Below, piece by piece: positions 1 through 64,000 of a DNA stretch of 64,000 nt (within the stretch, counting starts at the first letter, position 1; each line of letters opens with the position of its first letter). Below the pieces are notes generated by a model. The model did not search any database. It was given only the letters and a program-made list of their open reading frames with translations, and was not told the origin of the DNA. The translations under genes were made by a program, and so were the position numbers. Source of the stretch: Varibaculum massiliense (GTDB lineage Bacteria; Actinomycetota; Actinomycetes; Actinomycetales; Actinomycetaceae); assembly GCF_900106855.1 (NCBI RefSeq), contig NZ_FNWI01000004.1:62001-126000 (forward strand), given 5' to 3'.

Positions 1-149
1 AATCTATCCGTAAGATCAAAATAATTACTACCGATTGGACTACCGAAAACGGGATGCTGACTCCTTCCCTAAAAATTAAGCGAAATCGGATTCGCGCAGT
101 TTACGGGGAGCAAATCGAGGATCTGTACGCGAAGACAGATAAGAAATAG
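1..149 (+). CDS. C-terminal end of an AMP-dependent acyl-CoA synthetase/ligase (partial)
   Basis: The window opens inside this gene; the frame beginning at base 3 gives 48 codons and then TAG. The visible tail contains WTTENGMLTPSLKIKR, the C-terminal signature of long-chain fatty acid-CoA ligases (ANL superfamily), in which the lysine after the LTP motif belongs to the mobile C-terminal subdomain. The family activates fatty acids as acyl-adenylates and transfers them to CoA. Only the last part of the small C-terminal domain is visible, so substrate and full length cannot be judged. Confidence 0.75.
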   Translation, partial: SIRKIKIITTDWTTENGMLTPSLKIKRNRIRAVYGEQIEDLYAKTDKK

Positions 150-202
150 CGCCGGTTCTATTTTGCTCCCTCGCCAAGGGGATCTTTAAAGAAGTTTAGG
201 AA

Positions 203-553
203 GATCAGCCGGCCTATAAGCCGGGTTCTGTACTGGCGAAGCCAGCGGCGACCATCTATCTACGACGTACGTTACCGCACGCCTGCAGCAACCTACCCGC
301 AAGCTAAAGGCGGACCACCCAACTTGCTGCTTGGTCTTGCTCCGGATGGGGTTTACCTAGCTGGTCAAGTCACCTTGACCACTGGTGGTCTCTTACACCG
401 CCTTTTCACCCTTACCAACGCGAGCGCGTGGCGGTTTATTTTCTGCGGCACTAGCCCGCGGGTCGCCCCGGGTGGCTGTTAGCCATCATCCTGTCCTGTG
501 GAGCCCGGACTTTCCTCGACTATCGCTAGCCGCGGCCGCCCGGCCGACTGATC
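203..553 (-). ncRNA. rnpB: RNase P RNA, bacterial type A
   Basis: Read on the minus strand, the RNA starts near 553 and carries the conserved 5' block with GAGGAAAGTCCGGGCTCC (about 503-520). It ends near 203 with the complement of the 5' arm and the AGAACCCGGCTTATAGGCC segment. These are the universal P4 and P1-proximal elements of the catalytic RNA that removes tRNA 5' leaders. The pairing of the two ends (GATCAGTCGGCC near 553 with GGCCGGCTGATC near 203) fixes the boundaries to within a few bases. The stretch 150-202 before it shows nothing recognisable. Confidence 0.96.
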
Positions 554-560
554 CGGGTCA

Positions 561-566
561 ATAATA
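561..566 (-). promoter_or_regulatory. -10 element of the rnpB promoter
   Basis: The minus strand reads TATTAT here, followed by 7 nt to the inferred 5' end of RNase P RNA at 553. No good -35 hexamer is visible at 17 nt (TTCGAT is the nearest), so only the -10 is claimed. Confidence 0.6.
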
Positions 567-652
567 CCCAAATCCGCCCTCCAATCGAAAGGCAAAGCGT
601 CATTTTGCCAATCTAAAAAGCGAGGAGGGGCAGCCGATTTTTCTAAGGTTGC

Positions 653-658
653 TAGACT
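653..658 (+). promoter_or_regulatory. -10 element for a leaderless YciO/YrdC-type gene
   Basis: TAGACT lies 7 nt before the ATG at 666, and no Shine-Dalgarno sequence precedes that ATG. Transcription would start at the first base of the start codon. This matches the arrangement seen at several other genes in the window. Confidence 0.5.
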
Positions 659-665
659 GGGATAC

Positions 666-1289
666 ATGGTTGCCTACATAGATATTCACCCAGTAAATCC
701 GCAAGCACGCCTAATCACGAAAGCCGCTGACATTATTCGGGACGGGGGCGTAATCGCCTATCCCACCGATTCCGGTTATGCCCTGGGCTGCAAACTTGGA
801 AACAAAGCAGGGTTAGAGCGGATACAAACTATCCGCAAACTGCCCAAAACCCACAACTTCACCCTGATTTGCCATGATTTCAAGCAACTAGGGAAACTGG
901 TAATCGTCGATAATTCGGCGTTTAAGCTGATAAATCGGCTCACCCCTGGGCCTTATACCTTCATTATGAAAGGTGACAAAGCGGTGCCGCGGATTATGGT
1001 CAACCCTAAGAAAAAGACCGTGGGGGCGCGGATTCCTAACCATGTAACCACTTTGGCGCTGGTAGAAGAATTGGGGGAGCCCCTAATGTCTTCTACTTTG
1101 ATTTTGCCGGATAAGGACGTACCGGAAGCTAACGGCTGGGAAATCCGCGACGAAATTGGTTACCTGCTAGATGCGGTAATTGAAGGGCCGGTAGAAGAAG
1201 CCCGACCCACCACGGTTATTGATCTCACCGGAGAAGTTCCCCAGGTAGTACGCCAGGGCGCCGGCGATCTTTCGGATGTAATGCTCTAG
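666..1289 (+). CDS. Sua5/YciO/YrdC-type protein, probable L-threonylcarbamoyladenylate synthase
   Basis: The 207-residue protein has the YrdC nucleotide-binding fold: YPTDSGYALGC near residues 32-42, a KLPKTHNFTLIC segment following it, the PGPYTFIMKG motif, and late SSTLILPD and VIDLTG segments. The family makes threonylcarbamoyl-AMP from threonine, bicarbonate and ATP for the t6A37 modification of tRNA. The YPTDSGY wording and KxxH instead of KRP/KxR resemble the YciO branch, whose role is less certain than that of TsaC. The stop overlaps the GTG start of rarA (TAGTG), so the two are likely co-transcribed and translationally coupled. Confidence 0.8.
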   Translation: MVAYIDIHPVNPQARLITKAADIIRDGGVIAYPTDSGYALGCKLGNKAGLERIQTIRKLPKTHNFTLICHDFKQLGKLVIVDNSAFKLINRLTPGPYTFIMKGDKAVPRIMVNPKKKTVGARIPNHVTTLALVEELGEPLMSSTLILPDKDVPEANGWEIRDEIGYLLDAVIEGPVEEARPTTVIDLTGEVPQVVRQGAGDLSDVML

Positions 1290-2641
1290 TGGATCTTTTC
1301 CAGCAAGCCGCGCTCAACGAACAGGGGATTCCCACATTCTCCGACTCCGCACCTTTGGCGGTGCGGATGCGACCGCTCCGTATCGAGGAGGTAGTGGGGC
1401 AGTCACATTTGCTGGAGCCGGGCTCGCCTCTGCGGCGGCTTTTAGAGCCTCAAGGTAGCGCGGGGGCAGTGAGTTCCATTATTTTTTGGGGGCCGCCGGG
1501 CACGGGAAAAACTACCCTTGCCTATCTGGTAGCCACTGCCTCAAAGCGAAATTTCGTGGAGGTCAGCGCGGTTTCGGCTGGGGTTAAAGAAGTTAGGGCA
1601 GTTATTAAAGAGGCTCGCGAGCAACTGCGCACCACCGGCAAACAAACTGTGCTTTTTGTTGACGAGGTGCATCGCTTCTCTAAGTCTCAGCAAGATGCCC
1701 TGCTGCCGGCAGTGGAAAACTCGTGGGTGATTTTGGTGGCGGCCACTACCGAGAACCCCTCCTTCTCAGTAGTTTCCCCGCTGTTGTCGCGCTCTTTGCT
1801 GCTTACTTTGAACCCGCTAAATAGTGAGGATGTGAAAGAAGTATTGCGGCGCGCCCTCGCCGATGAGCGGGGGCTGAAAGGCAAAGTCACAGCCGACGAG
1901 GACACTCTTACCCGTCTCGCGGATTTAGGGGGAGCCGATGCGCGCAAAGCGCTTACCCTACTAGAGGCCGCTGCTGAGGGGACGCTAGCTGCCGGACGTA
2001 GCGCTCTTACAACTTCCGACATTGCCCGCGCCGCCGATACCGCGATCGTAAAATATGATCGCGATGACCACTATGACGTGATTAGTGCGTTTATTAAATC
2101 TATGCGCGGCTCCGATGTCGATGCCACCTTGCATTATTTGGCGCGCATGATCGAAGGGGGAGAAGACCCCCGGTTTATTGCCCGCCGCATCATGATTTGT
2201 GCCAGCGAAGACGTGGGGATGGCTGACCCGACTGCGTTACAAATCGCTGTGTCCGCCGCGCAGGCAGTGCAAATGGTTGGAATGCCCGAGGGACGGATTA
2301 TTTTGGCTCAGGCCGCGGTGGCAGTAGCTACCGCCCCGAAGTCCAATGCCTCCTATTTGGGAATCGAAGCCGCCATCAAAGATGTTCGCGCCGGGAAAAG
2401 CGACCCGGTACCCACCCCGCTGCGTGATTCTCATTACCCTGGAGCCGAGAAGCTGGGAGTGTCCGGATATAAATATGCGCATGACTTTCCGCACCACATT
2501 GTAAAACAAACTTATCTACCTGCAGCTTTAGTTGGAACTCAGTACTACCATCCCACCGATAATGGATACGAACAGCTGGTTTCAAAACGGCTGCAAACTA
2601 TTCGTGGCATCTTGTCCAATGGCAAAGGCGAACAAAAATAG
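1289..2641 (+). CDS. rarA: replication-associated recombination protein A (MgsA/WRNIP1 family AAA+ ATPase)
   Basis: The 450-residue AAA+ protein has Walker A GPPGTGKTT near residue 70, Walker B LFVDEVHR, sensor 1 AATTENPSF, and the RarA C-terminal tetramerisation region (EDPRFIARRIMICASEDVG). Family members act at stalled replication forks and single-strand gaps with SSB. The GTG start shares one base with the stop of the preceding gene. The length is normal for the family and no catalytic change is visible. Confidence 0.93.
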   Translation: MDLFQQAALNEQGIPTFSDSAPLAVRMRPLRIEEVVGQSHLLEPGSPLRRLLEPQGSAGAVSSIIFWGPPGTGKTTLAYLVATASKRNFVEVSAVSAGVKEVRAVIKEAREQLRTTGKQTVLFVDEVHRFSKSQQDALLPAVENSWVILVAATTENPSFSVVSPLLSRSLLLTLNPLNSEDVKEVLRRALADERGLKGKVTADEDTLTRLADLGGADARKALTLLEAAAEGTLAAGRSALTTSDIARAADTAIVKYDRDDHYDVISAFIKSMRGSDVDATLHYLARMIEGGEDPRFIARRIMICASEDVGMADPTALQIAVSAAQAVQMVGMPEGRIILAQAAVAVATAPKSNASYLGIEAAIKDVRAGKSDPVPTPLRDSHYPGAEKLGVSGYKYAHDFPHHIVKQTYLPAALVGTQYYHPTDNGYEQLVSKRLQTIRGILSNGKGEQK

Positions 2642-2675
2642 GTTAGTCTAAAACCTGTTGTTTTAAAGCAACCCT

Positions 2676-2717
2676 GGGGTCTTAGCCCGCGTGGTGACCC
2701 CACCGGCATGACCGGTG
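2676..2717 (+). promoter_or_regulatory. two adjacent hairpins in the rpsD leader
   Basis: GGGGTC (2676-2681) pairs with GACCCC (2696-2701). Directly after it, CACCGG (2701-2706) pairs with CCGGTG (2712-2717). Neither is followed by a T tract, so they are poor terminators for rarA. They lie about 25 nt before the AGGAG ribosome binding site of rpsD. Primary rRNA-binding S4 autoregulates in other bacteria, so an S4-binding leader is possible but not shown. Confidence 0.35.
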
Positions 2718-2754
2718 AAATGCAAATTGAAGAACACATACAGGAGAAAAATAA

Positions 2755-3378
2755 ATGGGAAATAAGCGTTCGCGCAAACAGGTTCGTCTATCTCGCGCTT
2801 TGGGAATCGCGTTAACCCCCAAGGCACAGCGTTACTTTGACCGCCGCCCCTACGGTCCCGGTGAGCATGGGCGGGCTCGCCGCCGCAGCGAATCTGACTA
2901 TGCTATCCGTCTAAAGGAAAAGCAGCGTCTGCGTGCCCAGTACAATATCCGCGAGGCTCAGATGCACCGCCTATTCGAAGAGGCACGGCGGATTAAAGGA
3001 ATGACCGGTGACAACCTGATTGTGCTGCTGGAGTCGCGTCTAGATGCCCTGGTATTGCGCTCTGGTTTTGCGCGCTCTATGCCGCAGGCTCGCCAAACGG
3101 TAGTTCACCGTCACGTGCTGGTAGATGGCAAACCGGTTGATCGTCCCTCTTACCGGGTAAAGCCGGGTCAGGTTATCCAGATTTGCCCCAAGTCCCAGAC
3201 CAAGGACCCCTTTATTGTGGCGGCTGCGGGCTCTCACCGTGATGTACTCCCGGATGTGCCCCCATATTTGGATGTGAATCTGGAACAGCTGCAGGCCACC
3301 TACGTGCGTCTGCCCGAGCGCGATGAAATCCCGGTAGTCTGCGATTTGCAGATGGTGGTTGAGCACTACTCGCGTTAG
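2755..3378 (+). CDS. rpsD: 30S ribosomal protein S4
   Basis: The 207-residue protein has the S4 N-terminal domain (RRPYGPGEHGRARR, EKQRLRAQYNIREAQ) and the S4 RNA-binding fold with LESRLDALVLRSGFARSMPQARQ and HVLVDGKPVDRPSYRVKPG. It nucleates assembly of the 30S body on 16S rRNA. The zinc-binding cysteines of C+ S4 forms are absent, so this is a C-minus paralogue type. AGGAGAAAAATAA precedes the ATG. The gene stands alone here, outside the rpoA cluster, as is usual in this lineage. Confidence 0.97.
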   Translation: MGNKRSRKQVRLSRALGIALTPKAQRYFDRRPYGPGEHGRARRRSESDYAIRLKEKQRLRAQYNIREAQMHRLFEEARRIKGMTGDNLIVLLESRLDALVLRSGFARSMPQARQTVVHRHVLVDGKPVDRPSYRVKPGQVIQICPKSQTKDPFIVAAAGSHRDVLPDVPPYLDVNLEQLQATYVRLPERDEIPVVCDLQMVVEHYSR

Positions 3379-3395
3379 TCGTAAAAACTTTTTGT

Positions 3396-3427
3396 CTGAT
3401 GCCTCCTGATTTTTCGGGGGGCATCAG
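3396..3427 (+). terminator. terminator-like hairpin after rpsD
   Basis: CTGATGCC (3396-3403) pairs exactly with GGCATCAG (3420-3427) around a loop that can pair further through CC/GG. The T tract after the stem is short and interrupted, so termination strength is uncertain. Confidence 0.5.
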
Positions 3428-3508
3428 TCATATCTACCTCGGTTCGGGGCTTCGGACGCAGTAGGGTAAAATTCAGCGATATAAGCATTTCTTAGGGAAG
3501 GAAGAATT

Positions 3509-3859
3509 ATGAGCGTTGGTGAGATAGCTTCATTAATCGCCGCAATAGCTTTTTTGCTGCTGGTACTGTTCCTGGCAATACCACTATGGAAACTAGGGAA
3601 AGTTTTTGACCAACTACAGGACTCGATCGAACAGGTTGCCTCCGACACCGGAGATACCGTCAAAGAAGTTTCCCAAACAGTCCGGGATGCGAACGCCCAG
3701 TTGGTGCGGGTAGATGCGGTTACTACTTCGGCTGCCCAAGTCGCGCAAGATGTCTCTGCGGTTTCCACCCTGGTTTCTTCTACCTTCGCCGGTCCGCTAA
3801 TCAAACTCTCGGCCTTCTCTTATGCGGCTCGCAAAATGTTTAACCGGAAAGGTCAATAA
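3509..3859 (+). CDS. DUF948 domain-containing membrane protein
   Basis: The 116-residue protein has one N-terminal membrane helix (IASLIAAIAFLLLVLFLAIPLW, residues about 6-27). A predicted coiled-coil region follows (QLQDSIEQVASDTGDTVKEV and onward), then a short hydrophobic and basic tail. This is the DUF948 layout, and such proteins commonly sit just upstream of alaS in actinobacteria. No enzymatic motif is present and the function is unknown. AGGGAAGGAAG precedes the ATG. It ends two bases before the next small gene, so the two are almost certainly one transcript. Confidence 0.75.
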   Translation: MSVGEIASLIAAIAFLLLVLFLAIPLWKLGKVFDQLQDSIEQVASDTGDTVKEVSQTVRDANAQLVRVDAVTTSAAQVAQDVSAVSTLVSSTFAGPLIKLSAFSYAARKMFNRKGQ

Positions 3860-3861
3860 CC

Positions 3862-4038
3862 ATGAAGAAATTGGTGAAACTGGGGCTTGCTGTAGCCGTA
3901 GTGGGCGCTATCGCCTGGTCGATTCCGCCGGTGCGTGAGCGGATGCAAACCGCTTACCAAGGGTTCCAAGAGGACTTTGAAAATAGAGAAAGACAGCTAC
4001 GCGCGGCTTTAATGCCCGAAACCACCCCCTTAAGTTAA
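3862..4038 (+). CDS. small single-pass membrane protein (58 aa)
   Basis: ATG at 3862 lies 2 nt after the DUF948 stop and the frame runs to TAA at 4036-4038. The product begins with a basic MKKLVK segment, then a hydrophobic helix (LGLAVAVVGAIAWSIP, about 7-22), then a charged tail rich in Glu, Arg and Gln. It is a plausible membrane-anchored microprotein, and its tight coupling to the DUF948 gene suggests they act together. No family is recognised with confidence. The AGGTCAATAACC upstream contains a weak ribosome binding site. Confidence 0.6.
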   Translation: MKKLVKLGLAVAVVGAIAWSIPPVRERMQTAYQGFQEDFENRERQLRAALMPETTPLS

Positions 4039-4088
4039 TCGCTTTTCCACCAGGAGGTAGCTCCTCCGCATAAAGATTTAGAGGCATA

Positions 4089-6770
4089 ATGCAAACTTCT
4101 GAGATTCGTTCCCGTTGGCTTGACTATTTTGCGAAGCAGGGACACCACCTGGCACCTTCGGTTCCGCTGGTGTCTCCCGATAAGTCGATTCTGTTCACGA
4201 TTGCGGGAATGGTGCCGTTCATTCCCTATATCGTAGGTACCGAACCGGCGCCTTGGCCGCGTGCTGCCAGCGTACAAAAGTGCATCCGCACTAACGATAT
4301 TGAAGAGGTCGGTAAAACCACTAGGCACGGCACTTTCTTCCAAATGTGTGGAAACTTTAGTTTCGGTGACTATTTCAAACAGGGTGCCTCCAAAATGGCT
4401 TGGGATTTGCTCACCGGCTCCGTGGAAGAAGGCAAATACGGCCTGGACGGGGACAAACTATGGGTAACCATTTGGGAAAAGGATGACGAGGCCGAGGACG
4501 TATGGCTAAACCAAATCGGTCTCGATCCCTTGCATCTGCAAAAGCTGCCACGCGAAGAAATCTTTTGGGACACCGGACAGCCAGGGCCGGCCGGCCCTTG
4601 CGCTGAAATTCATTTTGATCGCGGTAGCGCTTATGGCCCGGAGGGTGGTCCGGAAGTAGATACCGGCGGGGATCGCTACCTGGAGCTATGGAATCTGGTT
4701 TTTGACCAGTACTTGCGGGGAGAAGGAGTCGGTAAAGACTATCCGCTGCTCGGCGAGCTGGATAAGAAATGCATCGATACCGGGTTGGGACTGGAACGAC
4801 TAGCGTTCTTGCTGCAAGGCAAGGACAACATGTACGAGATTGACCAGGTATTCCCGGTAATTGAAAAAGCCCAGGAACTTTCCGGAAAACAGTACACCCA
4901 AGGTAAAACTTCGAAAGACCCTAATGATATTCGAATGCGGGTAGTCGCGGATCACGTACGTAGCGCCCTAATGCTGATTGGGGACGGAGTGCGTCCCGGA
5001 AACGACGGGCGCGGATATGTGTTGCGCCGCCTGATTCGCCGGGTAGTACGCGCTATGCGGCTACTGGGAGTAACCAAGCCGGTATTCCCAGATTTACTTC
5101 CGGTCTCAAAGCAGGTGATGGCCACTTCCTATCCGGAACTGGACAAGGATTGGCAAACCATTTCGACCGTAGCTTACGAGGAAGAGGACGCCTTTAGGCG
5201 CACTCTGGAATCGGGAACTCTAATTTTTGACCAGGCAGTGGCTCAGGTTAAGAAACGCCACGAAAGCCAGCTATCGGGTAAAGATGCCTTCACCTTGCAC
5301 GACACCTACGGATTCCCGATTGACCTCACTATCGAGATGGCTGAGGAACACGGTATTCAGGTTGATCGCGAAAAATTCACTCAGTTAATGCAGGAACAAA
5401 AGAACCGCGCTCGCGAAGATGCCCGTGCCAAGAAGACCGGGCACGTAGATGCCCGTATCTATCACGAGCTAGAGGCCGAACTAGGACACGAAGTCGAATT
5501 CGTGGGCTACACCGAAGACAGCTGCAACGCGAAAGTCATCGGACTACTAGCTGATGGCCAGGCAGTCCCCACCGCTTCGGCAGGCAGCAATGTGGAAGTC
5601 GTTCTAGATACCACACCTTTTTATGCGGAAATGGGCGGGCAACTGGCTGACCACGGCGTAATCCGCTCCTTCCAGGGTGCAAAGTTTAAAGTCAAGGATG
5701 TGCAAAGCCCAGTCGCCGGGCTGCGGGTACACCGCGGAACCTTGGAACAGGGACAACTGACGGTAGGTGACGAGGTAGTGGCGGCAATTGATACCGCCCG
5801 CCGGAAAGCCATTGCCCGCGCCCACACCGCTACCCATATATTGCATAAAGCCCTGCAAGAAAACTTGGGAGCGCAGGCTACCCAGGCCGGCTCAGAAAAC
5901 AATGAGAACCGCTTGCGTTTCGACTTCCACCACACCCGCGCTTTGAGCGGGGAACAAATGAGGGCGATTTCGGATCGAATCAATGACCGTTTGCGGGATA
6001 ACTTGGAAGTGAACACCGAGGTTATGCCGATTGAAGAGGCCAAAAAGTCTGGTGCTACCGCTTTGTTTGGCGAAAAGTATGGCTCCATAGTGCGGGTAGT
6101 AGATATTGGTGACGGCTGGGATCGAGAGTTTTGCGGCGGTACCCATACGCCTACTACCGGATACCTGGGACAGGTAGTGCTGATGGGGGAAAACTCTATC
6201 GGTTCCGGAGTACGTCGAATTGAAGCCTTGGTAGCTGATGAAGCCAATAAATTCCAAGCTAAAGAGCACGCTCTGGTCTCTCAGGTAGCTTCCATTATGG
6301 GAACTAAACCAGAAGAAATTCCGGCTCGGATTGATGATGCTTTGATGCGTTTGAAGCAGGCTCAAAAGCAGCTAGCAAAACTGCAGGAACAATCATTGCT
6401 TTCACGAATCGGAGAAATCGCTGCCTCGGCTAAAGAGATTCGGGGAGCGCGGGTGGTTACCTTCAATGCCGGGGAAGTCTCTGCAGAAGCCCTGCGTACC
6501 CTGGCACAGTCTTTACGGCAACGGCTAGAGGATACCGCTGCTGTGGTTAGCGTAGGTGGCGTTTCTAAGAATCGCCCGCAGGTAATCGTAGCTACCACCC
6601 AGCAAGCTCGGGACCAGGGAATAAAGGCTGGTGAACTGGTGAAAATCGCGGCACAGATTATGGGAGGCGGCGGGGGAGGCCGCCCGGATCTCGCACAAGG
6701 CGGGGGTAAAGATGCGAGTAAACTCGCCGCTGCCTTGGAAACCATCGCCAGTGAGATAGCCAAGAAATAA
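4089..6770 (+). CDS. alaS: alanine--tRNA ligase
   Basis: The 893-residue protein has all the expected parts: the class II catalytic core at the N terminus (TRHGTFFQMCGNFSFGDYFK), the tRNA-recognition and RRLIRRVVRA region, and the editing domain with HTATHILHKAL plus a CGGTH zinc motif. The C-Ala domain ends in the glycine-rich GGGGGGRPDLAQGGG segment. It charges tRNA-Ala and hydrolyses mischarged Ser/Gly-tRNA-Ala. The stop shares a base with the ATG of ruvX (TAATG). AGAGG lies just before the ATG. Confidence 0.98.
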   Translation: MQTSEIRSRWLDYFAKQGHHLAPSVPLVSPDKSILFTIAGMVPFIPYIVGTEPAPWPRAASVQKCIRTNDIEEVGKTTRHGTFFQMCGNFSFGDYFKQGASKMAWDLLTGSVEEGKYGLDGDKLWVTIWEKDDEAEDVWLNQIGLDPLHLQKLPREEIFWDTGQPGPAGPCAEIHFDRGSAYGPEGGPEVDTGGDRYLELWNLVFDQYLRGEGVGKDYPLLGELDKKCIDTGLGLERLAFLLQGKDNMYEIDQVFPVIEKAQELSGKQYTQGKTSKDPNDIRMRVVADHVRSALMLIGDGVRPGNDGRGYVLRRLIRRVVRAMRLLGVTKPVFPDLLPVSKQVMATSYPELDKDWQTISTVAYEEEDAFRRTLESGTLIFDQAVAQVKKRHESQLSGKDAFTLHDTYGFPIDLTIEMAEEHGIQVDREKFTQLMQEQKNRAREDARAKKTGHVDARIYHELEAELGHEVEFVGYTEDSCNAKVIGLLADGQAVPTASAGSNVEVVLDTTPFYAEMGGQLADHGVIRSFQGAKFKVKDVQSPVAGLRVHRGTLEQGQLTVGDEVVAAIDTARRKAIARAHTATHILHKALQENLGAQATQAGSENNENRLRFDFHHTRALSGEQMRAISDRINDRLRDNLEVNTEVMPIEEAKKSGATALFGEKYGSIVRVVDIGDGWDREFCGGTHTPTTGYLGQVVLMGENSIGSGVRRIEALVADEANKFQAKEHALVSQVASIMGTKPEEIPARIDDALMRLKQAQKQLAKLQEQSLLSRIGEIAASAKEIRGARVVTFNAGEVSAEALRTLAQSLRQRLEDTAAVVSVGGVSKNRPQVIVATTQQARDQGIKAGELVKIAAQIMGGGGGGRPDLAQGGGKDASKLAAALETIASEIAKK

Positions 6771-7246
6771 TGCGTCCCGGGGTACGCCTTAGTATCGACC
6801 TAGGTACTCACCGGATTGGAGTGGCTCGCTCTGATGCCGCGGGAACTTTAGCCTTCCCGTTGGAAACCGTTTACCGCGAGGGAGGGCAAGAACTCTTCCG
6901 GATTGTGGAATTGGCAGCCGAGTATGATGCTAGGGAGATTATCATTGGTTTGCCGCGTTTGCTCAGCGGTAAAGAAGGTAAAAACGCTGCGGACGTGCGT
7001 TCTTGGGGTGCTGAGTTGGAACAGCTGTTACCAACTTGTAATATAAGACTTGTAGATGAGCGTCTTACCAGCGTCAGCGCTCATCGACAGTTGCGTTCCG
7101 CCGGACTCGGGGGACGGCAACACAAGAACGTCGTAGACCAACAGGCTGCGGTATTGATACTGGAGCAAGCACTGGAAACAGAGAGGCAAACCGGGAAGAT
7201 TCCCGGAGTGCCACTGGGCAGCGGACCTGAAAGCGAGGAAGCCTGA
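6770..7246 (+). CDS. ruvX: Holliday junction resolvase-like protein RuvX/YqgF
   Basis: The 158-residue protein has the RNase H-like fold, with SIDLGTHRIGVARSD at the N terminus supplying the first catalytic Asp, IIIGLPRLLSG in the middle, LVDERLTSVSA, and a KNVVDQQAAVLIL end. The family processes 16S rRNA precursor 5' ends in E. coli and acts on branched DNA in other species. It overlaps alaS upstream and mltG downstream by one base each. The alaS-ruvX-mltG-aroE order is a conserved actinobacterial block. Confidence 0.92.
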   Translation: MRPGVRLSIDLGTHRIGVARSDAAGTLAFPLETVYREGGQELFRIVELAAEYDAREIIIGLPRLLSGKEGKNAADVRSWGAELEQLLPTCNIRLVDERLTSVSAHRQLRSAGLGGRQHKNVVDQQAAVLILEQALETERQTGKIPGVPLGSGPESEEA

Positions 7247-8502
7247 TGAGCCGGGAGCCTAACCCTAACCCTCCAACGCGGCATTTTCCCTCCCGTCGCG
7301 CCGATAAAGCGGGGGGTAACAGTCCTGCGCCCAGAGACGAGTCGGCCAGCCTCGATAACTATTGGGAAGAGGATGCCCCACAGACTGATTCCCCTGCTGC
7401 CTCGGCCTCCGGGCGCGCTGCCCGGCGTAAAGCTCGGCGGAAGAAACGTACTATCGCCGCGATTGTTATTTTGGTGGTAATTGGGTTAATCACCGGAGCC
7501 GCAGTAATAGCTACCCGCGAACTTGGGGGTATCAGTACTATTTTCTCTGGTGGCAAGGACTATGAAGGCAAAGGCTCCGGGGAAGTAATTATTGAAATTC
7601 CCGAGGGCGCTTCGGGCAAAGCAATTGGCGTAATCCTCCAAGAAAAAGGAGTAATTGCAGATGCCGAAGTGTTTGCCGGTATTTTCAAGAAGAACTCCTT
7701 AGCGCAAGGAGTGCAGGCGGGACGCTTCAGGCTACATAAGCGGATGTCTGCGCGAGAAGCCCTAGCGATGCTGCTAGATCCGGCATCGAAAGCAGATATT
7801 AAAGTAACTATTCCCCCCGGGTTTACAGTCAAACAGATTAAGACTCGTTTCCAAGAAACTATTGGCTTTAGCGCCGATCAGGTGGCGGAAGCCTTTGCTG
7901 ACCCGGCAGATTATGGGATTCCCGGTCAAAGTGAGGAGTCTTTTGAGGGATGGCTAGCCCCCGACACCTATACGGTAGCCACCAATCAAAGTGCTAACGA
8001 CCTGGTGAAAACCATGGTAGATACCCAAATTAAGCGCCTGGATGATGCCGGGGTGGCGGCTGACCAACGCGCTACGGTGATCATTAAGGCTTCGATTCTG
8101 GAAAAAGAAGTCAATGTGGAAAAATATTATCCGCAGGTAGCACGGGTGATTGAGAACCGTTTGCAAGATAACAGTGAGACCCACGGCTATTTACAGATGG
8201 ATTCCACCGTGGTTTATGGACTGGGACGCTCAGGCGGGATTCCCAGTTCCGAAGATTTAGAAACTGACACCCCCTACAACACTTATAAACATAAGGGGCT
8301 GCCACCTACCGCGATTGGGACAGTAGGAGAGACAGCCTTAAAAGCGGTGGTGAAACCGGCAGATGGGAAATGGCTTTACTTCACCACGGTTAACCTGGAT
8401 AGCGGGGAAACCAAGTTTGCCCTTACTTTAGAGGAGCAGACTAAGAACGTGGAAGAACTCAAGCAGTGGTGCCAGCAGAACCAGGGCAAATGCAAACGCT
8501 AA
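7246..8502 (+). CDS. mltG: endolytic murein transglycosylase MltG (YceG-like)
   Basis: The 418-residue protein has a basic, proline-rich cytoplasmic N terminus of about 65 residues, one membrane helix (TIAAIVILVVIGLITGAAVI), a LysM-like region (EIPEGASGKAIGVILQEKGV), and the YceG catalytic domain. That domain contains ASILEKEVN, which holds the catalytic Glu, and QMDSTVVYGLG. It cleaves nascent glycan strands and is thought to set their length. The last 13 bases overlap the likely start of aroE. Confidence 0.94.
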   Translation: MSREPNPNPPTRHFPSRRADKAGGNSPAPRDESASLDNYWEEDAPQTDSPAASASGRAARRKARRKKRTIAAIVILVVIGLITGAAVIATRELGGISTIFSGGKDYEGKGSGEVIIEIPEGASGKAIGVILQEKGVIADAEVFAGIFKKNSLAQGVQAGRFRLHKRMSAREALAMLLDPASKADIKVTIPPGFTVKQIKTRFQETIGFSADQVAEAFADPADYGIPGQSEESFEGWLAPDTYTVATNQSANDLVKTMVDTQIKRLDDAGVAADQRATVIIKASILEKEVNVEKYYPQVARVIENRLQDNSETHGYLQMDSTVVYGLGRSGGIPSSEDLETDTPYNTYKHKGLPPTAIGTVGETALKAVVKPADGKWLYFTTVNLDSGETKFALTLEEQTKNVEELKQWCQQNQGKCKR

Positions 8503-9323
8503 AGCCCTGGGCAGCAGTAATCGGTTCACCGGTTGCTCATTCCCTTTCTCCAGCTCTACATTTGGCAGCCTATCGGGATTTAGGGCTTGATGTTGACTAT
8601 CGACGGATAGAGGTCACCAAGGAAACGATAGGCTCCTTTTTGGCCAACTGGTCAGAGGAACTGGTGGGACTATCGGTAACTATGCCTTTAAAACAGGTGA
8701 TTATTCCTCTGCTTTCGCAAGTTGATGGTTTAGCGAAAGCAGTAGGAGCGGTAAATACCGTAATGCCGTTCCCCGGGGGAATCACCGCGGGGTTCAACAC
8801 CGATGTTTATGGGATAGTGACGGCGATAAAAGAAGTAAAAGGACGTGACTGGAGTCCGGGAAAAGCGGTGATAGTGGGATCCGGAGCCACCGCGTCCTCG
8901 GCGCTAGCAGCCTTAGTGGAACTCGGGGCAGGACAGATTAATCTGCTGGCGCGGCGGGTAACAGGTGCTGGTAACGCGGTGCAAGCCGCTACCCGGCTGG
9001 GGATTGATCCCGGATATATTCCGCTGGCAGCCAGCGATAAAGCCCGAGAAACCATCGAAAATGCGGATTTGATTATTTCTACTGTTCCCCGGGAAGTACT
9101 CGATGACTACTATGAAACTATCTGCTTTAACGCTGGTCAAACCGTGCTTGATATTGTGTACGACCCCTGGCCAAGTCTGCTGGTTCAAAAAGTTACAGCA
9201 GTCGGAGGTAGCGTTATTTCCGGGAAGTTAATGTTGCTACACCAGGCAGTGATGCAAGTAAAACTATTTACCTCCCGCACCCCGAATCTGGAAGTAATGC
9301 GGGAAGCTATAAATAAGGAATAG
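8490..9323 (+). CDS. aroE: shikimate dehydrogenase
   Basis: The 277-residue protein has the substrate-binding N-terminal domain (GSPVAHSLSPALH, SVTMPLK with the catalytic Lys, GAVNTV) and a Rossmann domain (VIVGSGATASSALAAL, then DIVYDPWPS). It reduces 3-dehydroshikimate to shikimate. ATG at 8490 is preferred because it leaves only 1-2 residues before the conserved TLKPWAAVIGSP; an in-frame GTG at 8466 would add eight residues inside mltG. It is one of four shikimate-pathway genes or domains between 8490 and 12977. Confidence 0.93.
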   Translation: MQTLKPWAAVIGSPVAHSLSPALHLAAYRDLGLDVDYRRIEVTKETIGSFLANWSEELVGLSVTMPLKQVIIPLLSQVDGLAKAVGAVNTVMPFPGGITAGFNTDVYGIVTAIKEVKGRDWSPGKAVIVGSGATASSALAALVELGAGQINLLARRVTGAGNAVQAATRLGIDPGYIPLAASDKARETIENADLIISTVPREVLDDYYETICFNAGQTVLDIVYDPWPSLLVQKVTAVGGSVISGKLMLLHQAVMQVKLFTSRTPNLEVMREAINKE

Positions 9324-9333
9324 AGGCGGGAAT

Positions 9334-9978
9334 ATGCAAGTTCTAGTGGGTATAGCGGCACTGTTATTCGCCGGGATCGGTAACCTGCTCTACGGTTTGC
9401 CCAAGGTAAAGAAATACTTTCGCCTGGCAGGTAGGCAACGGGCTCTCTGGAATCAGCCCTGGGTAATCGGGGTAGTTGCCGGACTTGCAGTGTGCGCGGC
9501 AGTAACCCTGCGTTTCGGATCCATAAATCTGTTGCTAATGTTTCCGCTACTAACCCTAGGTACGGTACTGACGGTAATAGACGCGGGTACCCAAAGGCTG
9601 CCCCGCTCGATGACAGCAGCCTTTTTGGTGCTGGTAATAATCGCAGTAATTTTGGCTGGTTTCATTACCGGGCAGTGGGTAAAACCCGCATACTCCCTGA
9701 TTGTTGCTTTAGGAACCTTTATTTTGCTACTACCAGGAACGTTTGTTCGTCACGGTATTGGAGTTGGAGATTTGCGGCTAGCTCCTCTGCTAGTAGGCTT
9801 AGCAACTTGTTCGTCTTGGCATTGCCTGCTGGCAATGGGGATTTTTACTGTTGTGGGTGCTGGTTGCTGGGCCCTGTACCTGGTGATATGGAAAAAAGCC
9901 GCTGGCAGTACCCGCTTTGCTTTTGGTCCGTGGCTCTTAGTCGCCACCTATTTCGCACTCCTGCTAGTTCCCCGTTAA
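9334..9978 (+). CDS. type IV prepilin peptidase (A24 family)
   Basis: The 214-residue integral membrane protein has six or seven hydrophobic helices. Both aspartates of the GxGD protease family are present: Asp in TVIDAGTQRLPRS near residue 85, and GIGVGDLRLAP near 146. The family cleaves leader peptides of type IV pilins or Tad/Flp pilins. The long N-terminal methylase domain with its cysteine motifs is absent, as in short TadV- or ComC-like forms. No pilin or pilus assembly gene is in the window; its place between aroE and aroC is the usual actinobacterial one. AGGCGGG precedes the ATG. Confidence 0.85.
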   Translation: MQVLVGIAALLFAGIGNLLYGLPKVKKYFRLAGRQRALWNQPWVIGVVAGLAVCAAVTLRFGSINLLLMFPLLTLGTVLTVIDAGTQRLPRSMTAAFLVLVIIAVILAGFITGQWVKPAYSLIVALGTFILLLPGTFVRHGIGVGDLRLAPLLVGLATCSSWHCLLAMGIFTVVGAGCWALYLVIWKKAAGSTRFAFGPWLLVATYFALLLVPR

Positions 9979-10059
9979 ACGATAGACAACAGATACCGGG
10001 GCTTTCCCTAGAAGTGGAACGCTAAACCGCAAATCATGGTTCCATGACACAATAAAGCC

Positions 10060-11271
10060 ATGTTGAAATGGATGAGCGCGGGAGAATCCCATGGACGCGC
10101 GCTGGTGGGGATTTTAGAGGGAATGCCCTCCGGGGTGGAGATAACCACCGCCAAAGTAGGGGAATATTTAGCTTCTCGACGCGCTGGATACGGACGCGGG
10201 GCGCGACAAAAGTTTGAGCAGGATCGCGCCCACCTGGTGGGAGGAGTGATTCGAGGGAAAACTACCGGAGCCCCGATAGCTCTGGTCATCGAAAATAGCG
10301 AATGGCCAAAATGGGAAACGGTAATGAGCCCGGATCCGGTAGATCCGGAGGCATTAAAAATTAACGCCGGTAAAGGCGATGAACGTGAGGTTGCCCGTAA
10401 CCAGCCGCTAACCCGCCCTCGCCCCGGACACGCGGATCTGGCGGGAATGCTTGCCTACGACCACGAGGAAGCGCGCCCGATATTAGAACGCGCCAGCGCC
10501 CGCGAAACTGCGATGCGGGTAGGTTTGGGGGCATTCGCCCATGAATTCTTAAAACAAGCCAGCGGAATCGAACTAATCTCTTATGTCACCCAAATCGGCA
10601 AGGCAGCCCTTAAAGCTGGTCACCCGATTCCTCCGTTAAGCGTGCAGCAAAAACTGGCCGAAAACCCGGTGTGTTGTCCGGATGAAAAAGTTAGTGAGCA
10701 AATGATTGCCCAAATCGATGCGGCGAAGAAGAACGGAGACACTATCGGGGGCAGCGTGGAAGTTGCCGCTTATGGGGTGCCGATAGGACTAGGTAGTCAT
10801 GTGACGGCAGATAGGCGCCTAGATGCGCGCCTGGCCGGCGCATTAATGTCGATTCCGGCAGTGAAAACGGTAAAAGTTGGGGATGGCACCCAGCCGCTTT
10901 CAGCGGGGTCAGTGGCTCATGACGAAATTGTCCGGGGAGAAAATGGCGAGATAGTTCGCGCCTCTAACCATGCCGGCGGGATTGAAGGTGGTATGTCTAA
11001 CGGACAGATAATCCGGGTCAGCTGCGGATTTAAACCAATTTCCACCGTACCTCGCGCCCTGCGCACCATTGATTTGGCGAACGGGAAGGAAAGCCGGGCG
11101 AATCACCAACGTTCCGACACCTGCGCGGTGGTACCGGGGGCGGTAATTGCCCAGGCGCAGGTGGCGTTGGTACTGGCTGATGCCCTTCTAGAACACGTAG
11201 GCGGGTATTCTCTGGCGCAGGTGCGGGAAAATCTGCAGGCCTACCAAAAGCGCGTGGAGGCAAGGCTATGA
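10060..11271 (+). CDS. aroC: chorismate synthase
   Basis: The 403-residue protein has the diagnostic motifs GESHGRALVGILEGMPSG at the N terminus, RRAGYGRGARQ, RPGHADLAG, and the late SDTCAVVPGAV. It is an FMN-dependent lyase that converts EPSP to chorismate. No good ribosome binding site precedes the ATG; CACAAT ends 6 nt upstream, preceded by TGA, so a leaderless transcript is likely. The stop overlaps the start of aroKB by 4 nt (ATGA). Confidence 0.97.
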   Translation: MLKWMSAGESHGRALVGILEGMPSGVEITTAKVGEYLASRRAGYGRGARQKFEQDRAHLVGGVIRGKTTGAPIALVIENSEWPKWETVMSPDPVDPEALKINAGKGDEREVARNQPLTRPRPGHADLAGMLAYDHEEARPILERASARETAMRVGLGAFAHEFLKQASGIELISYVTQIGKAALKAGHPIPPLSVQQKLAENPVCCPDEKVSEQMIAQIDAAKKNGDTIGGSVEVAAYGVPIGLGSHVTADRRLDARLAGALMSIPAVKTVKVGDGTQPLSAGSVAHDEIVRGENGEIVRASNHAGGIEGGMSNGQIIRVSCGFKPISTVPRALRTIDLANGKESRANHQRSDTCAVVPGAVIAQAQVALVLADALLEHVGGYSLAQVRENLQAYQKRVEARL

Positions 11272-12977
11272 GTGACAAAAAGCAAATAGTTTTTATCGGC
11301 TTGCCCGGCAGCGGGAAAACCTCGGTAGGACGGTTAGTCGCCGGACGTTTAGGACGGACTTTCAGCGATGCTGATCAAGAAATTTCCCGGCAGGCAGGTA
11401 TCAGCATCCCTGAGATATTTGCTGCTCACGGCGAGGACTATTTTAGAGATTTAGAAGTCGAAGTTATTTCCCGGCTGCTTCGCGGGGATACCGCAGTGAT
11501 CGCCCTCGGGGGAGGGGCGATTACCCGCTCCGACACTGCCGCAGCTCTCGCTGATAAAGAGGTGGTTTTCCTAGATGTTTCCCCCGCGGTAGCCGGGGCA
11601 AGAGTAGGGCAGGATTCGATGCGTCCCCTCTTGCAGGGAAGTGACAATCCCAGTAAGAAAATCACCCAATTAGAAGCAGAGCGACGAGCAAGTTACCTGG
11701 CAGCAGCCACTTTAAGCGTACCGGCAGATGGCAGCCTCGGCGAGGTAGCCGACGCGGTAATTCGGGGTTTGAAACTGGAAGAAACCCGACCGGTACGTTG
11801 CTATGATTTAAAATCCCTGGCTGCTTTGCCGGCACAATCCTCAGATAAGATCCGGAAGATTCCGGTGACTTCCGGTAGTGGCTACCAGGTTATCGTAGGT
11901 GGCAGTCTTAGTTCCCGAATCGCTCATAAACTGCAGGATCGCCCTCGTAAAGTGTTCTTAATCTGCCCGGCACCGTTGGAATCAGCGGCTCGCCAGTTGG
12001 CACAATCTTTGACCCAAACCGGTCAGGTAGTCAAAGTTTTCCCGCACCCTGATGGAGAAGCCGCCAAGAATATCAGGGTAGTGGAAGATGCCTGGCGAAT
12101 CCTGGGGGAGAACCATTTTTCCCGCGAGGACGCAGTAATAGCCTTAGGAGGCGGGGCTACTACTGATATGGGAGGCTTCGTGGCCGCTACTTGGCTGCGG
12201 GGGATCGAACTAATTAACGTCCCTACCTCTTTACTGGCGATGGTAGATGCAGCAGTCGGCGGGAAAACCGGTATAAACACTTCCCTGGGCAAGAACCTTG
12301 TGGGGTCTTTTTATCCGCCGAGCGCCGTTATCTGCGACCTCGATTATCTACGTACTTTACCCCCGCGGCAACTGCGCGCCGGCTTGGCGGAAGTCATCAA
12401 ATGTGGATTTATCGCTGACCAAAAAATCCTAGAGCTGCTGTCAGAGTGTAGCGCGGAAAATCTACTTGCCTCCCCGGCGATATTAGAAGAAGTAATCAGC
12501 CGCGCTATCCAAGTAAAAGCCGCCGTGGTCAGCCAAGACCTGCGTGAAAGCGGATTGCGAGAATGCCTTAACTATGGGCACACTCTGGCGCATGCCATCG
12601 AAAAAGCCTCCTGCTACCAGGTGCTACATGGGGAAGCAGTCGCAATCGGGATGGTCTTTGCTGCCCAAGTGGCAGTGGAAATGGATCTGCTTTCGCCCTC
12701 GCAAATGGAAAATCAACGCCGCCAAATCGCCGCCCTGGGGTTGCCAACTACCTGCCCAAAATATGCTTTCGATCAGCTAGTAAAAATTATGGCTTCGGAT
12801 AAGAAAGTACGCGGGGGAATAATTCGGATGGTACTCACTGCCGGTGACGGACAGGTTAGCGTGGTTCCCATTAGCGATTACCAGCTGCTGCAAAGTGCAT
12901 TTAATGCCATAAATCAAGGCGCGGATGCCGCAGACAATACCAGTAGCCCTAGCGGCGGGAAGGGTGAAATTGGGTAG
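11268..12977 (+). CDS. aroKB: bifunctional shikimate kinase / 3-dehydroquinate synthase
   Basis: The 569-residue protein is a natural fusion. Residues about 1-170 are a complete shikimate kinase: GLPGSGKTS P-loop, SDADQEI, EDYFRDLE, ALGGGAI, and the lid RPLL with a following Arg. Residues about 190-550 are dehydroquinate synthase: EDAVIALGGGATTDMGGFVAATWLRG, KTGINTSLGKNLVG, and the metal ligands in EVIKCG, NYGHTLAHAIE and HGEAVAIG. The two activities are steps 2 and 5 of the shikimate pathway. ATGA overlap with aroC indicates coupled translation. Fusions of this type are known in actinobacteria. Confidence 0.95.
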   Translation: MSDKKQIVFIGLPGSGKTSVGRLVAGRLGRTFSDADQEISRQAGISIPEIFAAHGEDYFRDLEVEVISRLLRGDTAVIALGGGAITRSDTAAALADKEVVFLDVSPAVAGARVGQDSMRPLLQGSDNPSKKITQLEAERRASYLAAATLSVPADGSLGEVADAVIRGLKLEETRPVRCYDLKSLAALPAQSSDKIRKIPVTSGSGYQVIVGGSLSSRIAHKLQDRPRKVFLICPAPLESAARQLAQSLTQTGQVVKVFPHPDGEAAKNIRVVEDAWRILGENHFSREDAVIALGGGATTDMGGFVAATWLRGIELINVPTSLLAMVDAAVGGKTGINTSLGKNLVGSFYPPSAVICDLDYLRTLPPRQLRAGLAEVIKCGFIADQKILELLSECSAENLLASPAILEEVISRAIQVKAAVVSQDLRESGLRECLNYGHTLAHAIEKASCYQVLHGEAVAIGMVFAAQVAVEMDLLSPSQMENQRRQIAALGLPTTCPKYAFDQLVKIMASDKKVRGGIIRMVLTAGDGQVSVVPISDYQLLQSAFNAINQGADAADNTSSPSGGKGEIG

Positions 12978-13491
12978 GAAAGTTTTCCTAATCGGACTGC
13001 CCGGTAGCGGAAAATCTACTATTTCCGCTGCTCTAGCCAAAAAACTAGGCTGGAAACTTATAGACACGGATAAGCTGGTAGCCGCCAAGTTGCAGGTAGC
13101 GCCCGCTACTGCACTGATTAGTGTGGGTGAAAACAGGTATCGGCAGGTAGAAAGGGAAGTTGTAGGCACCCTCGTAAATCAGATGCCCGCCGAGGACACT
13201 ATCGTAGCGATGGGGTCCGGGGCGTTAGATGACCTGCAAAGCCGGATTCAACTAGATAAACTTCCTGGCAGAGAAATTATCGAACTGGTGATTGACCTGT
13301 CGACTATGGCTGACCGGGCCGGGCTCAACCGTCCCCGCTCGTTAGGATTAGGGATGCCGAGGGCGTGGCTGCGGCAAATGGGGCAAGAACGACGCCAGCG
13401 TTGGCAGATTTTGAGTCCGCTGGAGCTAGAGGTTTCTGATTTATCGCTGGAGCAGGCGGTTGAAAAAGTTGCCCGCGCTCTAGAGCCGTGA
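12964..13491 (+). CDS. divergent shikimate kinase-like P-loop protein
   Basis: A second shikimate-kinase-type protein of about 175 residues follows the fused aroKB. The GTG at 12964 is preferred because it starts just before the KVFLIGLPGSGKST P-loop; an in-frame ATG at 12925 would add 13 residues. Several conserved positions differ from true AroK: FRxxE reads YRQVE, the GGG motif reads AMGSGA, and the lid RPLL reads RPRS. LIDTDKLV keeps the first Asp region. Because an intact kinase domain sits in the neighbouring gene, this paralogue may have another substrate or a regulatory role. The overlap with aroKB indicates the same transcript. Confidence 0.75.
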   Translation: MKLGRKVFLIGLPGSGKSTISAALAKKLGWKLIDTDKLVAAKLQVAPATALISVGENRYRQVEREVVGTLVNQMPAEDTIVAMGSGALDDLQSRIQLDKLPGREIIELVIDLSTMADRAGLNRPRSLGLGMPRAWLRQMGQERRQRWQILSPLELEVSDLSLEQAVEKVARALEP

Positions 13492-13580
13492 CCAAAAGCG
13501 CAGTACACCGGTACTTATTTTCATGCTTCGTCCGATTAAAGTAAAGTAGAAGCGATTTATTTTGACTTGGGGGTTTTAAG

Positions 13581-14144
13581 TTGGCGACAACAAATGATTT
13601 GAAAAACGGTCTGGTACTAAAGCTTGACAACCAGTTATGGCAGGTAGTGGAGTTCCAGCATGTAAAACCGGGGAAAGGTCCGGCTTTCGTGCGTACCAAA
13701 ATCAAGAATGTTTTAAGCGGTAAAACTGTCGATCGCACCTTTAATGCCGGGGTGAAAGTGGATACTGCTACGGTTGATCGCCGGGATATGACCTATCTGT
13801 ATCAGGATGGTACCGATTTTGTGTTTATGGATGATGACACCTATGAACAGGTAATGATTACCGCGGAAATCGTAGGGGACGCTAAGAATTTCCTGATTGA
13901 AAACCAGCGCGCGGTAGTGGCTTTCCATGATGATCAGGTACTGTTCCTGGAGCTGCCCGCCTCGGTAATCATGCAGATTACCCATACGGAGCCTTGGCTG
14001 CAGGGTAATCGTTCCTCGGCGGGTACCAAACCGGCAACCGTAGAAACCGGGTACGAGGTTCAGGTTCCGCTGTTTGTGGAAGAGGGCGAAAAGATCAAGG
14101 TCGATACCCGCAGCGGTGATTACATATCTCGGGTTAAGGAATAA
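13581..14144 (+). CDS. efp: elongation factor P
   Basis: The 187-residue protein has three beta-barrel domains. The KOW-like domain I carries the loop [10 protein letters not shown] with the Lys that contacts the peptidyl transferase centre, and the C-terminal domain ends with the signature [12 protein letters not shown]. It relieves ribosome stalling at polyproline. The Pro-flanked loop resembles actinobacterial EF-P thought to work with unmodified Lys. The start is TTG at 13581, giving the common N terminus [10 protein letters not shown], with GGGGG about 10 nt upstream. Confidence 0.96.
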
Positions 14145-14150
14145 TCGGCA

Positions 14151-14603
14151 GTGTCCAAAAATCGGCTTTCGCGGCGTACTAAAGCGCGGCGGCGGGCAGT
14201 TGATACCCTTTACGAAGCTAATGTTAAAGGTCTAGATCAAGATCCCGAGGACTTGCGGGAACTGGTGGAGGCACGGCAGCATTTAAGTACCGCGCAAACT
14301 ACTTTGCCCGACTATGCGGCGGAAATTGCCCAGGGAGTGGCGGAGCATCTTTTTGACATTGATATGACGCTCAGCCAATATTCTCAGGCGTGGGCGCTAG
14401 ATCGGATGCCGAAACCGGATCTGGCGATTTTGCGCTGCGCCCTCTGGGAAATCCTCTACAATGACGATGTTCCCTGGAAGATTGCGGTAGACGAAGCCGT
14501 GGGTACTGCCCGCGCGATTTCAACGCCGGAATCTCCGGATTTTATTAACGGAGTGCTCGACGCCATCGGGCGCTCCAGCGAAGATAACTCAAGCGAGCAG
14601 TAG
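14151..14603 (+). CDS. nusB: transcription antitermination factor NusB
   Basis: The 150-residue all-helical protein opens with the basic SRRTKARRRAVDTLYEA motif of NusB. It contains WALDRMPKPDLAILRCALWEIL and the end AVDEAVGTARAISTPESPDFINGVL. With NusE/S10 it binds boxA of rRNA transcripts and prevents premature termination. It starts with GTG 6 nt after efp, so the pair is co-transcribed. This efp-nusB order is common across bacteria. Confidence 0.94.
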   Translation: MSKNRLSRRTKARRRAVDTLYEANVKGLDQDPEDLRELVEARQHLSTAQTTLPDYAAEIAQGVAEHLFDIDMTLSQYSQAWALDRMPKPDLAILRCALWEILYNDDVPWKIAVDEAVGTARAISTPESPDFINGVLDAIGRSSEDNSSEQ

Positions 14604-14668
14604 CAAAGGTCGCTAGTTTAAGGTCGCGTCCTCGCCTGCCGACTGCTCACAGATTTTAGGAGGCGGTC

Positions 14669-15967
14669 ATGGGCGCAATCGTTTTTCGTGGTGCAAATAT
14701 ACTGGGCGAACAACGCGCCGATATTTGGGTAGAGGACGAAGAGATTCGCCAGGTGGGCGCGAACTTGCCGATAGCTGCGGGCAGCGGAGTCCAGGAAGTA
14801 GATGCCCGTGACCTAGTGGCACTGCCCGGACTGGTGGATCTGCACACTCATTTGCGCGAGCCCGGCGGATGCGATGCGGAAACCGTCGACACTGGCACCG
14901 CAGCGGCCGCTAAAGGCGGATACACCTGTGTTTTCGCCATGGCGAATACCACCCCCACCCAAGATTGCCCGCAGGTCGTGGAACAAGTTCTCGATTTAGG
15001 GCGCGAGGCCGGTCGGGTAGATGTCCATCCGGTGGGAGCAGTCACTAAGAATCTTGCAGGTAAAGAGCTTTCTGATCTGCGGGGAATGCATGAATCGCGG
15101 GCAGCAGTAAACGTTTTTAGTGACGATGGTAAATGTGTTTTCGATCCGCTACTGATGCGCCAGGCACTAGAGATTGTCCGCGATTTTGACGGGGTTATCG
15201 CCCAACATTCCCAAGAGCCCCGCCTGACCGCAGACTCGCAAATGAATGAGTCCTACTTGGCGGAAGAACTAGGGCTAAAAGGCTGGCCTACAGTTGCAGA
15301 AGAAATGATCATTGCTCGCGATATTTTGCTTTCCCTCTACCTGGACGTGCGGGTTCACGTCTGTCACCTATCTAGCGCGACTGCGGTGGAATTGGTGCGT
15401 TGGGGTAAGTCTCAAGGCGCGCGAATCAGCGCGGAAGTTACCCCCCATCACCTGTTCCTCACCGAGGAAGAACTACGAGGGCGGGATCCGCTGTTTAAAG
15501 TAAACCCTCCGCTGCGCTCGCAAAAAGATGTAGAGGCAGTGCAGGCGGGATTAGCGGACGGTACCATTGACCTGGTGGGAACGGATCATGCTCCCCATCC
15601 GCGCCGGCTCAAAGACTGTGATTTTGAGTGCGGCGCTTTCGGGATGATCGGACTGGAAACTGCGCTGCCAGTAGTTGCCGCCACTATGGTGCAAAGCGGA
15701 AAAATGACTTGGCGCGATCTGGCGCGAGTAATGTCGGTTACCCCGGCAAAAATCGGGAAAGCGAAGGGGCAAGGTGAGGAGATCGCTGCCGGCTCAGCCG
15801 CTAATCTTTGTTTCGTAGCTCCCGATGCCTCTTGGATAGTTAACCGCGAGAGCCAAGTTTCGCGTTCCGATAACACCCCCTTTGCAGGGAAGGAACTGCT
15901 GGGGCAGGTACGCCACACCTGCTACCGGGGGAAGCTGACGGTTCTTGATGGACAGTTGCAGTTTTAA
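14669..15967 (+). CDS. pyrC: dihydroorotase (class I)
   Basis: The 432-residue amidohydrolase has the metal-binding DLHTHLREPG, later histidines in HVCHLSS and AEVTPHHL, and the GTDHAPHP aspartate motif. It cyclises carbamoyl aspartate to dihydroorotate in pyrimidine synthesis. TTAGGAGG precedes the ATG at a good distance. It is followed by pyrF; the pyrR, pyrB and carAB genes that flank pyrC in many actinobacteria are not present here. Confidence 0.96.
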   Translation: MGAIVFRGANILGEQRADIWVEDEEIRQVGANLPIAAGSGVQEVDARDLVALPGLVDLHTHLREPGGCDAETVDTGTAAAAKGGYTCVFAMANTTPTQDCPQVVEQVLDLGREAGRVDVHPVGAVTKNLAGKELSDLRGMHESRAAVNVFSDDGKCVFDPLLMRQALEIVRDFDGVIAQHSQEPRLTADSQMNESYLAEELGLKGWPTVAEEMIIARDILLSLYLDVRVHVCHLSSATAVELVRWGKSQGARISAEVTPHHLFLTEEELRGRDPLFKVNPPLRSQKDVEAVQAGLADGTIDLVGTDHAPHPRRLKDCDFECGAFGMIGLETALPVVAATMVQSGKMTWRDLARVMSVTPAKIGKAKGQGEEIAAGSAANLCFVAPDASWIVNRESQVSRSDNTPFAGKELLGQVRHTCYRGKLTVLDGQLQF

Positions 15968-15985
15968 GAAGGAGCTAAAGGGTTT

Positions 15986-16840
15986 ATGAATCGCTACGGT
16001 GTGCGCCTGGCACAGGCGATGGATCAACTAGGTAATGTATGTGTAGGGATTGACCCCCACTCCTCACAGCTGGCCGCTTGGGGACTGGATGATGATATCC
16101 AGGGGCTACGGACTTTTTCCCTCACTTTGGTGGAAGCAATGGCTGGGCAGGTACCGGTTGTCAAGCCCCAATCGGCATTTTTTGAACGCTTCGGATCTCG
16201 CGGGATCAAAGTTCTAGAGGAAGTGCTGGCGGCGTGCCGGCAGGCGGGACTGCTCACCATTTTGGATGTTAAGCGCGGAGATATCGGTTCCACGATGGCA
16301 GGTTATGCGCAGGCGTATTTGCATCCGGATTCCTCGCTGACCGCGGATGCAATCACGCTTTCTCCCTACCTAGGGTTTGGTTCACTCAGTCCCGCCTTGG
16401 AGTTAGCGAAGCAGTATGGCAAGGGAATATACGTATTGGCGCTTACCTCTAATCCGGAGGGATTTCAGGTACAGCACGCTCTAGATGGCAGCGGTAAAAG
16501 CGTGGCAGCCAACATAATTTCGCAGGCAGAACAGGAAAATAAAGCTAGCAGTGATGAAGGTCACATTGCAGATATTGGGTTGGTCGTGGGAGCTACCACC
16601 GGAAATGCGGCGAATGATTTAGGAATAGATTTTTCTGCATTTTCGGGATCTGTTTTATCGCCTGGAATCGGCGCCCAAGGGGCTACACCAGCGGATATAC
16701 AAAGAATTTTTGGTAAAAGTGCCTTTCGGGTGTTGGCGTCAACCTCGAGAGGAATCTCCTCTGTCGGACCAAAGGTGCCTTCTTTACAGGCCGCGGCAAG
16801 GCAAATAACCGAGCAAATGAGTGATATTTTTCGCAACTGA
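15986..16840 (+). CDS. pyrF: orotidine 5'-phosphate decarboxylase (type 2)
   Basis: The 284-residue TIM-barrel protein carries the catalytic LDVKRGDIGSTM motif of long-form PyrF, VGIDPH at the N terminus, VKPQSAFFE, and the phosphate-binding end LSPGIGAQGATPADI. It makes UMP from OMP. AAGGAGC lies at good spacing before the ATG, 18 nt after pyrC, so the two are co-transcribed. The 98-nt gap to mihF is AT-rich and probably contains the mihF promoter. Confidence 0.95.
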   Translation: MNRYGVRLAQAMDQLGNVCVGIDPHSSQLAAWGLDDDIQGLRTFSLTLVEAMAGQVPVVKPQSAFFERFGSRGIKVLEEVLAACRQAGLLTILDVKRGDIGSTMAGYAQAYLHPDSSLTADAITLSPYLGFGSLSPALELAKQYGKGIYVLALTSNPEGFQVQHALDGSGKSVAANIISQAEQENKASSDEGHIADIGLVVGATTGNAANDLGIDFSAFSGSVLSPGIGAQGATPADIQRIFGKSAFRVLASTSRGISSVGPKVPSLQAAARQITEQMSDIFRN

Positions 16841-16938
16841 ACTGGCGAAACTTAGCTGATGGGTTGGCTTAAATAGAAAAAAGCAACTAATCTTTTTCGT
16901 GTTGTTAACCCGTAATCTAGTGAAGAGGTAAATACTAA

Positions 16939-17250
16939 ATGGCACTTCCTTCTTTAACTCCCGAACAGCGTGCACAGGCTCTGGAGAAAGCCGCTCAGGC
17001 CCGTAAGGCTCGCGCGGAAACCAAAGCTAAGCTGAAGAATCGGGAACTGACCCTGTCTGAGGTTATCAAGAAGGCTCAGGATGATCCGTACTTGGGCAAG
17101 ATGAAGGTTCAGGCTCTGCTAGAGGCGCTGCCTCGCGTAGGCGCCACCACTGCCGCCGCGGTAATGGAAGAGATTGGCATCGCCAAGTCTCGTCGTATTC
17201 GTGGTCTGGGCGAGCACCAGCGCGCCGAGCTGGTTCGTCGCTTCGGCTAA
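16939..17250 (+). CDS. mihF: actinobacterial integration host factor mIHF
   Basis: The 103-residue basic protein starts MALPSLTPEQRAQALEKA and has the conserved DNA-binding middle KVQALLEALPRVGATTA, ending RIRGLGEHQRAELVRRFG. This is the nucleoid-associated mIHF family, unrelated in fold to enterobacterial IHF; it binds and bends DNA and was first known as a mycobacteriophage integration cofactor. It contains a helix-two-turn-helix. AGAGG precedes the ATG. A strong terminator follows at 17275, so it probably makes an abundant short transcript. Confidence 0.95.
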   Translation: MALPSLTPEQRAQALEKAAQARKARAETKAKLKNRELTLSEVIKKAQDDPYLGKMKVQALLEALPRVGATTAAAVMEEIGIAKSRRIRGLGEHQRAELVRRFG

Positions 17251-17274
17251 ATAAAACCGAAAAGCTATAAAATA

Positions 17275-17317
17275 CAGTATGGGACCTAAGAAATTGGGTC
17301 CCATACTGTTATTTTCT
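17275..17317 (+). terminator. rho-independent terminator after mihF
   Basis: A perfect 12-bp stem (CAGTATGGGACC at 17275-17286 with GGTCCCATACTG at 17297-17308) encloses a 10-nt loop and is followed by TTATTTTCT. It ends only about 14 nt before the GTG of gmk, so gmk would depend on read-through or a promoter overlapping the hairpin. Confidence 0.88.
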
Positions 17318-17330
17318 ACTGGCAATAAAG

Positions 17331-17897
17331 GTGAAAACTTTGCCTAACTCACGTTTATTTGTATTGGCTGGCCCTTCCGGGGTGGGTAAAGGCACGGTAG
17401 TTAACGCCCTGCGAAAAATGTATCCGCAGGTAAAAGTGGCGATTTCTGCTACTACTCGCGCCCCGCGCCCCGGGGAACGTGATGGCGTAGACTACTATTT
17501 TCTAAGCGAAGCACGCTTTGACGAGCTACTTGCCACCGATGGCTTTTTGGAGTGGGCGCAAGTTCATGGACAGGCACGCTATGGCACCTTACGTTCAGAA
17601 GTAGCTGCCCACTCTAGCCGGGGCGAAGACGTAATTTTAGAGATCGACTTGGCGGGTGCGCGCCAAATTCGTCGCACGCATCCGGATGCGCATTTCATTT
17701 TCTTGCTTCCCCCCAGCCAGCACGCCCTTGAAGAACGGTTACGTGGTAGAGGTACCGAGGGAGAGGCGGAGGTTGCTCGCCGTTTAGAAACCGCGAAAAC
17801 GGAGCTGGCGGCGGCAAAAGAATTTGAGTATCAGATAGTAAATAATCACCCGGAACAGGCGGCTAGCGAACTAGCCGCCTTAATGGGAATAGCGTAA
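17331..17897 (+). CDS. gmk: guanylate kinase
   Basis: The 188-residue P-loop kinase has FVLAGPSGVGKGTVVNAL at the N terminus, the GMP-binding SATTRAPRPGERDGVDYYFLS, and ILEIDLAGARQIR. It phosphorylates GMP to GDP. The start is GTG at 17331 with a short AAAG close upstream. gmk followed by rpoZ and coaBC is a widespread order. Confidence 0.96.
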   Translation: MKTLPNSRLFVLAGPSGVGKGTVVNALRKMYPQVKVAISATTRAPRPGERDGVDYYFLSEARFDELLATDGFLEWAQVHGQARYGTLRSEVAAHSSRGEDVILEIDLAGARQIRRTHPDAHFIFLLPPSQHALEERLRGRGTEGEAEVARRLETAKTELAAAKEFEYQIVNNHPEQAASELAALMGIA

Positions 17898-17950
17898 ACT
17901 TTTTGTGAAGATGCGGTACTTAGCCGCTAGCTAAGAAATGAGAGGACAAT

Positions 17951-18226
17951 ATGTCGGGTACTGTTGCTAGCCCCGAGGGAATTACCAACCCCCCAATAGA
18001 TGAACTATTGGAAAAGGTAGAGTCCAAATATGCCCTAGTGGTCTACGCAGCCAAGCGGGCACGGCAGATTAACACCTATAATCTGGAAATCGCGGAGGGA
18101 ATGTTTTCTACTCCCGGCCCGCTGATTGACTGCAACCCGGAAGATAAGGCTTTAAGCATTGCTTTGCGGGAAATCGATCAAGACGCCCTCAATCTGAAAG
18201 AGCATGACGAGTCGGAAAAGGACTAA
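17951..18226 (+). CDS. rpoZ: RNA polymerase omega subunit
   Basis: The 91-residue protein has the omega core: [30 protein letters not shown], and the late [12 protein letters not shown]. It helps fold and assemble the beta' subunit. GAGAGGAC lies before the ATG. It ends 6 nt before coaBC. Confidence 0.95.
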
Positions 18227-18232
18227 CTCATC

Positions 18233-19444
18233 ATGTCTGAGCGCCACCGGGTTATTGTTGGAGTAGGTGCGGGAATCGCCGCCTATAAAACTACTAACGT
18301 GGTGCGCGCCCTGGTTAAAGCCGGTTTTGATGTATGGGTGATTCCCACCCCGGATTCCTTGAAAATGGTGGGGGAGGTTACCTGGCAAGCACTCTCGGGG
18401 CATCCGGTTTATACGCAGGTAGATGAACCCAAAAGCGGGGTCGGGCATATCGAGCTGGCTCGCGATGCCAGCGCCATTGTGGTGGCTCCCGCAACAGCCG
18501 ATCTTTTAGCGCGAATCACCCACGGGATTGCCAACGATATGCTCACCAACGTGATTTTAGCGGCTAACTGTCCGTTGTTGGTGGCACCGGCGATGCATAC
18601 CAGTATGTGGCAAAATGCATCCACCAGGGATAATGTGCAAACTTTGCAAGATAGGGGAGTGCGCTTTATCGGTCCGGTTAAAGGCGCGCTTTCCAGTGGT
18701 GACCAGGGAATAGGTCGGATGGCATCCGAAGATACCATCCTATCTGAGGTGTTGGGAGTTTTTGCTTCTGGCAGTTGGCAAAACCAGAAAATCCTGGTGA
18801 GCGCGGGAGGCACCCGCGAACCGCTCGATCCCGTACGTTTCTTAGGAAATCGTTCCTCTGGGCGCTTCGGAGTAGAGATTGCCCGCCAGTTCGCCCTCCA
18901 GGGGGCGAAAGTAACTTTGTTAGCAGCTAATATCGAGTCCTCGCTATTAGCGTCTCTTCCGGCAGACATCACGGTTATTCCCACAGCTACCGCCGCCCAG
19001 ATGCACCGGGCAGCTTTAGAACATTTTCCAACAATGCAGGTAGCGGTAATGGCGGCGGCAGTAGCCGACTATCAACCAGTCGAATTTCAGACACAGAAAA
19101 TAAAGAAAATACCAGGTGAAAACCAGTTTTCTTTACAGCTGCGTCCCACCGCAGATATTTTGGCGGATTTAGCCAGTAAAAAACGTACCGATCAGCTAGT
19201 AGCTGGGTTTGCTGCTGAAACTGGCTCTTGGGAGCAGGTTTTGCAGTTAGGGCAGGAAAAAGCGCGCCGCAAAGGTGCCGATATCATCTTTATTAACCAA
19301 GTGGGGGAGAGCGCTGGTTTTGGGGATGTAGCTACGAAGGTCTGTGCAGTAGACCAACAGGGCAGGCAGATAGGACAGTTCGCAGGGGACAAAACTCAGT
19401 TGGCGAACCAGCTAGTGGCGCTGATTCGTGAGCAAATACCGTGA
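18233..19444 (+). CDS. coaBC: bifunctional phosphopantothenoylcysteine decarboxylase / phosphopantothenate-cysteine ligase
   Basis: The 403-residue protein combines an FMN-dependent CoaC half (VGAGIAAYKTTNVV, HIELARDA, VAPAMHTSMW) and a CoaB half from about residue 180 (LVSAGGTREPLDPVRFLGNRSSG, later KKIPG and FAAETG). It carries out two consecutive steps of coenzyme A synthesis. The flap motif that reads ACGD in E. coli reads SSGD at residues 154-157, so the flap cysteine is a serine; similar changes appear to exist in other actinobacteria. GTGA overlap with priA downstream. Confidence 0.94.
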   Translation: MSERHRVIVGVGAGIAAYKTTNVVRALVKAGFDVWVIPTPDSLKMVGEVTWQALSGHPVYTQVDEPKSGVGHIELARDASAIVVAPATADLLARITHGIANDMLTNVILAANCPLLVAPAMHTSMWQNASTRDNVQTLQDRGVRFIGPVKGALSSGDQGIGRMASEDTILSEVLGVFASGSWQNQKILVSAGGTREPLDPVRFLGNRSSGRFGVEIARQFALQGAKVTLLAANIESSLLASLPADITVIPTATAAQMHRAALEHFPTMQVAVMAAAVADYQPVEFQTQKIKKIPGENQFSLQLRPTADILADLASKKRTDQLVAGFAAETGSWEQVLQLGQEKARRKGADIIFINQVGESAGFGDVATKVCAVDQQGRQIGQFAGDKTQLANQLVALIREQIP

Positions 19445-21522
19445 ATGACCAAATGCCGCGTTGGAGCGGCGCCGACCCTCTAGCCAAAATTCGTTCTCTC
19501 AAGCAGCAGGCGCCGGAAGGCGGTCAGCAACAAGAACTTCTGGCTATTCCCGAAAAACCCTTGGCAAAATGGGAAAATCAGGATCCTATTGCCACGGTTA
19601 TTCCCGATACTCCCTTGTTTCATTTAGCCCGGGGTTTAGACTATACGGTTCCTGTCCGTTTAGTTAAGAAAGTCCAGCCCGGATGCCTGGTAAGTGTAAA
19701 AATCGGGGATCAACTCGCCCATGGGTGGGTAGAAACTATTCGCCCGGGCCAGCCGACTCAGAAACGATTACGCCCCATTAGCCGGGTACTCAGCCCCTAT
19801 CCTTTAGTTTCTGCCGCCAGTTTTGAACTCGCAGACCAGGTAGCCTCCCGCTACGCCGGTAACCTTTCCCAGATTCTTACCCACGCGATTCCTCCTCGCC
19901 GCGCCGGTATTGAAAAAGAATTTTTCGCCTCCGAAAGCGAAAATTCCCCAGTTGAGAACAAACCACAAGTTACAGCCGGGCTGAACGCCTCTTTTGCCAA
20001 GGCGGAGCCGCTGATAGCCAACTACCTTTCCGGAAAAGAGCTTCTGGAATCACTGGGGAAAGCAAAAGCCTGTAAAGTGGTGTGGTCAGCGCTACCCGAA
20101 CCCGATAAGTCCGCTCCTTTTAGACAAATTTCCCAGCTGGTAGCCTCCTCCCTGAATGGTCCAGGCAGTGTACTCTGCCTGTTTCCTACCGGGCAGTTAG
20201 CTAAAGACTTCAGTTCCTACTGGAAAAACAATGCTCCCGCAGGTGCGCCCTCAGCCCTGGAATATCACTTTGAGCTGGGAGCTAATGAACGTTATCGCTC
20301 CTTCTTGAAGTGCCGTTTTAACCAGCCGCGCCTGGTAGTAGGAACTCGTTCAGCCGTCTTTGCCCCCCTAAAGAAAGTATCTTTAGTACTGATTTGGGAT
20401 GAGGGAGCCGAAAGCTATCAAGAAAAATCCGCTCCTTATTGGCATGTTCGGCAGGTGGGGATGTTACGTGCCGGAAATGAAAAATGTTCGCTGATTTTAG
20501 GGAGTTTTTCGCGATCACCACAGGCACAAGCTCTGGTAATGTCCTCTTGGGCTCACGAACTAACACCTCGCAAACATCAAGTACAACTTCCGAAGATTTA
20601 TACCCCCGAATATGAAGATCGCGATGACCCGACTATCGGGAGAGTGGGGCTATCTTCTACCGCCCTACAATTCTTGCATAACGCCCTAGAACACGGTCCG
20701 GTACTAATCCAGTCTCCCCGCAAAGGTGGTCGCCTCGGTTTGAGCTGTGCCAATTGCTTAGCGCCACTGCGTTGCCCGCAATGTTTCGGCAGGGTGCAGC
20801 AGGTGCGCGAAGAATTTATTTGTAACAGTTGCGGGCATCATTTTCAGTTCCGTTGTTCGCGTTGCGGTGGGCAAGTAACTAGGGCGGCAGCGCGCGGAAA
20901 TACCCGCATTAGCGAAGAACTCGGGGCAGCTTTCCCTAAGATGCCGGTGATTAATTGTGATGCTGATAATCCCTTACAGCGGATTAGCGCCGAGCCGGCA
21001 CTAGTAGTGTCCACCGCCGAGCAAGAACCGGTAGCTGACGGGGGATATGCGGGCGCATTACTACTGGATACCGGGATGCTGCTGAGTCTAGATCAAATTT
21101 GGACAGCCGAAGAAGCCTTGCGTAGGTGGGCTAATGCTGCTGCCAAAGTAGCTCCCGGCGGCGGGGTAATGCTCAGTGGCGATCCGGGCCGGCGTTTAGC
21201 TTTGACTTTTAAACAGCGTGCCTTTAGCCAGTGGGCAAGTCAAGAACTGCAGGAGCGAGCAGAAGTAGGAATTCCCCCGACTGCGGTTTTAGCTACTATC
21301 CGCGCTGATCAGCTGACACTACGCAAAATCCAAGAGGTTGCCGACTTTGCGGATGCACAAGTGATTGGACCATCCCAAATAGGCGAACAGTTCCAGTTGC
21401 TAGTGCGTAGCCGACTCGATAAAGGCGAAGTGTTGCGTCAAGAATTACAACGGATCCAAGCGGTAGCTTCCCGTAAAAAATGGGACTCCCTTAAAGTCCA
21501 GGTAGATCCCTTGGAACTGTAA
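19441..21522 (+). CDS. priA: primosomal protein N' (PriA), helicase motifs degenerate
   Basis: The 693-residue protein has the PriA 3'-DNA-binding N-terminal domain (DYTVPVRLVKKVQPGCLVSVKIG) and the zinc-binding cysteine cluster near 435-480 (CANCLAPLRCPQC, CNSCGHHFQFRCSRCGG). The helicase core is decayed: there is no Walker A GxGKT, and the DEAH box reads DEGA in LIWDEGAESYQ. Loss of ATPase motifs is typical of actinobacterial PriA, which may load the replisome without unwinding. GTG start overlaps coaBC by 4 nt. Confidence 0.9.
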   Translation: MNDQMPRWSGADPLAKIRSLKQQAPEGGQQQELLAIPEKPLAKWENQDPIATVIPDTPLFHLARGLDYTVPVRLVKKVQPGCLVSVKIGDQLAHGWVETIRPGQPTQKRLRPISRVLSPYPLVSAASFELADQVASRYAGNLSQILTHAIPPRRAGIEKEFFASESENSPVENKPQVTAGLNASFAKAEPLIANYLSGKELLESLGKAKACKVVWSALPEPDKSAPFRQISQLVASSLNGPGSVLCLFPTGQLAKDFSSYWKNNAPAGAPSALEYHFELGANERYRSFLKCRFNQPRLVVGTRSAVFAPLKKVSLVLIWDEGAESYQEKSAPYWHVRQVGMLRAGNEKCSLILGSFSRSPQAQALVMSSWAHELTPRKHQVQLPKIYTPEYEDRDDPTIGRVGLSSTALQFLHNALEHGPVLIQSPRKGGRLGLSCANCLAPLRCPQCFGRVQQVREEFICNSCGHHFQFRCSRCGGQVTRAAARGNTRISEELGAAFPKMPVINCDADNPLQRISAEPALVVSTAEQEPVADGGYAGALLLDTGMLLSLDQIWTAEEALRRWANAAAKVAPGGGVMLSGDPGRRLALTFKQRAFSQWASQELQERAEVGIPPTAVLATIRADQLTLRKIQEVADFADAQVIGPSQIGEQFQLLVRSRLDKGEVLRQELQRIQAVASRKKWDSLKVQVDPLEL

Positions 21523-21564
21523 TGTTACAGGTGATGAGAACACTTAACTGATAGGATTATTCCC

Positions 21565-22527
21565 ATGCGTGTCTTATTTGCCGGTACCCCAGCTTCTGCA
21601 GTGCCAGTCCTGAAATATCTACTGGAATCTGAACATGAAGTGGTCGGAGTACTCACTCGCCGCCCTGCCCGCTCGGGTAGGGGGCGCAAGCTGTGTCCTT
21701 CTCCGGTAGCCCAAACAGCTGAAGAGGCAGGAATCACCGTTCACACTCCCTCTTCTTTGAAGGACACGCAGCAGCGCCCGGATTTTGCAGCGCTCAATGC
21801 CGATGTGGCAGTAGTAGTAGCTTACGGGTTAATGATTCCCGAAGACCTACTCGATGTGTTTCCTCATGGCTGGCTTAACCTGCATTATTCGCTGCTTCCC
21901 AAATGGCGAGGTGCCTCCCCGGTGCAACATTCGCGCATGGCAGGGGAAGAAATCACCGGGGTCAGTATTTTCCGCATCGACGAGGGGATGGACACTGGAT
22001 CGATTTATGCTGTCGATCCTATTCGGGTGGCTCCGCAAACTACCGCTGATTTACTATTGCAGCGCCTAACCGATACCGGAATTGGTTTATTACCCCACGT
22101 TCTGGGGGCATTGGAGACTGGAAAGGCAAAAGCTCATCCGCAGGCTAGCGAGGGTGCCAGCTATGCGCCCCTGCTTACGAAAGCAGATGCCCAGATACCG
22201 TGGGAGAAAAGTGCCGAAGAGATAGCTAATCTAATTTGTGCATTTACTTCCCAGCCGGGGGCGTGGACATTGCTTCCCGATGGAAAACGGCTGAGTATCT
22301 ATCCGGTCATCGAAATGAAGGATCATGACACGCTGCAGCCCGGTCAGGTGCTGGTCACTAAACATGAAATTACCGTGGGAACCGGCACTAATGACGTAAA
22401 ACTTACCTTTGTTACCCCCGCTGGCAAACGGGAAATGGCTGCCGATGCTTGGGGTCGGGGGCAACACTATGGCGAAGAGTTCTATTTTGGTCTGCCCAGC
22501 CAAAATGAGGAGAACCAGTGCAAGTAG
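21565..22527 (+). CDS. fmt: methionyl-tRNA formyltransferase
   Basis: The 320-residue protein has the formyltransferase domain: FAGTPASAVPVL, the catalytic NLHYSLLPKWRGASPVQ, and the Asp in DEGMDTGSIY, with an OB-like C-terminal domain. It formylates initiator Met-tRNA. The Rossmann core is complete. It overlaps the start of rsmB by 10 nt. A second formyl-transfer fold enzyme (purU) lies at 47990. Confidence 0.96.
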   Translation: MRVLFAGTPASAVPVLKYLLESEHEVVGVLTRRPARSGRGRKLCPSPVAQTAEEAGITVHTPSSLKDTQQRPDFAALNADVAVVVAYGLMIPEDLLDVFPHGWLNLHYSLLPKWRGASPVQHSRMAGEEITGVSIFRIDEGMDTGSIYAVDPIRVAPQTTADLLLQRLTDTGIGLLPHVLGALETGKAKAHPQASEGASYAPLLTKADAQIPWEKSAEEIANLICAFTSQPGAWTLLPDGKRLSIYPVIEMKDHDTLQPGQVLVTKHEITVGTGTNDVKLTFVTPAGKREMAADAWGRGQHYGEEFYFGLPSQNEENQCK

Positions 22528-24041
22528 AGCGGGGGCAAAAGAAATACTCGACGCCGAAGTCACCTCGCCCTTACCGGCGGCGAGGACGAGGAAAAACTCC
22601 GGAAGACAACCAGCAATGGCGTCCGCAAACTGACAAGGTACGCACCTTGGTTTTTCAGGTCCTACTGGCGGTAGAAACTAAAGATGCTTATGCTAATCTG
22701 CTGCTGCCTCCGCGGCTTACTCGCGCTCATCTTTCAGGGCGGGATGCGGCTTTCGCCACTGAACTTACCTACGGGACGCTGCGTGCTCAAGGTTACTATG
22801 ACTGGTTAATTGACCAGTTTTCCTCCCGACCGGTATCTTCCCTAGAAAAAGCAGTATTAATTATTTTGCGGATGGGACTGCATCAGCTGCTAAATATGCG
22901 GGTACCTACGCATGCCGCGGTTAGCGAGTCGGTTAACCTTACTAAGCAAGAAGCTAATGAGGGGGCAGCCGGCCTGGTTAACGGGGTTTTGCGGCAAGTG
23001 GCGCGACTGGGAGAGGGCGAGCTGGAATCTCGTCTAAAGCGGCTTAGCCCCCAGCGCCGCCTAGCTATTAAATACTCGCATCCCGCCTGGATTATTGCCG
23101 CCTATCGTGCGGCACTTAGCGAACAAGAAAAACTAGGTGCCCAGATTCCCAGTGACGATGATTCTTTGGCGGGGCTGTTGACAGAAAATAATCGCGCCCC
23201 CTATATCAACCTGGTAGCCAGACCGGGCCTGGTTGACCGGGAGGAACTTGCTGACGCAGTAGAAGAAAACGGACAGGACGTAGCCTATTCAACGCTGAGC
23301 CCTTGGGGATTGATTGTTTCCGGGGGTGACCCGGCTACTTTAGAGGCGGTCGCGTCAGCTCGCGCTGGGGTGGAAGATCAAGGATCCCAGTTGGTGGCAG
23401 GGCTAGCCACGCAATATCCCTTGGAAGGCAGGGATAAAATCTGGCTAGATTTGTGTGCCGGACCGGGTGGGAAAGCAGCTTTAATGGGAGCCTTGGGGCG
23501 CCAGCGGGGAGCACAGCTGATTGCTAATGAGATCAGTCCTCACCGGGCAAAACTGGTTGAGGACTCGGTTAAAGCCCTCGACAATGTACGGGTAGTACAA
23601 AAAGACGGTACCGAGTTTCCGTTGCGCGAGGGGGGATATGATCGGGTGCTAGTAGATGCGCCTTGTACGGGGTTGGGGGCGCTGCGCCGACACCCGGAGT
23701 CCCGTTACCGCTCCCGTAATGAAACCATTCCCGATATCACCGGGCTGCAGGCCAAGCTACTGCATCGTGCTATAGAGCTGTGTCGCCCCGGTGGTCTGGT
23801 TATTTACGCCACTTGTTCCCCTCACCCGGCAGAAACCACTTTCCTGGTGCAGCGGGTATTGCAAGAGCGCCCAGACGCACATTTGGCGGACTTATCCGGA
23901 ACTCTGCGGCAGTTAGTTGACGCTGAAACTTGGCCTGAAGGTTTGGGGTGCGCCCCGAAGTACCTGCAACTATGGCCTCATATCCATGCTTCGGACGCCA
24001 TGTTTGCGGTGGTGATTACGAAAGAGCAGAAAGGAAACTGA
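22518..24041 (+). CDS. rsmB: 16S rRNA m5C967 methyltransferase RsmB/Fmu
   Basis: The 507-residue protein has a basic low-complexity head of about 40 residues, a NusB-like RNA-binding domain (residues about 45-180, with [12 protein letters not shown]), and a SAM methyltransferase domain. That domain carries [34 protein letters not shown] with one catalytic Cys, and [11 protein letters not shown] with the second. It methylates C967 of 16S rRNA. The GTG start at 22518 has GAGGAG 5 nt upstream, inside fmt. Confidence 0.94.
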
Positions 24042-24043
24042 TT

Positions 24044-24703
24044 ATGGACGTAACGATTTCTCCTTCTATTCTTAATTGCGACATTGCCAACCTAGCCAGC
24101 GAAATTGAAAAGGTTAGGAACGCCGATTATGCCCATGTAGACGTGATGGATAACCACTTTGTCCCTAATCTTTCCTGGGGGCTGCCGGTGGTGGAAGCGG
24201 TGATTCGCCAAGATATTTTGCCGGTGGATGCCCATTTGATGATTGAGGACGCTGATCGTTGGGCGCCAGCCTACGCGGAGGTCGGATGCGCCTCGGTTAC
24301 ATTTCATGCCGAGGCAGCAGTGGCGCCGATTCGTTTGGCACGCGAGATTCGTCGTCAAGGAGCAAAAGTGGGGATGGCATTGCGCCCGGCCACCGATATC
24401 ACTCCCTATATCGACTTGCTCCCAGAAATCGATATGTTGTTGGTAATGACGGTAGAGCCTGGCTTTGGGGGACAAAGTTTCTTGAAGTCTATGATGCCGA
24501 AAATTCGCCGCACCCGCGACGCGATTTCCACGGCAAACCTACAGGTAGCAGTGCAGGTGGATGGGGGAATTAACCGCGAAACTATTTGTTTAGCAGCCGA
24601 AGCGGGGGCGAGCGTATTTGTGGCTGGCTCGGCGGTTTATAAAGCTGAAGATGCCTATAGTGAGGTTGAAGCGCTGCGCCAGCTGGCGAAAACGCATTGC
24701 TGA
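24044..24703 (+). CDS. rpe: ribulose-phosphate 3-epimerase
   Basis: The 219-residue TIM barrel has [16 protein letters not shown], the metal ligands in [16 protein letters not shown] and [16 protein letters not shown], and the C-terminal VDGGIN. It interconverts ribulose 5-phosphate and xylulose 5-phosphate; transketolase of the same pathway is at 33210-35309. The ATG at 24044 has AAAGGAAAC just upstream and begins at the family's usual point; longer in-frame starts inside rsmB are not credible. Confidence 0.95.
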
Positions 24704-24780
24704 TGCCTAACGCTTCCGCTGCTAGATAACAGCGCGATTTGTTGTAATGGAGCGGGAAGGCAAGATTTTTCAAAACCAAC

Positions 24781-24794
24781 TAACCTTAAGGTTA
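24781..24794. promoter_or_regulatory. 14-bp perfect palindrome at the hisE start
   Basis: TAACCTTAAGGTTA is its own reverse complement and its last base is the first base of the hisE ATG. TAACCT within it can act as a -10 hexamer 7 nt before ATG, giving a leaderless hisEG mRNA, and the palindrome would then cover the transcription start as an operator. No other gene in the window was seen to carry it. Confidence 0.45.
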
Positions 24795-25057
24795 TGAAGA
24801 GTTTCGAAGAGTTATTTGCGGAGCTGCAGAAAAAGGCAGCTACCCGTCCGCAGGGTTCTGGCACCGTTAAAGAACTAGATTCCGGGGTGCACGCGATTGG
24901 GAAGAAAATCGTAGAAGAGGCGGCGGAAACCTGGATGGCCGCCGAATATGAAAGCCATGATGATTTTTGTTTAGAGGTCTCCCAGCTGCTTTATCACGCG
25001 CAAGTGATGATGATTGCTAAAGGGGTCAGCCTTGAAGATGTCTACCGAAAGCTCTAG
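24794..25057 (+). CDS. hisE: phosphoribosyl-ATP pyrophosphatase
   Basis: The 87-residue all-alpha NTP pyrophosphohydrolase has [35 protein letters not shown] with the EExxE-type metal ligands, and [14 protein letters not shown]. It performs the second step of histidine synthesis. No ribosome binding site is present; the ATG directly follows a palindromic -10 region. hisG follows at once, so the two first steps of the pathway are one unit here while the other his genes are elsewhere. Confidence 0.95.
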
Positions 25058-25064
25058 GGGAAAA

Positions 25065-25907
25065 ATGTTACGAATCGCGATTCCAAATAAAGGTGGTCTC
25101 TCGGAGCCGGCTATAAAAATGCTTTCTGAGGCTGGCTATCGCACCCGTCGGCGCGGGCGGGAACTCTATATCACTGATGAAAATAACCAGGTAGAGATAT
25201 TTTTTCTGCGGCCTGCCGATATTGCCCAATACGTAGGCGCCGGATTTATCCAAGCCGGGATTACTGGCAGGGATTTGCTGGCGGACTCGGGGGTAAAAGC
25301 TAAAGAGCTGCTGCCGCTAGAGTTTGGAAAGTCCACTTTCCGTTTTGCGGCTCCCCAAGACACTATCAACACCATTGCCGATTTAGCGGGCAAACGCATC
25401 GCCACCTCTTTTGATCGAATCGTACAAGACTATCTAGCAAAGCAGCAGATTAAGGCGACTACGGTTCATCTCGAGGGGGCGGTAGAGTCTGCGGTACGCC
25501 TGGGAGTCGCGGATGCGATTGCGGATGTAGTGGAAACCGGAAATACTTTGCGCGCTGCTGGTCTAGAGGTTTTCGGGGAGCCGCTGATGAAATCAGAGGC
25601 GGTGTTAATCGCTAATCCCCAGGCATCCAATCCTGGGCTGGAAGTTTTAAAGCAGCGCTTAAAGGGAGTGCTTAATGCCCGCAACTATGTGTTGCTGGAC
25701 TACAACGTGCATCGTGACCTGCTAGAGCAGGCAGTTCGCTATACGCCGGGAATATCTTCTCCCACGATTTCCTCCCTACAAGATAGCCACTGGTTGGCAG
25801 TACGTGCCATGTGTAAACGCTCTGAGGTTCACGGGGTAGTTGATACCCTCCACGCGTTAGGGGCAGAGGGGATTTTAGTTACCCAGTTACTGTCGGCCCG
25901 TATCTAA
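25065..25907 (+). CDS. hisG: ATP phosphoribosyltransferase (long form)
   Basis: The 280-residue protein has LRIAIPNKGGLSEPAIKML, GITGRDLLADSG, the PRPP-binding segment AIADVVETGNTLRAAGL, and a C-terminal ACT-like regulatory domain (about 205-280) that mediates histidine feedback. It catalyses the committed step from PRPP and ATP. ATG at 25065 is chosen because AGGGG lies 5 nt upstream and the product starts at the family's usual MLRIAIPNKG. Confidence 0.95.
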   Translation: MLRIAIPNKGGLSEPAIKMLSEAGYRTRRRGRELYITDENNQVEIFFLRPADIAQYVGAGFIQAGITGRDLLADSGVKAKELLPLEFGKSTFRFAAPQDTINTIADLAGKRIATSFDRIVQDYLAKQQIKATTVHLEGAVESAVRLGVADAIADVVETGNTLRAAGLEVFGEPLMKSEAVLIANPQASNPGLEVLKQRLKGVLNARNYVLLDYNVHRDLLEQAVRYTPGISSPTISSLQDSHWLAVRAMCKRSEVHGVVDTLHALGAEGILVTQLLSARI

Positions 25908-25979
25908 ACGGCGGCAACCTAAACTTTGCAGGGGAGGGTACCACCCATCTAGGCAGGTAAGTTTTCACCAAGATAAGGT

Positions 25980-27110
25980 TTAAAGCATTTGCGCAGCTAG
26001 GCGCCCGGCAACCGCCGCTGCCAAGAAGGGTGCGGCATCTTCATCCAGGGAGCGACGCATAGTCGAAAGCCGTACCGGGCAGTGGCTTAATGCCTGGTAA
26101 AGACCAATGGTTGAACATTTTTGCACCCGGTGCCGAGAACTAATTTGTTTCACCTGTGATTCCACTACCTGGGTAAAGTCACTGGTTAAAAGCGGTTTTT
26201 GCCCTTCGCCCTCATCGGTAAATTCCGGAAGGGGGACTGTAAGGGGAACCGGAGTAAAACCGGAGAGAATCCGCAGGCTATGGTGGGATATCCCCTGGTG
26301 GCGGGAGCGTAAATCTGCTGCTGACATTCGCAGGGCGCAAATAGCTTTGCCACCTCCTAAAGCCGCTTGAGTTAAAAAGGCACCTAAATCGAAACCCGAG
26401 TAGCCATAGGGGGTGCCGGAACCGGCGTTCCCCGGGCCTTGTCCCATAATGGCGATATCAGCTTTTTGTACCTGGCGGGCAGCTAGCAGACCGGAAAAAG
26501 TGTTGATGGCTTCCAAGTCACCCCCGAAGGACTGACCGGCGGTAATCACCGCATCCAGCCATCCTTTCTCGCGCAGAGTGCTAATGTTGCGCGAGAAAAA
26601 TGCCGGCAAAGCCCCGCCATCGGTATAAACATAGACGATCTTCGCTTGGGGGTTTTCCTGGCGGATTCCCGCGATTACCGCCGGTAGTTGGGAATGTAGA
26701 TCGATGCCTACAACCGGCATTCCCTGCAAGTTTTCTGCCTGTCGCATTTGCTCATGGAAGGGGGATTCTTGTTCTTCCACAGCGGAAACCATGTATTGGC
26801 TGGGGGTATAGCGTGCTTTCATAATGTGACCGCCATGGGTGGGAAGCACATCTGCGGGTAGACGCCCACAAAGCGCGGTCACCAGCGCAAACCCGCCGGT
26901 ACCCAGGTTTTTTTGCAGGGGAGAGCAGTCGAAACGCACGGTTTCTCCCTCTTTAGCCTCCCCATTTAGGGCAGGATAGTTCAAAGCACGCAGGGTTTGT
27001 CCCTCTAAAAACTGTTTTGCTCCTACCGGGTGCGCAGTAATGTTTACCGTAAGTTCTTGTGTGACCTCAAAGTTGCGGACAGCTGCTATTTGTCCTTCCC
27101 GTAACATCAT
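25980..27110 (-). CDS. DUF3866 family protein
   Basis: The 376-residue protein matches the actinobacterial DUF3866 family: RALNYPALNGEAKEGETV, LGTGGFALVTAL, GHIMKARYTPSQYMVSAVEEQESP, GMPVVGIDLHSQLPAVIAGI, and a central glycine-rich MGQGPGNAGSGTPYGYSG. There is no signal peptide or membrane helix. Its function is unknown; the GIDLHSQLPAV and MGQGPGN segments look like conserved active-site or ligand loops. TAGAAT ends 6 nt before the ATG, so the message is probably leaderless. It is convergent with hisG. Confidence 0.85.
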   Translation of the reverse strand: MMLREGQIAAVRNFEVTQELTVNITAHPVGAKQFLEGQTLRALNYPALNGEAKEGETVRFDCSPLQKNLGTGGFALVTALCGRLPADVLPTHGGHIMKARYTPSQYMVSAVEEQESPFHEQMRQAENLQGMPVVGIDLHSQLPAVIAGIRQENPQAKIVYVYTDGGALPAFFSRNISTLREKGWLDAVITAGQSFGGDLEAINTFSGLLAARQVQKADIAIMGQGPGNAGSGTPYGYSGFDLGAFLTQAALGGGKAICALRMSAADLRSRHQGISHHSLRILSGFTPVPLTVPLPEFTDEGEGQKPLLTSDFTQVVESQVKQISSRHRVQKCSTIGLYQALSHCPVRLSTMRRSLDEDAAPFLAAAVAGRLAAQML

Positions 27111-27116
27111 GTCTTT

Positions 27117-27122
27117 ATTCTA
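27117..27122 (-). promoter_or_regulatory. -10 element for the leaderless DUF3866 gene
   Basis: The minus strand reads TAGAAT, five of six consensus bases, 6 nt before ATG at 27110. No ribosome binding site is present. Confidence 0.5.
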
Positions 27123-27160
27123 GCTAAAGTCTGAGGGTGACCGCCGGGCGAATAAACAGG

Positions 27161-27166
27161 TAGGCT
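27161..27166 (+). promoter_or_regulatory. -10 element for the gene at 27173
   Basis: TAGGCT ends 6 nt before ATG at 27173 with no ribosome binding site between. The same TAGGCT hexamer and spacing occurs before the M13 peptidase gene at 49815. Confidence 0.4.
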
Positions 27167-27172
27167 AAGAGT

Positions 27173-27499
27173 ATGTATTGGTTGTTGGTAGCGCTATGGA
27201 CGCTGGGGATTCTTGCGGCGATTATTTGCCCAATCGTAATGTTCATTTGGCTGTTTCGCAAAGCCAGTGCAACTTTCAAGGTTTTCGGGGATCAGGTAGA
27301 GACAGTAACCGCTCCCTTAGATAATCTGGGGGAGGCTTCGCCACTTTCGGAGCTTCGTCCGGCGGGAGCCAGCGGTGATCCCCAAGTGTTGGCGCAGGCA
27401 CGCCAAGTACGCGCGCAGGTGGCGGCACCCCGTCATACTCGCCGCTATGCCCGCCTCAACGCCGCCAAAGCCCGCTGGGAGAAACTGGGGCTGGTGTAG
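27173..27499 (+). CDS. small membrane protein of unknown function
   Basis: The 108-residue protein has one long N-terminal membrane helix (residues about 2-27, LLVALWTLGILAAIICPIVMFIWLF) and a soluble, basic C-terminal part rich in Ala and Arg. No domain is recognised. Its stop is immediately followed by the GTG of the helicase gene without a gap, so it belongs to the helY transcript and probably heads it. Confidence 0.65.
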   Translation: MYWLLVALWTLGILAAIICPIVMFIWLFRKASATFKVFGDQVETVTAPLDNLGEASPLSELRPAGASGDPQVLAQARQVRAQVAAPRHTRRYARLNAAKARWEKLGLV

Positions 27500-30304
27500 G
27501 TGCCGCGTAGGCGTAAACGGAAAAAATCGGCCGCTACCGCGAATGCAAACGATTGGGAGTCTTTGTCGGCGGCGGAAAAATTGGCTACTTTCAAACGAAA
27601 CCAACTAGCCGGCGAGGCTGGAAGTTTCGCATCTCGTTTCGATTTTCCCTTTGATGATTTTCAACAACGTGCCTTGGCGGCTCTCGAGGGCGAAAAATCG
27701 GTTTTAGTAGCGGCTCCTACTGGATCCGGTAAAACTTTAGTGGGAGAGTTCGCACTTTTCTTAGCGTTAAAACGGAGGGTACGTGCTTTTTACACCACTC
27801 CGATTAAGGCGCTTTCTAACCAAAAGTTTCGGGATTTTTGCGCTGCCTACGGCAGTGAAAATGTGGGGCTTTTGACCGGGGACGTTTCGGTTAACCCGGC
27901 AGCCCCCCTAGTAGTAATGACTACCGAAGTCCTGCGGAATATGCTGTACCGCCGCGACGGACGCCTGGACGATTTAGAGTTTGTGGTTCTCGACGAGGTT
28001 CATTACCTGGCGGATCGATACCGCGGACCGGTGTGGGAAGAAGTGATTTTGCATTTAGATCCGGCGGTGAAGGTAATTGCCCTTTCGGCCACGGTTTCTA
28101 ACGCGGAAGAATTCGGGCAATGGCTGCGTCAAGTGCGCGGAGATGTCGAAATTGTGGTTTCGGAGAAACGCCCGGTACCGCTCTACCAACACCTGTTGGT
28201 AGGGGGGCGACTATTCGACCTGGAAGTGAAAGCAGCGGCTGGTAAAACCAAACTTAACCCGGCGTTGCTGGCTGAAACCCGAAGCTCCCTGGGGCAGTCT
28301 CGACGTGGTCACCACACTTCGTTGCCGGCGGCGGTAGGGGAGCTAAACGCTAAAGGACTGCTGCCCGCAATCGTCTTTATTTTTTCTCGCACCCGCTGCT
28401 CGGACGGACAAAAACAACTGGTAGCAGCGGGAATAGACCTAACTAATGCGCAGGAAAAACGCCAGATTCAGGCCTGCCTCGATGAAATCAGTGAAAACAT
28501 TCCTGCCGGTGACGTCTTTACTTTAGGATTCGACTCCCTATTTTCCGGGTTGCTGCGGGGAATCGCGGTGCATCATGCCGGGTTGCTGCCGGTAGTTAAA
28601 GAAGCAGTCGAAAAAATGTTCGCTGCTGGTTTATTAAAAGTGGTTTTAGCCACCGAGACCTTGGCGTTAGGTATCAATATGCCGGCGCGTTCAGTAGTTA
28701 TCGAGTCCTTGCGCAAATGGGACGGTCACGAGTTCGTCATGCTTTCGGCGGGGCAATATACCCAGTTGACCGGGAGAGCCGGGCGGCGCGGAATCGACAC
28801 TCTAGGTCACGGAATCGTAGTCTTTCGCCCCGGTATGGATCCAGCTATGGTGGCAGCGCTTGCCTCAAAGCGTACCTACCCGCTGAAATCGGCTTTTAGC
28901 CCTACCTATAACATGGCGGTTAATCTCCTAGAGCGCGGCTCCCTCGCAGAAACCCGCGATGTTTTGCGGCGTTCCTTTGCTCAGTTCCAGGCCGACCGTT
29001 CAGTAGTGGGTAAAGCGCAACAGGCAGCAGAAAAACAACGCATTGCCGATGAAATCGTGGCTACTAAAACTCTGGAATGTTCCTTTGGGGATATTTACGA
29101 GTATGTGCGGCTAAAAGGGGAGTTGGAGGCACGCGATGCTCACCGCGCCCAACTGCTTGCCCGCGAGCAGGCTCGGAGGCGCAGCGAACTTTTCAGTTCC
29201 CTAAAACGCGGCGATGTGTTGGCTTATCAAGATGGTCGCCGGGCGCGTCATGGGATTGTGATGAGAAAATCGAGTACCCGCACTGGGGAAATTACCCTGA
29301 CGGTACTGGCTGATAACGCTAAGCTTCGCGAGTTTTCCAGTAATACCCTTAGTGGTGGTCTGGCTCTAGTGGGACAGATGTGGGTAAAAGACTACTCGGA
29401 ACGTAAACCTCGTGATCGGCAACGACTGGCTTCTAAGCTGCGCACGGCTCTGAGCGAGGGGATATTTACCGACCCGGAGCCCTCCGCTAAAACTCGCGCC
29501 CAAACGGCGCCTGTTTCCGCAAAATCTGCAATTGCGAGCCGGAAAAACGGGGTGCAGCCACTTGACCTTAGGGGGCGGGAGTTAACAGAACTTAGCGAAC
29601 TGGAGCTAACCGAGCTGATCGCATCGCACCCGGTAACCAACTGCCCGCATCTAAATAGCCATTTAAAGCAGGCTTCTCGTTGGGCGCGCCTGGAGCGGCA
29701 GGCTGCCCGGCTACGCAGGCGGGTTGATATTTCCGAGGGCGCATTAGTAGATACTTTTGACCGAGTAGTTAAGGTTTTGACGAACTTAGGCTATTTGAAC
29801 GCTCAAGGTAAAGTCAGTGAATCTGGGGCGGTTCTCTGCCGGATCTACAGCGAATATGATCTATTGCTCGCCCAATGTGTGCTAAAAAATGTTTTTGCGG
29901 GGCTAACTCCCGCGCAACTAGCAGCAGCTTGTTCTGCAGCCAGCTATGAAGCGCGGAGGGAGGAAACGGGAGCCCCAGTGCCTTCCCGGCTTAAATCGGT
30001 AGTTAGCCAGATTGAGCATTTGGCTACTGATCTGCGCCAACTGCAAACTAAACTGAAAGCTCCCGAAATCCCGGAGTCATCTTCTGCACTGGTGGCAGCC
30101 ACTTACGCCTGGGCTCAAGGTAAACCGCTTTCGGTGGCTTTAGAGGCTGCCCCCCTAGAAGCCGGGGATTTTGTGCGAGCTATGAAACAGTTGCTTGATG
30201 TCTTGCGGCAACTTGAAATGGTAGCCAGCGTGGAAACTTCCGCTACCGCCCGAAAAGCCCAAAAATTAATTTTGCGCGGAGTAGTGGCATGGTCGGATCT
30301 GTAA
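27500..30304 (+). CDS. helY: HelY-type DEAD/DEAH-box RNA helicase (Ski2/Mtr4-like)
   Basis: The 934-residue SF2 helicase has AAPTGSGKTLVGEFA (Walker A, near residue 72), TTPIKALSNQKF, VLDEVHYLAD (DEVH box), LSATVSNAEEF, ATETLALGINMPA and QLTGRAGRRGID. The large C-terminal part carries the SK2/DSHCT-type arch and winged-helix regions of the Ski2-like group. It is expected to act in RNA unwinding or decay. GTG start follows the previous stop directly. The end overlaps lnt by 16 nt. Confidence 0.92.
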   Translation: MPRRRKRKKSAATANANDWESLSAAEKLATFKRNQLAGEAGSFASRFDFPFDDFQQRALAALEGEKSVLVAAPTGSGKTLVGEFALFLALKRRVRAFYTTPIKALSNQKFRDFCAAYGSENVGLLTGDVSVNPAAPLVVMTTEVLRNMLYRRDGRLDDLEFVVLDEVHYLADRYRGPVWEEVILHLDPAVKVIALSATVSNAEEFGQWLRQVRGDVEIVVSEKRPVPLYQHLLVGGRLFDLEVKAAAGKTKLNPALLAETRSSLGQSRRGHHTSLPAAVGELNAKGLLPAIVFIFSRTRCSDGQKQLVAAGIDLTNAQEKRQIQACLDEISENIPAGDVFTLGFDSLFSGLLRGIAVHHAGLLPVVKEAVEKMFAAGLLKVVLATETLALGINMPARSVVIESLRKWDGHEFVMLSAGQYTQLTGRAGRRGIDTLGHGIVVFRPGMDPAMVAALASKRTYPLKSAFSPTYNMAVNLLERGSLAETRDVLRRSFAQFQADRSVVGKAQQAAEKQRIADEIVATKTLECSFGDIYEYVRLKGELEARDAHRAQLLAREQARRRSELFSSLKRGDVLAYQDGRRARHGIVMRKSSTRTGEITLTVLADNAKLREFSSNTLSGGLALVGQMWVKDYSERKPRDRQRLASKLRTALSEGIFTDPEPSAKTRAQTAPVSAKSAIASRKNGVQPLDLRGRELTELSELELTELIASHPVTNCPHLNSHLKQASRWARLERQAARLRRRVDISEGALVDTFDRVVKVLTNLGYLNAQGKVSESGAVLCRIYSEYDLLLAQCVLKNVFAGLTPAQLAAACSAASYEARREETGAPVPSRLKSVVSQIEHLATDLRQLQTKLKAPEIPESSSALVAATYAWAQGKPLSVALEAAPLEAGDFVRAMKQLLDVLRQLEMVASVETSATARKAQKLILRGVVAWSDL

Positions 30305-31896
30305 TCAAAGCCTTTTGGGCAGCGGTAGCGTCCGGGGTCATCGCGGCAGGATTGTTGCTGGCTTTCCCCTCTGCTTGGGGGTCATATTGGCTCAGCGCCT
30401 GGTTAGCTATGGGGCTGTGGCTACTGATTTTGCGGCGGGTGCGTCGGCGCTACGCCCTGGTAATTTCCGTCCTGGCTGCCCTGATATTTTTCTTAGTGCT
30501 GTTTCGTTGGGTATCTATTTCGCTTGGTTTTTCCACTCCCTGGATTGCTCTCGCCCTTTGTGAAACCTTGTTTTTAACCCTCTGGGCGGGTTCGGTACTG
30601 GCGGTGCGGCGCCTGACCAGCCCCGTCTGGACTTTATGGACAGCGTTTTCTTTTGCTGGAATCGAGGCTTGGCGCGCCGCGTTTCCCTGGACGGGAATGC
30701 CTTGGGGAATGTTGGGATTCTCGCAGGTAGACAGTCCCTTAAAGGGATGGATACCGCTCTTAGGGGAAAATGGGATGGCTTTCCTAATGGTGGGGGTGCT
30801 GGCGGCGCTGGTTAGCGTCACCTGGAAAATCTCGATGCCTAATTTGGTATCTGCCGGTTTGGCGCTACTGGTGGTGATTGCCTCGGGTGCGGGACTGCCC
30901 ACCCTCCCAACTTCAAATCATTCCCCAAAGCTGCAGGTTGCTGCTATGCAGGGGGGAGTTTCCTGGCCAATCGAATCTACCTATTCGCGCCCCGGCACTA
31001 TTTTGGCAGGCCATCTGGCGCAGGCACGTAACAGTGATTTACACGGTACCCAAGTTATTTTTTGGGGTGAGCAAGCCGGCGATATTGATCCCCGCTCTGA
31101 TGCTAACTGGGAAGCAGAACTGCAAACCTGGCAAGCCGGGCAGCAAATCCCCCTACTTTTTGGCACTTTGGTTTACCGAGAGAAAACTACCTCTAACCAG
31201 GTATTAAAGCTTCAGGACGGCAACATTTCGCAAGTGTATTCCAAACGGGAACCGGTACCTTTTGGAGAGTTTTTACCCGCCCGCCCGCTAATCTCCAAGC
31301 TGTTTCCCGAGCAAGTGAAGATGCTCCCGCGTGATATGGTAGCGGGCAAATCGCCAGGTATTGCCCGGGTTGGTGATGCCCGGGTGGGGACAAATATCTG
31401 TTTTGAGGTGGCGCTAGATTCTCTGGTGCGCGACAGCGTCAACGCAGGGGCAAACCTGCTTTATTTCCCCACTAATAATTCTTCTTTCGGGTATTCCTAT
31501 CAGTCCCTTCAGCAGTTGCAGATAGCCCGGTTTCGCGCCCTCGAGTATGACCGCTCTGCCGCGCAGGTTGCCGTGGGGGGAGTGAGCGCTCTAATTACTC
31601 CCGGGGGTGAAGTTTTAGCACAATCTGGGCTTTTCCGTGCAGATACTTTAAGAGCAGCACTGCCTTTGCGCGATACTCTTACCCTTCAGGCGCGTTTTGG
31701 TTCGAAGATAAACTCTTTCTTCTGCTTCGGGGTGCTAGTAGGGATATTGCTAGTTGGGGGAGCTCTTATTTTCTTAAAGGTACAAAAACGTAGTTTCCAA
31801 CATTCGCAAATAGCTGCCCGCAGCGGACGAAAAGCCGACGCTAAAACTGGGCGAGGGCGCATACAGCACAGATCAAAAAGAAAAGGAAAGAAATGA
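30289..31896 (+). CDS. lnt: apolipoprotein N-acyltransferase
   Basis: The 535-residue protein has six or more membrane helices in the first 200 residues, then a periplasmic nitrilase-like domain. The triad is visible: Glu in WGEQAGDI, Lys in VYSKREPVPFGEFLP, and Cys in GTNICFEVAL. A last membrane helix and a basic tail follow. It adds the third acyl chain to lipoproteins. It overlaps helY upstream and the glycosyltransferase downstream (ATGA), as in the Lnt/Ppm1 system of actinobacteria. Confidence 0.93.
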   Translation: MVGSVIKAFWAAVASGVIAAGLLLAFPSAWGSYWLSAWLAMGLWLLILRRVRRRYALVISVLAALIFFLVLFRWVSISLGFSTPWIALALCETLFLTLWAGSVLAVRRLTSPVWTLWTAFSFAGIEAWRAAFPWTGMPWGMLGFSQVDSPLKGWIPLLGENGMAFLMVGVLAALVSVTWKISMPNLVSAGLALLVVIASGAGLPTLPTSNHSPKLQVAAMQGGVSWPIESTYSRPGTILAGHLAQARNSDLHGTQVIFWGEQAGDIDPRSDANWEAELQTWQAGQQIPLLFGTLVYREKTTSNQVLKLQDGNISQVYSKREPVPFGEFLPARPLISKLFPEQVKMLPRDMVAGKSPGIARVGDARVGTNICFEVALDSLVRDSVNAGANLLYFPTNNSSFGYSYQSLQQLQIARFRALEYDRSAAQVAVGGVSALITPGGEVLAQSGLFRADTLRAALPLRDTLTLQARFGSKINSFFCFGVLVGILLVGGALIFLKVQKRSFQHSQIAARSGRKADAKTGRGRIQHRSKRKGKK

Positions 31897-32630
31897 CAGA
31901 TACGGTAATCGCTATTCCCACCTATAACGAGGCGGAAACTCTGCCGCTTCAAGTAGCGAAACTGCGCCGAGAAATTCCGCAGGCAGACTTGGTGATTGTA
32001 GATGATAACTCTCCTGATGGTACCGGACAGCTGGCAGAGCAGCTTGCTAGTAAAGATAGGGGAGTGAAGGTAGTACACCGGGCAGAAAAAGCTGGGCTAG
32101 GTCCTGCCTATTTGGAAGCGTTTTCTTGGGCAGCCGCTGCCGGATACACCTGGGTGGTACAGATGGATGCGGATGGTTCCCACCGGGTGCGTGATCTGAA
32201 AAAACTACTTGCGCGCCGTCTGTGGCCAAGTCAGCCGGATCTGGTGATTGGTTCTCGTTGGATTAGGGGAGGGCGCCTGCAGGGCTGGTCAAGGCTGAGG
32301 GAGGCGCTTTCGCGGGCGGGCAATGCCTATATTGGAGCCTGGCTGCGTCTAGGAATCGGGGATGCTACCGCCGGTTTTCGGGTCTACCGGCTAGATTTCC
32401 TTAGTCGCCTGGCGCTAGAAGATTTGGATTCGCGGGGATATTGTTTCCAGATTGATATGACCCGCCGCGCGGTTAGAGCCGGGGGAAAAATCGTGGAAGT
32501 ACCGATTACTTTTCAAGAACGCGCTGCTGGAGATTCTAAAATGTCCGGTGCCATAATTTTAGAAGCCCTAGCTAAAGTTACCCGTTGGGGACTAAATGAC
32601 CTGTTCAAGCCGCAATCATATAGACACTAA
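31893..32630 (+). CDS. ppm1: polyprenol monophosphomannose synthase
   Basis: The 245-residue GT2 family enzyme has AIPTYNEAETLPLQV, VDDNSPDGTGQLAEQL, the DXD-type MDADGSH, and DATAGFRVYRL near the C terminus. It transfers mannose from GDP-mannose to polyprenyl phosphate for lipoglycan and protein mannosylation. There is no membrane helix. In mycobacteria the acyltransferase and this domain form one protein; here they are separate genes joined by a 4-nt overlap. Confidence 0.9.
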   Translation: MTDTVIAIPTYNEAETLPLQVAKLRREIPQADLVIVDDNSPDGTGQLAEQLASKDRGVKVVHRAEKAGLGPAYLEAFSWAAAAGYTWVVQMDADGSHRVRDLKKLLARRLWPSQPDLVIGSRWIRGGRLQGWSRLREALSRAGNAYIGAWLRLGIGDATAGFRVYRLDFLSRLALEDLDSRGYCFQIDMTRRAVRAGGKIVEVPITFQERAAGDSKMSGAIILEALAKVTRWGLNDLFKPQSYRH

Positions 32631-32722
32631 TAGCCATTTATCCACCCCGGGGACAGCAGTAATAATCATGAAGCCCTCGTGGGGATTCGGGGGGCAGAGT
32701 TTAGCCTAATCCGGTCAGTGAC

Positions 32723-33085
32723 CTAGCGGTAGTGAACTCCGTCCATCAGCGCACCGGAGTGCAGTACCTCTAGCTGTTCTTTTAATAGTTGCTGCAGTTC
32801 TTCTTCACTGCGACGCTCCAAGAGCATATCCCAGTGGGTGCGCTGGGGGCGTACCGGTTTCACGTCCTCTTCTACGGCAGGTTCTTCGTATTGCAGTTCT
32901 CCCATTTCCCCGCATTTACATTCCCATTCGGCGGGAGCGGGAACTTCGGCGGCAAAGGTCATGTGGAAACGGTGTCCCTGGGGGCATATATAGAGGCTTT
33001 CGCGTCTTTCCGCGAATACTACGCCGTCCTCTGTTTCAAGGCTTTTTGAACCGATACTTGTTCCGCGTAGTGCGCGCTCTGCCAT
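32723..33085 (-). CDS. rbpA: RNA polymerase-binding protein RbpA
   Basis: The 120-residue protein starts MAERALRGTSIGSKS and ends with the sigma-interacting RTHWDMLLERRSEEELQQLLKE helix that identifies RbpA. Cysteines in ICPQGH and WECKCG fit the zinc-binding core known from Streptomyces. It stabilises the open complex with the primary sigma factor and is confined to actinobacteria. AGGAAGG lies before the ATG. Confidence 0.96.
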   Translation of the reverse strand: MAERALRGTSIGSKSLETEDGVVFAERRESLYICPQGHRFHMTFAAEVPAPAEWECKCGEMGELQYEEPAVEEDVKPVRPQRTHWDMLLERRSEEELQQLLKEQLEVLHSGALMDGVHYR

Positions 33086-33136
33086 ATTAAAACCCTTCCT
33101 CGCTGCCTATGCTAGCTACCCAGCAAATACCGCCCT

Positions 33137-33142
33137 ATTCTA
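33137..33142 (-). promoter_or_regulatory. extended -10 element upstream of rbpA
   Basis: The minus strand reads TGT followed by TAGAAT, an extended -10 with five of six consensus bases. It would start transcription near 33130, giving a leader of about 45 nt that includes the rbpA ribosome binding site. Confidence 0.5.
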
Positions 33143-33209
33143 ACAGGTGGCTTCGCAGAGTTCGACTTCTATTCTAGATATCTCGCCGAGCGGATTTTTG
33201 AGAAGCGTA

Positions 33210-35309
33210 CTAGGAAGACACCCGCGCTAGGCTGCGTTTGGCGGCAGCGACTACATGTTCACTGTCTAGTCCGTAGTGTGCAAATAGCTCGGCGGCAGCG
33301 CCTGGCAGACCGAAGTCGTCTAGACCGATGCTTTCTCCGTTGTCTCCAACTAGGTCACGCCAGGGATCAACCAGACCTGCCTCAATCGACACACGAGCCT
33401 TAACTGCGGAGGGAAGTACCTGTTCACGGTAGGCAGCGTCTTGCGCCTTAAACCATTCCATACAGGGAACCGACACTACCCGGGCAGCAATCGATTCCTT
33501 CGCCAGAGCAGCTCGTGCCTCGAGAGCATATTGCACCTCGGATCCTGAAGCCAGCAAGATTACCTCCGGCTCGCCCTCGCTATCAGCGAGAACATAAGCA
33601 CCCTTGCTGACATTCTTGGCGCTGGCCAAAGCGTCGGCTCCGGCACCTTCCATGTCTTCACGCTGGTAAACGGGTAGAGCTTGACGAGTTAAGATCAAGC
33701 CTGCCGGTCCGTGTTGCCGTAAAATTGCCAGCCAAGCTGCGGCAGTTTCATTAGCATCCATGGGGCGAACTATCGCTAAGTTGGGGATAGCGCGGTAAGC
33801 GATTAGGTGTTCAACTGGCTGGTGGGTGGGGCCGTCCTCGCCAACTCCAATGGAATCGTGGGTCCACACATAGGTGACCGGGATATTCATGAGAGCGGCC
33901 AGGCGCACCGCGCCCCGCATATAGTCGCTGAACACAAAGAAGGTGCCCCCGAATACTCGGGTGAGTCCGTCAATGGCGATGCCATTCATAATCCCGCCCA
34001 TACCGTGTTCGCGCACCCCAAAGTGCAGTACCCGTCCAAAGGGGTTCCCCTTCCACATATCAGTTTGTGCGGATTCGGGGATAAAACTGGGGGCACCGGC
34101 AATCGTAGTGTTGTTGGAACCGGCGAGGTCAGCGGAACCACCCCAATATTCGGGCATGACTGCTCCGATTGCGGAAATAACTTTTCCAGAGGCTGCGCGG
34201 GTAGCCAGGGACTGTCCGGCAGGAAATACCGGTAGCGCTTCCTCGATACCTTCGGGAAGTTTACCAGCTAAAATCCGTTCTAAGAGCTGATTCTTGGCGG
34301 GGTTTGTTTGTTTCCATTGTTCAAAGCGGGGATCCCAGTCGCCATGAGCTGCCTTAGCGCGGGCAGCAGCATTATCTCGGGCATGATTTACTGCCTCTTG
34401 ATCAATATCGAACATTTTATCCAGGTCTGCACCCAAAGCGGCTTTAAGCCCTTTAAGTTCGGTTTCTCCCAGCTTGGCACCATGAATGGCACCCGTGTTT
34501 TGCATATTAGGCGAAGGCCAACCGATAATCGTCCGCAAGGCAATAATCGAAGGACGATGCTTTTCCGCCTTGGCGACATTTATTGCCTGGTCAAGGGCTT
34601 CTACGTCTTCACGGTAACTGCCGTCTTCTTGCAGCCAGTTAACCCGCTGAGTGTGCCAGCCATAAGATTCGTAGCGCTTTAGGACATCTTCCTGGAAAGA
34701 AACATCGGTATCGTCCTCAATAGAAATGTGGTTATCATCCCAAATCACGATCAGGTTACCCAGGTCCTGCACGCCCGCCAGCGAAGAAACTTCTCCCGAA
34801 ATTCCTTCTTGCAAACAGCCGTCACCAGCAATTACATAAACATTATGATCAAAAGGACTTTCACCTAGGGGAGTATCTGGATCCAACATCCCGTGGGCGC
34901 GCCGGGAAGCCATTGCAAACCCTACCGCCGCGGCAAATCCAGAACCCAACGGTCCGGTGGTTACTTCTACGCCCTTAGTGTGTCTATATTCGGGGTGACC
35001 GGGGGTGTAGGAACCGAAGGTCCGGAATTTCTTTAAATCCTCCAGCTCCATATTTTGTCCTGCCAAATACAATTGGATGTATTGCAGCAAGGAAGCATGT
35101 CCGGCCGAGAGTACAAAGCGATCTCGTCCCAGCCAAGTGGAATCTTGCGGATCAAAACGCAAATGACGCTGGTATAACAAGTAAGCCGCGGCTGCTAGGG
35201 AAATCGGAGTTCCCGGATGTCCGCTACCGGCTTTTTCTACCGCATCGCCGGCTAAGACCTTCGCCATATTAACTGCGCGCTGATCGAGTTCATTCCACTT
35301 AAGGGTCAT
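33210..35309 (-). CDS. tkt: transketolase
   Basis: The 699-residue thiamine diphosphate enzyme has AGSGHPGTPISLAAAAYLLY, GPLGSGFAAAVGFAMA, the ThDP-binding GDGCLQEGISGE followed by the DDN segment, and the pyrimidine-domain MNGIAIDGLTRVFGGTF with THDSIGVGEDGPTHQPVEH. It transfers two-carbon ketol units in the pentose phosphate pathway, together with rpe at 24044. AAGGAACC precedes the ATG. The gene is divergent from the permease fusion gene. Confidence 0.97.
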   Translation of the reverse strand: MTLKWNELDQRAVNMAKVLAGDAVEKAGSGHPGTPISLAAAAYLLYQRHLRFDPQDSTWLGRDRFVLSAGHASLLQYIQLYLAGQNMELEDLKKFRTFGSYTPGHPEYRHTKGVEVTTGPLGSGFAAAVGFAMASRRAHGMLDPDTPLGESPFDHNVYVIAGDGCLQEGISGEVSSLAGVQDLGNLIVIWDDNHISIEDDTDVSFQEDVLKRYESYGWHTQRVNWLQEDGSYREDVEALDQAINVAKAEKHRPSIIALRTIIGWPSPNMQNTGAIHGAKLGETELKGLKAALGADLDKMFDIDQEAVNHARDNAAARAKAAHGDWDPRFEQWKQTNPAKNQLLERILAGKLPEGIEEALPVFPAGQSLATRAASGKVISAIGAVMPEYWGGSADLAGSNNTTIAGAPSFIPESAQTDMWKGNPFGRVLHFGVREHGMGGIMNGIAIDGLTRVFGGTFFVFSDYMRGAVRLAALMNIPVTYVWTHDSIGVGEDGPTHQPVEHLIAYRAIPNLAIVRPMDANETAAAWLAILRQHGPAGLILTRQALPVYQREDMEGAGADALASAKNVSKGAYVLADSEGEPEVILLASGSEVQYALEARAALAKESIAARVVSVPCMEWFKAQDAAYREQVLPSAVKARVSIEAGLVDPWRDLVGDNGESIGLDDFGLPGAAAELFAHYGLDSEHVVAAAKRSLARVSS

Positions 35310-35449
35310 TTTGGTTCCTTCTTTGCTTTACCTAGGTTTGCTATCTACTTTCGATGCTAACAGCTTGCCTGACAAAAGGTACATTTGCGCGAAATTTAAC
35401 CCTAAATATGACCGGTAACTCTTACACAAAATGCCGTCACTTCAATCCG

Positions 35450-35463
35450 ATAATGTACATTAT
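35450..35463. promoter_or_regulatory. 14-bp perfect palindrome upstream of the purine permease fusion
   Basis: ATAATGTACATTAT is exactly self-complementary and lies 140 bp before the ATG at 35603. Overlapping -10-like hexamers (GATAAT, CATTAT) sit within it. Size and symmetry fit an operator for a dimeric regulator such as a MarR- or GntR-type repressor. The 293-bp region 35310-35602 also separates two divergent genes. Confidence 0.5.
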
Positions 35464-35509
35464 GTCAACTAAAGGGTTAGCGGGTGAAACTTCATCAATC
35501 CCCCTCCCG

Positions 35510-35524
35510 GGCGAGTTACTCGCC
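35510..35524 (+). promoter_or_regulatory. leader hairpin of the purine permease fusion gene
   Basis: GGCGAG and CTCGCC pair exactly around a TTA loop, followed by TTCGGTTTT. It resembles a short terminator or attenuator about 80 nt before the ATG. No known riboswitch class is recognised in the leader. Confidence 0.35.
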
Positions 35525-35602
35525 TTCGGTTTTGAGTTCTGGACTGCCAAGGGTTTGAATTGTTTTGGAAATATTCCAGCATCACAAAGGAGAATATCCA
35601 CG

Positions 35603-37597
35603 ATGGCAGCTGACGAGCCGCTAAACCCACCACTAAAAGCTTTAGGTGATTCCCTAGAGGCAGAAATAAAGCTAAAAGACACTAAGAAACATCCAGTTAA
35701 TCAAGTACCTTCGGCTCCGCGCACTTTGCTGCTCTCCGTACAGCACGTGCTAGCTTTCTACGCCGGTGCCGTGGTTGTTCCGCTGATTGTTGCCGGAGGA
35801 CTTAAACTTGACCCCGCTACTACGGTGCATTTAATCAACGCCGACTTATTTACCTGCGGTATCGCTACCTTGATTCAGTCAATTGGTTTTTGGCGGATTG
35901 GGGTGCGCCTGCCAATCGTGCAAGGGGTAACCACCATGGCGATTTCCCCGATGATTGCTATCGGTCTGGCCGTAAACCAACACGGCGGCACCGAGGTGCT
36001 ACCCACGATTTACGGTGCGGTTATCGTTGCTGGTCTGTTTACTTTTTTCGCAGCTCCTCTGTTTGCGAAACTGATTCGTTTATTCCCGCCACTAGTAATC
36101 GGGATTGTGCTGACCACTATGGGTACTACTTTGCTAGGGGTATCTGCCGCTGACGTGATTGGACGCGTTGACGAACAGGTCCCTCCGATGCCGATAACTT
36201 TGCGCTCTCTGGCTTATGGCCTGGGAACTTTGGCCATAATCGTACTCATCCAACGTTTCTTTAAAGGCTTCATGGGAACCCTAGCGGTACTAGCCGGGCT
36301 GGTAATTGGTACCGGCGTGGCGGCTGCACTGGGCGACACCTCGTTTAGTCAAGTCGGGAAATCTTCCTGGGTAGCAGTCACTACCCCGTTCTATTTCGGC
36401 TGGCCTCAGTTCTCTTTAACTGCCTGCATCTCCATGATTGTAGTCATGCTGCTGACCATGGTAGAAACCACCGGTGACGTCTTTGCCACCGGTGAAATAG
36501 TGGGCAAACGCATCGGAAAGAAGGAAATCACCGCCGCATTACGCGCCGATGGTCTGTCCACTACGTTAGGGGGAATCTTGAACTCTTTCCCCTACACCTG
36601 TTTCGCACAAAACATTGGTTTGGTACGTCTGACCAAAGTCCATTCTCGCTGGGTAGTAGCCTGTGCGGGTGGAATTATGATTATTTTAGGGATAATTCCC
36701 AAGGCAGGTGCGATTGTAGCTTCAATCCCCTCTCCTGTGCTGGGCGGAGCCTCCATGGCTTTGTTTGCCAACCTAACGTTAGTAGGGATTCAAACCTTAT
36801 CGAGAGTTGACCTTTCGGATACTCGCAACGGAATTATTTTGACGACCTCAATCGCACTGGCGATGCTGGTTTCCTTCAAGCCGGCAATCGCCGATGCCTT
36901 CCCCGCATGGGCACAGATTTTCTTCGCCTCGGGAGTAACCCTGGGCTCAATCAGCGCCATCTTACTGAATCTGCTGTTCTTCCACGTAGGGCCGCGTGCT
37001 AAAGGCGAGGACGTAGCGCTGGGAACTAGCGGCAAACGGCGCTCTTTGCGAGCAGTTAACAAAATGAGCGAGGAAGAGTTTGTAAATACCTTTGCCCGCT
37101 TGTTTAACGGGGTAACTTGGCCGCTGCAGGCAGCTGCCGAGATGCGTCCCTTCCGGGATGTAGGCGAACTTAAGGAAGCCCTGCAAGACGCAGTGATGGT
37201 GGCGGGCAAAGAGGCTCAAGATCAACTGATTGCCTCCTATCCAGATGTAACCGTAATGCTGACCGCCAGCGAGAGCGAAGCCAAAGAAATTTCGCAGGAC
37301 GTGGGGTCTTTGGCTTTGGGACAGCTTACGGAGGAACAAAAAGCACAGCTACACACGCTGGAAAGTTCCTACCATGAAAAGTTCAACCTGCCGCTAGTGG
37401 CACTGCTTTCCCGGATGGATAGCGTAGATGAGATCATTAAGGACGGGCTGCACCGCCTAGAGAACTCGCCGCGGCACGAACGAGTAGTGGCTCTCGGACA
37501 GGTGGTAGAGGTCGTTAATGACCGCTTGGAAATCATGATGGCGGACGCCAACCCCATCCGTTCGGCTTGGAGCCGCAAGTTCGAGCAGCTCGACTAA
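35603..37597 (+). CDS. NCS2 uric acid/xanthine permease fused to an OHCU decarboxylase-like domain
   Basis: Residues about 40-470 of this 664-residue protein are an NCS2 transporter: SVQHVLAFYAGAVVVPLIVA, VETTGDVFATGEIVGKRI, and the family signature QNIGLVRLTKV. Residues about 488-655 match 2-oxo-4-hydroxy-4-carboxy-5-ureidoimidazoline decarboxylase (UraD): WPLQAAAEMRPF, LTEEQ, KFNLPLV, and the RL-rich end. In active UraD the motif HPDLA supplies the catalytic His; here it reads SYPDV with Tyr546, so catalysis is doubtful. Transport of urate or xanthine is likely. ATG at 35603 has AAAGGAG 10 nt upstream; an 83-residue upstream extension lacks coding character. Confidence 0.85.
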   Translation: MAADEPLNPPLKALGDSLEAEIKLKDTKKHPVNQVPSAPRTLLLSVQHVLAFYAGAVVVPLIVAGGLKLDPATTVHLINADLFTCGIATLIQSIGFWRIGVRLPIVQGVTTMAISPMIAIGLAVNQHGGTEVLPTIYGAVIVAGLFTFFAAPLFAKLIRLFPPLVIGIVLTTMGTTLLGVSAADVIGRVDEQVPPMPITLRSLAYGLGTLAIIVLIQRFFKGFMGTLAVLAGLVIGTGVAAALGDTSFSQVGKSSWVAVTTPFYFGWPQFSLTACISMIVVMLLTMVETTGDVFATGEIVGKRIGKKEITAALRADGLSTTLGGILNSFPYTCFAQNIGLVRLTKVHSRWVVACAGGIMIILGIIPKAGAIVASIPSPVLGGASMALFANLTLVGIQTLSRVDLSDTRNGIILTTSIALAMLVSFKPAIADAFPAWAQIFFASGVTLGSISAILLNLLFFHVGPRAKGEDVALGTSGKRRSLRAVNKMSEEEFVNTFARLFNGVTWPLQAAAEMRPFRDVGELKEALQDAVMVAGKEAQDQLIASYPDVTVMLTASESEAKEISQDVGSLALGQLTEEQKAQLHTLESSYHEKFNLPLVALLSRMDSVDEIIKDGLHRLENSPRHERVVALGQVVEVVNDRLEIMMADANPIRSAWSRKFEQLD

Positions 37598-37615
37598 GAC
37601 GCGAGCAGCAAACGG

Positions 37616-39181
37616 CTAGTTAACCTTGCCAGCCGGGGTCTCGGAAGTATCCCAAGCGAGATCGAACCCACCCGGGGTTGTCCATACCCGGGTGGGTAGC
37701 TCCCCCGGCAGATATTGGTTATTTTTCGAACAGAAGATTGGCCCGGCCGGATCGGCACTCTTCATCTGCGCCCGGTAGTCGCGCAGGGCACCAACTGCCC
37801 ATTTTCCTAGAAATATTAGAGCTACCAGATTAACCAAGGCCATTAGCGCGGTCGCCCAATCAGCGATTGACCATACTGACTTCAGAGGCAAAATCGCCCC
37901 AATCGCCGTAGAGGCAATTACCAGCAGCTTTAAGGGTAAAGCTGAGCGTTCTACTCCCACAATGAACTTGTAGTTAGTTTCTGCGTAAGTATAGTTTCCC
38001 AGAATCGTGGAATATCCGAAACACACCATCATTACCATCACGAACACAAACACCACAGTTTGCGTGGTGCTATTAGACCCCAACGAAGTCACTATCGATT
38101 CCATAGTTAGCACTGCCCCATCCTCGTGGCTTTGCTTGTCCCAGAAGGGTACCGACATCAAAATGATGAACGCGGTGGAGGTACACACCAGCATGGTGTC
38201 CACGAATACCCCCAGGGCTTGAATCATGCCTTGAGTGGCGGGGTGACGCACGGTGGCGATAGCGGCGGCATTAGGAGCCGACCCCATCCCCGCCTCATTG
38301 GTAAATAGGCCGCGTTTAGTACCGGTGGTTATCGCAGCTATAAACGCTCCCCCGGCTCCGGCAACTGCCGGTGGCATATAGGTGTTTGATTGCCCGAAAG
38401 CTCCCATAAAGATTTCCCGGAAAACAAAGGGAATTCGCTCGTAGTTGAGGATAATTACCAAGATCCCCATGCCTACATAGAGCAGCGCCATCGCCGGAGC
38501 CAGGTACTCAGAGAATTGGGCAATTTTGCGCACCCCGCCCACTACCAGAGGCAAAGTCAATAGCACCAAGATGAGGGCGGTTGCCCAGACTGGGAAACCG
38601 AGGTATTCCGAATTGGCTAGCTGAGAAATTGAGTTCGCTTGAATCATTTCAAAGCTAAACCCGTAGGCGAAGATTAGTAGCACCGCGAATACGATTCCCC
38701 AGGCACGCGAGCCGAGGCCGCGTTGGATATAGAAGGCAGGACCTCCTCTAAAAGTGCCGTCCCCATTGCGTACTTTGAACATTTGCGCCAAGGTAGCCTC
38801 TACAAAAGCGGTGGCCATGCCCACCACTGCCACTACCCACATCCAGAAAACTGAGCCCGGACCGCCAGCAACGACCGCCAAGGCGACTCCGGTAATTGAG
38901 CCGGTGCCTACCCTATCGGCAAGACCAATCGCAAACGCCTGGAAAGAAGAAACCCCGCCTTCTGAGCCTCCCCGCGAGCGGGTAATTACTTTTAGCATGT
39001 GGGCGAACATGGTTATCTGCATACCTTTGGTGCGCACCGTTAGCCAGATTCCCACCCCCAGCAGGACGATCATTAACAGCCAGACTACCGAGTTGGCGTA
39101 GGCGGTATCTAGCAGACCCGAGATAGTTTCATTCCACTGATCAAAGGCGCTTAGAGAGTCTTTAGCGGTCGCTATCGGCAT
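37616..39181 (-). CDS. alanine/glycine:cation symporter (AGCS family)
   Basis: The 521-residue protein has about ten membrane helices and AGCS motifs: VWLLMIVLLGVGIWLTVRTKGMQ at the start, GSITGVALAVVAGGPGSVFWMW, FRGGPAFYIQRGLG, and GTKRGLFTNEAGMGSAPNAAA. The family imports alanine or glycine with sodium ions. AAAAGGAGCATCCT precedes the ATG. Its upstream region carries an inverted repeat that may be an operator. Confidence 0.93.
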   Translation of the reverse strand: MPIATAKDSLSAFDQWNETISGLLDTAYANSVVWLLMIVLLGVGIWLTVRTKGMQITMFAHMLKVITRSRGGSEGGVSSFQAFAIGLADRVGTGSITGVALAVVAGGPGSVFWMWVVAVVGMATAFVEATLAQMFKVRNGDGTFRGGPAFYIQRGLGSRAWGIVFAVLLIFAYGFSFEMIQANSISQLANSEYLGFPVWATALILVLLTLPLVVGGVRKIAQFSEYLAPAMALLYVGMGILVIILNYERIPFVFREIFMGAFGQSNTYMPPAVAGAGGAFIAAITTGTKRGLFTNEAGMGSAPNAAAIATVRHPATQGMIQALGVFVDTMLVCTSTAFIILMSVPFWDKQSHEDGAVLTMESIVTSLGSNSTTQTVVFVFVMVMMVCFGYSTILGNYTYAETNYKFIVGVERSALPLKLLVIASTAIGAILPLKSVWSIADWATALMALVNLVALIFLGKWAVGALRDYRAQMKSADPAGPIFCSKNNQYLPGELPTRVWTTPGGFDLAWDTSETPAGKVN

Positions 39182-39245
39182 AGGATGCTCCTTTTTGAGG
39201 GGGCGGCAGGTTAAGAAATCCTACCGTCATTCGAGACAGCCTCTC

Positions 39246-39277
39246 GAAACTTTCTTAAATATACTCGTGAAAGTTTC
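39246..39277. promoter_or_regulatory. inverted repeat overlapping the symporter promoter
   Basis: GAAACTTTC (39246-39254) and GAAAGTTTC (39269-39277) are exact reverse complements 14 nt apart. On the minus strand TATATT lies between them and can be the -10 of the symporter gene. A second hairpin, TTCGAGA with TCTCGAA, lies just downstream in the leader (about 39233-39251). Confidence 0.4.
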
Positions 39278-39340
39278 CGGTTATGAAATTGCGGCTGCTA
39301 GCTTCGGTTAGAAAAACTACGCGAATACGGGGGCATTAGA

Positions 39341-40417
39341 TTAGGCGGGAACTGCCCAAAGATGTTCGGGGAGGGCGGTTATTTTTACCCGATCCCCCAC
39401 TATGAAAGGCTCGTCGCCACTTTGACGACGGCTAGCGAATACTCCGAACTCTGTTTCTACCTGCAATAGATATGTATCCCCCTCAAATTGGGAACCCACC
39501 ACCTGACCCACCTCACCCATAATCGGATCATTTTGGCGCTCCGGTGGTAGATTGCCAATTTTTATGGAATAGGGCGAGCCGACCGCAACCACGTCACGGC
39601 GCTGTCCACTTGCAGAAGATAGGCCTTCGCTGGCCGGAATCTCTAAGTCCTCCCCCAAAGCAGCCAAATGGGCGCTGACCTGCCCAAATCTATCAGTGGT
39701 GATCAACGCCGACGCCGCTATTTGAGTAGTGGCTCCCAGATAGAGGGCAGTTTGTAAGTCGGCAGGGTGAGACACCAGATCCTGGGGGTAGTCATCTTGG
39801 ATAATCTGCCCGCCACGCAGCAACATAATCCGGTCGGCAACCGCGAAGGCTTCTGGCAGGTCATGGGTAACATAAAGGGACGCCGCGCCAATGCGACGAT
39901 GAATCCGCTGAATCTCCCCACGCAGACGCGCACGCGAATAGGGATCTACATGTGCTAAGGGTTCGTCGAACAGCAACCAACGCGGACGGTGAAGCAATGC
40001 CCTAGCTAGAGCCACCATTTGCCGCTGCCCAGTAGATAAAGAACCCGGGTAATGCCGCGTTAGGGAACTAAGACCAAGGTCAGTTAGGGTTACTTGCAGG
40101 TTTTCGCTGGTTCCCCCAGCCAGCGCCACATTTTCTTGAACGGTTAGATGCGGGAAAAGTCCATCAGTATCGGCGACGAGAGCACTGCCGCGAGCAGCAG
40201 GAGGGTAGCTCGAGACCTCCTCCTGGCCGCAATAAATCTGACCCTTGCAGGGTTGTAAACCCGCAATTGCCCGCAGCAGCGTAGTTTTTCCCGCCCCCGA
40301 CGGACCAATCACCGCTACTAACTCCCCCGGATCAACCGAAAAAGATACCGGGCCCAGTACCTGGCGCCCCGAGCGCCACACCTGTAAATCTTTTACGGTT
40401 AGCGTGGCCGGTTCCAT
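39341..40417 (-). CDS. ABC transporter ATP-binding protein (FbpC/AfuC/PotA-like)
   Basis: The 358-residue ATPase has Walker A GPSGAGKTTLLRAIAGL, the signature LSTGQRQMVALARALLH, Walker B WLLFDEPLAHVD, and the switch His in YVTHDLPEA. It is followed by a C-terminal TOBE-like domain (about 250-358). GAGGAGGGG lies just upstream of the ATG at 40417; longer starts fall inside the permease gene. It overlaps the permease by 19 nt and completes an importer with the next two genes upstream. Confidence 0.9.
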   Translation of the reverse strand: MEPATLTVKDLQVWRSGRQVLGPVSFSVDPGELVAVIGPSGAGKTTLLRAIAGLQPCKGQIYCGQEEVSSYPPAARGSALVADTDGLFPHLTVQENVALAGGTSENLQVTLTDLGLSSLTRHYPGSLSTGQRQMVALARALLHRPRWLLFDEPLAHVDPYSRARLRGEIQRIHRRIGAASLYVTHDLPEAFAVADRIMLLRGGQIIQDDYPQDLVSHPADLQTALYLGATTQIAASALITTDRFGQVSAHLAALGEDLEIPASEGLSSASGQRRDVVAVGSPYSIKIGNLPPERQNDPIMGEVGQVVGSQFEGDTYLLQVETEFGVFASRRQSGDEPFIVGDRVKITALPEHLWAVPA

Positions 40418-41895
40418 TTCCCCTCCTCTTTTGGTACCAGCACAAATAGGGTGATGGATACTACTAGTGCCGCTAGCGACAACCCGAAAGCTTCCGCATA
40501 GTTGGCTTCGTCCACCATCGCAAACATTTGGGGAACTACTACCGGGGTGTCGGGAGCGGCCACCCACATTAAGGGAGCCGATAAGGTGGTAGAAATGGCA
40601 ACCACTGTTGCCAGGGTCAAACTGAAATAACGTTTAACTGCGGGCAGAAGAATTTTTAACGCTGTTTGCACACGTCCGACTCCCAATACTCTCACCGCCT
40701 CGAACTCTGCTGGACCGACAGCGCGAAAACGTGCCGCCAAAAAATAGGTTACCGGCATCCCAATCAAGAGGAAGGAACAAAGAGAGAGGAATCCGCCACT
40801 GGAAAACGGCCAAGACAGCCCCTGTTGCCGTAAAAGCATCCACCCAGCGCCGATAGCGGCTCCCGGAAGAGAAAGAATTACAATAAAAAGAGCCTCAATC
40901 GTCATATACCTGCTGGTAGCCCCCAATCGGCGGGTAGCTGCCAGCACCACTAGACACAAGAATGCAGCTAGGGCAGAAAGTAGCCAGGTGTTGATTACTG
41001 ACTGCAGTTTCGAGGCCGAAAATGAGGCATGAAACAGCAAATAAAGGATCAGTCCTGCCGAGGACAGAGCATAGGAACCCACCCCCAAAAGCGGTAAGGG
41101 GCGCGGCGAGCCTAGAGGGAAATTGGACGCCCCCAGCAAGGTGGCCGGGAAGAAATTTCGATAAGTAGTGAAATAAAGAGCGATTAAGATGCCCGCTGCA
41201 CATAGGGAAAGTCCCGTCAACACCAGAGAAGCATGCCCCAGAAAGGCGGTTTCAAAACTTCCGGTGGCGCGCAGCCACAAGGAATGGGCGGCGTTCATGG
41301 TTTTCCCACCCACCAGATCAGGTACTAGCGGATCGGAGAGGGCAAGGGCAAAGGTAACTCCCAGGGATAGCGGGATAGAGGCAAAAAGCGGACGGGCGAT
41401 TACTAAACGAAAAATATCCCAGTGTCCAAGCCCTAAAATTCGGGCTTGATCTAGCTGATCACGGCGGATTGTTTTCAAAGTCGAGCGCGCAGAAAAATAA
41501 GCTAAGGGGGCAAGGGAGAAAGAAAATACCGCGATTACCGGAAGCGGGCCGGTAAGGTTACTGGCCGAAGATCCTGCGAATGAGCGCAGAGCACTAGCGA
41601 CTATGAAAGGCGGGATGGCAATAGGACATAGACACAGCATTTCTACGACTTGGCGGATCCGGCCAGGTATCACCCTTGCTCCTAGGGCGGCAGCGCTCCC
41701 CCAGATAGTAGCTAAAATCGCCGATCCTACGGCCTCTAGGAGCGAAAGGCGGAGCGCCGAAGCGATAGCTTCTTCTCCCCCAAAAGGACTCACAATTGCG
41801 GCGCGAATTACGAAAGCTAGAGGCCAAATGGCAGCCAAGGCGCAAAATCCCAAGATCACCAACCAGGATGAACAACCCACCAAGACTTTTCTCAT
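40399..41895 (-). CDS. ABC transporter permease, two fused BPD modules
   Basis: The roughly 498-residue membrane protein has about twelve helices in two halves, each ending in an EAA-like loop (DQARILGLGHWDIFRLVIARPL and EAVRVLGVGRVQTALKILLPA). This is the FbpB/ThiP/AfuB architecture. ATG at 41895 is chosen because AGGGG lies 8 nt upstream and it overlaps the binding-protein stop as TGATG; an in-frame GTG at 41904 is the alternative. The substrate is inferred from the context, not from this sequence. Confidence 0.88.
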   Translation of the reverse strand: MRKVLVGCSSWLVILGFCALAAIWPLAFVIRAAIVSPFGGEEAIASALRLSLLEAVGSAILATIWGSAAALGARVIPGRIRQVVEMLCLCPIAIPPFIVASALRSFAGSSASNLTGPLPVIAVFSFSLAPLAYFSARSTLKTIRRDQLDQARILGLGHWDIFRLVIARPLFASIPLSLGVTFALALSDPLVPDLVGGKTMNAAHSLWLRATGSFETAFLGHASLVLTGLSLCAAGILIALYFTTYRNFFPATLLGASNFPLGSPRPLPLLGVGSYALSSAGLILYLLFHASFSASKLQSVINTWLLSALAAFLCLVVLAATRRLGATSRYMTIEALFIVILSLPGAAIGAGWMLLRQQGLSWPFSSGGFLSLCSFLLIGMPVTYFLAARFRAVGPAEFEAVRVLGVGRVQTALKILLPAVKRYFSLTLATVVAISTTLSAPLMWVAAPDTPVVVPQMFAMVDEANYAEAFGLSLAALVVSITLFVLVPKEEGKWNRPR

Positions 41896-42896
41896 CAATC
41901 CCACCCCTGACTAGCAAACCAGGCGAGCCAACGATCGCGATCAACTGCTGATTTTTGCGGGCGTGCCGGCAAAATATGGGGATCTTTTCGCTGCAATCGC
42001 GATGCTAAAGAACCGGGGATCTGATTGGTAATCGCCAGTTGTGGAGTCGGCGATTTTACCGCAACCTCTTGTCCCGGTTTTTGAGAAAGCCAATCCAGAA
42101 AAGCTTTCCCCTCTTCGGGATGCTGCGAATTTTTAAGCAGTGCCGCCGAGCCAATTTCATAGGAGGTTCCTTCTCGGGGATAACTAATCTCCAGATTCTG
42201 ACCACTTGGCGTCTTACCCACGCAATACGGGGTAAAGGTGATCGCGAGTCCTGCCTCTCCTGCCTGCACCAGCTGCACCGGAGCTGTTCCCGAGTTAGTC
42301 AAGCGAGGCACGTTGGCATATATCTCTCGGATTGCTGACTTCGCCTGGCTCCCGTAGATTTCATCTAGTACCCGGACTACGGTGAATGCCGTACCCGAAG
42401 TGAGTGGGGAGGACGCTGCCACCAGTTTGCGATATTTCTTTTCCCGCAGCTCCGCCCACGATGTTGGTATTGGTAACCCTTTAGCGGCAAGAGCTTGCCG
42501 ATTCGAGCAAAACCCTAGCAATGAGCCATAAACCCCGAACCAATAGTTTTCGCTGTCATGCATATCTGCTGGTATAGAGGCTAATCCTCGCGGCTGGTAG
42601 GGGGCGAGGAGTCCTCGGCGCCGCGCTAAAACAAAGTTTTCTGCCGGGCCGCCAACCCAAACATCAAAATCAAGGTTTTTGGGGCTAGAAGCAATCCGAG
42701 TAAGCGCCTGCGCGGTAGGTAGCCGCAGGTAACCAACATTTTTCCCCGAGGAAGCGGCATAGGCGTCCCGCCATGCCTGACAGATGGATTCTTCATTGGA
42801 ACAGATAAAGAATAACTGCTGAGTTTTAGCTGGGCTACAGGCACTGAGCAGCAAGCTGACCATCACTGCAGCCAAAACTAATAAGCGGGAGCGCAT
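41895..42896 (-). CDS. ABC transporter substrate-binding lipoprotein (FbpA/AfuA superfamily)
   Basis: The 333-residue lipoprotein has signal peptide MRSRLLVLAAVMVSLLLSAC, with lipobox LSAC and the lipid-carrying Cys at 20. The mature part follows the iron/2-aminoethylphosphonate/hexose-phosphate binding-protein pattern: DFDVWVGGPAENFVLARRRGLL, GLAITFTPYCVGKT, and EGTSYEIGSAALLK. The YY dyad that binds ferric iron in FbpA is missing at the expected place, so an organophosphate or organic ligand is more likely than iron. No ribosome binding site is seen; a -10 lies 7 nt before ATG. Confidence 0.82.
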   Translation of the reverse strand: MRSRLLVLAAVMVSLLLSACSPAKTQQLFFICSNEESICQAWRDAYAASSGKNVGYLRLPTAQALTRIASSPKNLDFDVWVGGPAENFVLARRRGLLAPYQPRGLASIPADMHDSENYWFGVYGSLLGFCSNRQALAAKGLPIPTSWAELREKKYRKLVAASSPLTSGTAFTVVRVLDEIYGSQAKSAIREIYANVPRLTNSGTAPVQLVQAGEAGLAITFTPYCVGKTPSGQNLEISYPREGTSYEIGSAALLKNSQHPEEGKAFLDWLSQKPGQEVAVKSPTPQLAITNQIPGSLASRLQRKDPHILPARPQKSAVDRDRWLAWFASQGWD

Positions 42897-42903
42897 GGCA
42901 GTA

Positions 42904-42909
42904 ACGATA
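42904..42909 (-). promoter_or_regulatory. -10 element for the leaderless binding-protein gene
   Basis: The minus strand reads TATCGT 7 nt before ATG at 42896. The -35 would lie inside the 15-bp hairpin at 42911-42946, so promoter and terminator elements may be merged. Confidence 0.4.
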
Positions 42910-42910
42910 G

Positions 42911-42946
42911 CAGGCTGGCGGAAACATTTCGGTTTCCGCCAGCCTG
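42911..42946. terminator. 15-bp hairpin between the antiporter and the ABC operon
   Basis: CAGGCTGGCGGAAAC pairs perfectly with GTTTCCGCCAGCCTG around a 6-nt loop. The side facing the plus strand continues with ACTTTTGCGTTTG; the minus side has no T tract. It lies downstream of the antiporter gene and probably ends that transcript. It could also slow entry into the ABC operon. Confidence 0.65.
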
Positions 42947-42994
42947 ACTTTTGCGTTTGTAGTTTATTTTAGGGTTACTGTGCCGAACAGCGTT

Positions 42995-44377
42995 TTATGC
43001 CATATCGCCCAGTTTTGCTTGATGCGCGCTCATAATCCGCCGCTCATCGCGTCCCACGATCGCAAACAGTAGCACTGTCAACACCGAGAAGACGATAAAC
43101 ACCATAAAGGTTAGGTTCCAGCCGAAGTTATGAACCAGAATCCCTACCCCGGTGGAAGCCAAAGTAGCTCCCAATAGGTATCCGAACAGCCCAGTGAATC
43201 CAGCAGCAGTACCGGCCACATTCCGCGGCGACAAGTCAATGGCCTGCAGACCAATCAACATTACCGGGCCGTAGATAAGTCCCCCGATCAGGGCCACCAA
43301 GAGGATCAAAACCCACATGGGGGTACCTAACGGCGCCAACCAGTAGCCGAGGATTGCTAGGGCGGTGCAGATAGTAAAGAAGATTCCCGCCCCGGAACGG
43401 TAACCTTTGAATACTTTGTCGGACATCCAGCCGCACAGCAACGTACCGACGATCCCTGCGATTTCATAGGCAAAGATGCCCGCTAAACCGGAACCAATCT
43501 CAGCATGATGTTTTTCGTGCATGTAGACGGTAATCCAGTTCAGTACCCCGTAGCGGAGAGCATAAACGAAGACGTTAGCCACCGCGAGCATCACGATAGT
43601 GCGGTTGGTGAGGACGTGTTTGAAAATCATATCCTTGGCGGACATCTTTTCGCCCTCATCCACCTCCACTTTGGCAGGATCGTTACGGTATTCCTCAATG
43701 GGAGGAAGCCCCAGCGATTCCGGGGTATCCCGGATCAATAAGAATCCAATAAACGCTACTATCAGCGCGATTACTGCCGGTAACCAGAAGGCTGAGCGCC
43801 AGTCATTCGCGGTCCAGGCCAGGCCCACACCGACCAGTGTTGGTAAGAGAGCTCCTCCAACGTTGTGGGCGGTGTTCCAAATAGAGGTGATGGTACCGCG
43901 CTCATTGGTTGAGTACCAGTGCACTAATACTCTTCCGCAAGGGGGCCATCCCATCCCTTGAAACCAACCGTTGAGGAACATTACAGTGGCGAAGATGCCT
44001 ACTGAGGCGGTTACCCAAGGCACAAAAGCAACTACTAGGTTGGTACAGGCCGAAAGAGCGAGGCCAATCACCAGGAAATAGCGAGCATTAGAGCGATCAG
44101 AGATCATCGCGGAGAAGAACTTTGATAAGCCGTAGGCAAAAAGGACTGCATTTGCAATAATGCCCACTCCGACCTTGTCTATGCCGGTTTCATCCATCAG
44201 TAAAGGCGCGATTGAGGAGATATTGTTCCTAATCAGATAAAAACCGGCATAGCCGATAAAGATTCCAAGGAAGACCTGCATACGCAGGCGAGGGAACAGG
44301 TGTTTAACTTTATTTTCTGGCAGTCGTGGCGCCGGAGCCGGCGCCTTTAGCCACGAAAAGCCGTTGAAGGTTGCCAT
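42995..44377 (-). CDS. organophosphate:phosphate antiporter (GlpT/UhpT/PgtP family, MFS)
   Basis: The 460-residue MFS protein has twelve helices with OPA hallmarks: FYLIRNNISSIAPLL, NGWFQGMGWPPCGRVLVHWYS, ERGTITSIWNTAHNVGGALLP, and YALRYGVLNWI. The two arginines that bind phosphate in E. coli GlpT (Arg45, Arg269) are in the conserved RNN and LRYG positions. The family exchanges sugar phosphates or glycerol 3-phosphate for inorganic phosphate. GlpT is the nearest by these motifs, but UhpT or PgtP specificity cannot be excluded. A two-component system lies directly upstream on the same strand. Confidence 0.88.
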   Translation of the reverse strand: MATFNGFSWLKAPAPAPRLPENKVKHLFPRLRMQVFLGIFIGYAGFYLIRNNISSIAPLLMDETGIDKVGVGIIANAVLFAYGLSKFFSAMISDRSNARYFLVIGLALSACTNLVVAFVPWVTASVGIFATVMFLNGWFQGMGWPPCGRVLVHWYSTNERGTITSIWNTAHNVGGALLPTLVGVGLAWTANDWRSAFWLPAVIALIVAFIGFLLIRDTPESLGLPPIEEYRNDPAKVEVDEGEKMSAKDMIFKHVLTNRTIVMLAVANVFVYALRYGVLNWITVYMHEKHHAEIGSGLAGIFAYEIAGIVGTLLCGWMSDKVFKGYRSGAGIFFTICTALAILGYWLAPLGTPMWVLILLVALIGGLIYGPVMLIGLQAIDLSPRNVAGTAAGFTGLFGYLLGATLASTGVGILVHNFGWNLTFMVFIVFSVLTVLLFAIVGRDERRIMSAHQAKLGDMA

Positions 44378-44452
44378 TTTTCACTCCGCTGTGTTCTTGG
44401 CGGCCGTGACCGCCTTATGGAAAACTTACAGAGTCTAGTCTGCCTGCTCGCT

Positions 44453-44502
44453 GGTAACAGCCAGCAGTATTGTTGGTGACACTCGGTAACGGCCTTGTTA
44501 CC
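44453..44502. promoter_or_regulatory. GGTAAC/GGTGAC repeat cluster upstream of the antiporter
   Basis: GGTAAC or GGTGAC occurs at 44453, 44475 and 44485, and inverted as GTTACC at 44497. The 22-, 10- and 12-bp steps are near helical turns. The cluster is in the 130-bp gap between the response regulator gene and the antiporter. It could hold regulator binding boxes, or a GTAAC/GTTAC hairpin ending the regulator transcript. Confidence 0.4.
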
Positions 44503-44507
44503 GCATT

Positions 44508-45203
44508 TCAGTTTTCTTGCCCTAGATATTCTAGGATGTAGCCACCCCCGCGCAGGGTATAAACCATTTCATCACTGCCCGCAGCACGCAGCTTGGCGCG
44601 TAGACGATAAACCGTGGTTTTTACCATGTCGCGCCCTCCAGAAGTAGAGGTGGTTTCCCATACTTGGTTTAGAAGGTCGCGAATATTAACTACTCCCCCG
44701 TTAGCTTCAGCTAGCACACGTAATAGTTTAAATTCGGTTTCGGAAAGTTTGAGGTCTTTACCCTGGTAGTAAGCGCGTCCGCGGGCAGCGTCAAGCGATA
44801 ACGGACCGAGTTCGCGCCGCGGTTCAGCTTGGCGCGTTTTGTGAGTGCGCCGCAGAATTGCTTCTACCCGCAGGGACAGTTCCCGGGGAGAAAATGGTTT
44901 CGGGAGGTAATCATCGGCACCTGCCTGTAGGCCGGCGATACGCTGTTGGGGATCCCCGAGGGCGGTAAGCATAATAATCGGAACTTTCATCGCGGCCCTG
45001 ATGCGTTTCGCCAGTTCTACTCCGGAACCATCTGGCAACATTAAATCCAATATCACCAGGGCTAAGTCCGAAGATTTCAGCAGTTTCCAGGCAGAGGCGG
45101 CACCGGAGGCCTCTAGAACTTCGCACCCGCTTTCCTCTAGGGTAAAACGAACAATTTCGCGCATCTGGGCTTCGTCATCTACTACCAGTACCAGCGGTTT
45201 CAT
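44508..45203 (-). CDS. OmpR/PhoB-family response regulator
   Basis: The 231-residue protein has a receiver domain with acidic pocket VVDDE, phosphoacceptor Asp53 in VILDLMLPDG, Thr80 and Lys102 in LPKPFSP. The winged-helix DNA-binding domain (about 130-228) contains LSETEFKLLRVLAEANGGVV and DMVKTTVYRLRAKL. It overlaps the histidine kinase by 4 nt (ATGA), so they form one pair. KdpE-like proteins are similar in outline, but no kdp gene is nearby. Confidence 0.92.
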   Translation of the reverse strand: MKPLVLVVDDEAQMREIVRFTLEESGCEVLEASGAASAWKLLKSSDLALVILDLMLPDGSGVELAKRIRAAMKVPIIMLTALGDPQQRIAGLQAGADDYLPKPFSPRELSLRVEAILRRTHKTRQAEPRRELGPLSLDAARGRAYYQGKDLKLSETEFKLLRVLAEANGGVVNIRDLLNQVWETTSTSGGRDMVKTTVYRLRAKLRAAGSDEMVYTLRGGGYILEYLGQEN

Positions 45204-45976
45204 TTCGTTCCTCCCTTGGGCAGGCTGACTACAAAAGTAGTTCCTCTGTCTTCTAAAGTATCAACCAAAACCTCTCCCCCGTGTCCGTGAACGATTTCCG
45301 CCACTACCCCCAGACCTAATCCCGCTCCCGAATCTGCGGTCGCGGCTTGCGTTGTTTGGCCCCCATAGTAGGTGAACAGGTCGCGGCGTTGACTCTTGGA
45401 GATGCCCGCGCCATTATCGCTAACCTCTAAAATAACTTGCGAGCCATCTTGAAAAGAACGAACCTGGATTTTTACCCCATCTCGGCAATGGCGGGCTGCG
45501 TTATTAATCAGATTCCAGATCACCTGGGATAACAACTGTCGATCGCCGCGTACATAGAGGGGGGCACCCGGATCGGTAAGTAAAATATCTACCGCTAAAA
45601 CTTCTCGCACCTGCGAAGCTGCCTGCCGCACGAGCGCCCGCAAATCCACATCTTCTTTTTCTAGTCTTAGCCCCGAGCCACGAATCTTGGCTCCGGTTAA
45701 AAAGGTTTCCGCTAAGCGAATAGCGTGCGCGGAGTTAGTGGTAACGGTGTGCAACAGCCGGCTTTGTCGCTCATCCAAAGGAGTAGATTCTAAAAGTTCC
45801 GCGGCCCCAGAAATCAGCGCCAAAGGGGTACGAATTTCATGGGACAAAATATCGGTATTGGTAGCCTCACTCGGCAGGTTCGCTCTGCGCCGAGGCAGAT
45901 GCCAAATCCATTTATGTAGACCGTAGCCGCCTAAGATTCCGGAGGCTAAACCAATTAGGAAAACTAGGATTTCCAC
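45200..45976 (-). CDS. short sensor histidine kinase with one membrane helix
   Basis: The 258-residue kinase has an N-terminal membrane helix (residues about 2-25), then HisKA with the phosphorylated His46 in LSHEIRTPLALISGAAELL, and the ATPase domain with N box NLINNAARHC, G1 DNGAGIS, and G2 GAGLGLG. There is no extracytoplasmic or PAS sensor region, so the signal must come through the membrane or a partner protein. GTG start lies 2 nt after the merR gene stop, so it is co-transcribed with garA-ftsR-merR. Confidence 0.88.
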   Translation of the reverse strand: MEILVFLIGLASGILGGYGLHKWIWHLPRRRANLPSEATNTDILSHEIRTPLALISGAAELLESTPLDERQSRLLHTVTTNSAHAIRLAETFLTGAKIRGSGLRLEKEDVDLRALVRQAASQVREVLAVDILLTDPGAPLYVRGDRQLLSQVIWNLINNAARHCRDGVKIQVRSFQDGSQVILEVSDNGAGISKSQRRDLFTYYGGQTTQAATADSGAGLGLGVVAEIVHGHGGEVLVDTLEDRGTTFVVSLPKGGTK

Positions 45977-45978
45977 CG

Positions 45979-46530
45979 TTATCCGGCGTTTCGCCGCGCC
46001 CGGGCAGCCGCCAGTTCATCGGGGACTATTAGCTGTTCCTTGGCTGACTCTACCGGCAGTTCGGCTAGGGTGCCTTCAATCTCTCGCCACACGCGTCCGA
46101 CTGCTATCCCGAATACGCCCTGTCCCCCTTGTACCAGGTCGATTACTTCATCGGTGGAGGTACATTCATAAACCGAGGCACCATCGGACATGAGAGTAAT
46201 CGAGGAAAGTGAGTCCACTCCCCTCTTCGAGAGAGCATCTACCGCTACCCGAATCTGCTGCAGGGAAACACCCGTATCCAGCAGACGTTTAACAATTTTC
46301 AGCACCAAAATATCGCGGAAAGAATACAGGCGGTGAGAACCGGAGCCTTTCGCAGTGCGAATCGTAGGCTCCACTAAACCAGTACGCGCCCAATAGTCCA
46401 GTTGTCGGTAGGTTATCCCTGCTGCTTTGCAGGCGATAGGACCGCGATAACCGGTTTCAGTATCCAAATCCGCTAAGGTATCTCCAAATAACATGCCTTG
46501 CGAACGCTGCGGGCGCGGCTGCCTATCCAT
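45979..46530 (-). CDS. MerR-family regulator (Rv1830-like)
   Basis: The 183-residue protein has a MerR helix-turn-helix: GPIACKAAGITYRQLDYWARTGLVEPTI and GSGSHRLYSFRDILVLKIVKRLLDTGVSLQQIRVA. A C-terminal domain with TLMSDGASVYECTSTDEVIDLVQGGQGVFGIAVG follows. This matches the regulator that sits next to ftsR and garA in mycobacteria (Rv1830 group). ATG at 46530 has CAGGGAG 7 nt upstream; an in-frame TTG at 46596 has no such site. The bifunctional-nuclease gene usually between the two MerR genes is absent. Confidence 0.85.
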   Translation of the reverse strand: MDRQPRPQRSQGMLFGDTLADLDTETGYRGPIACKAAGITYRQLDYWARTGLVEPTIRTAKGSGSHRLYSFRDILVLKIVKRLLDTGVSLQQIRVAVDALSKRGVDSLSSITLMSDGASVYECTSTDEVIDLVQGGQGVFGIAVGRVWREIEGTLAELPVESAKEQLIVPDELAAARARRNAG

Positions 46531-46633
46531 GGACAACTCCCTGATGATTGATTTAACTACTGTCTTAACGGTATTTTCTTTAGCCGAGGTGGTCAAGAAC
46601 CATACACGGAAAGTCTAAAGCTTTACTTGAGGT

Positions 46634-47401
46634 TTAATTCAGCTTTTCAACAGAAACCCGCACCATCTGCAAGAACATTTGGGCGGCGGCTTCAGAAAGT
46701 TCTTGAGTTTCCGACAGGTGTCGCGCCTTCGCCACTGAGGAGGCGCGGTAACTGACCGGAGTAGCTGCCCTTTCTACCAAATCAAGCAAGCGAAGTGCAG
46801 AAGTTTTTAAGAAACGCAGTTGACGCGGAGGAATCCCTTGTTCTGCCAAGAGGTTAGCCAGCCTCACAATCTGGTGGCTGCGAGCCGGAAAACGCCCGGA
46901 AAGATCCGGAGACACCAGGCCAGCCTGCACAAATGTTTCTAGTTCCTCGGTGGAAATCCCGCTTAAATCTAAAAGCTCCCGGGTTGTAAGCCCTCCATCT
47001 GCAGCAGAAGGTGCCACCAGTTGTCCTTCTGAAGCCACCAGACGCGCGGCCTTTTGCTCTGTTTGTACTTCGCTGAGGCTGCGTCCCGCGTCTAGTTGCG
47101 CCAAATTTTCCCGAATTACCCGCAAGGGCATAAAAGAATCACGTTGGCGGGAAAGACAATATCGCACCCTCTCGATATCTGCCGCCGAATATTTGCGGTA
47201 TCCCGAGGCGGTGCGTGCCGGAGTAACAATCCCCTGTTCCTCTAGGAAACGCAGTTTAGAAACGGAAATAGTAGGAAACTCGCCCTTAATCCGCTCTACT
47301 ACTTTCCCGATAGAAAATACCGGCTTATCTGAAACGCCCGGAGGCCAGGCTTTGGGGGTAGCTTCTGGCACCGAGCGACGCTGAGCCGCTCCCGCTGGCA
47401 A
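46634..47401 (-). CDS. ftsR: MerR-family regulator FtsR (Rv1828-like)
   Basis: The 255-residue protein has an N-terminal MerR domain: SIGKVVERIKGEFPTISVSKLRF, the FLEEQGIVTPARTASGYRKY wing, and RVRYCLSRQRDSFMPLRVIRE. A C-terminal effector-like domain is rich in leucine. It corresponds to FtsR, which controls ftsZ in Corynebacterium and lies beside the FHA gene in this lineage. The likely start is TTG at 47401, 2 nt after garA, with AAGGA 9 nt upstream. Confidence 0.85.
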   Translation of the reverse strand: MPAGAAQRRSVPEATPKAWPPGVSDKPVFSIGKVVERIKGEFPTISVSKLRFLEEQGIVTPARTASGYRKYSAADIERVRYCLSRQRDSFMPLRVIRENLAQLDAGRSLSEVQTEQKAARLVASEGQLVAPSAADGGLTTRELLDLSGISTEELETFVQAGLVSPDLSGRFPARSHQIVRLANLLAEQGIPPRQLRFLKTSALRLLDLVERAATPVSYRASSVAKARHLSETQELSEAAAQMFLQMVRVSVEKLN

Positions 47402-47403
47402 CT

Positions 47404-47832
47404 TTATGAGTCCTTACGCGAGGAATAGTAGACCATGCGGTATTTGCCAATCTGCACGATATCTCCGGTTTTCAGTTGCGCAGAATCTACCCGTTCGCGG
47501 TTAACATAAGTGCCGTTAAGAGAACCGGCATCGCGCATCACATAACCGGTGTCTTCTCTAACGAAAATGGCGTGTTTGCGGGAAACGGTCACGTCATCTA
47601 AGAAAATATCGCATTTGGGTTTGCGCCCTACAGAAACTTTCTCGGCGTTAAGTAGGAAACGGGCTCCCAGATTCGGTCCGCGCACTACTACTAGCAGAGC
47701 AGATCCTTCGGGAAGCTGCGCAATAGTCTTGCGAGCGTCTTCCGAAAGGGAACTGTTACCCGGCAGGTCATCATCCCTGATGGCGCCAATAATGGCGGTG
47801 GTTAAGGGATCTGCCAAGTCATCTTCACTCAT
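47404..47832 (-). CDS. garA: FHA-domain protein GarA/OdhI-like
   Basis: The 142-residue protein has an unstructured N terminus with a Thr-Thr pair (PLTTAIIGAI, residues 11-12) in the place where GarA is phosphorylated by Ser/Thr kinases, and an FHA domain at about 50-135 (VSVGRKPKCDIFLDDVTVSRKHA, DAGSLNGTYVNRERV). In mycobacteria and corynebacteria it inhibits 2-oxoglutarate dehydrogenase and glutamate dehydrogenase. GAGGAGG precedes the ATG. It is first in a five-gene run. Confidence 0.88.
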   Translation of the reverse strand: MSEDDLADPLTTAIIGAIRDDDLPGNSSLSEDARKTIAQLPEGSALLVVVRGPNLGARFLLNAEKVSVGRKPKCDIFLDDVTVSRKHAIFVREDTGYVMRDAGSLNGTYVNRERVDSAQLKTGDIVQIGKYRMVYYSSRKDS

Positions 47833-47976
47833 GGAGTCCTCCTCTTGCTAGCTTCCTACCTCGCTCATTCCGGCGGGCTTTTCAATGTTAGCGCAAAAAA
47901 GTTTGTGGCTCACCGGTTTATCACATCTTGGTAACAAAAATTTTGGGGTAAAAAGCGGGTTGCGCGCTTGCGCTGG

Positions 47977-47982
47977 TATAGT
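47977..47982 (+). promoter_or_regulatory. extended -10 for leaderless purU
   Basis: TGG followed by TATAGT ends 7 nt before ATG at 47990. No ribosome binding site exists, so the mRNA would begin at the start codon. Confidence 0.6.
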
Positions 47983-47989
47983 TTGCGCC

Positions 47990-48844
47990 ATGACTGAAGC
48001 CAAATCTCACCTTGTGCTGACACTTTCTTGCCCTGACCGTCCGGGCATTGTTTATGAGGTCACCAAAGTAATTGTTGAAGAACAGGGCAATATCGTTGAT
48101 TCCCAGCAGTTTGACGATCCGGAAACTGACCGTTTCTTTATGCGAGTGGAAATTCACACTTCTCGCCCCCTTTCCGAGGTGCGTACCGTTTTTGCTCCCC
48201 TGGCGCAGCAATACGCAATGCAGTGGAGCATTAATGAGGTGGGTAAGAAAGTTCGCACCATTATTATGGTTTCCAGAGAGGGGCATTGCCTAACTGACCT
48301 GCTATATCGTCGCCGTAATTTAAATTTGCCGCTAGAGGTAGTGGCGGTGATTGGCAACCATCCGGATTTGGCGCCCCTTGCGCAATTCTATGACGTGCCG
48401 TTCCTGTGTATCCCGGTCACTAAGGAGACCAAAGCCAAAGCAGAAGCAGAACTGTTAGAGCTGGTAGAGGCAGAAAATGTGGAATTAATCGTACTGGCGC
48501 GCTATATGCAGATTCTTTCCGATAAGGTTTGTCAGCGTCTGCACGGAAAAGTGATTAATATCCATCACTCTTTCTTACCCTCTTTTAAGGGAGCGCGTCC
48601 CTATCACCAGGCGCATCAGCGGGGAGTGAAACTAATCGGGGCAACTGCCCATTTCGTGACGCCTGACCTGGATGAAGGTCCGATTATCGCCCAAGAGGTG
48701 ATTCCGGTGTCTCACCGCGACTCCACTGCTTCCATGATGCAAAAGGGTCAAGATGTGGAACGGCGAGTATTAGCGCAGGCAGTTACTTGGTATTCCCAGC
48801 GCCGGGTACTGCTTAACGGCAATCGCACCGTGGTTTTTGAATAA
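47990..48844 (+). CDS. purU: formyltetrahydrofolate deformylase
   Basis: The 284-residue protein has an N-terminal ACT domain (LTLSCPDRPGIVYEVTKVIVE, about 8-85) and a formyltransferase-fold catalytic domain with VAVIGNHPDL, LARYMQILSD, INIHHSFLPSFKGARPYHQA, and GATAHFVTPDLDEGPII. It hydrolyses 10-formyl-THF to formate and THF. ATG at 47990 gives the normal N terminus; a start at 47885 would add 35 residues across the promoter. Confidence 0.94.
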   Translation: MTEAKSHLVLTLSCPDRPGIVYEVTKVIVEEQGNIVDSQQFDDPETDRFFMRVEIHTSRPLSEVRTVFAPLAQQYAMQWSINEVGKKVRTIIMVSREGHCLTDLLYRRRNLNLPLEVVAVIGNHPDLAPLAQFYDVPFLCIPVTKETKAKAEAELLELVEAENVELIVLARYMQILSDKVCQRLHGKVINIHHSFLPSFKGARPYHQAHQRGVKLIGATAHFVTPDLDEGPIIAQEVIPVSHRDSTASMMQKGQDVERRVLAQAVTWYSQRRVLLNGNRTVVFE

Positions 48845-48897
48845 GGCGTGCCCGGGGGTAAGCAGGCGGTCAGTTACTCCGTCCACGCCATTTTAAA
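48845..48897. terminator. possible terminator between convergent purU and nei2
   Basis: GGCGTG (48845-48850) and CACGCC (48886-48891) pair around an internal imperfect GGCGG/CCGTC arm and are followed by ATTTTAAATT. The 59-nt gap lies between two converging genes. Confidence 0.35.
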
Positions 48898-48903
48898 TTC
48901 GTC

Positions 48904-49764
48904 TTACTTTTGACACTTAGGACACCAATAGCTGCGCCTGCCGGCCACTATCCGGTCTCGCACTATCGCCCCGCAGCGCCGACAAGGCTCCCCAGAACGC
49001 TGGTAAACCCAAAAACGCCCTTGAGAGGGATCATCAGTAGTGCAAATCAAACCTTCTTTTAAGCCCCGCCGCATCTGGGATTGCAAATCTTCCCATAGTG
49101 CCTGTAGGCGCTTTACCGAGACCATAGCGGCCTTGCGGTTAGGGTTGATTCCACAACGAAATAGGCATTCGGCGCGGTAGATATTGCCGGGACCTGCAAT
49201 AAAAGATTGATCCATTACTACTTCCCCAATCCGGCGAGTAGTTTTCCGGGCGCGGGCAATAAAATCCTCAGCTGTGCAAGCATCCACTAAGGGATCGGGT
49301 CCCAGGCGGGCAAGAATCTTCTCTACGCCCTTTTTATCGAGCAGTTCACACTGGTTCGGACCAGAAAGGTCGGCTACTGCCCGTGAAAACTCTAGCCGCA
49401 GCCGCACGTTTTCCCCGGGAGGAGTCGGCTGGAACTGACCCGAAAAATGTTTATAGGTATCGCCAGGGTGTTCGCCCGCCATCCGGGGAGCGCCGATATG
49501 CCCGGGCAAAGCTATGCCCTCCCCGGCCTGAAACTTCCAGGAACCATATAGCCCCAGGTGTACATGCAAAGTCGCTGGCTGCGGAACATTAAAATCTAGG
49601 AACAGGTGTTTGCCCCAGGCCCAGGGGCGAGTAATTTTTGCGTTATCGAGGGCGGCCGCGCCCTCAGCAAAACGTCCCTGCGGGGAGGAGGCACGCGCGA
49701 TGCCGAGTTTTGCTAACTCGGTAAAAGCGATGGCTAAACGGTGAATAGAATGTCCCTCTGGCAT
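48904..49764 (-). CDS. nei2: Fpg/Nei-family DNA glycosylase (Nei2-like)
   Basis: The 286-residue protein starts MPEGHSIHR, where Pro2 and Glu3 are the catalytic residues after Met removal. It has the WGKHLFLDF lysine region, the helix-two-turn-helix MDQSFIAGPGNIYRAECLFRCGINPNR, and a C-terminal zinc finger CRRCG...WCPKC. It excises oxidised pyrimidines and cuts the abasic site. The nearest group by these motifs is actinobacterial Nei2. AAGAAT ends 6 nt before the ATG, so it may be leaderless. Confidence 0.9.
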   Translation of the reverse strand: MPEGHSIHRLAIAFTELAKLGIARASSPQGRFAEGAAALDNAKITRPWAWGKHLFLDFNVPQPATLHVHLGLYGSWKFQAGEGIALPGHIGAPRMAGEHPGDTYKHFSGQFQPTPPGENVRLRLEFSRAVADLSGPNQCELLDKKGVEKILARLGPDPLVDACTAEDFIARARKTTRRIGEVVMDQSFIAGPGNIYRAECLFRCGINPNRKAAMVSVKRLQALWEDLQSQMRRGLKEGLICTTDDPSQGRFWVYQRSGEPCRRCGAIVRDRIVAGRRSYWCPKCQK

Positions 49765-49814
49765 AATGCAATTCTTGCCTAGGGGGCTACGTTTGCCAAA
49801 CCGCCGGGAATATC

Positions 49815-49820
49815 TAGGCT
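49815..49820 (+). promoter_or_regulatory. -10 element for the leaderless M13 peptidase gene
   Basis: TAGGCT ends 6 nt before ATG at 49827 with no ribosome binding site between. Confidence 0.4.
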
Positions 49821-49826
49821 TGAAGT

Positions 49827-51806
49827 ATGAGCGAAAATTCCTGCGGGCAGACCCCGCGTATTCAAGATGACCTTTACCGCCATATCAATGGCGCTTGGCT
49901 AGATAGCTATGAAATCCCAGCTGACCGCGCGGTTGATGGGGCTTTCCGCGACTTGGTAGAGGACGCATTGGCTAACTGTCGCACCCTTTGTGAAAATGCG
50001 GCGGCCGGGAAACTGGAACGCCCGCAGGAAGGCGAAACCAGCAGTGAGCGTTGGGATTTTGATGCCAGCCGGATTGGGCAACTCTTTCAGGCTTACCTGG
50101 ATGAAGAGGCGCTAGCCGCGCAGGGAATCGCCCCGATTGCGCCTCTGCTAGAAAAAGTGGACTCCTGCCCGAGCCGGGAAGAGTTAGCCCGGGTGCTGGG
50201 AGGGTTGGAGCGCGAAGGCATTGATTCCCCGGTTGCTTTCCTGGTCAGTATCGATGCCGAAAACCCGGAGCGCTATATCGCCCAGTTCTATCAGGCGGGA
50301 CTAGGATTGCCCGATGAATCCTATTACCATCAGGATGAACACCAGGAGATTCGGGAAAAATACCGCGAATTTTTGGCGCAAATGGCGCGGGAAAGCGGGA
50401 TTGCTGCCGCGGGAACGGAAGCCGACTTTTCCCAGCAAGTGTTCGATTTTGAGACCGCGTTAGCGGGTCACCATTGGGATGCGGTGCGTAGCCGCGATGC
50501 GCAAGCCACCAATAACCCCACTACTTTTGGGGAGTTTACCAGTAAAAACACCGGGTTTAACTATGCTGCTTGGGCAGAGGGTCTGGGGGTGAAACTTGCG
50601 GCTGGCGCCGACCCGATTAACGTCTATATGCCTTCCTATCAAGAGGGTTTTGCCCAGCTATGGGCGCAGACTGATTTAGCGATCTTAAAACGCTACCTGC
50701 AGATAAAAGTGGTTTTAGCCTTCGCCCCCTACCTGGATCCCAAGCTGCAAGAGCTCCGCTTCTCTTTTTACGGCACTACCCTGTCGGGGACTCCCGAGCG
50801 TCCCAAGCTGTGGAAACGGGCGGTGGGAACCGTGGAATCGGTTTTAGATGAAGCCCTCGGACGTGCCTATGTGGCCTACCATTTCCCGCCGGAGCGCCGC
50901 GACGAAATGGAGAAACTCGTGGGGTCGCTTTTGGAGGCCTATCGGGAGGGAATCGAAAAACTTGATTGGATGGGCGAAGAGACCCGCATGCACGCCCTCG
51001 AAAAACTTTTCAAATTTGCTTACAAAATCGGTTATCCGCGCCGGTGGCGGGACGACTCGGGGCTGCGCTTTAACGAGGGCGACACCCTGGTAGATATGAT
51101 TCGCGCTTCCAATGCTTTTGAAACTGACTTCCAGTTGGCGCGAATCTTAAAACCGGTAGATAAAGAAGAATGGCACATGAGCCCGCAAACGGTAAACGCC
51201 TATTATTCTCCCCTCACTAACGAAATCGTGTTTCCGGCCGCGATTTTGCAGCCCCCATTTTTTGATTCCCAGGCTTCGTATGCGGCTAACTTTGGCGGTA
51301 TCGGAGCGGTGATTGGTCACGAAATCGGGCATGGTTTCGATGATCAGGGTTCCCACTATGACGGTGACGGCAAGCTTACTGAGTGGTGGACCGAGGCCGA
51401 CCGGGAAGAGTTTACTAAACGCACGGCAGCGTTAATCGCGCAATACGATAGCTACCGCCCCAGCGAACTGCCTGGCGAGGACGTACACGTCAACGGCGCC
51501 CTCACTATCGGGGAAAATATCGGAGACCTGGGCGGACTGGCGATTGCTTTTAAGGCTTGGAAGAAGGCACATCCGGAAGAAAGCGATTTGGCACCCGAGT
51601 TCTTTTATTCCTGGGCGCGGGTATGGCGCACCGCGATTCGCCCCGAGGCGGCTCGCCAACGCCTGGTGGTAGATCCCCACTCCCCTGCCGAATTCCGCTG
51701 TAACGGGGTGGTACGTAACTTGGATGCTTTCCACGATACTTTCCAGACCACACCCGCGGATAAACTCTGGATGGAGCCGGAGGAGCGGGTGCGAATCTGG
51801 GAATAG
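49827..51806 (+). CDS. pepO: M13-family (neprilysin-like) zinc metallopeptidase
   Basis: The 659-residue protein has the M13 N-terminal lobe (DDLYRHINGAWLDSYEIPADR) and the catalytic lobe with HEIGH at 498-502, ENIGD at 563-567 (third zinc ligand Glu563), NAYYSPLTNEIVFPAAIL, and the end VRNLDAFHDTFQ. There is no signal peptide, so it acts in the cytoplasm like bacterial PepO endopeptidases. It is followed after 48 nt by pepN, so the pair may work in peptide use. Confidence 0.92.
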   Translation: MSENSCGQTPRIQDDLYRHINGAWLDSYEIPADRAVDGAFRDLVEDALANCRTLCENAAAGKLERPQEGETSSERWDFDASRIGQLFQAYLDEEALAAQGIAPIAPLLEKVDSCPSREELARVLGGLEREGIDSPVAFLVSIDAENPERYIAQFYQAGLGLPDESYYHQDEHQEIREKYREFLAQMARESGIAAAGTEADFSQQVFDFETALAGHHWDAVRSRDAQATNNPTTFGEFTSKNTGFNYAAWAEGLGVKLAAGADPINVYMPSYQEGFAQLWAQTDLAILKRYLQIKVVLAFAPYLDPKLQELRFSFYGTTLSGTPERPKLWKRAVGTVESVLDEALGRAYVAYHFPPERRDEMEKLVGSLLEAYREGIEKLDWMGEETRMHALEKLFKFAYKIGYPRRWRDDSGLRFNEGDTLVDMIRASNAFETDFQLARILKPVDKEEWHMSPQTVNAYYSPLTNEIVFPAAILQPPFFDSQASYAANFGGIGAVIGHEIGHGFDDQGSHYDGDGKLTEWWTEADREEFTKRTAALIAQYDSYRPSELPGEDVHVNGALTIGENIGDLGGLAIAFKAWKKAHPEESDLAPEFFYSWARVWRTAIRPEAARQRLVVDPHSPAEFRCNGVVRNLDAFHDTFQTTPADKLWMEPEERVRIWE

Positions 51807-51854
51807 GAACACATCAAAGCAAGCATTAAGATAGGTTTAAAAACAGGAGAGGAT

Positions 51855-54413
51855 ATGCCGGGTACAAATCTGACGAAGATTGAGGCACAAGAGCGTAAGA
51901 ACGTTATCGGAAAAGTCGCTTACACCGTCCAGGTGGAGCTATCGGAAAGCGGAGAAACTTTTCCTTCCCGCACGGTGATTGATTTTGAGGCTAAAGCCGG
52001 AGCCAGCACTTTCGTAGATTTAATCGCCCCGGAAGTGGTCTCTATCGAGTTAAACGGCCAAGATTTGGGTACCGATTGTTACCGCGACAGCCGGATTGAA
52101 CTAAGCAATTTAGCGGAAAACAACCGCTTGGAAGTGGTGGCTAACTGCGCTTATATGCATACCGGCGAGGGTGCGCATCGCTTTACTGATCCTGCTGATG
52201 GTCTCACCTATGTTTATACCCAGTTTGAGGTGCCGGATGCCCGGCGAGTGTTTGCCTGTTTTGAACAGCCCGACTTGAAAGCCACCTATCAATTCTCGGT
52301 GACAGTACCGGAAAGCTGGACGGTGCTATCCAATATGGATACTCCCTCTCCGCAGGCTTTGAAGGTGGAGCGGGCTGGAGATTCCCAGCGGCACCGTTTT
52401 GATTTCCCGGAAACTCCCCTGATTTCGACCTATATTACTGCCTTGGTGGCAGGCCCTTACCATAGCGTCAAATCTGTACTTACCAGTATCGATGGACGCA
52501 CTATTCCCTTGGGGGTATATTGCCGGCAATCGCTAGCGAAATATCTGGACGCAGATTTTGTTTTAGAGCAAACGGTTGCGGGTTTCCGTTTTTACGAGTC
52601 CCGTTACGCTCGCCCCTACCCCTTCACCAAGTATGACCAGATTTTCGTTCCCGAATACAACGCGGGGGCGATGGAAAACGCCGGTTGTATTACTTTCCGG
52701 GATGAATATATTTTCCGCACCAAACCCTCCGGGGCGCAGTTAGAGCAGCTCACCAACACGATTCTGCATGAGCTCGCCCACATGTGGTTCGGCGATTTAG
52801 TGACTATGAAATGGTGGGATGACCTGTGGCTAAACGAATCTTTCGCCGAATTCATGTCCTATTGGTGCATGGCGGAAGGAACTCGTTTTAGTGACGCCTG
52901 GACCGGGTTCACGATGCGTAAAGTGTGGGGGGTCAACTGTGACCAGCTGCCCACCACCCACCCGATTGTGGCGCCTATATCCGACTTGGCGGATGTAGAA
53001 GTTAACTTCGATGGCATCACCTATTCCAAGGGCGCCTGCGTGCTGCGCCAACTGGTTGCCTACGTGGGCGGCGGAAACTTCTTGCTGGCGCTACGTAACT
53101 ATTTCGCCAGCCACGAATATTCCAATGCTACTTTGGCGGATTTCCTGGGGGAACTGGAAAAAACTAGCGAACGCAACCTGGACGAATGGAGTAAGGTGTG
53201 GCTGCTAGAGGCAGGAATTACCCAGCTAGAATCGCAAATTGAACGCGATAAGGACGGACAGGTCACCAGTTTTGAAATTATTCAGTCCCTGCCGCAAGAA
53301 GGAACCAGTTTGCGTCCGCACGCTACCACCGTGGGCGCTTATGATTTTGATGCCCGCGGGAAACTGGTGCTGGCGCGCCGGGCGAGCGTGGATGTTAAAG
53401 GCGAGGTAACTGCAGTCCCCGGTTTGGTGGGAACTAAGCATGACGTATATGTGCTTAACGACCAGGATTTAGCCTATGCGAAGATTCGTTTCGATGCGGA
53501 CTCTTGGGAGGTAATCCGCACGCGGGTTGGCGATTTCGAGGATTCTCTGCCGCGGGCAGTGATTATGTGTGCCGCCTGGGATATGGTGCGCGACGGCGAT
53601 TTGAGTGCTTCGAAGTACCTGGATATGGCGTTGGAAGCCCTCAAACACGAAACTAATTCTTCCGTGTTGAACGGGATTTTGCGACATACGCAAGGGGCGC
53701 TCGCCTATTATGCTGCCGACCCTGATAGTGCGCATCGCCTACTGGCACCGGCGCTTTTTGCTTTGGCCGAGGACGCGGAAGCGGGCTCGGATCGGCAGCG
53801 CCAGTTAGTGCGGGCATTCTTGCAGGTTGCGGGAGCTAAAGAAGCCCCGGAAATCAACCGTTGGTACGAGGAAGGCAATGTACTCGAAGGAGTCAGTGTC
53901 GATACCGATTTACGTTGGGATATGCTCTTTGCCCTGGCGGCTAATGGGCAGACCGACGAAGATATGATCCGCAAAATGGAGGAAAGCGACGACACGATTA
54001 CCGGTCGCGAGAATGCTTTCTTGGCGCGCGCCGCACTGCCGGGTCGGGAAAACAAGACGCAGTGGGCGCAGCGGGTTCTGGAAGACACTAGCCTCACCAA
54101 TGGGCAGATTGATGCCTTGACCGTGGGGATTGCGCGTTCTTTGTGGCTGCAACCAGCCGATGCCGCCGATATGATCGAGCCCTATTTTGCGGCGTTGAAC
54201 GATATTTGGTCCTCCCGCACTATGCATATGGCAGAGTCCTTGGTCGGCGGGCTTTACCCCTTAGCCGTGCAAAGCCGGGAAGGCTTCGATCTGGTGGAGC
54301 GGACTGAGCGTTGGCTCGCAGAGAACCCGGATGCCGATAAGGCGCTGCGCCGCCTGGTGCTAGAAGAACTCGATGGGGCGCGACGTTCTCGTCACGCCCG
54401 TACCGGTAAATAA
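51855..54413 (+). CDS. pepN: aminopeptidase N (M1 family)
   Basis: The 852-residue zinc aminopeptidase has the exopeptidase motif GAMEN at 271-275, HELAH at 305-309, and the third ligand Glu328 in LNESFAEF. It also has YSKGACVLRQL and an ERAP1-like helical C-terminal half. It removes N-terminal residues from peptides in the cytoplasm. GGAGAGG precedes the ATG. It converges on the imu operon, with a shared hairpin between. Confidence 0.95.
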   Translation: MPGTNLTKIEAQERKNVIGKVAYTVQVELSESGETFPSRTVIDFEAKAGASTFVDLIAPEVVSIELNGQDLGTDCYRDSRIELSNLAENNRLEVVANCAYMHTGEGAHRFTDPADGLTYVYTQFEVPDARRVFACFEQPDLKATYQFSVTVPESWTVLSNMDTPSPQALKVERAGDSQRHRFDFPETPLISTYITALVAGPYHSVKSVLTSIDGRTIPLGVYCRQSLAKYLDADFVLEQTVAGFRFYESRYARPYPFTKYDQIFVPEYNAGAMENAGCITFRDEYIFRTKPSGAQLEQLTNTILHELAHMWFGDLVTMKWWDDLWLNESFAEFMSYWCMAEGTRFSDAWTGFTMRKVWGVNCDQLPTTHPIVAPISDLADVEVNFDGITYSKGACVLRQLVAYVGGGNFLLALRNYFASHEYSNATLADFLGELEKTSERNLDEWSKVWLLEAGITQLESQIERDKDGQVTSFEIIQSLPQEGTSLRPHATTVGAYDFDARGKLVLARRASVDVKGEVTAVPGLVGTKHDVYVLNDQDLAYAKIRFDADSWEVIRTRVGDFEDSLPRAVIMCAAWDMVRDGDLSASKYLDMALEALKHETNSSVLNGILRHTQGALAYYAADPDSAHRLLAPALFALAEDAEAGSDRQRQLVRAFLQVAGAKEAPEINRWYEEGNVLEGVSVDTDLRWDMLFALAANGQTDEDMIRKMEESDDTITGRENAFLARAALPGRENKTQWAQRVLEDTSLTNGQIDALTVGIARSLWLQPADAADMIEPYFAALNDIWSSRTMHMAESLVGGLYPLAVQSREGFDLVERTERWLAENPDADKALRRLVLEELDGARRSRHARTGK

Positions 54414-54445
54414 CAGTACCGCTCCTGCCGTTTTGGCTATCCTGG

Positions 54446-54504
54446 CAGCTACTTTCCTCACCCAAAGACGCGGGTAACAGTTCTTTTGGGCAGGAAGGTA
54501 GCTG
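54446..54504. terminator. long hairpin between convergent pepN and dnaE2
   Basis: Left arm 54446-54466 (begins CAGCTACTTTCCT) and right arm 54485-54504 (ends AGGAAGGTAGCTG) pair over about 20 bp with one wobble and a short bulge. An 18-nt loop separates them. It can end transcription from both sides. A second hairpin, GCTAGGGG (54519-54526) with CCCCTAGC (54550-54557), includes the dnaE2 stop codon. Confidence 0.65.
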
Positions 54505-54552
54505 ATTAGGGGCGGATAGCTAGGGGCGGGGCTTACTTTGATGCTGCCTCCC

Positions 54553-57500
54553 CTAGCGAAAGTCCCGGGATTTGCTTTCTACCGGCAGGTTTAACGGCTC
54601 GATTTTATCTGCCAGCAGAGCTAAGGCGCCGTCTTTAGCTTGCAGAACTCCCCGCACGATGAGGGCGTTTTGACTGAGGGCGAGGCGGCGGTAACGCTGC
54701 CAGCAACCAACCTGGCAGATCACGTTTACCAGCCCGGTTTCGTCTTCTAAAGATAAAAACACTACTCCTTTGGCGGTGTGGGGACGTTGGCGATGCGTAA
54801 CTAGCCCCGCGCACCGGATACGTTTGCCCGCTAAAGCTGGGCGCAGCTGAGCGGCTGGAAGGATTCCGCGGCGGGTAAGATCTGGTCGCACCAGCTTCGT
54901 GGGGTACCCCCATAGGCTAATTCCCAGGGCAGAGCTATCCCATTTTACTTGTTCCCCGGTGGCTAAAGGCGCGAAGTTAGGTGTCGCCTCGCTGAGGGCT
55001 AGCCCCGGCAGTTCTGGCTGGTAAAAGTGGTTTTGCGAGGAAGATAAGAGGGGTGCGCGCCAGAGACCTTCGCGGCGGGTGATCCCCAGGGAAGACAGCG
55101 CACCCGAGCCAGCCAGCAGTTCTAGCGCCGAAGTGGGCAGGCGGACGCGGGAAGTAAAATCCTCCAGGGTTTTAAAGGAACCAGCTTCGCGGGCATGCAA
55201 GATGTTTTCTATCCATACCGGGCGCATCCCGCGGATCTCCGCTAGCCCCAGGTTTAGGGAGGTCAGCCCCTCCCCGGGAACGGAATCTTTCTGGGAGGTG
55301 TTCACGTCTGGGCGTAAGATTTTTATTCCGTGGCGGCGGGCGTCAGAGATTAACGATTGCGGGGAATAAAAACCCATCGGCTGGTTAGCAAGGATCGCGG
55401 CGTAAAAAACCGCGGGATAATAGGCTTTTAGCCAGGCGGAGGCATACACCAGGTAAGCGAAGGAAAAAGCGTGGGATTCTGGGAAACCAAATTCGGCGAA
55501 GCCAGACATCTGCGCCCAGATTTTTTCTTGTATCGGCAGCGGGATCTGGTTCTTTTCCATGCCCCGAAAAAACTCGGCGCGCAAATCAGCCAGGTGCTCC
55601 CCCGGGATTTTGCGTCCCATCGCCCGGCGCAGGTTATCTGATTGGGAACCGTTAAACCCGGCGGCGTCTTTGGCGATCCGCATTAGTTGTTCTTGAAAAA
55701 GCGGCACCCCTAAGGTGCGTTCCAGGGCGGGTTTTAGCAGCGGATGCAGGTAGGTGACTTTTTCACGCCCTAAGCGGCGCGCCAAATAGGGGTTTACGGC
55801 TTGCCCTTGGATCGGGCCGGGGCGAATCAATGCCACTTCGATTACCAGGTCATAGAAGCATTTAGGTTTCAGGCGCGGCAAAGTAGACATTTGGGCGCGG
55901 GACTCGACCTGGAAAACCCCGACGGTATCGGCTGCCTGTAATAGCTGGTAGACGCGGGGATCTTCCGGGGGTAAGTTATGTAGGCGCCAGGGCTCTCCGG
56001 AGGGTGATTTTTCGCCCCGTGCCTGCAAAGTTTCAAAAGCAGTGCGCAGCGCCCCCATCATCCCCAGGGAGAGTAAATCGATTTTCACTAACCCGGCTTC
56101 GGCGCAGCTATCTTTATCCCATTGCACCACGGTGCGCCCCGGCATATTCGCCCAGTTAATCGCGGACACTTCGGTAAGCGGCTTATCGGAAAGCACCATG
56201 CCCCCGCAGTGAATCCCCAGGTGACGCGGAAGTTTTTGTAGCTGTCCCGCTATTTTTCGTACGTTTTCCGGTAAAGAGTTCCCGTCTAGCCGCGCCCATT
56301 TCGCGGCGGTCTTGGCGTCATATCCGAGGGCGCGGGAGGCGTCTTTTAGCGCGGCTCGCGGGCGATAAGTAATCACATTAGCCACTTGAGCGGCATTTTC
56401 CCGGCCATATTTGTTATAGACGTGCTGCAGCACTTTTTCGCGTTGATTAGATTCGATATCTAGGTCTATATCGGGCAGATCTTTGCGGTCGGGGGTTAAA
56501 AAACGGTCGAATAGCATCTGGTGGCGCACCGCATCTACCGCGGTGATTCCCAGGCAGTAACAGACCGCCGAGTTGGCGGCGGAGCCGCGTCCTTGCACGT
56601 AAATACCGGAGGAAAAACAGTAGTCAACTATTTCTTTCACAATCAGGAAATACCCGGAGAATCCTTTTTGGAAAATCACTTTCAATTCTTGCCGAATTGT
56701 GTCTGCCGCTTTTTCCGGCACCGGATCCCCGTAGCGGCTACGCGCTCCCTGCCAGGAAAGCTGCTCTAGGTAGGAGTCGGCGCTATATCCGGGCGGCACC
56801 CGGGCTAAAGGCAGATGCGGCTCGGGGGTAGAAAAATCAAAAATCAGATCTTTTCCGATTGCGGCAGCATTTTCGAGGGCGTGGGGAATCTGCTGGTAGA
56901 TACGGCGCAGTTGTTCTGGAGACCGCAACATGGCGTGGGAGGCGGGGAGGTGGTCTTGGACTTTATCTAGGGGCAGGCGGTGGCGGGTGGCAGTCATAAC
57001 GTCTGCCAGGCGCTGACTGGCGGGGTCAGCGCAGCGGGCAGCGCTGGTGGCTACTAAGGGTAGCTTGGTTTTGCGCGCCAAGTGATCTAGTTGCGCCGCT
57101 AGACGCTCTTCCCCATCGAAACCAGCTAAGGCGGCCTCTACCACAACGTTTTCTGCCCCAAACATCTCTTTTAGTTGCTCAAGGAAGCGAGCTGCCGCCG
57201 CGATTCCGGAGCGGTAAAGTACGCGCCGCAGCGGTCCGGCGCGGGTGCCGGTTAATACTAGCCACTGCCCTTTCGCCCAGGAGGCTAGTGCGTCCAGATT
57301 TTGTCGGTCTGCCTCCCGCCTACCAGCAGCTAGATGATGGGCGCTGATCGCCCCAGTTAAAGCAGAATACCCCTGGTCAGATCGGCAAATCACCGGCAGA
57401 TGGGTTTCGTTCTCTAAAGTAAATTCGCATCCCGGCAAAAAAGCGAGACCGGCTTTGCGAGCAGCGGCGCGCGCCTCCATCAACCCGTAAACTCCGTCAT

Positions 57501-57624
57501 AATCAAGTAGCGCTAGGCCAGATAGCCCCAGCTTTTTCGCCCCGCGTACCATTTCGCGCGGCGAACACGCCCCCACTGCAAAGGAATATGCCGAATGGGC
57601 GTGCAACTCGATATAGCCGCTCAT
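54553..57624 (-). CDS. dnaE2: error-prone DNA polymerase III alpha subunit DnaE2 (ImuC)
   Basis: The 1023-residue C-family polymerase has a PHP domain (ELHAHSAYSFAVGACSPREMV), catalytic aspartates in PDIDLDIESN, QGRGSAANSAVCYCLGI, the finger and thumb region, and a C-terminal OB domain. It performs mutagenic lesion bypass with ImuA' and ImuB. ATG at 57624 overlaps the imuB stop (ATGA) and has GGGAGGGG 5 nt upstream; longer in-frame starts fall inside imuB. It is last in the SOS operon. Confidence 0.95.
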   Translation of the reverse strand: MSGYIELHAHSAYSFAVGACSPREMVRGAKKLGLSGLALLDYDGVYGLMEARAAARKAGLAFLPGCEFTLENETHLPVICRSDQGYSALTGAISAHHLAAGRREADRQNLDALASWAKGQWLVLTGTRAGPLRRVLYRSGIAAAARFLEQLKEMFGAENVVVEAALAGFDGEERLAAQLDHLARKTKLPLVATSAARCADPASQRLADVMTATRHRLPLDKVQDHLPASHAMLRSPEQLRRIYQQIPHALENAAAIGKDLIFDFSTPEPHLPLARVPPGYSADSYLEQLSWQGARSRYGDPVPEKAADTIRQELKVIFQKGFSGYFLIVKEIVDYCFSSGIYVQGRGSAANSAVCYCLGITAVDAVRHQMLFDRFLTPDRKDLPDIDLDIESNQREKVLQHVYNKYGRENAAQVANVITYRPRAALKDASRALGYDAKTAAKWARLDGNSLPENVRKIAGQLQKLPRHLGIHCGGMVLSDKPLTEVSAINWANMPGRTVVQWDKDSCAEAGLVKIDLLSLGMMGALRTAFETLQARGEKSPSGEPWRLHNLPPEDPRVYQLLQAADTVGVFQVESRAQMSTLPRLKPKCFYDLVIEVALIRPGPIQGQAVNPYLARRLGREKVTYLHPLLKPALERTLGVPLFQEQLMRIAKDAAGFNGSQSDNLRRAMGRKIPGEHLADLRAEFFRGMEKNQIPLPIQEKIWAQMSGFAEFGFPESHAFSFAYLVYASAWLKAYYPAVFYAAILANQPMGFYSPQSLISDARRHGIKILRPDVNTSQKDSVPGEGLTSLNLGLAEIRGMRPVWIENILHAREAGSFKTLEDFTSRVRLPTSALELLAGSGALSSLGITRREGLWRAPLLSSSQNHFYQPELPGLALSEATPNFAPLATGEQVKWDSSALGISLWGYPTKLVRPDLTRRGILPAAQLRPALAGKRIRCAGLVTHRQRPHTAKGVVFLSLEDETGLVNVICQVGCWQRYRRLALSQNALIVRGVLQAKDGALALLADKIEPLNLPVESKSRDFR

Positions 57625-59195
57625 TTTTGCCCCTCCCAGGCATCTAACCACCAGGAGGATTTGCGGAACACCAGCAGTAAGGTTTCTTGCTCGCCGTAGA
57701 CTCGCAGGAAAATTCGGGGACCTAGGTGATTGGGAACCCCGGGGCGCCACCACTGTCCATTTATCGGCCAAGGCCCCTCGGTTTTCTGCACCTCGATTTT
57801 CCGTCCGGCTACCTGCACCCATTTGACCGGGGATTTTAGCTGTCCGTCTCGTCCGGGCAGAATTTTCCGGCCGCGACTATCGATAATTCCCGCCGGTTTG
57901 GGGTGCATGAAAACTATTTCCGGTGCCACCCCGGTAAGCGCCCCGACTCTAGGGCGCGGCCGCTTTTGCCTCCCCCGCTCTTGCCAAGGTTTCAGTTCAA
58001 TCACTGAACGCGGATCATATCCACTGGTTAATTGAGGTACCCGCACCCCGCATTTACCTAATAAAGAGCTGGCACTGCGGGCTGCCTGCTCGACTTCCTG
58101 GGGAGGATCGGCGTTCCTACCCCAAAGCGGGGTCATCGCCTGTCGGGCATCTACCGCCCGCAAGGGATGCAGCTCGATCTGGGAGACCGCCCCTAGGGCT
58201 TCGCTGCCGCTACCTCCAACCGTAACCGCTTCTAACTGGTATTTTATCCTCTCTACTAGGTCTTTGCTGCTAACCTCTACCCCCAGGTTCCAGCTGCGGC
58301 TAAGTAATTTCCCGTTTTCACAGCGGCAAATAAACTGCACCTGGGTGCACACCTGCCCGCTCGCGCGCAGGCGGGCATACATTTCCACCACTAACGCCCG
58401 GGCGGGCAGTAACAGCTGGGTAAGGGAGCTGGCGGGCGGGGTGAAGAATTGGTAGAGACCGGGTGAGGCGGGCGCGGTTTTCACCCGGGCAGCCTCCTCT
58501 AGGTTTTCCCCGCTCGCTAAGTCGTAACTAATCGCTCCCAGGGTGCCGAAACGACGGATTAATGCCGGGCGTCCCAGGGCGCACATTTGCCCCAAACTGG
58601 TGATTCCCAAATGGGTTAGGCTGTCTGTCATTTTTGTTAGGTAGTGGTCGGAGAAATCGAATCCGCTTATTTTTATCCCCGGACGTAAGAAAAATCCCAG
58701 GCTACTTAGGGGCTCTGCGCTAAGAAGAGGCTTTACCCCAGAATCAGAAACCAGTAGCTGTTCGCGGGCAGCTAGACACGCCGCCAAAGTACCCCGAGCA
58801 ATCCCGATCTGCACCGCGAACCCTACCTGCGCTAACTGTTCGGTTAGTTCTGCGGCCAGGGCGGATTCTGCGTGGCGCTGACTGCGACTTAAAGCGGCGG
58901 TCACCAGCCCCGGAAACCAGCTCTTGGGGGCATATAGTTGCTGGGCTGCGACCTCGATAACCGGTTGAAACGCTAGTTCCGCCTCTGCCAGCGAGTAGGA
59001 TTTTTCTTTCAGGGAGGGGCAGAGGACGCGCGCTTGCTTTAGTCGCATCTGCGGCCTTATTCCGGCGGCGCGTGCCGGAGCCGTGACTGCCTGCACCCGC
59101 CCGCCACTGCACAGCGCCACCGCTTCATCTAGGGGAAGTTTGGCGGCTTGGGCTGGCCACTCGGGGATATAGAGGGCTAGCAATCTATCGTTCAT
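57621..59195 (-). CDS. imuB: ImuB, catalytically inactive Y-family polymerase-like protein
   Basis: The 524-residue protein has the Y-family fold (LALYIPEWPAQAAKL; helix-hairpin region HLGITSLGQMCALGRPALIRRFG; little-finger domain), but the metal-binding acidic residues are missing: the N-terminal DxD-type position reads IPEW, and no SxDE motif is present. ImuB proteins recruit DnaE2 and the beta clamp without synthesis of their own. The C-terminal part is the family's extension for partner contacts. GAGGAGG lies 5 nt before the ATG, inside a small coupled ORF. Confidence 0.92.
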   Translation of the reverse strand: MNDRLLALYIPEWPAQAAKLPLDEAVALCSGGRVQAVTAPARAAGIRPQMRLKQARVLCPSLKEKSYSLAEAELAFQPVIEVAAQQLYAPKSWFPGLVTAALSRSQRHAESALAAELTEQLAQVGFAVQIGIARGTLAACLAAREQLLVSDSGVKPLLSAEPLSSLGFFLRPGIKISGFDFSDHYLTKMTDSLTHLGITSLGQMCALGRPALIRRFGTLGAISYDLASGENLEEAARVKTAPASPGLYQFFTPPASSLTQLLLPARALVVEMYARLRASGQVCTQVQFICRCENGKLLSRSWNLGVEVSSKDLVERIKYQLEAVTVGGSGSEALGAVSQIELHPLRAVDARQAMTPLWGRNADPPQEVEQAARSASSLLGKCGVRVPQLTSGYDPRSVIELKPWQERGRQKRPRPRVGALTGVAPEIVFMHPKPAGIIDSRGRKILPGRDGQLKSPVKWVQVAGRKIEVQKTEGPWPINGQWWRPGVPNHLGPRIFLRVYGEQETLLLVFRKSSWWLDAWEGQK

Positions 59196-59296
59196 CGCGC
59201 CCTCCTCGCCTTAATCGGGATAGCTGAGAGAAAGCGAAACAGCAGGTACAAACTTAATAACGCCGGTAGCGTGGTTGCAGAGCGCAGAGTATCCAT
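59192..59296 (-). CDS. 34-residue microprotein ORF coupled to imuA' and imuB
   Basis: The ATG at 59296 overlaps the imuA' stop (TGATG) and has AAGGTG 8 nt upstream (59305-59310). The TGA at 59194-59192 overlaps the imuB ATG (ATGA). The product has a polar start, a hydrophobic centre (LPALLSLYLLFRFLSAIPI, about residues 10-28) and a basic end (KARRAR), so it could be a membrane or amphipathic peptide. No family is recognised. The double overlap and ribosome binding site argue for a translated gene; it may instead serve only to carry ribosomes to imuB. Confidence 0.55.
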   Translation of the reverse strand: MDTLRSATTLPALLSLYLLFRFLSAIPIKARRAR

Positions 59297-59781
59297 CAGG
59301 CACTCACCTTTATAGCGGTTGCTACCCCAGGGGAACTTGTAGCAGGCAGGGCGCTAGCTTCTAGGGAGATAGCGCCCGCCCAGGCCGGCGCAGACAAGAT
59401 TACGCAGCCGGAGCGGCGTGCTTTCGCGGTTAAGATCCGTTGTTGCTGCGGGCCATAATCTACCATCCCGATAGCCAGGACTGCCGCGCAGGGGACGAAA
59501 AGTTGGGCGCATGCCAGGGCGCTGCCGCCGGTATAGGGAATGGTGATTACCCGCCTTAAGTCCAGGCCGATTTGCCAGGCACGCTGCCAGCCTAAATCCG
59601 GAAAGTCTAGGAACACTGCCCAGCCGCTCTCCCCCATTTTTTCGGCGGCCATCTCTAGCAGCCCAGCTCCGCCCGCTACTTTTTGATAAGCGCTAGCCAG
59701 CGGCTTTGGGATGCGAGACTGCATCCCCAAAACCTGGCGCGCCTTTTCCAGGCGCTGCAACTGAGCCAACTTATCGAACAT
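59296..59781 (-). CDS. imuA': ImuA' accessory protein of the SOS mutasome
   Basis: The 161-residue protein lies first in the operon before imuB and dnaE2. It has a RecA-like outline without a Walker A motif (GGAGLLEMAAEKMGESGWAVFLDFP, then ITIPYTGGSALACAQLFVPCAAVLAIG). This fits the actinobacterial ImuA' group, which binds ImuB. ATG at 59781 lies 7 nt after a perfect TATAAT and within a LexA box. A GTG 36 nt upstream coincides with the -35 hexamer, so it is not the start. Confidence 0.85.
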   Translation of the reverse strand: MFDKLAQLQRLEKARQVLGMQSRIPKPLASAYQKVAGGAGLLEMAAEKMGESGWAVFLDFPDLGWQRAWQIGLDLRRVITIPYTGGSALACAQLFVPCAAVLAIGMVDYGPQQQRILTAKARRSGCVILSAPAWAGAISLEASALPATSSPGVATAIKVSA

Positions 59782-59789
59782 ACGTTCGA
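59774..59789. promoter_or_regulatory. LexA (SOS) box over the imuA' transcription start
   Basis: TCGAACATACGTTCGA is a perfect match to the mycobacterial/actinobacterial SOS box TCGAAC-N4-GTTCGA. It abuts the -10 hexamer and covers the start codon, so LexA bound here would block the polymerase at the initiation point. Confidence 0.92.
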
Positions 59790-59817
59790 TTATAGGGAGC
59801 CTCCCCCGATTTGTCAC
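59789..59817 (-). promoter_or_regulatory. near-consensus promoter of the imu operon
   Basis: On the minus strand, GTGACA (59817-59812, five of six -35 bases) and TATAAT (59794-59789, exact -10) are separated by exactly 17 nt. The A of the ATG at 59781 is 8 nt beyond the -10, which implies a leaderless mRNA. Confidence 0.85.
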
Positions 59818-59898
59818 CCCTTTTTCCGGAATCAGTTTTGAGGTAGGAATGGGGTTATAAGTAAAGGGGAAAAGACATTTTAGGTGCGGACATTTCCC

Positions 59899-60177
59899 TT
59901 AAAAAAGGTCTGAGTGACTTCCGGTTGCAACTAGGGACAGCACCAGCACGTCGTCTTGCTTGTAGTAAATCAGCAACCAGTCTGGTTCAATATGACACTC
60001 TCGATATTTTACCCAGTTACCCGTTAGCGCATGGTCTCGACATTTTTCCGGTAAAGGAGTACCGCTTGCCAGAAGGTCAACGATCCTCTCTAGTTTTCCA
60101 AGGTCTTTTCCCCGCTTTTTAGCAATTTTCAGTTGTTTGCGAAACTGCGAGGAGTATTTAATGGCATAGTGCGCCAT
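59899..60177 (-). CDS. YafQ-family mRNA interferase toxin
   Basis: The 92-residue RelE-superfamily toxin has the full YafQ active site: His49 in RDHAL, His62 and Asp66 in CHIEPDWLLIY, His88 in TGSHSDLF, and the terminal Phe92. E. coli YafQ, of the same length, uses the equivalent residues to cut mRNA on the ribosome. It begins at the last base of the antitoxin stop region (1-nt overlap at 60177), so the two are one operon. Confidence 0.9.
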   Translation of the reverse strand: MAHYAIKYSSQFRKQLKIAKKRGKDLGKLERIVDLLASGTPLPEKCRDHALTGNWVKYRECHIEPDWLLIYYKQDDVLVLSLVATGSHSDLF

Positions 60178-60458
60178 TAGTCGTCCTCACTAAGAGCGGC
60201 AGCAAATGCTTCACGGGCACTTGCATAGCCGGGAACGCGAGGATCTTTGGCAATCTGTTCCGCCTCTAACATGGCGGCAATCGTCTCCCTATTGGGGTTG
60301 CCTAGTTGAATCTGAAAAGGAATGGCACGCTCGCGGATAGCTTGCCGCACGAAAACGTTAAACGCGGTAGAAATATTCATTCCCATCTCGTTAAACAGCT
60401 GATCCGCCTCTTTTTTCAAGGCTGCATCCATACGAATACTGATATTTGCTGTAGCCAC
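60177..60458 (-). CDS. DinJ/RelB-family antitoxin
   Basis: The 93-residue protein has an N-terminal ribbon-helix-helix (ISIRMDAALKKEADQLFNEMGMNISTAFNVFVRQAI) for operator binding, and a C-terminal acidic tail that would wrap the toxin. GTG at 60458 is the start because AAGGAGG lies 6-7 nt upstream; an ATG at 60518 precedes the promoter hexamers and is not credible. It should neutralise and co-repress with the YafQ toxin that follows. Confidence 0.88.
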   Translation of the reverse strand: MATANISIRMDAALKKEADQLFNEMGMNISTAFNVFVRQAIRERAIPFQIQLGNPNRETIAAMLEAEQIAKDPRVPGYASAREAFAAALSEDD

Positions 60459-60479
60459 AAAAGACCTCCTTTTACGTAC

Positions 60480-60508
60480 ATAGTATGCTAGACGCACGAA
60501 TAAATCAA
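60480..60508 (-). promoter_or_regulatory. promoter of the dinJ-yafQ-like operon
   Basis: On the minus strand TTGATT (60508-60503) and TACTAT (60485-60480) are 17 nt apart and about 10-20 nt before the antitoxin ribosome binding site. Confidence 0.55.
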
Positions 60509-60518
60509 TACTTTTCAT

Positions 60519-60813
60519 GACAGAAGTAGTATTTAGAAATTACAGATAAACCCGGTAGCGTCTTCACTACAACGACTGCACGTAAGATCCCAAGGACGGA
60601 AGGAACCACGGACACTTTCTGGGCAAGAAAATCTACCTTTGAGGGCGGGCGGGAGCCTAGAAATCTGCCCGCTTGGCACGGGTTTTATGCCGCTTAGTTC
60701 AGATTACTTGTACTACCGGCAATGAGGCTTTTAACTGTAAGTACCAGATACGCAAGCACTCGCGTTTTGCTGATTATCGCCGGTAAGTGCGAGAGGAAAG
60801 GAGTCGGAACGGA
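60519..60813. other. intergenic region between the toxin-antitoxin operon and the LytTR gene
   Basis: No coding frame or known RNA is seen here. The only structure noted is GCGGGC (60645-60650) with GCCCGC (60667-60672). A weak -35/-10 pair (TTGTAC and TTAACT, 17 nt apart) precedes the LytTR gene and is not strong enough to claim. Confidence 0.5.
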
Positions 60814-61287
60814 ATGAAATTCACGCTCACGATTGATCCCACCGTAACCGAAACTATCGTGACGGTAACGGCGCGGGAGGTCGACGCTGAGGTGCAAGCG
60901 ATCCAAAGGCTCGCCTCCGGTAGCCTAGATAGCTCCTCCTCCCCCGCAGTCGAGCGCCCGCTTCGCCGCCTCATCGGGACAAGCGGCAATGACGCCACGG
61001 TGCTGGAAGTGCGCTCGATACTCGCGTTCTTTACTAAAAAGAAAGTGGTGTATGCCCACACCAGTAACGGTGATTGGCGAATTAAAACCCGAATGTATGA
61101 ACTCGAAGAATCTCTACCTGCAGGCGATTTCGTACGTATTTCGCAATCAGAAATCGTCAATATTGCCGCGATCAAAAAACTTGATCTTTCTTTCTCGGGA
61201 ACGATCAGTGTGCAGCTAAAAGATGGCTCTCGCTATTACGTTTCCCGCCGGCAACTTCCAGCTTTTAAATCCAAACTCGGACTCTAA
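60814..61287 (+). CDS. LytTR-type DNA-binding transcriptional regulator
   Basis: The 157-residue protein has a short N-terminal part of about 55 residues and a LytTR DNA-binding domain at about 60-155: ILAFFTKKKVVYAHT, LEESLPAGDFVRISQSEIVNIAAIKKL, LKDGSRYYVSRRQLPAFKSKL. There is no receiver domain. ATG at 60814 has AAAGGAG 10 nt upstream. It is followed by a DUF3021 gene, the common partner of this stand-alone LytTR class. Confidence 0.88.
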   Translation: MKFTLTIDPTVTETIVTVTAREVDAEVQAIQRLASGSLDSSSSPAVERPLRRLIGTSGNDATVLEVRSILAFFTKKKVVYAHTSNGDWRIKTRMYELEESLPAGDFVRISQSEIVNIAAIKKLDLSFSGTISVQLKDGSRYYVSRRQLPAFKSKLGL

Positions 61288-61329
61288 CCCCCGCAGAAAA
61301 CCTCTAACTCATACGAAAGGATAAAACCC

Positions 61330-61773
61330 ATGAAAACTAAAAAAATAGTTGATCTCACCCTGGTAGGGGCTTGCATTGGAATCATTATCGGCACCAGTAT
61401 TGAACTTATTTTCTCTTCTCTTTCCTCCTCTAGCTATTACCCTGGAGCTCCAGAATTCTTAAATACTTTTGGTAACGAAAACGTGGCAGTACTAATTGAG
61501 CGGCTTATTTATGCAGCCTACGGCATCATTGGTAGCTTCGCGGGGTTGCTTTACCGTAACGAAACCCGACCGCTTATCCTCAATACCGCCATGCATTTCG
61601 GGATCATACTTATCTGCGGGATTGCTGCTGGCAGCTACCTTAAATGGTGGGGCTCTAGCTTCGATATGATCGGAGTAATCATCACAATAGCGCTTATCTA
61701 TCTGCTGATTTGGCTGTTTAATTGGTTAATGGCTCGCGCCGAAGTCAAAAAGATGAACCAAAAACTGCAATAA
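61330..61773 (+). CDS. DUF3021 family membrane protein
   Basis: The 147-residue protein has four predicted membrane helices (VDLTLVGACIGIIIGTSIELIF, LIYAAYGIIGSFAGLLY, LNTAMHFGIILICGIAAGSY, IGVIITIALIYLLIWLFNWL) and a charged C terminus. This is the DUF3021 layout. Such proteins pair with a LytTR regulator and are thought to hold it inactive at the membrane, by analogy with two-gene LytTR systems. ACGAAAGGATAAAACCC precedes the ATG, 42 nt after the regulator. Confidence 0.85.
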   Translation: MKTKKIVDLTLVGACIGIIIGTSIELIFSSLSSSSYYPGAPEFLNTFGNENVAVLIERLIYAAYGIIGSFAGLLYRNETRPLILNTAMHFGIILICGIAAGSYLKWWGSSFDMIGVIITIALIYLLIWLFNWLMARAEVKKMNQKLQ

Positions 61774-61785
61774 AGCCCTCCCGGA

Positions 61786-61815
61786 TTCCCGTTTACTCAA
61801 ATGGGTAAACGGGAA
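61786..61815. terminator. hairpin after the DUF3021 gene
   Basis: TTCCCGTTTAC (61786-61796) pairs perfectly with GTAAACGGGAA (61805-61815) around an 8-nt loop. No T tract follows, so its role as a terminator between converging genes is tentative. Confidence 0.45.
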
Positions 61816-61913
61816 AATCTAAAGCAGAGAATATGGTTTTAGACGCCACTAAACCAGGCGGGGCTAGGCGGGGTATTCAATCTAGCGAGAAAACGATTAA
61901 CGATTCTTAGCGG

Positions 61914-62903
61914 CTACTCGTTTTGTAGCTGCTCTATATATTGAGCCATTAGCTCACGGCGGAGATCAATGCGGCTTGTCATTTCTGCCATCAACTCACG
62001 CCATTCTTCCATTGAGGTCGGATTTTTGTTAGGCAACATTTTAGGTTTGTTTTCTTGGTCGAGCCATTCGTTGAGAAACAGCCTATCGCCGCTCTCTCTG
62101 CTTTTCTCAACTAAGGTATGAAATGGTGTTCCAACATCGCAATTCTTGCACATAAGTGGGTCTTCAAAATTGAAATAGTCAAAGTAATAACCCAAAGTTC
62201 GATCCCAATAATCTTCAGTACAGGTTGCCCGAGCGGAGTTAAATCCGTCGGGCACAATAATCAGATTCGCAGAAGTGTATGCAGATCGGATGAATTTTTG
62301 AAGTACCTCATCTCCCCAGAACTTTCGAAAGTTCTGTTTATCAGGTTCTTTTTCCATATCTTCGAGGAGAATCGGCGCATAGGTGTTATATCCACCAACA
62401 CCGTCTTTTACTCTTTTTGGGAAAAAATTCCGCAATTCATCATTCTCATTAACGAAAAGGATTAACCCTTTTCGGAAAGTAGTAGCCACTGAACACATCC
62501 AATCACCTTGGACGATTATTGCTTGTTCAGCACTGGAATTTTTTTCTCCGCGCACTTTGGCATTTAAATCTCCTAAAAGATCATCCCATATATACCGATA
62601 GAAATCTCGGGCTCCCTTAGAAGAATCAGGATCCTTAACTTTCTTCCCGTCATTATCTTTCAGTACATCAATTTTGTACTCAAGCCACGTGCGGACGTGT
62701 TTCTCACTCGGTTCTTCAGAAAGTGTGGGGTCCAATAAAAAACATTTAAGGTCAAAAAATCGGTCATAACACCACCTTAATAGTCGGTATACAAATCCGG
62801 AAGATGTTTGCACTAATGCCCCCAGGGAGCCCCCGGACTTTAGAAATGTTCCCGAAGCTGCGCGACTACAATGACCCTCGACCGGGCGGCTAGGCGCGAC
62901 CAC
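61914..62903 (-). CDS. unknown AT-rich gene
   Basis: The open frame gives up to 329 residues, but the first 40 or so look non-coding and the true start is unclear: in-frame GTG at 62903 and 62810 and TTG at 62735 are candidates, none with a good ribosome binding site. The soluble core is rich in Trp, Tyr and charged residues (VKDPDSSKGARDFYRYIWDD, QGDWMCSV, DRTLGYYFDYFNFED, SRIDLRRELMAQYIEQL). There is a faint resemblance to a small actinobacterial DUF (DUF6994-like: DPDS..R.Y..W and a terminal Arg-rich helix), not established. By eye, base composition is lower in GC than all neighbours, which suggests acquisition. Confidence 0.5.
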   Translation of the reverse strand: MVAPSRPVEGHCSRAASGTFLKSGGSLGALVQTSSGFVYRLLRWCYDRFFDLKCFLLDPTLSEEPSEKHVRTWLEYKIDVLKDNDGKKVKDPDSSKGARDFYRYIWDDLLGDLNAKVRGEKNSSAEQAIIVQGDWMCSVATTFRKGLILFVNENDELRNFFPKRVKDGVGGYNTYAPILLEDMEKEPDKQNFRKFWGDEVLQKFIRSAYTSANLIIVPDGFNSARATCTEDYWDRTLGYYFDYFNFEDPLMCKNCDVGTPFHTLVEKSRESGDRLFLNEWLDQENKPKMLPNKNPTSMEEWRELMAEMTSRIDLRRELMAQYIEQLQNE

Positions 62904-62922
62904 AAGCAGCGCATTTATCGGT

Positions 62923-64000
62923 CTACCCGGGATAGAAGCTGCGATCTATTTGTTGGAAGCGTTCGGCTACTTTTTCGAGGTAGTCGCGGCCTTTCAGCTT
63001 GGCTAACCATTCAGCAGGGATCGCCTTTTCTCCGTAGGCGGCACCCGCAACTGTCCCGGTTAGGCCGGCGTAGGCGGCGCTGTCCCCTCCGAAACTGACG
63101 GCGGTTTCGATGGCTTCGCTAAAAGAATTGGTGTGCAAAAGTGAATAGAGGACGATTTCTAGGGTGTCCACCACGTCGCTAGCGGGATGCAAGTCTGCTG
63201 GCGTTAGCGCTAAGAAGTTGGGGCTCAAAATTCGTTTATGCATCGAAATGGCTTTTTGCCACTGCGAGTCATCATGCCGGTAATAGTGGAAAAGGATTTG
63301 TGAAGTTTTTCGATAGGCCTGCTCAATACTTTCACCAGCAAGAATAAACCGGAGGAATTCACAAAAGTAGAGGCAAGATAACTGGGAGACATCATTGGCG
63401 TGAGTTAATGACGCAGCCTCGCAGACTAAATCGGAGCCCCAATCGCAGATTATGCGCCGGTCAAGCCACAGACTCAGTACATGGAGCAGCAGAGGAAAAG
63501 TTCGCCGCAGCGCCTCGTTGTCGCGTACTCGAGTGTCTGCTGATTTCAGATCCGGCTGTACGCTCTGGAAACGCTCTGAGGCGGCTAATAATTTTTTTGC
63601 TACGTCTCTTGGGCTATATAACTCGCAATAGTCGCTGCTATTTCGGATAAAAGATTCCATCATGGCTGCTGCCCTGGCAGTATCTGCGTCCCAAGAACCG
63701 GTAGAAATACCTGCTGCTGACGCCCCGTAGGCCTCCCCTACTGCTGCCCCGAGCAGTATCGCCCGCGTCTGTTCTAGGGTGGGTGGAGAGGTTGTCGTCC
63801 AATCGGGATGGGCTAGGCTGTCGTAGCAGTCTCTGGCTTTGTCAACCTCGATTGTCTTTAGCGCCTTCGCCAGTGACCCAGGATCGTAAGGTCCCCAAAA
63901 ATAGGGCGTGCAGGTTCTACTATCCGGAGACCGATAGCAAAGACTCCATTTGTCCAGATCGGGATGGTAGTGAAGGTTGCAATCTGCGCGCTCAATAATT
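62923..64000 (-). CDS. ADP-ribosylglycohydrolase family protein with altered metal ligands (5' end outside window)
   Basis: The frame stays open to the window edge, so the ATG at 63663 is internal. About 60 visible residues of an unknown N-terminal part (PYFWGPYDPGSLAKALK) precede the ADP-ribosylglycohydrolase fold, which begins ILLGAAVGEAYGASAAG and includes the late VSFGGDSAAYAGLTGTVAGAAYG and IPAEWLAKLKG. In active enzymes TDDT and GGDTDT bind two magnesium ions; here they read DADT and GGDSAA, so several ligands are lost. It may be inactive, or act on another substrate. The unknown gene follows 20 nt after its stop. Confidence 0.8.
   Translation of the reverse strand, partial: IIERADCNLHYHPDLDKWSLCYRSPDSRTCTPYFWGPYDPGSLAKALKTIEVDKARDCYDSLAHPDWTTTSPPTLEQTRAILLGAAVGEAYGASAAGISTGSWDADTARAAAMMESFIRNSSDYCELYSPRDVAKKLLAASERFQSVQPDLKSADTRVRDNEALRRTFPLLLHVLSLWLDRRIICDWGSDLVCEAASLTHANDVSQLSCLYFCEFLRFILAGESIEQAYRKTSQILFHYYRHDDSQWQKAISMHKRILSPNFLALTPADLHPASDVVDTLEIVLYSLLHTNSFSEAIETAVSFGGDSAAYAGLTGTVAGAAYGEKAIPAEWLAKLKGRDYLEKVAERFQQIDRSFYPG

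Follow-up and report, generated by a model that had tools for sequence, protein, structure and literature searches.

The imuA'-imuB-dnaE2 operon and its small ORF

The DNA analysed here, a window of 64,000 nucleotides from Varibaculum massiliense, carries an SOS operon of imuA', imuB and dnaE2 on the minus strand (Table 1). The proteins of imuB and dnaE2 are recognised by Pfam domains. ImuA', which like the small ORF discussed below has zero Pfam matches, was recognised via the ImuA' proteins of relatives encoded at the same position. The named relatives of ImuB share 90-91% identity with it and come from two records of V. cambriense, one of V. vaginae and one titled Tissierella sp. Marseille-P2918. 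Between imuA' and imuB lies an ORF of 34 amino acids that runs on the minus strand from an ATG at 59296-59294 to a TGA at 59194-59192, in the -1 frame relative to imuA'. Its start codon shares one nucleotide with the imuA' stop (TGA 59298-59296), giving TGATG, and its stop is overlapped by the imuB ATG (59195-59193) over four nucleotides, giving ATGA. A Shine-Dalgarno sequence, AAGGTG, occupies 59310-59305 and ends 8 nt 5' of the ATG. These coordinates reproduce exactly an earlier, sequence-only reading of the locus.

Table 1. Features of the operon and its promoter region (window positions)
Feature	Position	Strand	Description
dnaE2 (imuC)	54553..57624	-	Pfam DNA_pol3_alpha and finger domains; ATG overlaps imuB stop (ATGA)
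imuB	57621..59195	-	524 aa; Pfam IMS, E 7e-10
34-codon ORF, candidate relay	59192..59296	-	ORF reading; open in all six Varibaculum species
imuB Shine-Dalgarno AGGAGG	59201..59206	-	within the 3' end of the 34-codon ORF; present in all six species
Conserved block	59294..59313	-	last imuA' codons with Shine-Dalgarno, imuA' stop and small-ORF start; alignment of six species
imuA'	59296..59781	-	161 aa from the likely start ATG inside the SOS box; tblastn and iterated profile
Presumed SOS (LexA) box	59774..59789	-	TCGAACGTATGTTCGA; sole exact pattern match in window; identical in six species
Promoter-like GTGACA-17-TATAAT	59789..59817	-	abuts the SOS box; 11 of 12 consensus matches

We compared the locus across six Varibaculum species, each represented by one genome. 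The start codon, the TGATG overlap, the Shine-Dalgarno and the open frame are found in every one of them. The end of the ORF overlaps imuB by 4 nt in five species and by 11 nt in the sixth (G005), where a 1-nt deletion beside the imuB Shine-Dalgarno produces a 36-codon frame ending 11 nt into an imuB that begins with GTG. The sequence-only reading had pointed to conserved overlaps in related genomes as support and to broken frames in close relatives as refutation: none of the six species has a broken frame, and the overlaps hold at the start throughout and at the end everywhere except in G005. The next junction, imuB-dnaE2, is likewise an ATGA overlap in five of the six species, so that the operon with its small ORF forms a chain of overlaps. 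In the remaining species (G002, locus L005) imuB is two codons shorter, ends in TAA and is followed by a dnaE2 start at about +2 nt, which means that strict overlap is not always kept.

The six copies may not all have separate histories. Sequence from dnaE2 to about 62 kb (54550-62000) is 87.5-95% identical between species, with the imu genes at 87.5-91.7%; genes beyond dnaE2 reach only about 70-83.5%, and the break falls at the end of dnaE2 in four of five comparisons. This pattern suggests that the 54550-62000 block, including the imu cassette, has probably been exchanged within the genus, and with such exchange between species the six copies amount to fewer than six independent tests.

The imuA'-imuB junction in related genera

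To place the gap between imuA' and imuB in context we gathered 101 loci (30 + 13 + 58) and dropped one with no ImuA' hit (L065). The 100 retained loci comprise six from Varibaculum and 94 others from the family and order. An in-frame imuB start lies within -11..+9 nt of the imuA' stop in 92 of these 94, a figure that does not describe a random sample, since 58 loci were hand-picked for genus spread among the matches listed (one from the first 30) and several loci share a genus. The commonest positions of the imuB start are -4, -1 and +1, and the remaining two loci overlap further. A gap of about 100 nt with no nearer imuB start occurs only in Varibaculum among the 100 loci. A wider set from the phylum held 28 loci from 34 genomes with matches, after exclusion of our own genome, one already counted and four with no locus. 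Three of the 28 were left unscored, one for having no ImuA' hit and two because of a frame overlap of about 60 nt. Within the same -11..+9 nt interval imuB starts in 20 of the 25 scored loci; the five exceptions are one overlap of 16 nt, starts at +12, +15 and +30, and a locus whose ImuB core lies 399 nt off. The last of these, L167, belongs to another family of the class, and its nearest in-frame start after the imuA' stop is a TTG at +33.

The ImuB core lies at least 20 nt from the imuA' stop in 33 of the 94 loci (two of them, L023 and L029, through a core start misplaced by the profile), and the N-terminal extensions in front of it are variable, often rich in Ala, Pro or Thr, and up to about 45 residues long. 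As imuB elsewhere starts at the imuA' stop, often with such an extension, the start of the Varibaculum ORF most likely sits at the position of the ancestral imuB start.

This arrangement raises the question of where the small ORF came from. It may be a detached coding remnant, separated by a frameshift from ImuA' (as its former C-terminal end) or from ImuB (as a former N-terminal extension), an origin that would be compatible with the coupling role proposed below and that we regard as possible, though we would not bet on it. In its favour, Varibaculum ImuA' proteins are among the shortest of the 100 loci (135-137 aa when counted from the profile hit to the stop, in a range of 129-356), and the variable extensions that about a third of relatives possess occupy exactly this site. 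These extensions do not align, however, so that no sequence similarity is demonstrable. Moreover, the residues IKVSA in front of the TGA of Varibaculum imuA' look, by eye, like those found near the C-terminus of ImuA' in many relatives (L/I, R/K, V), and the imuB frame 5' of the imuB ATG is closed in all six species, four of which share the same stop while the other two have different ones. With a very long branch (2.45) and an unsure sister, Varibaculum ImuB offers no close outgroup for tracing the origin of the ORF.

Translation signals and a candidate ribosome relay

The start signals on both sides of the gap were evaluated by their predicted duplex with the 16S tail. At the start of the small ORF it amounts to -8.5 to -9.8 kcal/mol across the six species, an energy matched by 6-11% of positions inside Varibaculum imuA'. 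The imuB gene has its own Shine-Dalgarno in Varibaculum at -10.8 to -12.7 kcal/mol. For comparison, imuB starts in the loci of 92 relatives have a median of -9.7 kcal/mol over a background of -4.4 inside imuA' genes.

We lean, by a modest degree, towards reading the small ORF as a genus-specific ribosome relay that keeps imuB coupled to imuA'. Ribosomes ending imuA' at TGATG would re-initiate on the overlapping ATG, with help from the Shine-Dalgarno that lies within the final codons of imuA'; they would then cross the gap of about 100 nt by translating 34 codons whose meaning does not matter, and terminate at the ATGA on the imuB start, from where imuB would be re-initiated with the help of its own strong Shine-Dalgarno. 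In this way imuA', imuB and dnaE2 would be held in a single coupled chain. Termination-reinitiation is reported to depend strongly on distance: with a gap of 38 nt, two E. coli gene pairs lost 80-90% of their reinitiation and a third lost it entirely (PMC10666635). By analogy, an untranslated gap of about 98 nt would be expected to uncouple imuA' and imuB, whereas an ORF ending in TGATG and ATGA would not. The two products are known partners in Mycobacterium smegmatis, where ImuA' and ImuB form a complex (PMC11791113).

If the relay reading is correct, the Varibaculum locus offers a natural experiment on subunit ratios in the mutasome and how tightly cells control them: once a gap had separated two coupled genes, the lineage retained across it an ORF that is otherwise without meaning. 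It would also carry a warning, namely that an unannotated mini-ORF in an operon may serve translation and encode no protein of note, even when it has start signals and looks hydrophobic or basic.

Coupling could in principle also involve RNA structure. Pairing of the imuB Shine-Dalgarno is predicted in all six species and clearly goes beyond shuffled sequences only in G003 and G005. Covariation is limited to one of 46 consensus pairs, with an unfavourable covariation term. Given this limited excess and the single covarying pair, a hairpin hiding the imuB Shine-Dalgarno until translation of the ORF opens it is possible, and we do not claim it. A structured RNA element finds no support in the covariation count, and an Rfam search of 58800-59950 returned zero matches to known families up to E 1. 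Inside the small ORF, at 59272-59260, lies a weak terminator-like hairpin; with 0.9 expected it is at chance level, and G003 and G004 do not preserve the stem.

Maintenance of the frame

The main rival to the relay follows from the strength of the imuB Shine-Dalgarno, since imuB may not need coupling. In this rival reading the roughly 100 nt are a functionless spacer, rich in pyrimidines and poor in A, in which a frame stays open by luck, and translation of imuB starts independently from AGGAGG. The ordinary strength of the small ORF's own Shine-Dalgarno fits such a spacer, which we nonetheless consider rather unlikely.

The evidence on how long a frame would stay open by drift falls on both sides. 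Simulations held the ATG and the last 20 nt fixed and took branch lengths from 78 columns. With substitutions only, run from seven root sequences, the frame remained open in all six species in 25-35% of runs (P ~0.3), which suits a neutral spacer. The outcome differs when insertions and deletions are allowed: at 0.05-0.12 indels per substitution a bridge, defined by a frame end within -10..+14 nt of the imuB start, survived in all six species in 0.3-6% of simulations (P 0.003-0.06, the range spanning rate and three root sequences). Syntenic intergenic regions of the genus yielded comparable measured rates of 0.07-0.14 indels per substitution, estimated from 29 gaps with 21-24 usable per species; the gap under study is itself among the 29, because a crude gene mask took the false ORF 58744-59112 in place of imuB. 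The imuA'-imuB gap has a single indel among the six species.

Further arguments come from conservation at the start and from other ORFs. The 20-nt start block varies in one of its 20 columns, compared with 33 of the 90 columns upstream of it and 44 of the 78 downstream (hypergeometric 1.8e-4; the block was picked once the alignment had been seen). Against a spacer, a Shine-Dalgarno and an ATG are kept exactly at the imuA' stop in every species, and nearly all relatives examined retain direct coupling at this junction. On the other hand, equal conservation is seen in 28 of the 157 six-codon windows of imuA', so that the ImuA' protein may explain that of the start block. As a control we considered the 32 intergenic ORFs of 25-60 codons in the window, of which eight could be mapped in all five other species, too small a number for a useful null. 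Two of the eight are kept in all five species, the ORF studied here and one at 60639-60725 on the plus strand; that one of the seven others is retained favours the spacer, as does a further ORF of 30 codons that occupies a different frame of this gap (59211-59303, minus strand) and is kept in four of five species. Overall, these results, which fall on both sides, give moderate support to upkeep of the frame and are suggestive, not proof.

Sequence drift of the encoded peptide

The encoded peptide itself is free to vary. Pooled over species pairs, pN/pS is 1.22 for the 27 codons compared in six species and 1.15 for the 34 codons compared in five, versus 0.21 for imuA' and 0.17 for imuB. All three codon positions contain variable columns (16, 16 and 12 of 27), and the tree length of codons 2-27 is 1.15, beside 0.87 for third positions and 0.17 for first and second positions of imuB. 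The three measures agree in that no purifying selection on the peptide is detectable, contrary to what is looked for in a functional small protein. A peptide that drifts while start, stop and length stay most likely marks a relay and not a new part of a protein complex.

The sequence-only reading had proposed a dN/dS test as a check, to which the pN/pS values correspond, and had described a hydrophobic centre and a basic tail. Both are present, but they carry less weight than their appearance suggests. The basic residues of the tail, KARRAR, come from reading the imuB Shine-Dalgarno region as codons. In every species the 17-residue stretch of highest hydrophobicity exceeds the average of shuffled open frames, but shuffles equal or surpass it with a frequency of 0.02-0.06 in G000, G001 and G002 and of 0.19-0.28 in the other three; the centre is weakest in G003 and in G005, which has prolines there together with a shifted C-terminus.

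These findings bear on the idea of an SOS-induced functional small peptide, perhaps a membrane peptide, acting for instance as a fourth mutasome component or a small regulator. Its place within an SOS operon and the hydrophobicity common to all six species speak for such a peptide. The pN/pS above 1, the weak stretch of G003 and G005, the derived tail and a search that found no similar peptide outside the genus make it improbable. That search, over 213 genomes of the family (207 of them non-Varibaculum), gave nothing at E < 0.1; it matched five of the six Varibaculum genomes and missed the copy in G005, so it is insensitive and diverged relatives would be missed. The pN/pS values and the weakness of the stretch in two species, G003 and G005, accordingly rule against a fourth subunit or membrane anchor as the leading idea, and the fourth small component that the sequence-only reading had suspected of anchoring or regulating the complex is disfavoured. 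Its other suggestion, that the ORF may only pass ribosomes to imuB, appears to be the best fit, since imuA' and imuB are as a rule directly coupled in relatives and the ORF bridges the gap with an overlap at each end.

A more specific variant would have a fast-evolving SOS-induced peptide of 34-36 aa, made in a coupled fixed ratio with ImuA' and ImuB, replace the ImuA' tail or an ImuB extension and tether the mutasome; we give it still less credence. ImuA' lacking its 40 C-terminal residues seemed to lose ImuB binding in a yeast two-hybrid assay (cited in PMC11791113), and the ImuA' of Varibaculum is a short one; a peptide that drifts, however, speaks against a substitute tail and makes the variant unlikely. 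Least credible of all is an ImuA' lengthened by the ORF through programmed frameshifting, for although the ORF lies in the -1 frame and an AAAGG stretch before the imuA' stop is conserved in the six-species alignment, no standard slippery heptamer is seen by eye and the peptide to be appended is unconserved.

Comparison with known short ORFs

The idea of a short ORF that exists only to deliver a ribosome has been published (review PMC12548453). Intercistronic translational-coupling ORFs have a start that overlaps or abuts the upstream stop and a stop that overlaps or abuts the downstream start; in Varibaculum the first overlap is found in six of six species and the exact -4 end in five. The small ORF most likely belongs to this known kind and is a real, genus-specific feature.

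Its closest known counterparts are ORF27 of E. coli iraD and the MIRU insertions of mycobacteria. ORF27 is a short ORF (27 aa) that drives iraD by translational coupling, its stop overlapping the iraD start; IraD is induced by DNA damage, and the Varibaculum ORF likewise lies in a damage operon. ORF27 differs in that it sits in a 5' leader, has been shown to be translated and is repressed by CsrA (PMC5574718), whereas the ORF described here is placed between two genes, overlaps both and is known from sequence alone. MIRU elements similarly supply a short ORF at a gene start, coupled at -4 nt, and their insertion is thought to affect expression little; they are repetitive and apparently mobile (PMC12548453), unlike the Varibaculum ORF, which has no near-identical second copy in the six genomes. 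A search of these genomes with the 105-nt sequence gave a best off-locus match of 25 nt (E 0.031); it missed the locus itself in G002 and scored it at E 0.19 in G005, so that diverged copies would escape. A mobile repeat of the MIRU type is rejected on the lack of a near-identical second copy in the six genomes.

Two further systems are more distant. Salmonella mgtQ is likewise a short ORF in an intergenic region, between mgtC and mgtB of one operon, and promotes translation of the gene that follows it, but it acts via specific codons and alternative stem-loops (PMC8092293), and neither conserved codons nor a covarying stem were found in the Varibaculum ORF. In Deinococcus deserti a small hypothetical gene of 243 bp is found within a mutagenesis cassette, in the imuY-imuC gap and thus at another position (PMC3901139); it is likened to the present ORF by description only. 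Among the literature matches listed, no published small protein was found at the imuA'-imuB position of imu operons.

SOS promoter region and neighbourhood

Upstream of imuA' the minus strand carries a promoter-like sequence abutting a site that, going by the general consensus pattern, we take to be an SOS (LexA) box, and the region covering both (59774-59817) is nearly identical across the six species. The ATG at 59781, inside the box, is likely the start of imuA'; with this start next to the promoter, the transcript of the SOS operon may be leaderless at its beginning. A LexA-type box was found with a relaxed pattern in 93 of the 100 imu loci, and an in-frame ATG or GTG lies at most 18 nt from the start of such a box in 28 of 100. 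An internal imuB promoter was rejected, as the sole minus-strand promoter-like site in 59100-59950 precedes imuA'.

A RelB/YafQ-type toxin-antitoxin pair is encoded at 59899-60518, just upstream of imuA'. The alignments of G003 and G002 skip this interval, so that the pair may be an insertion beside the SOS promoter. The retained plus-strand ORF at 60639-60725 comprises 28 codons and lies upstream of a LytTR gene.
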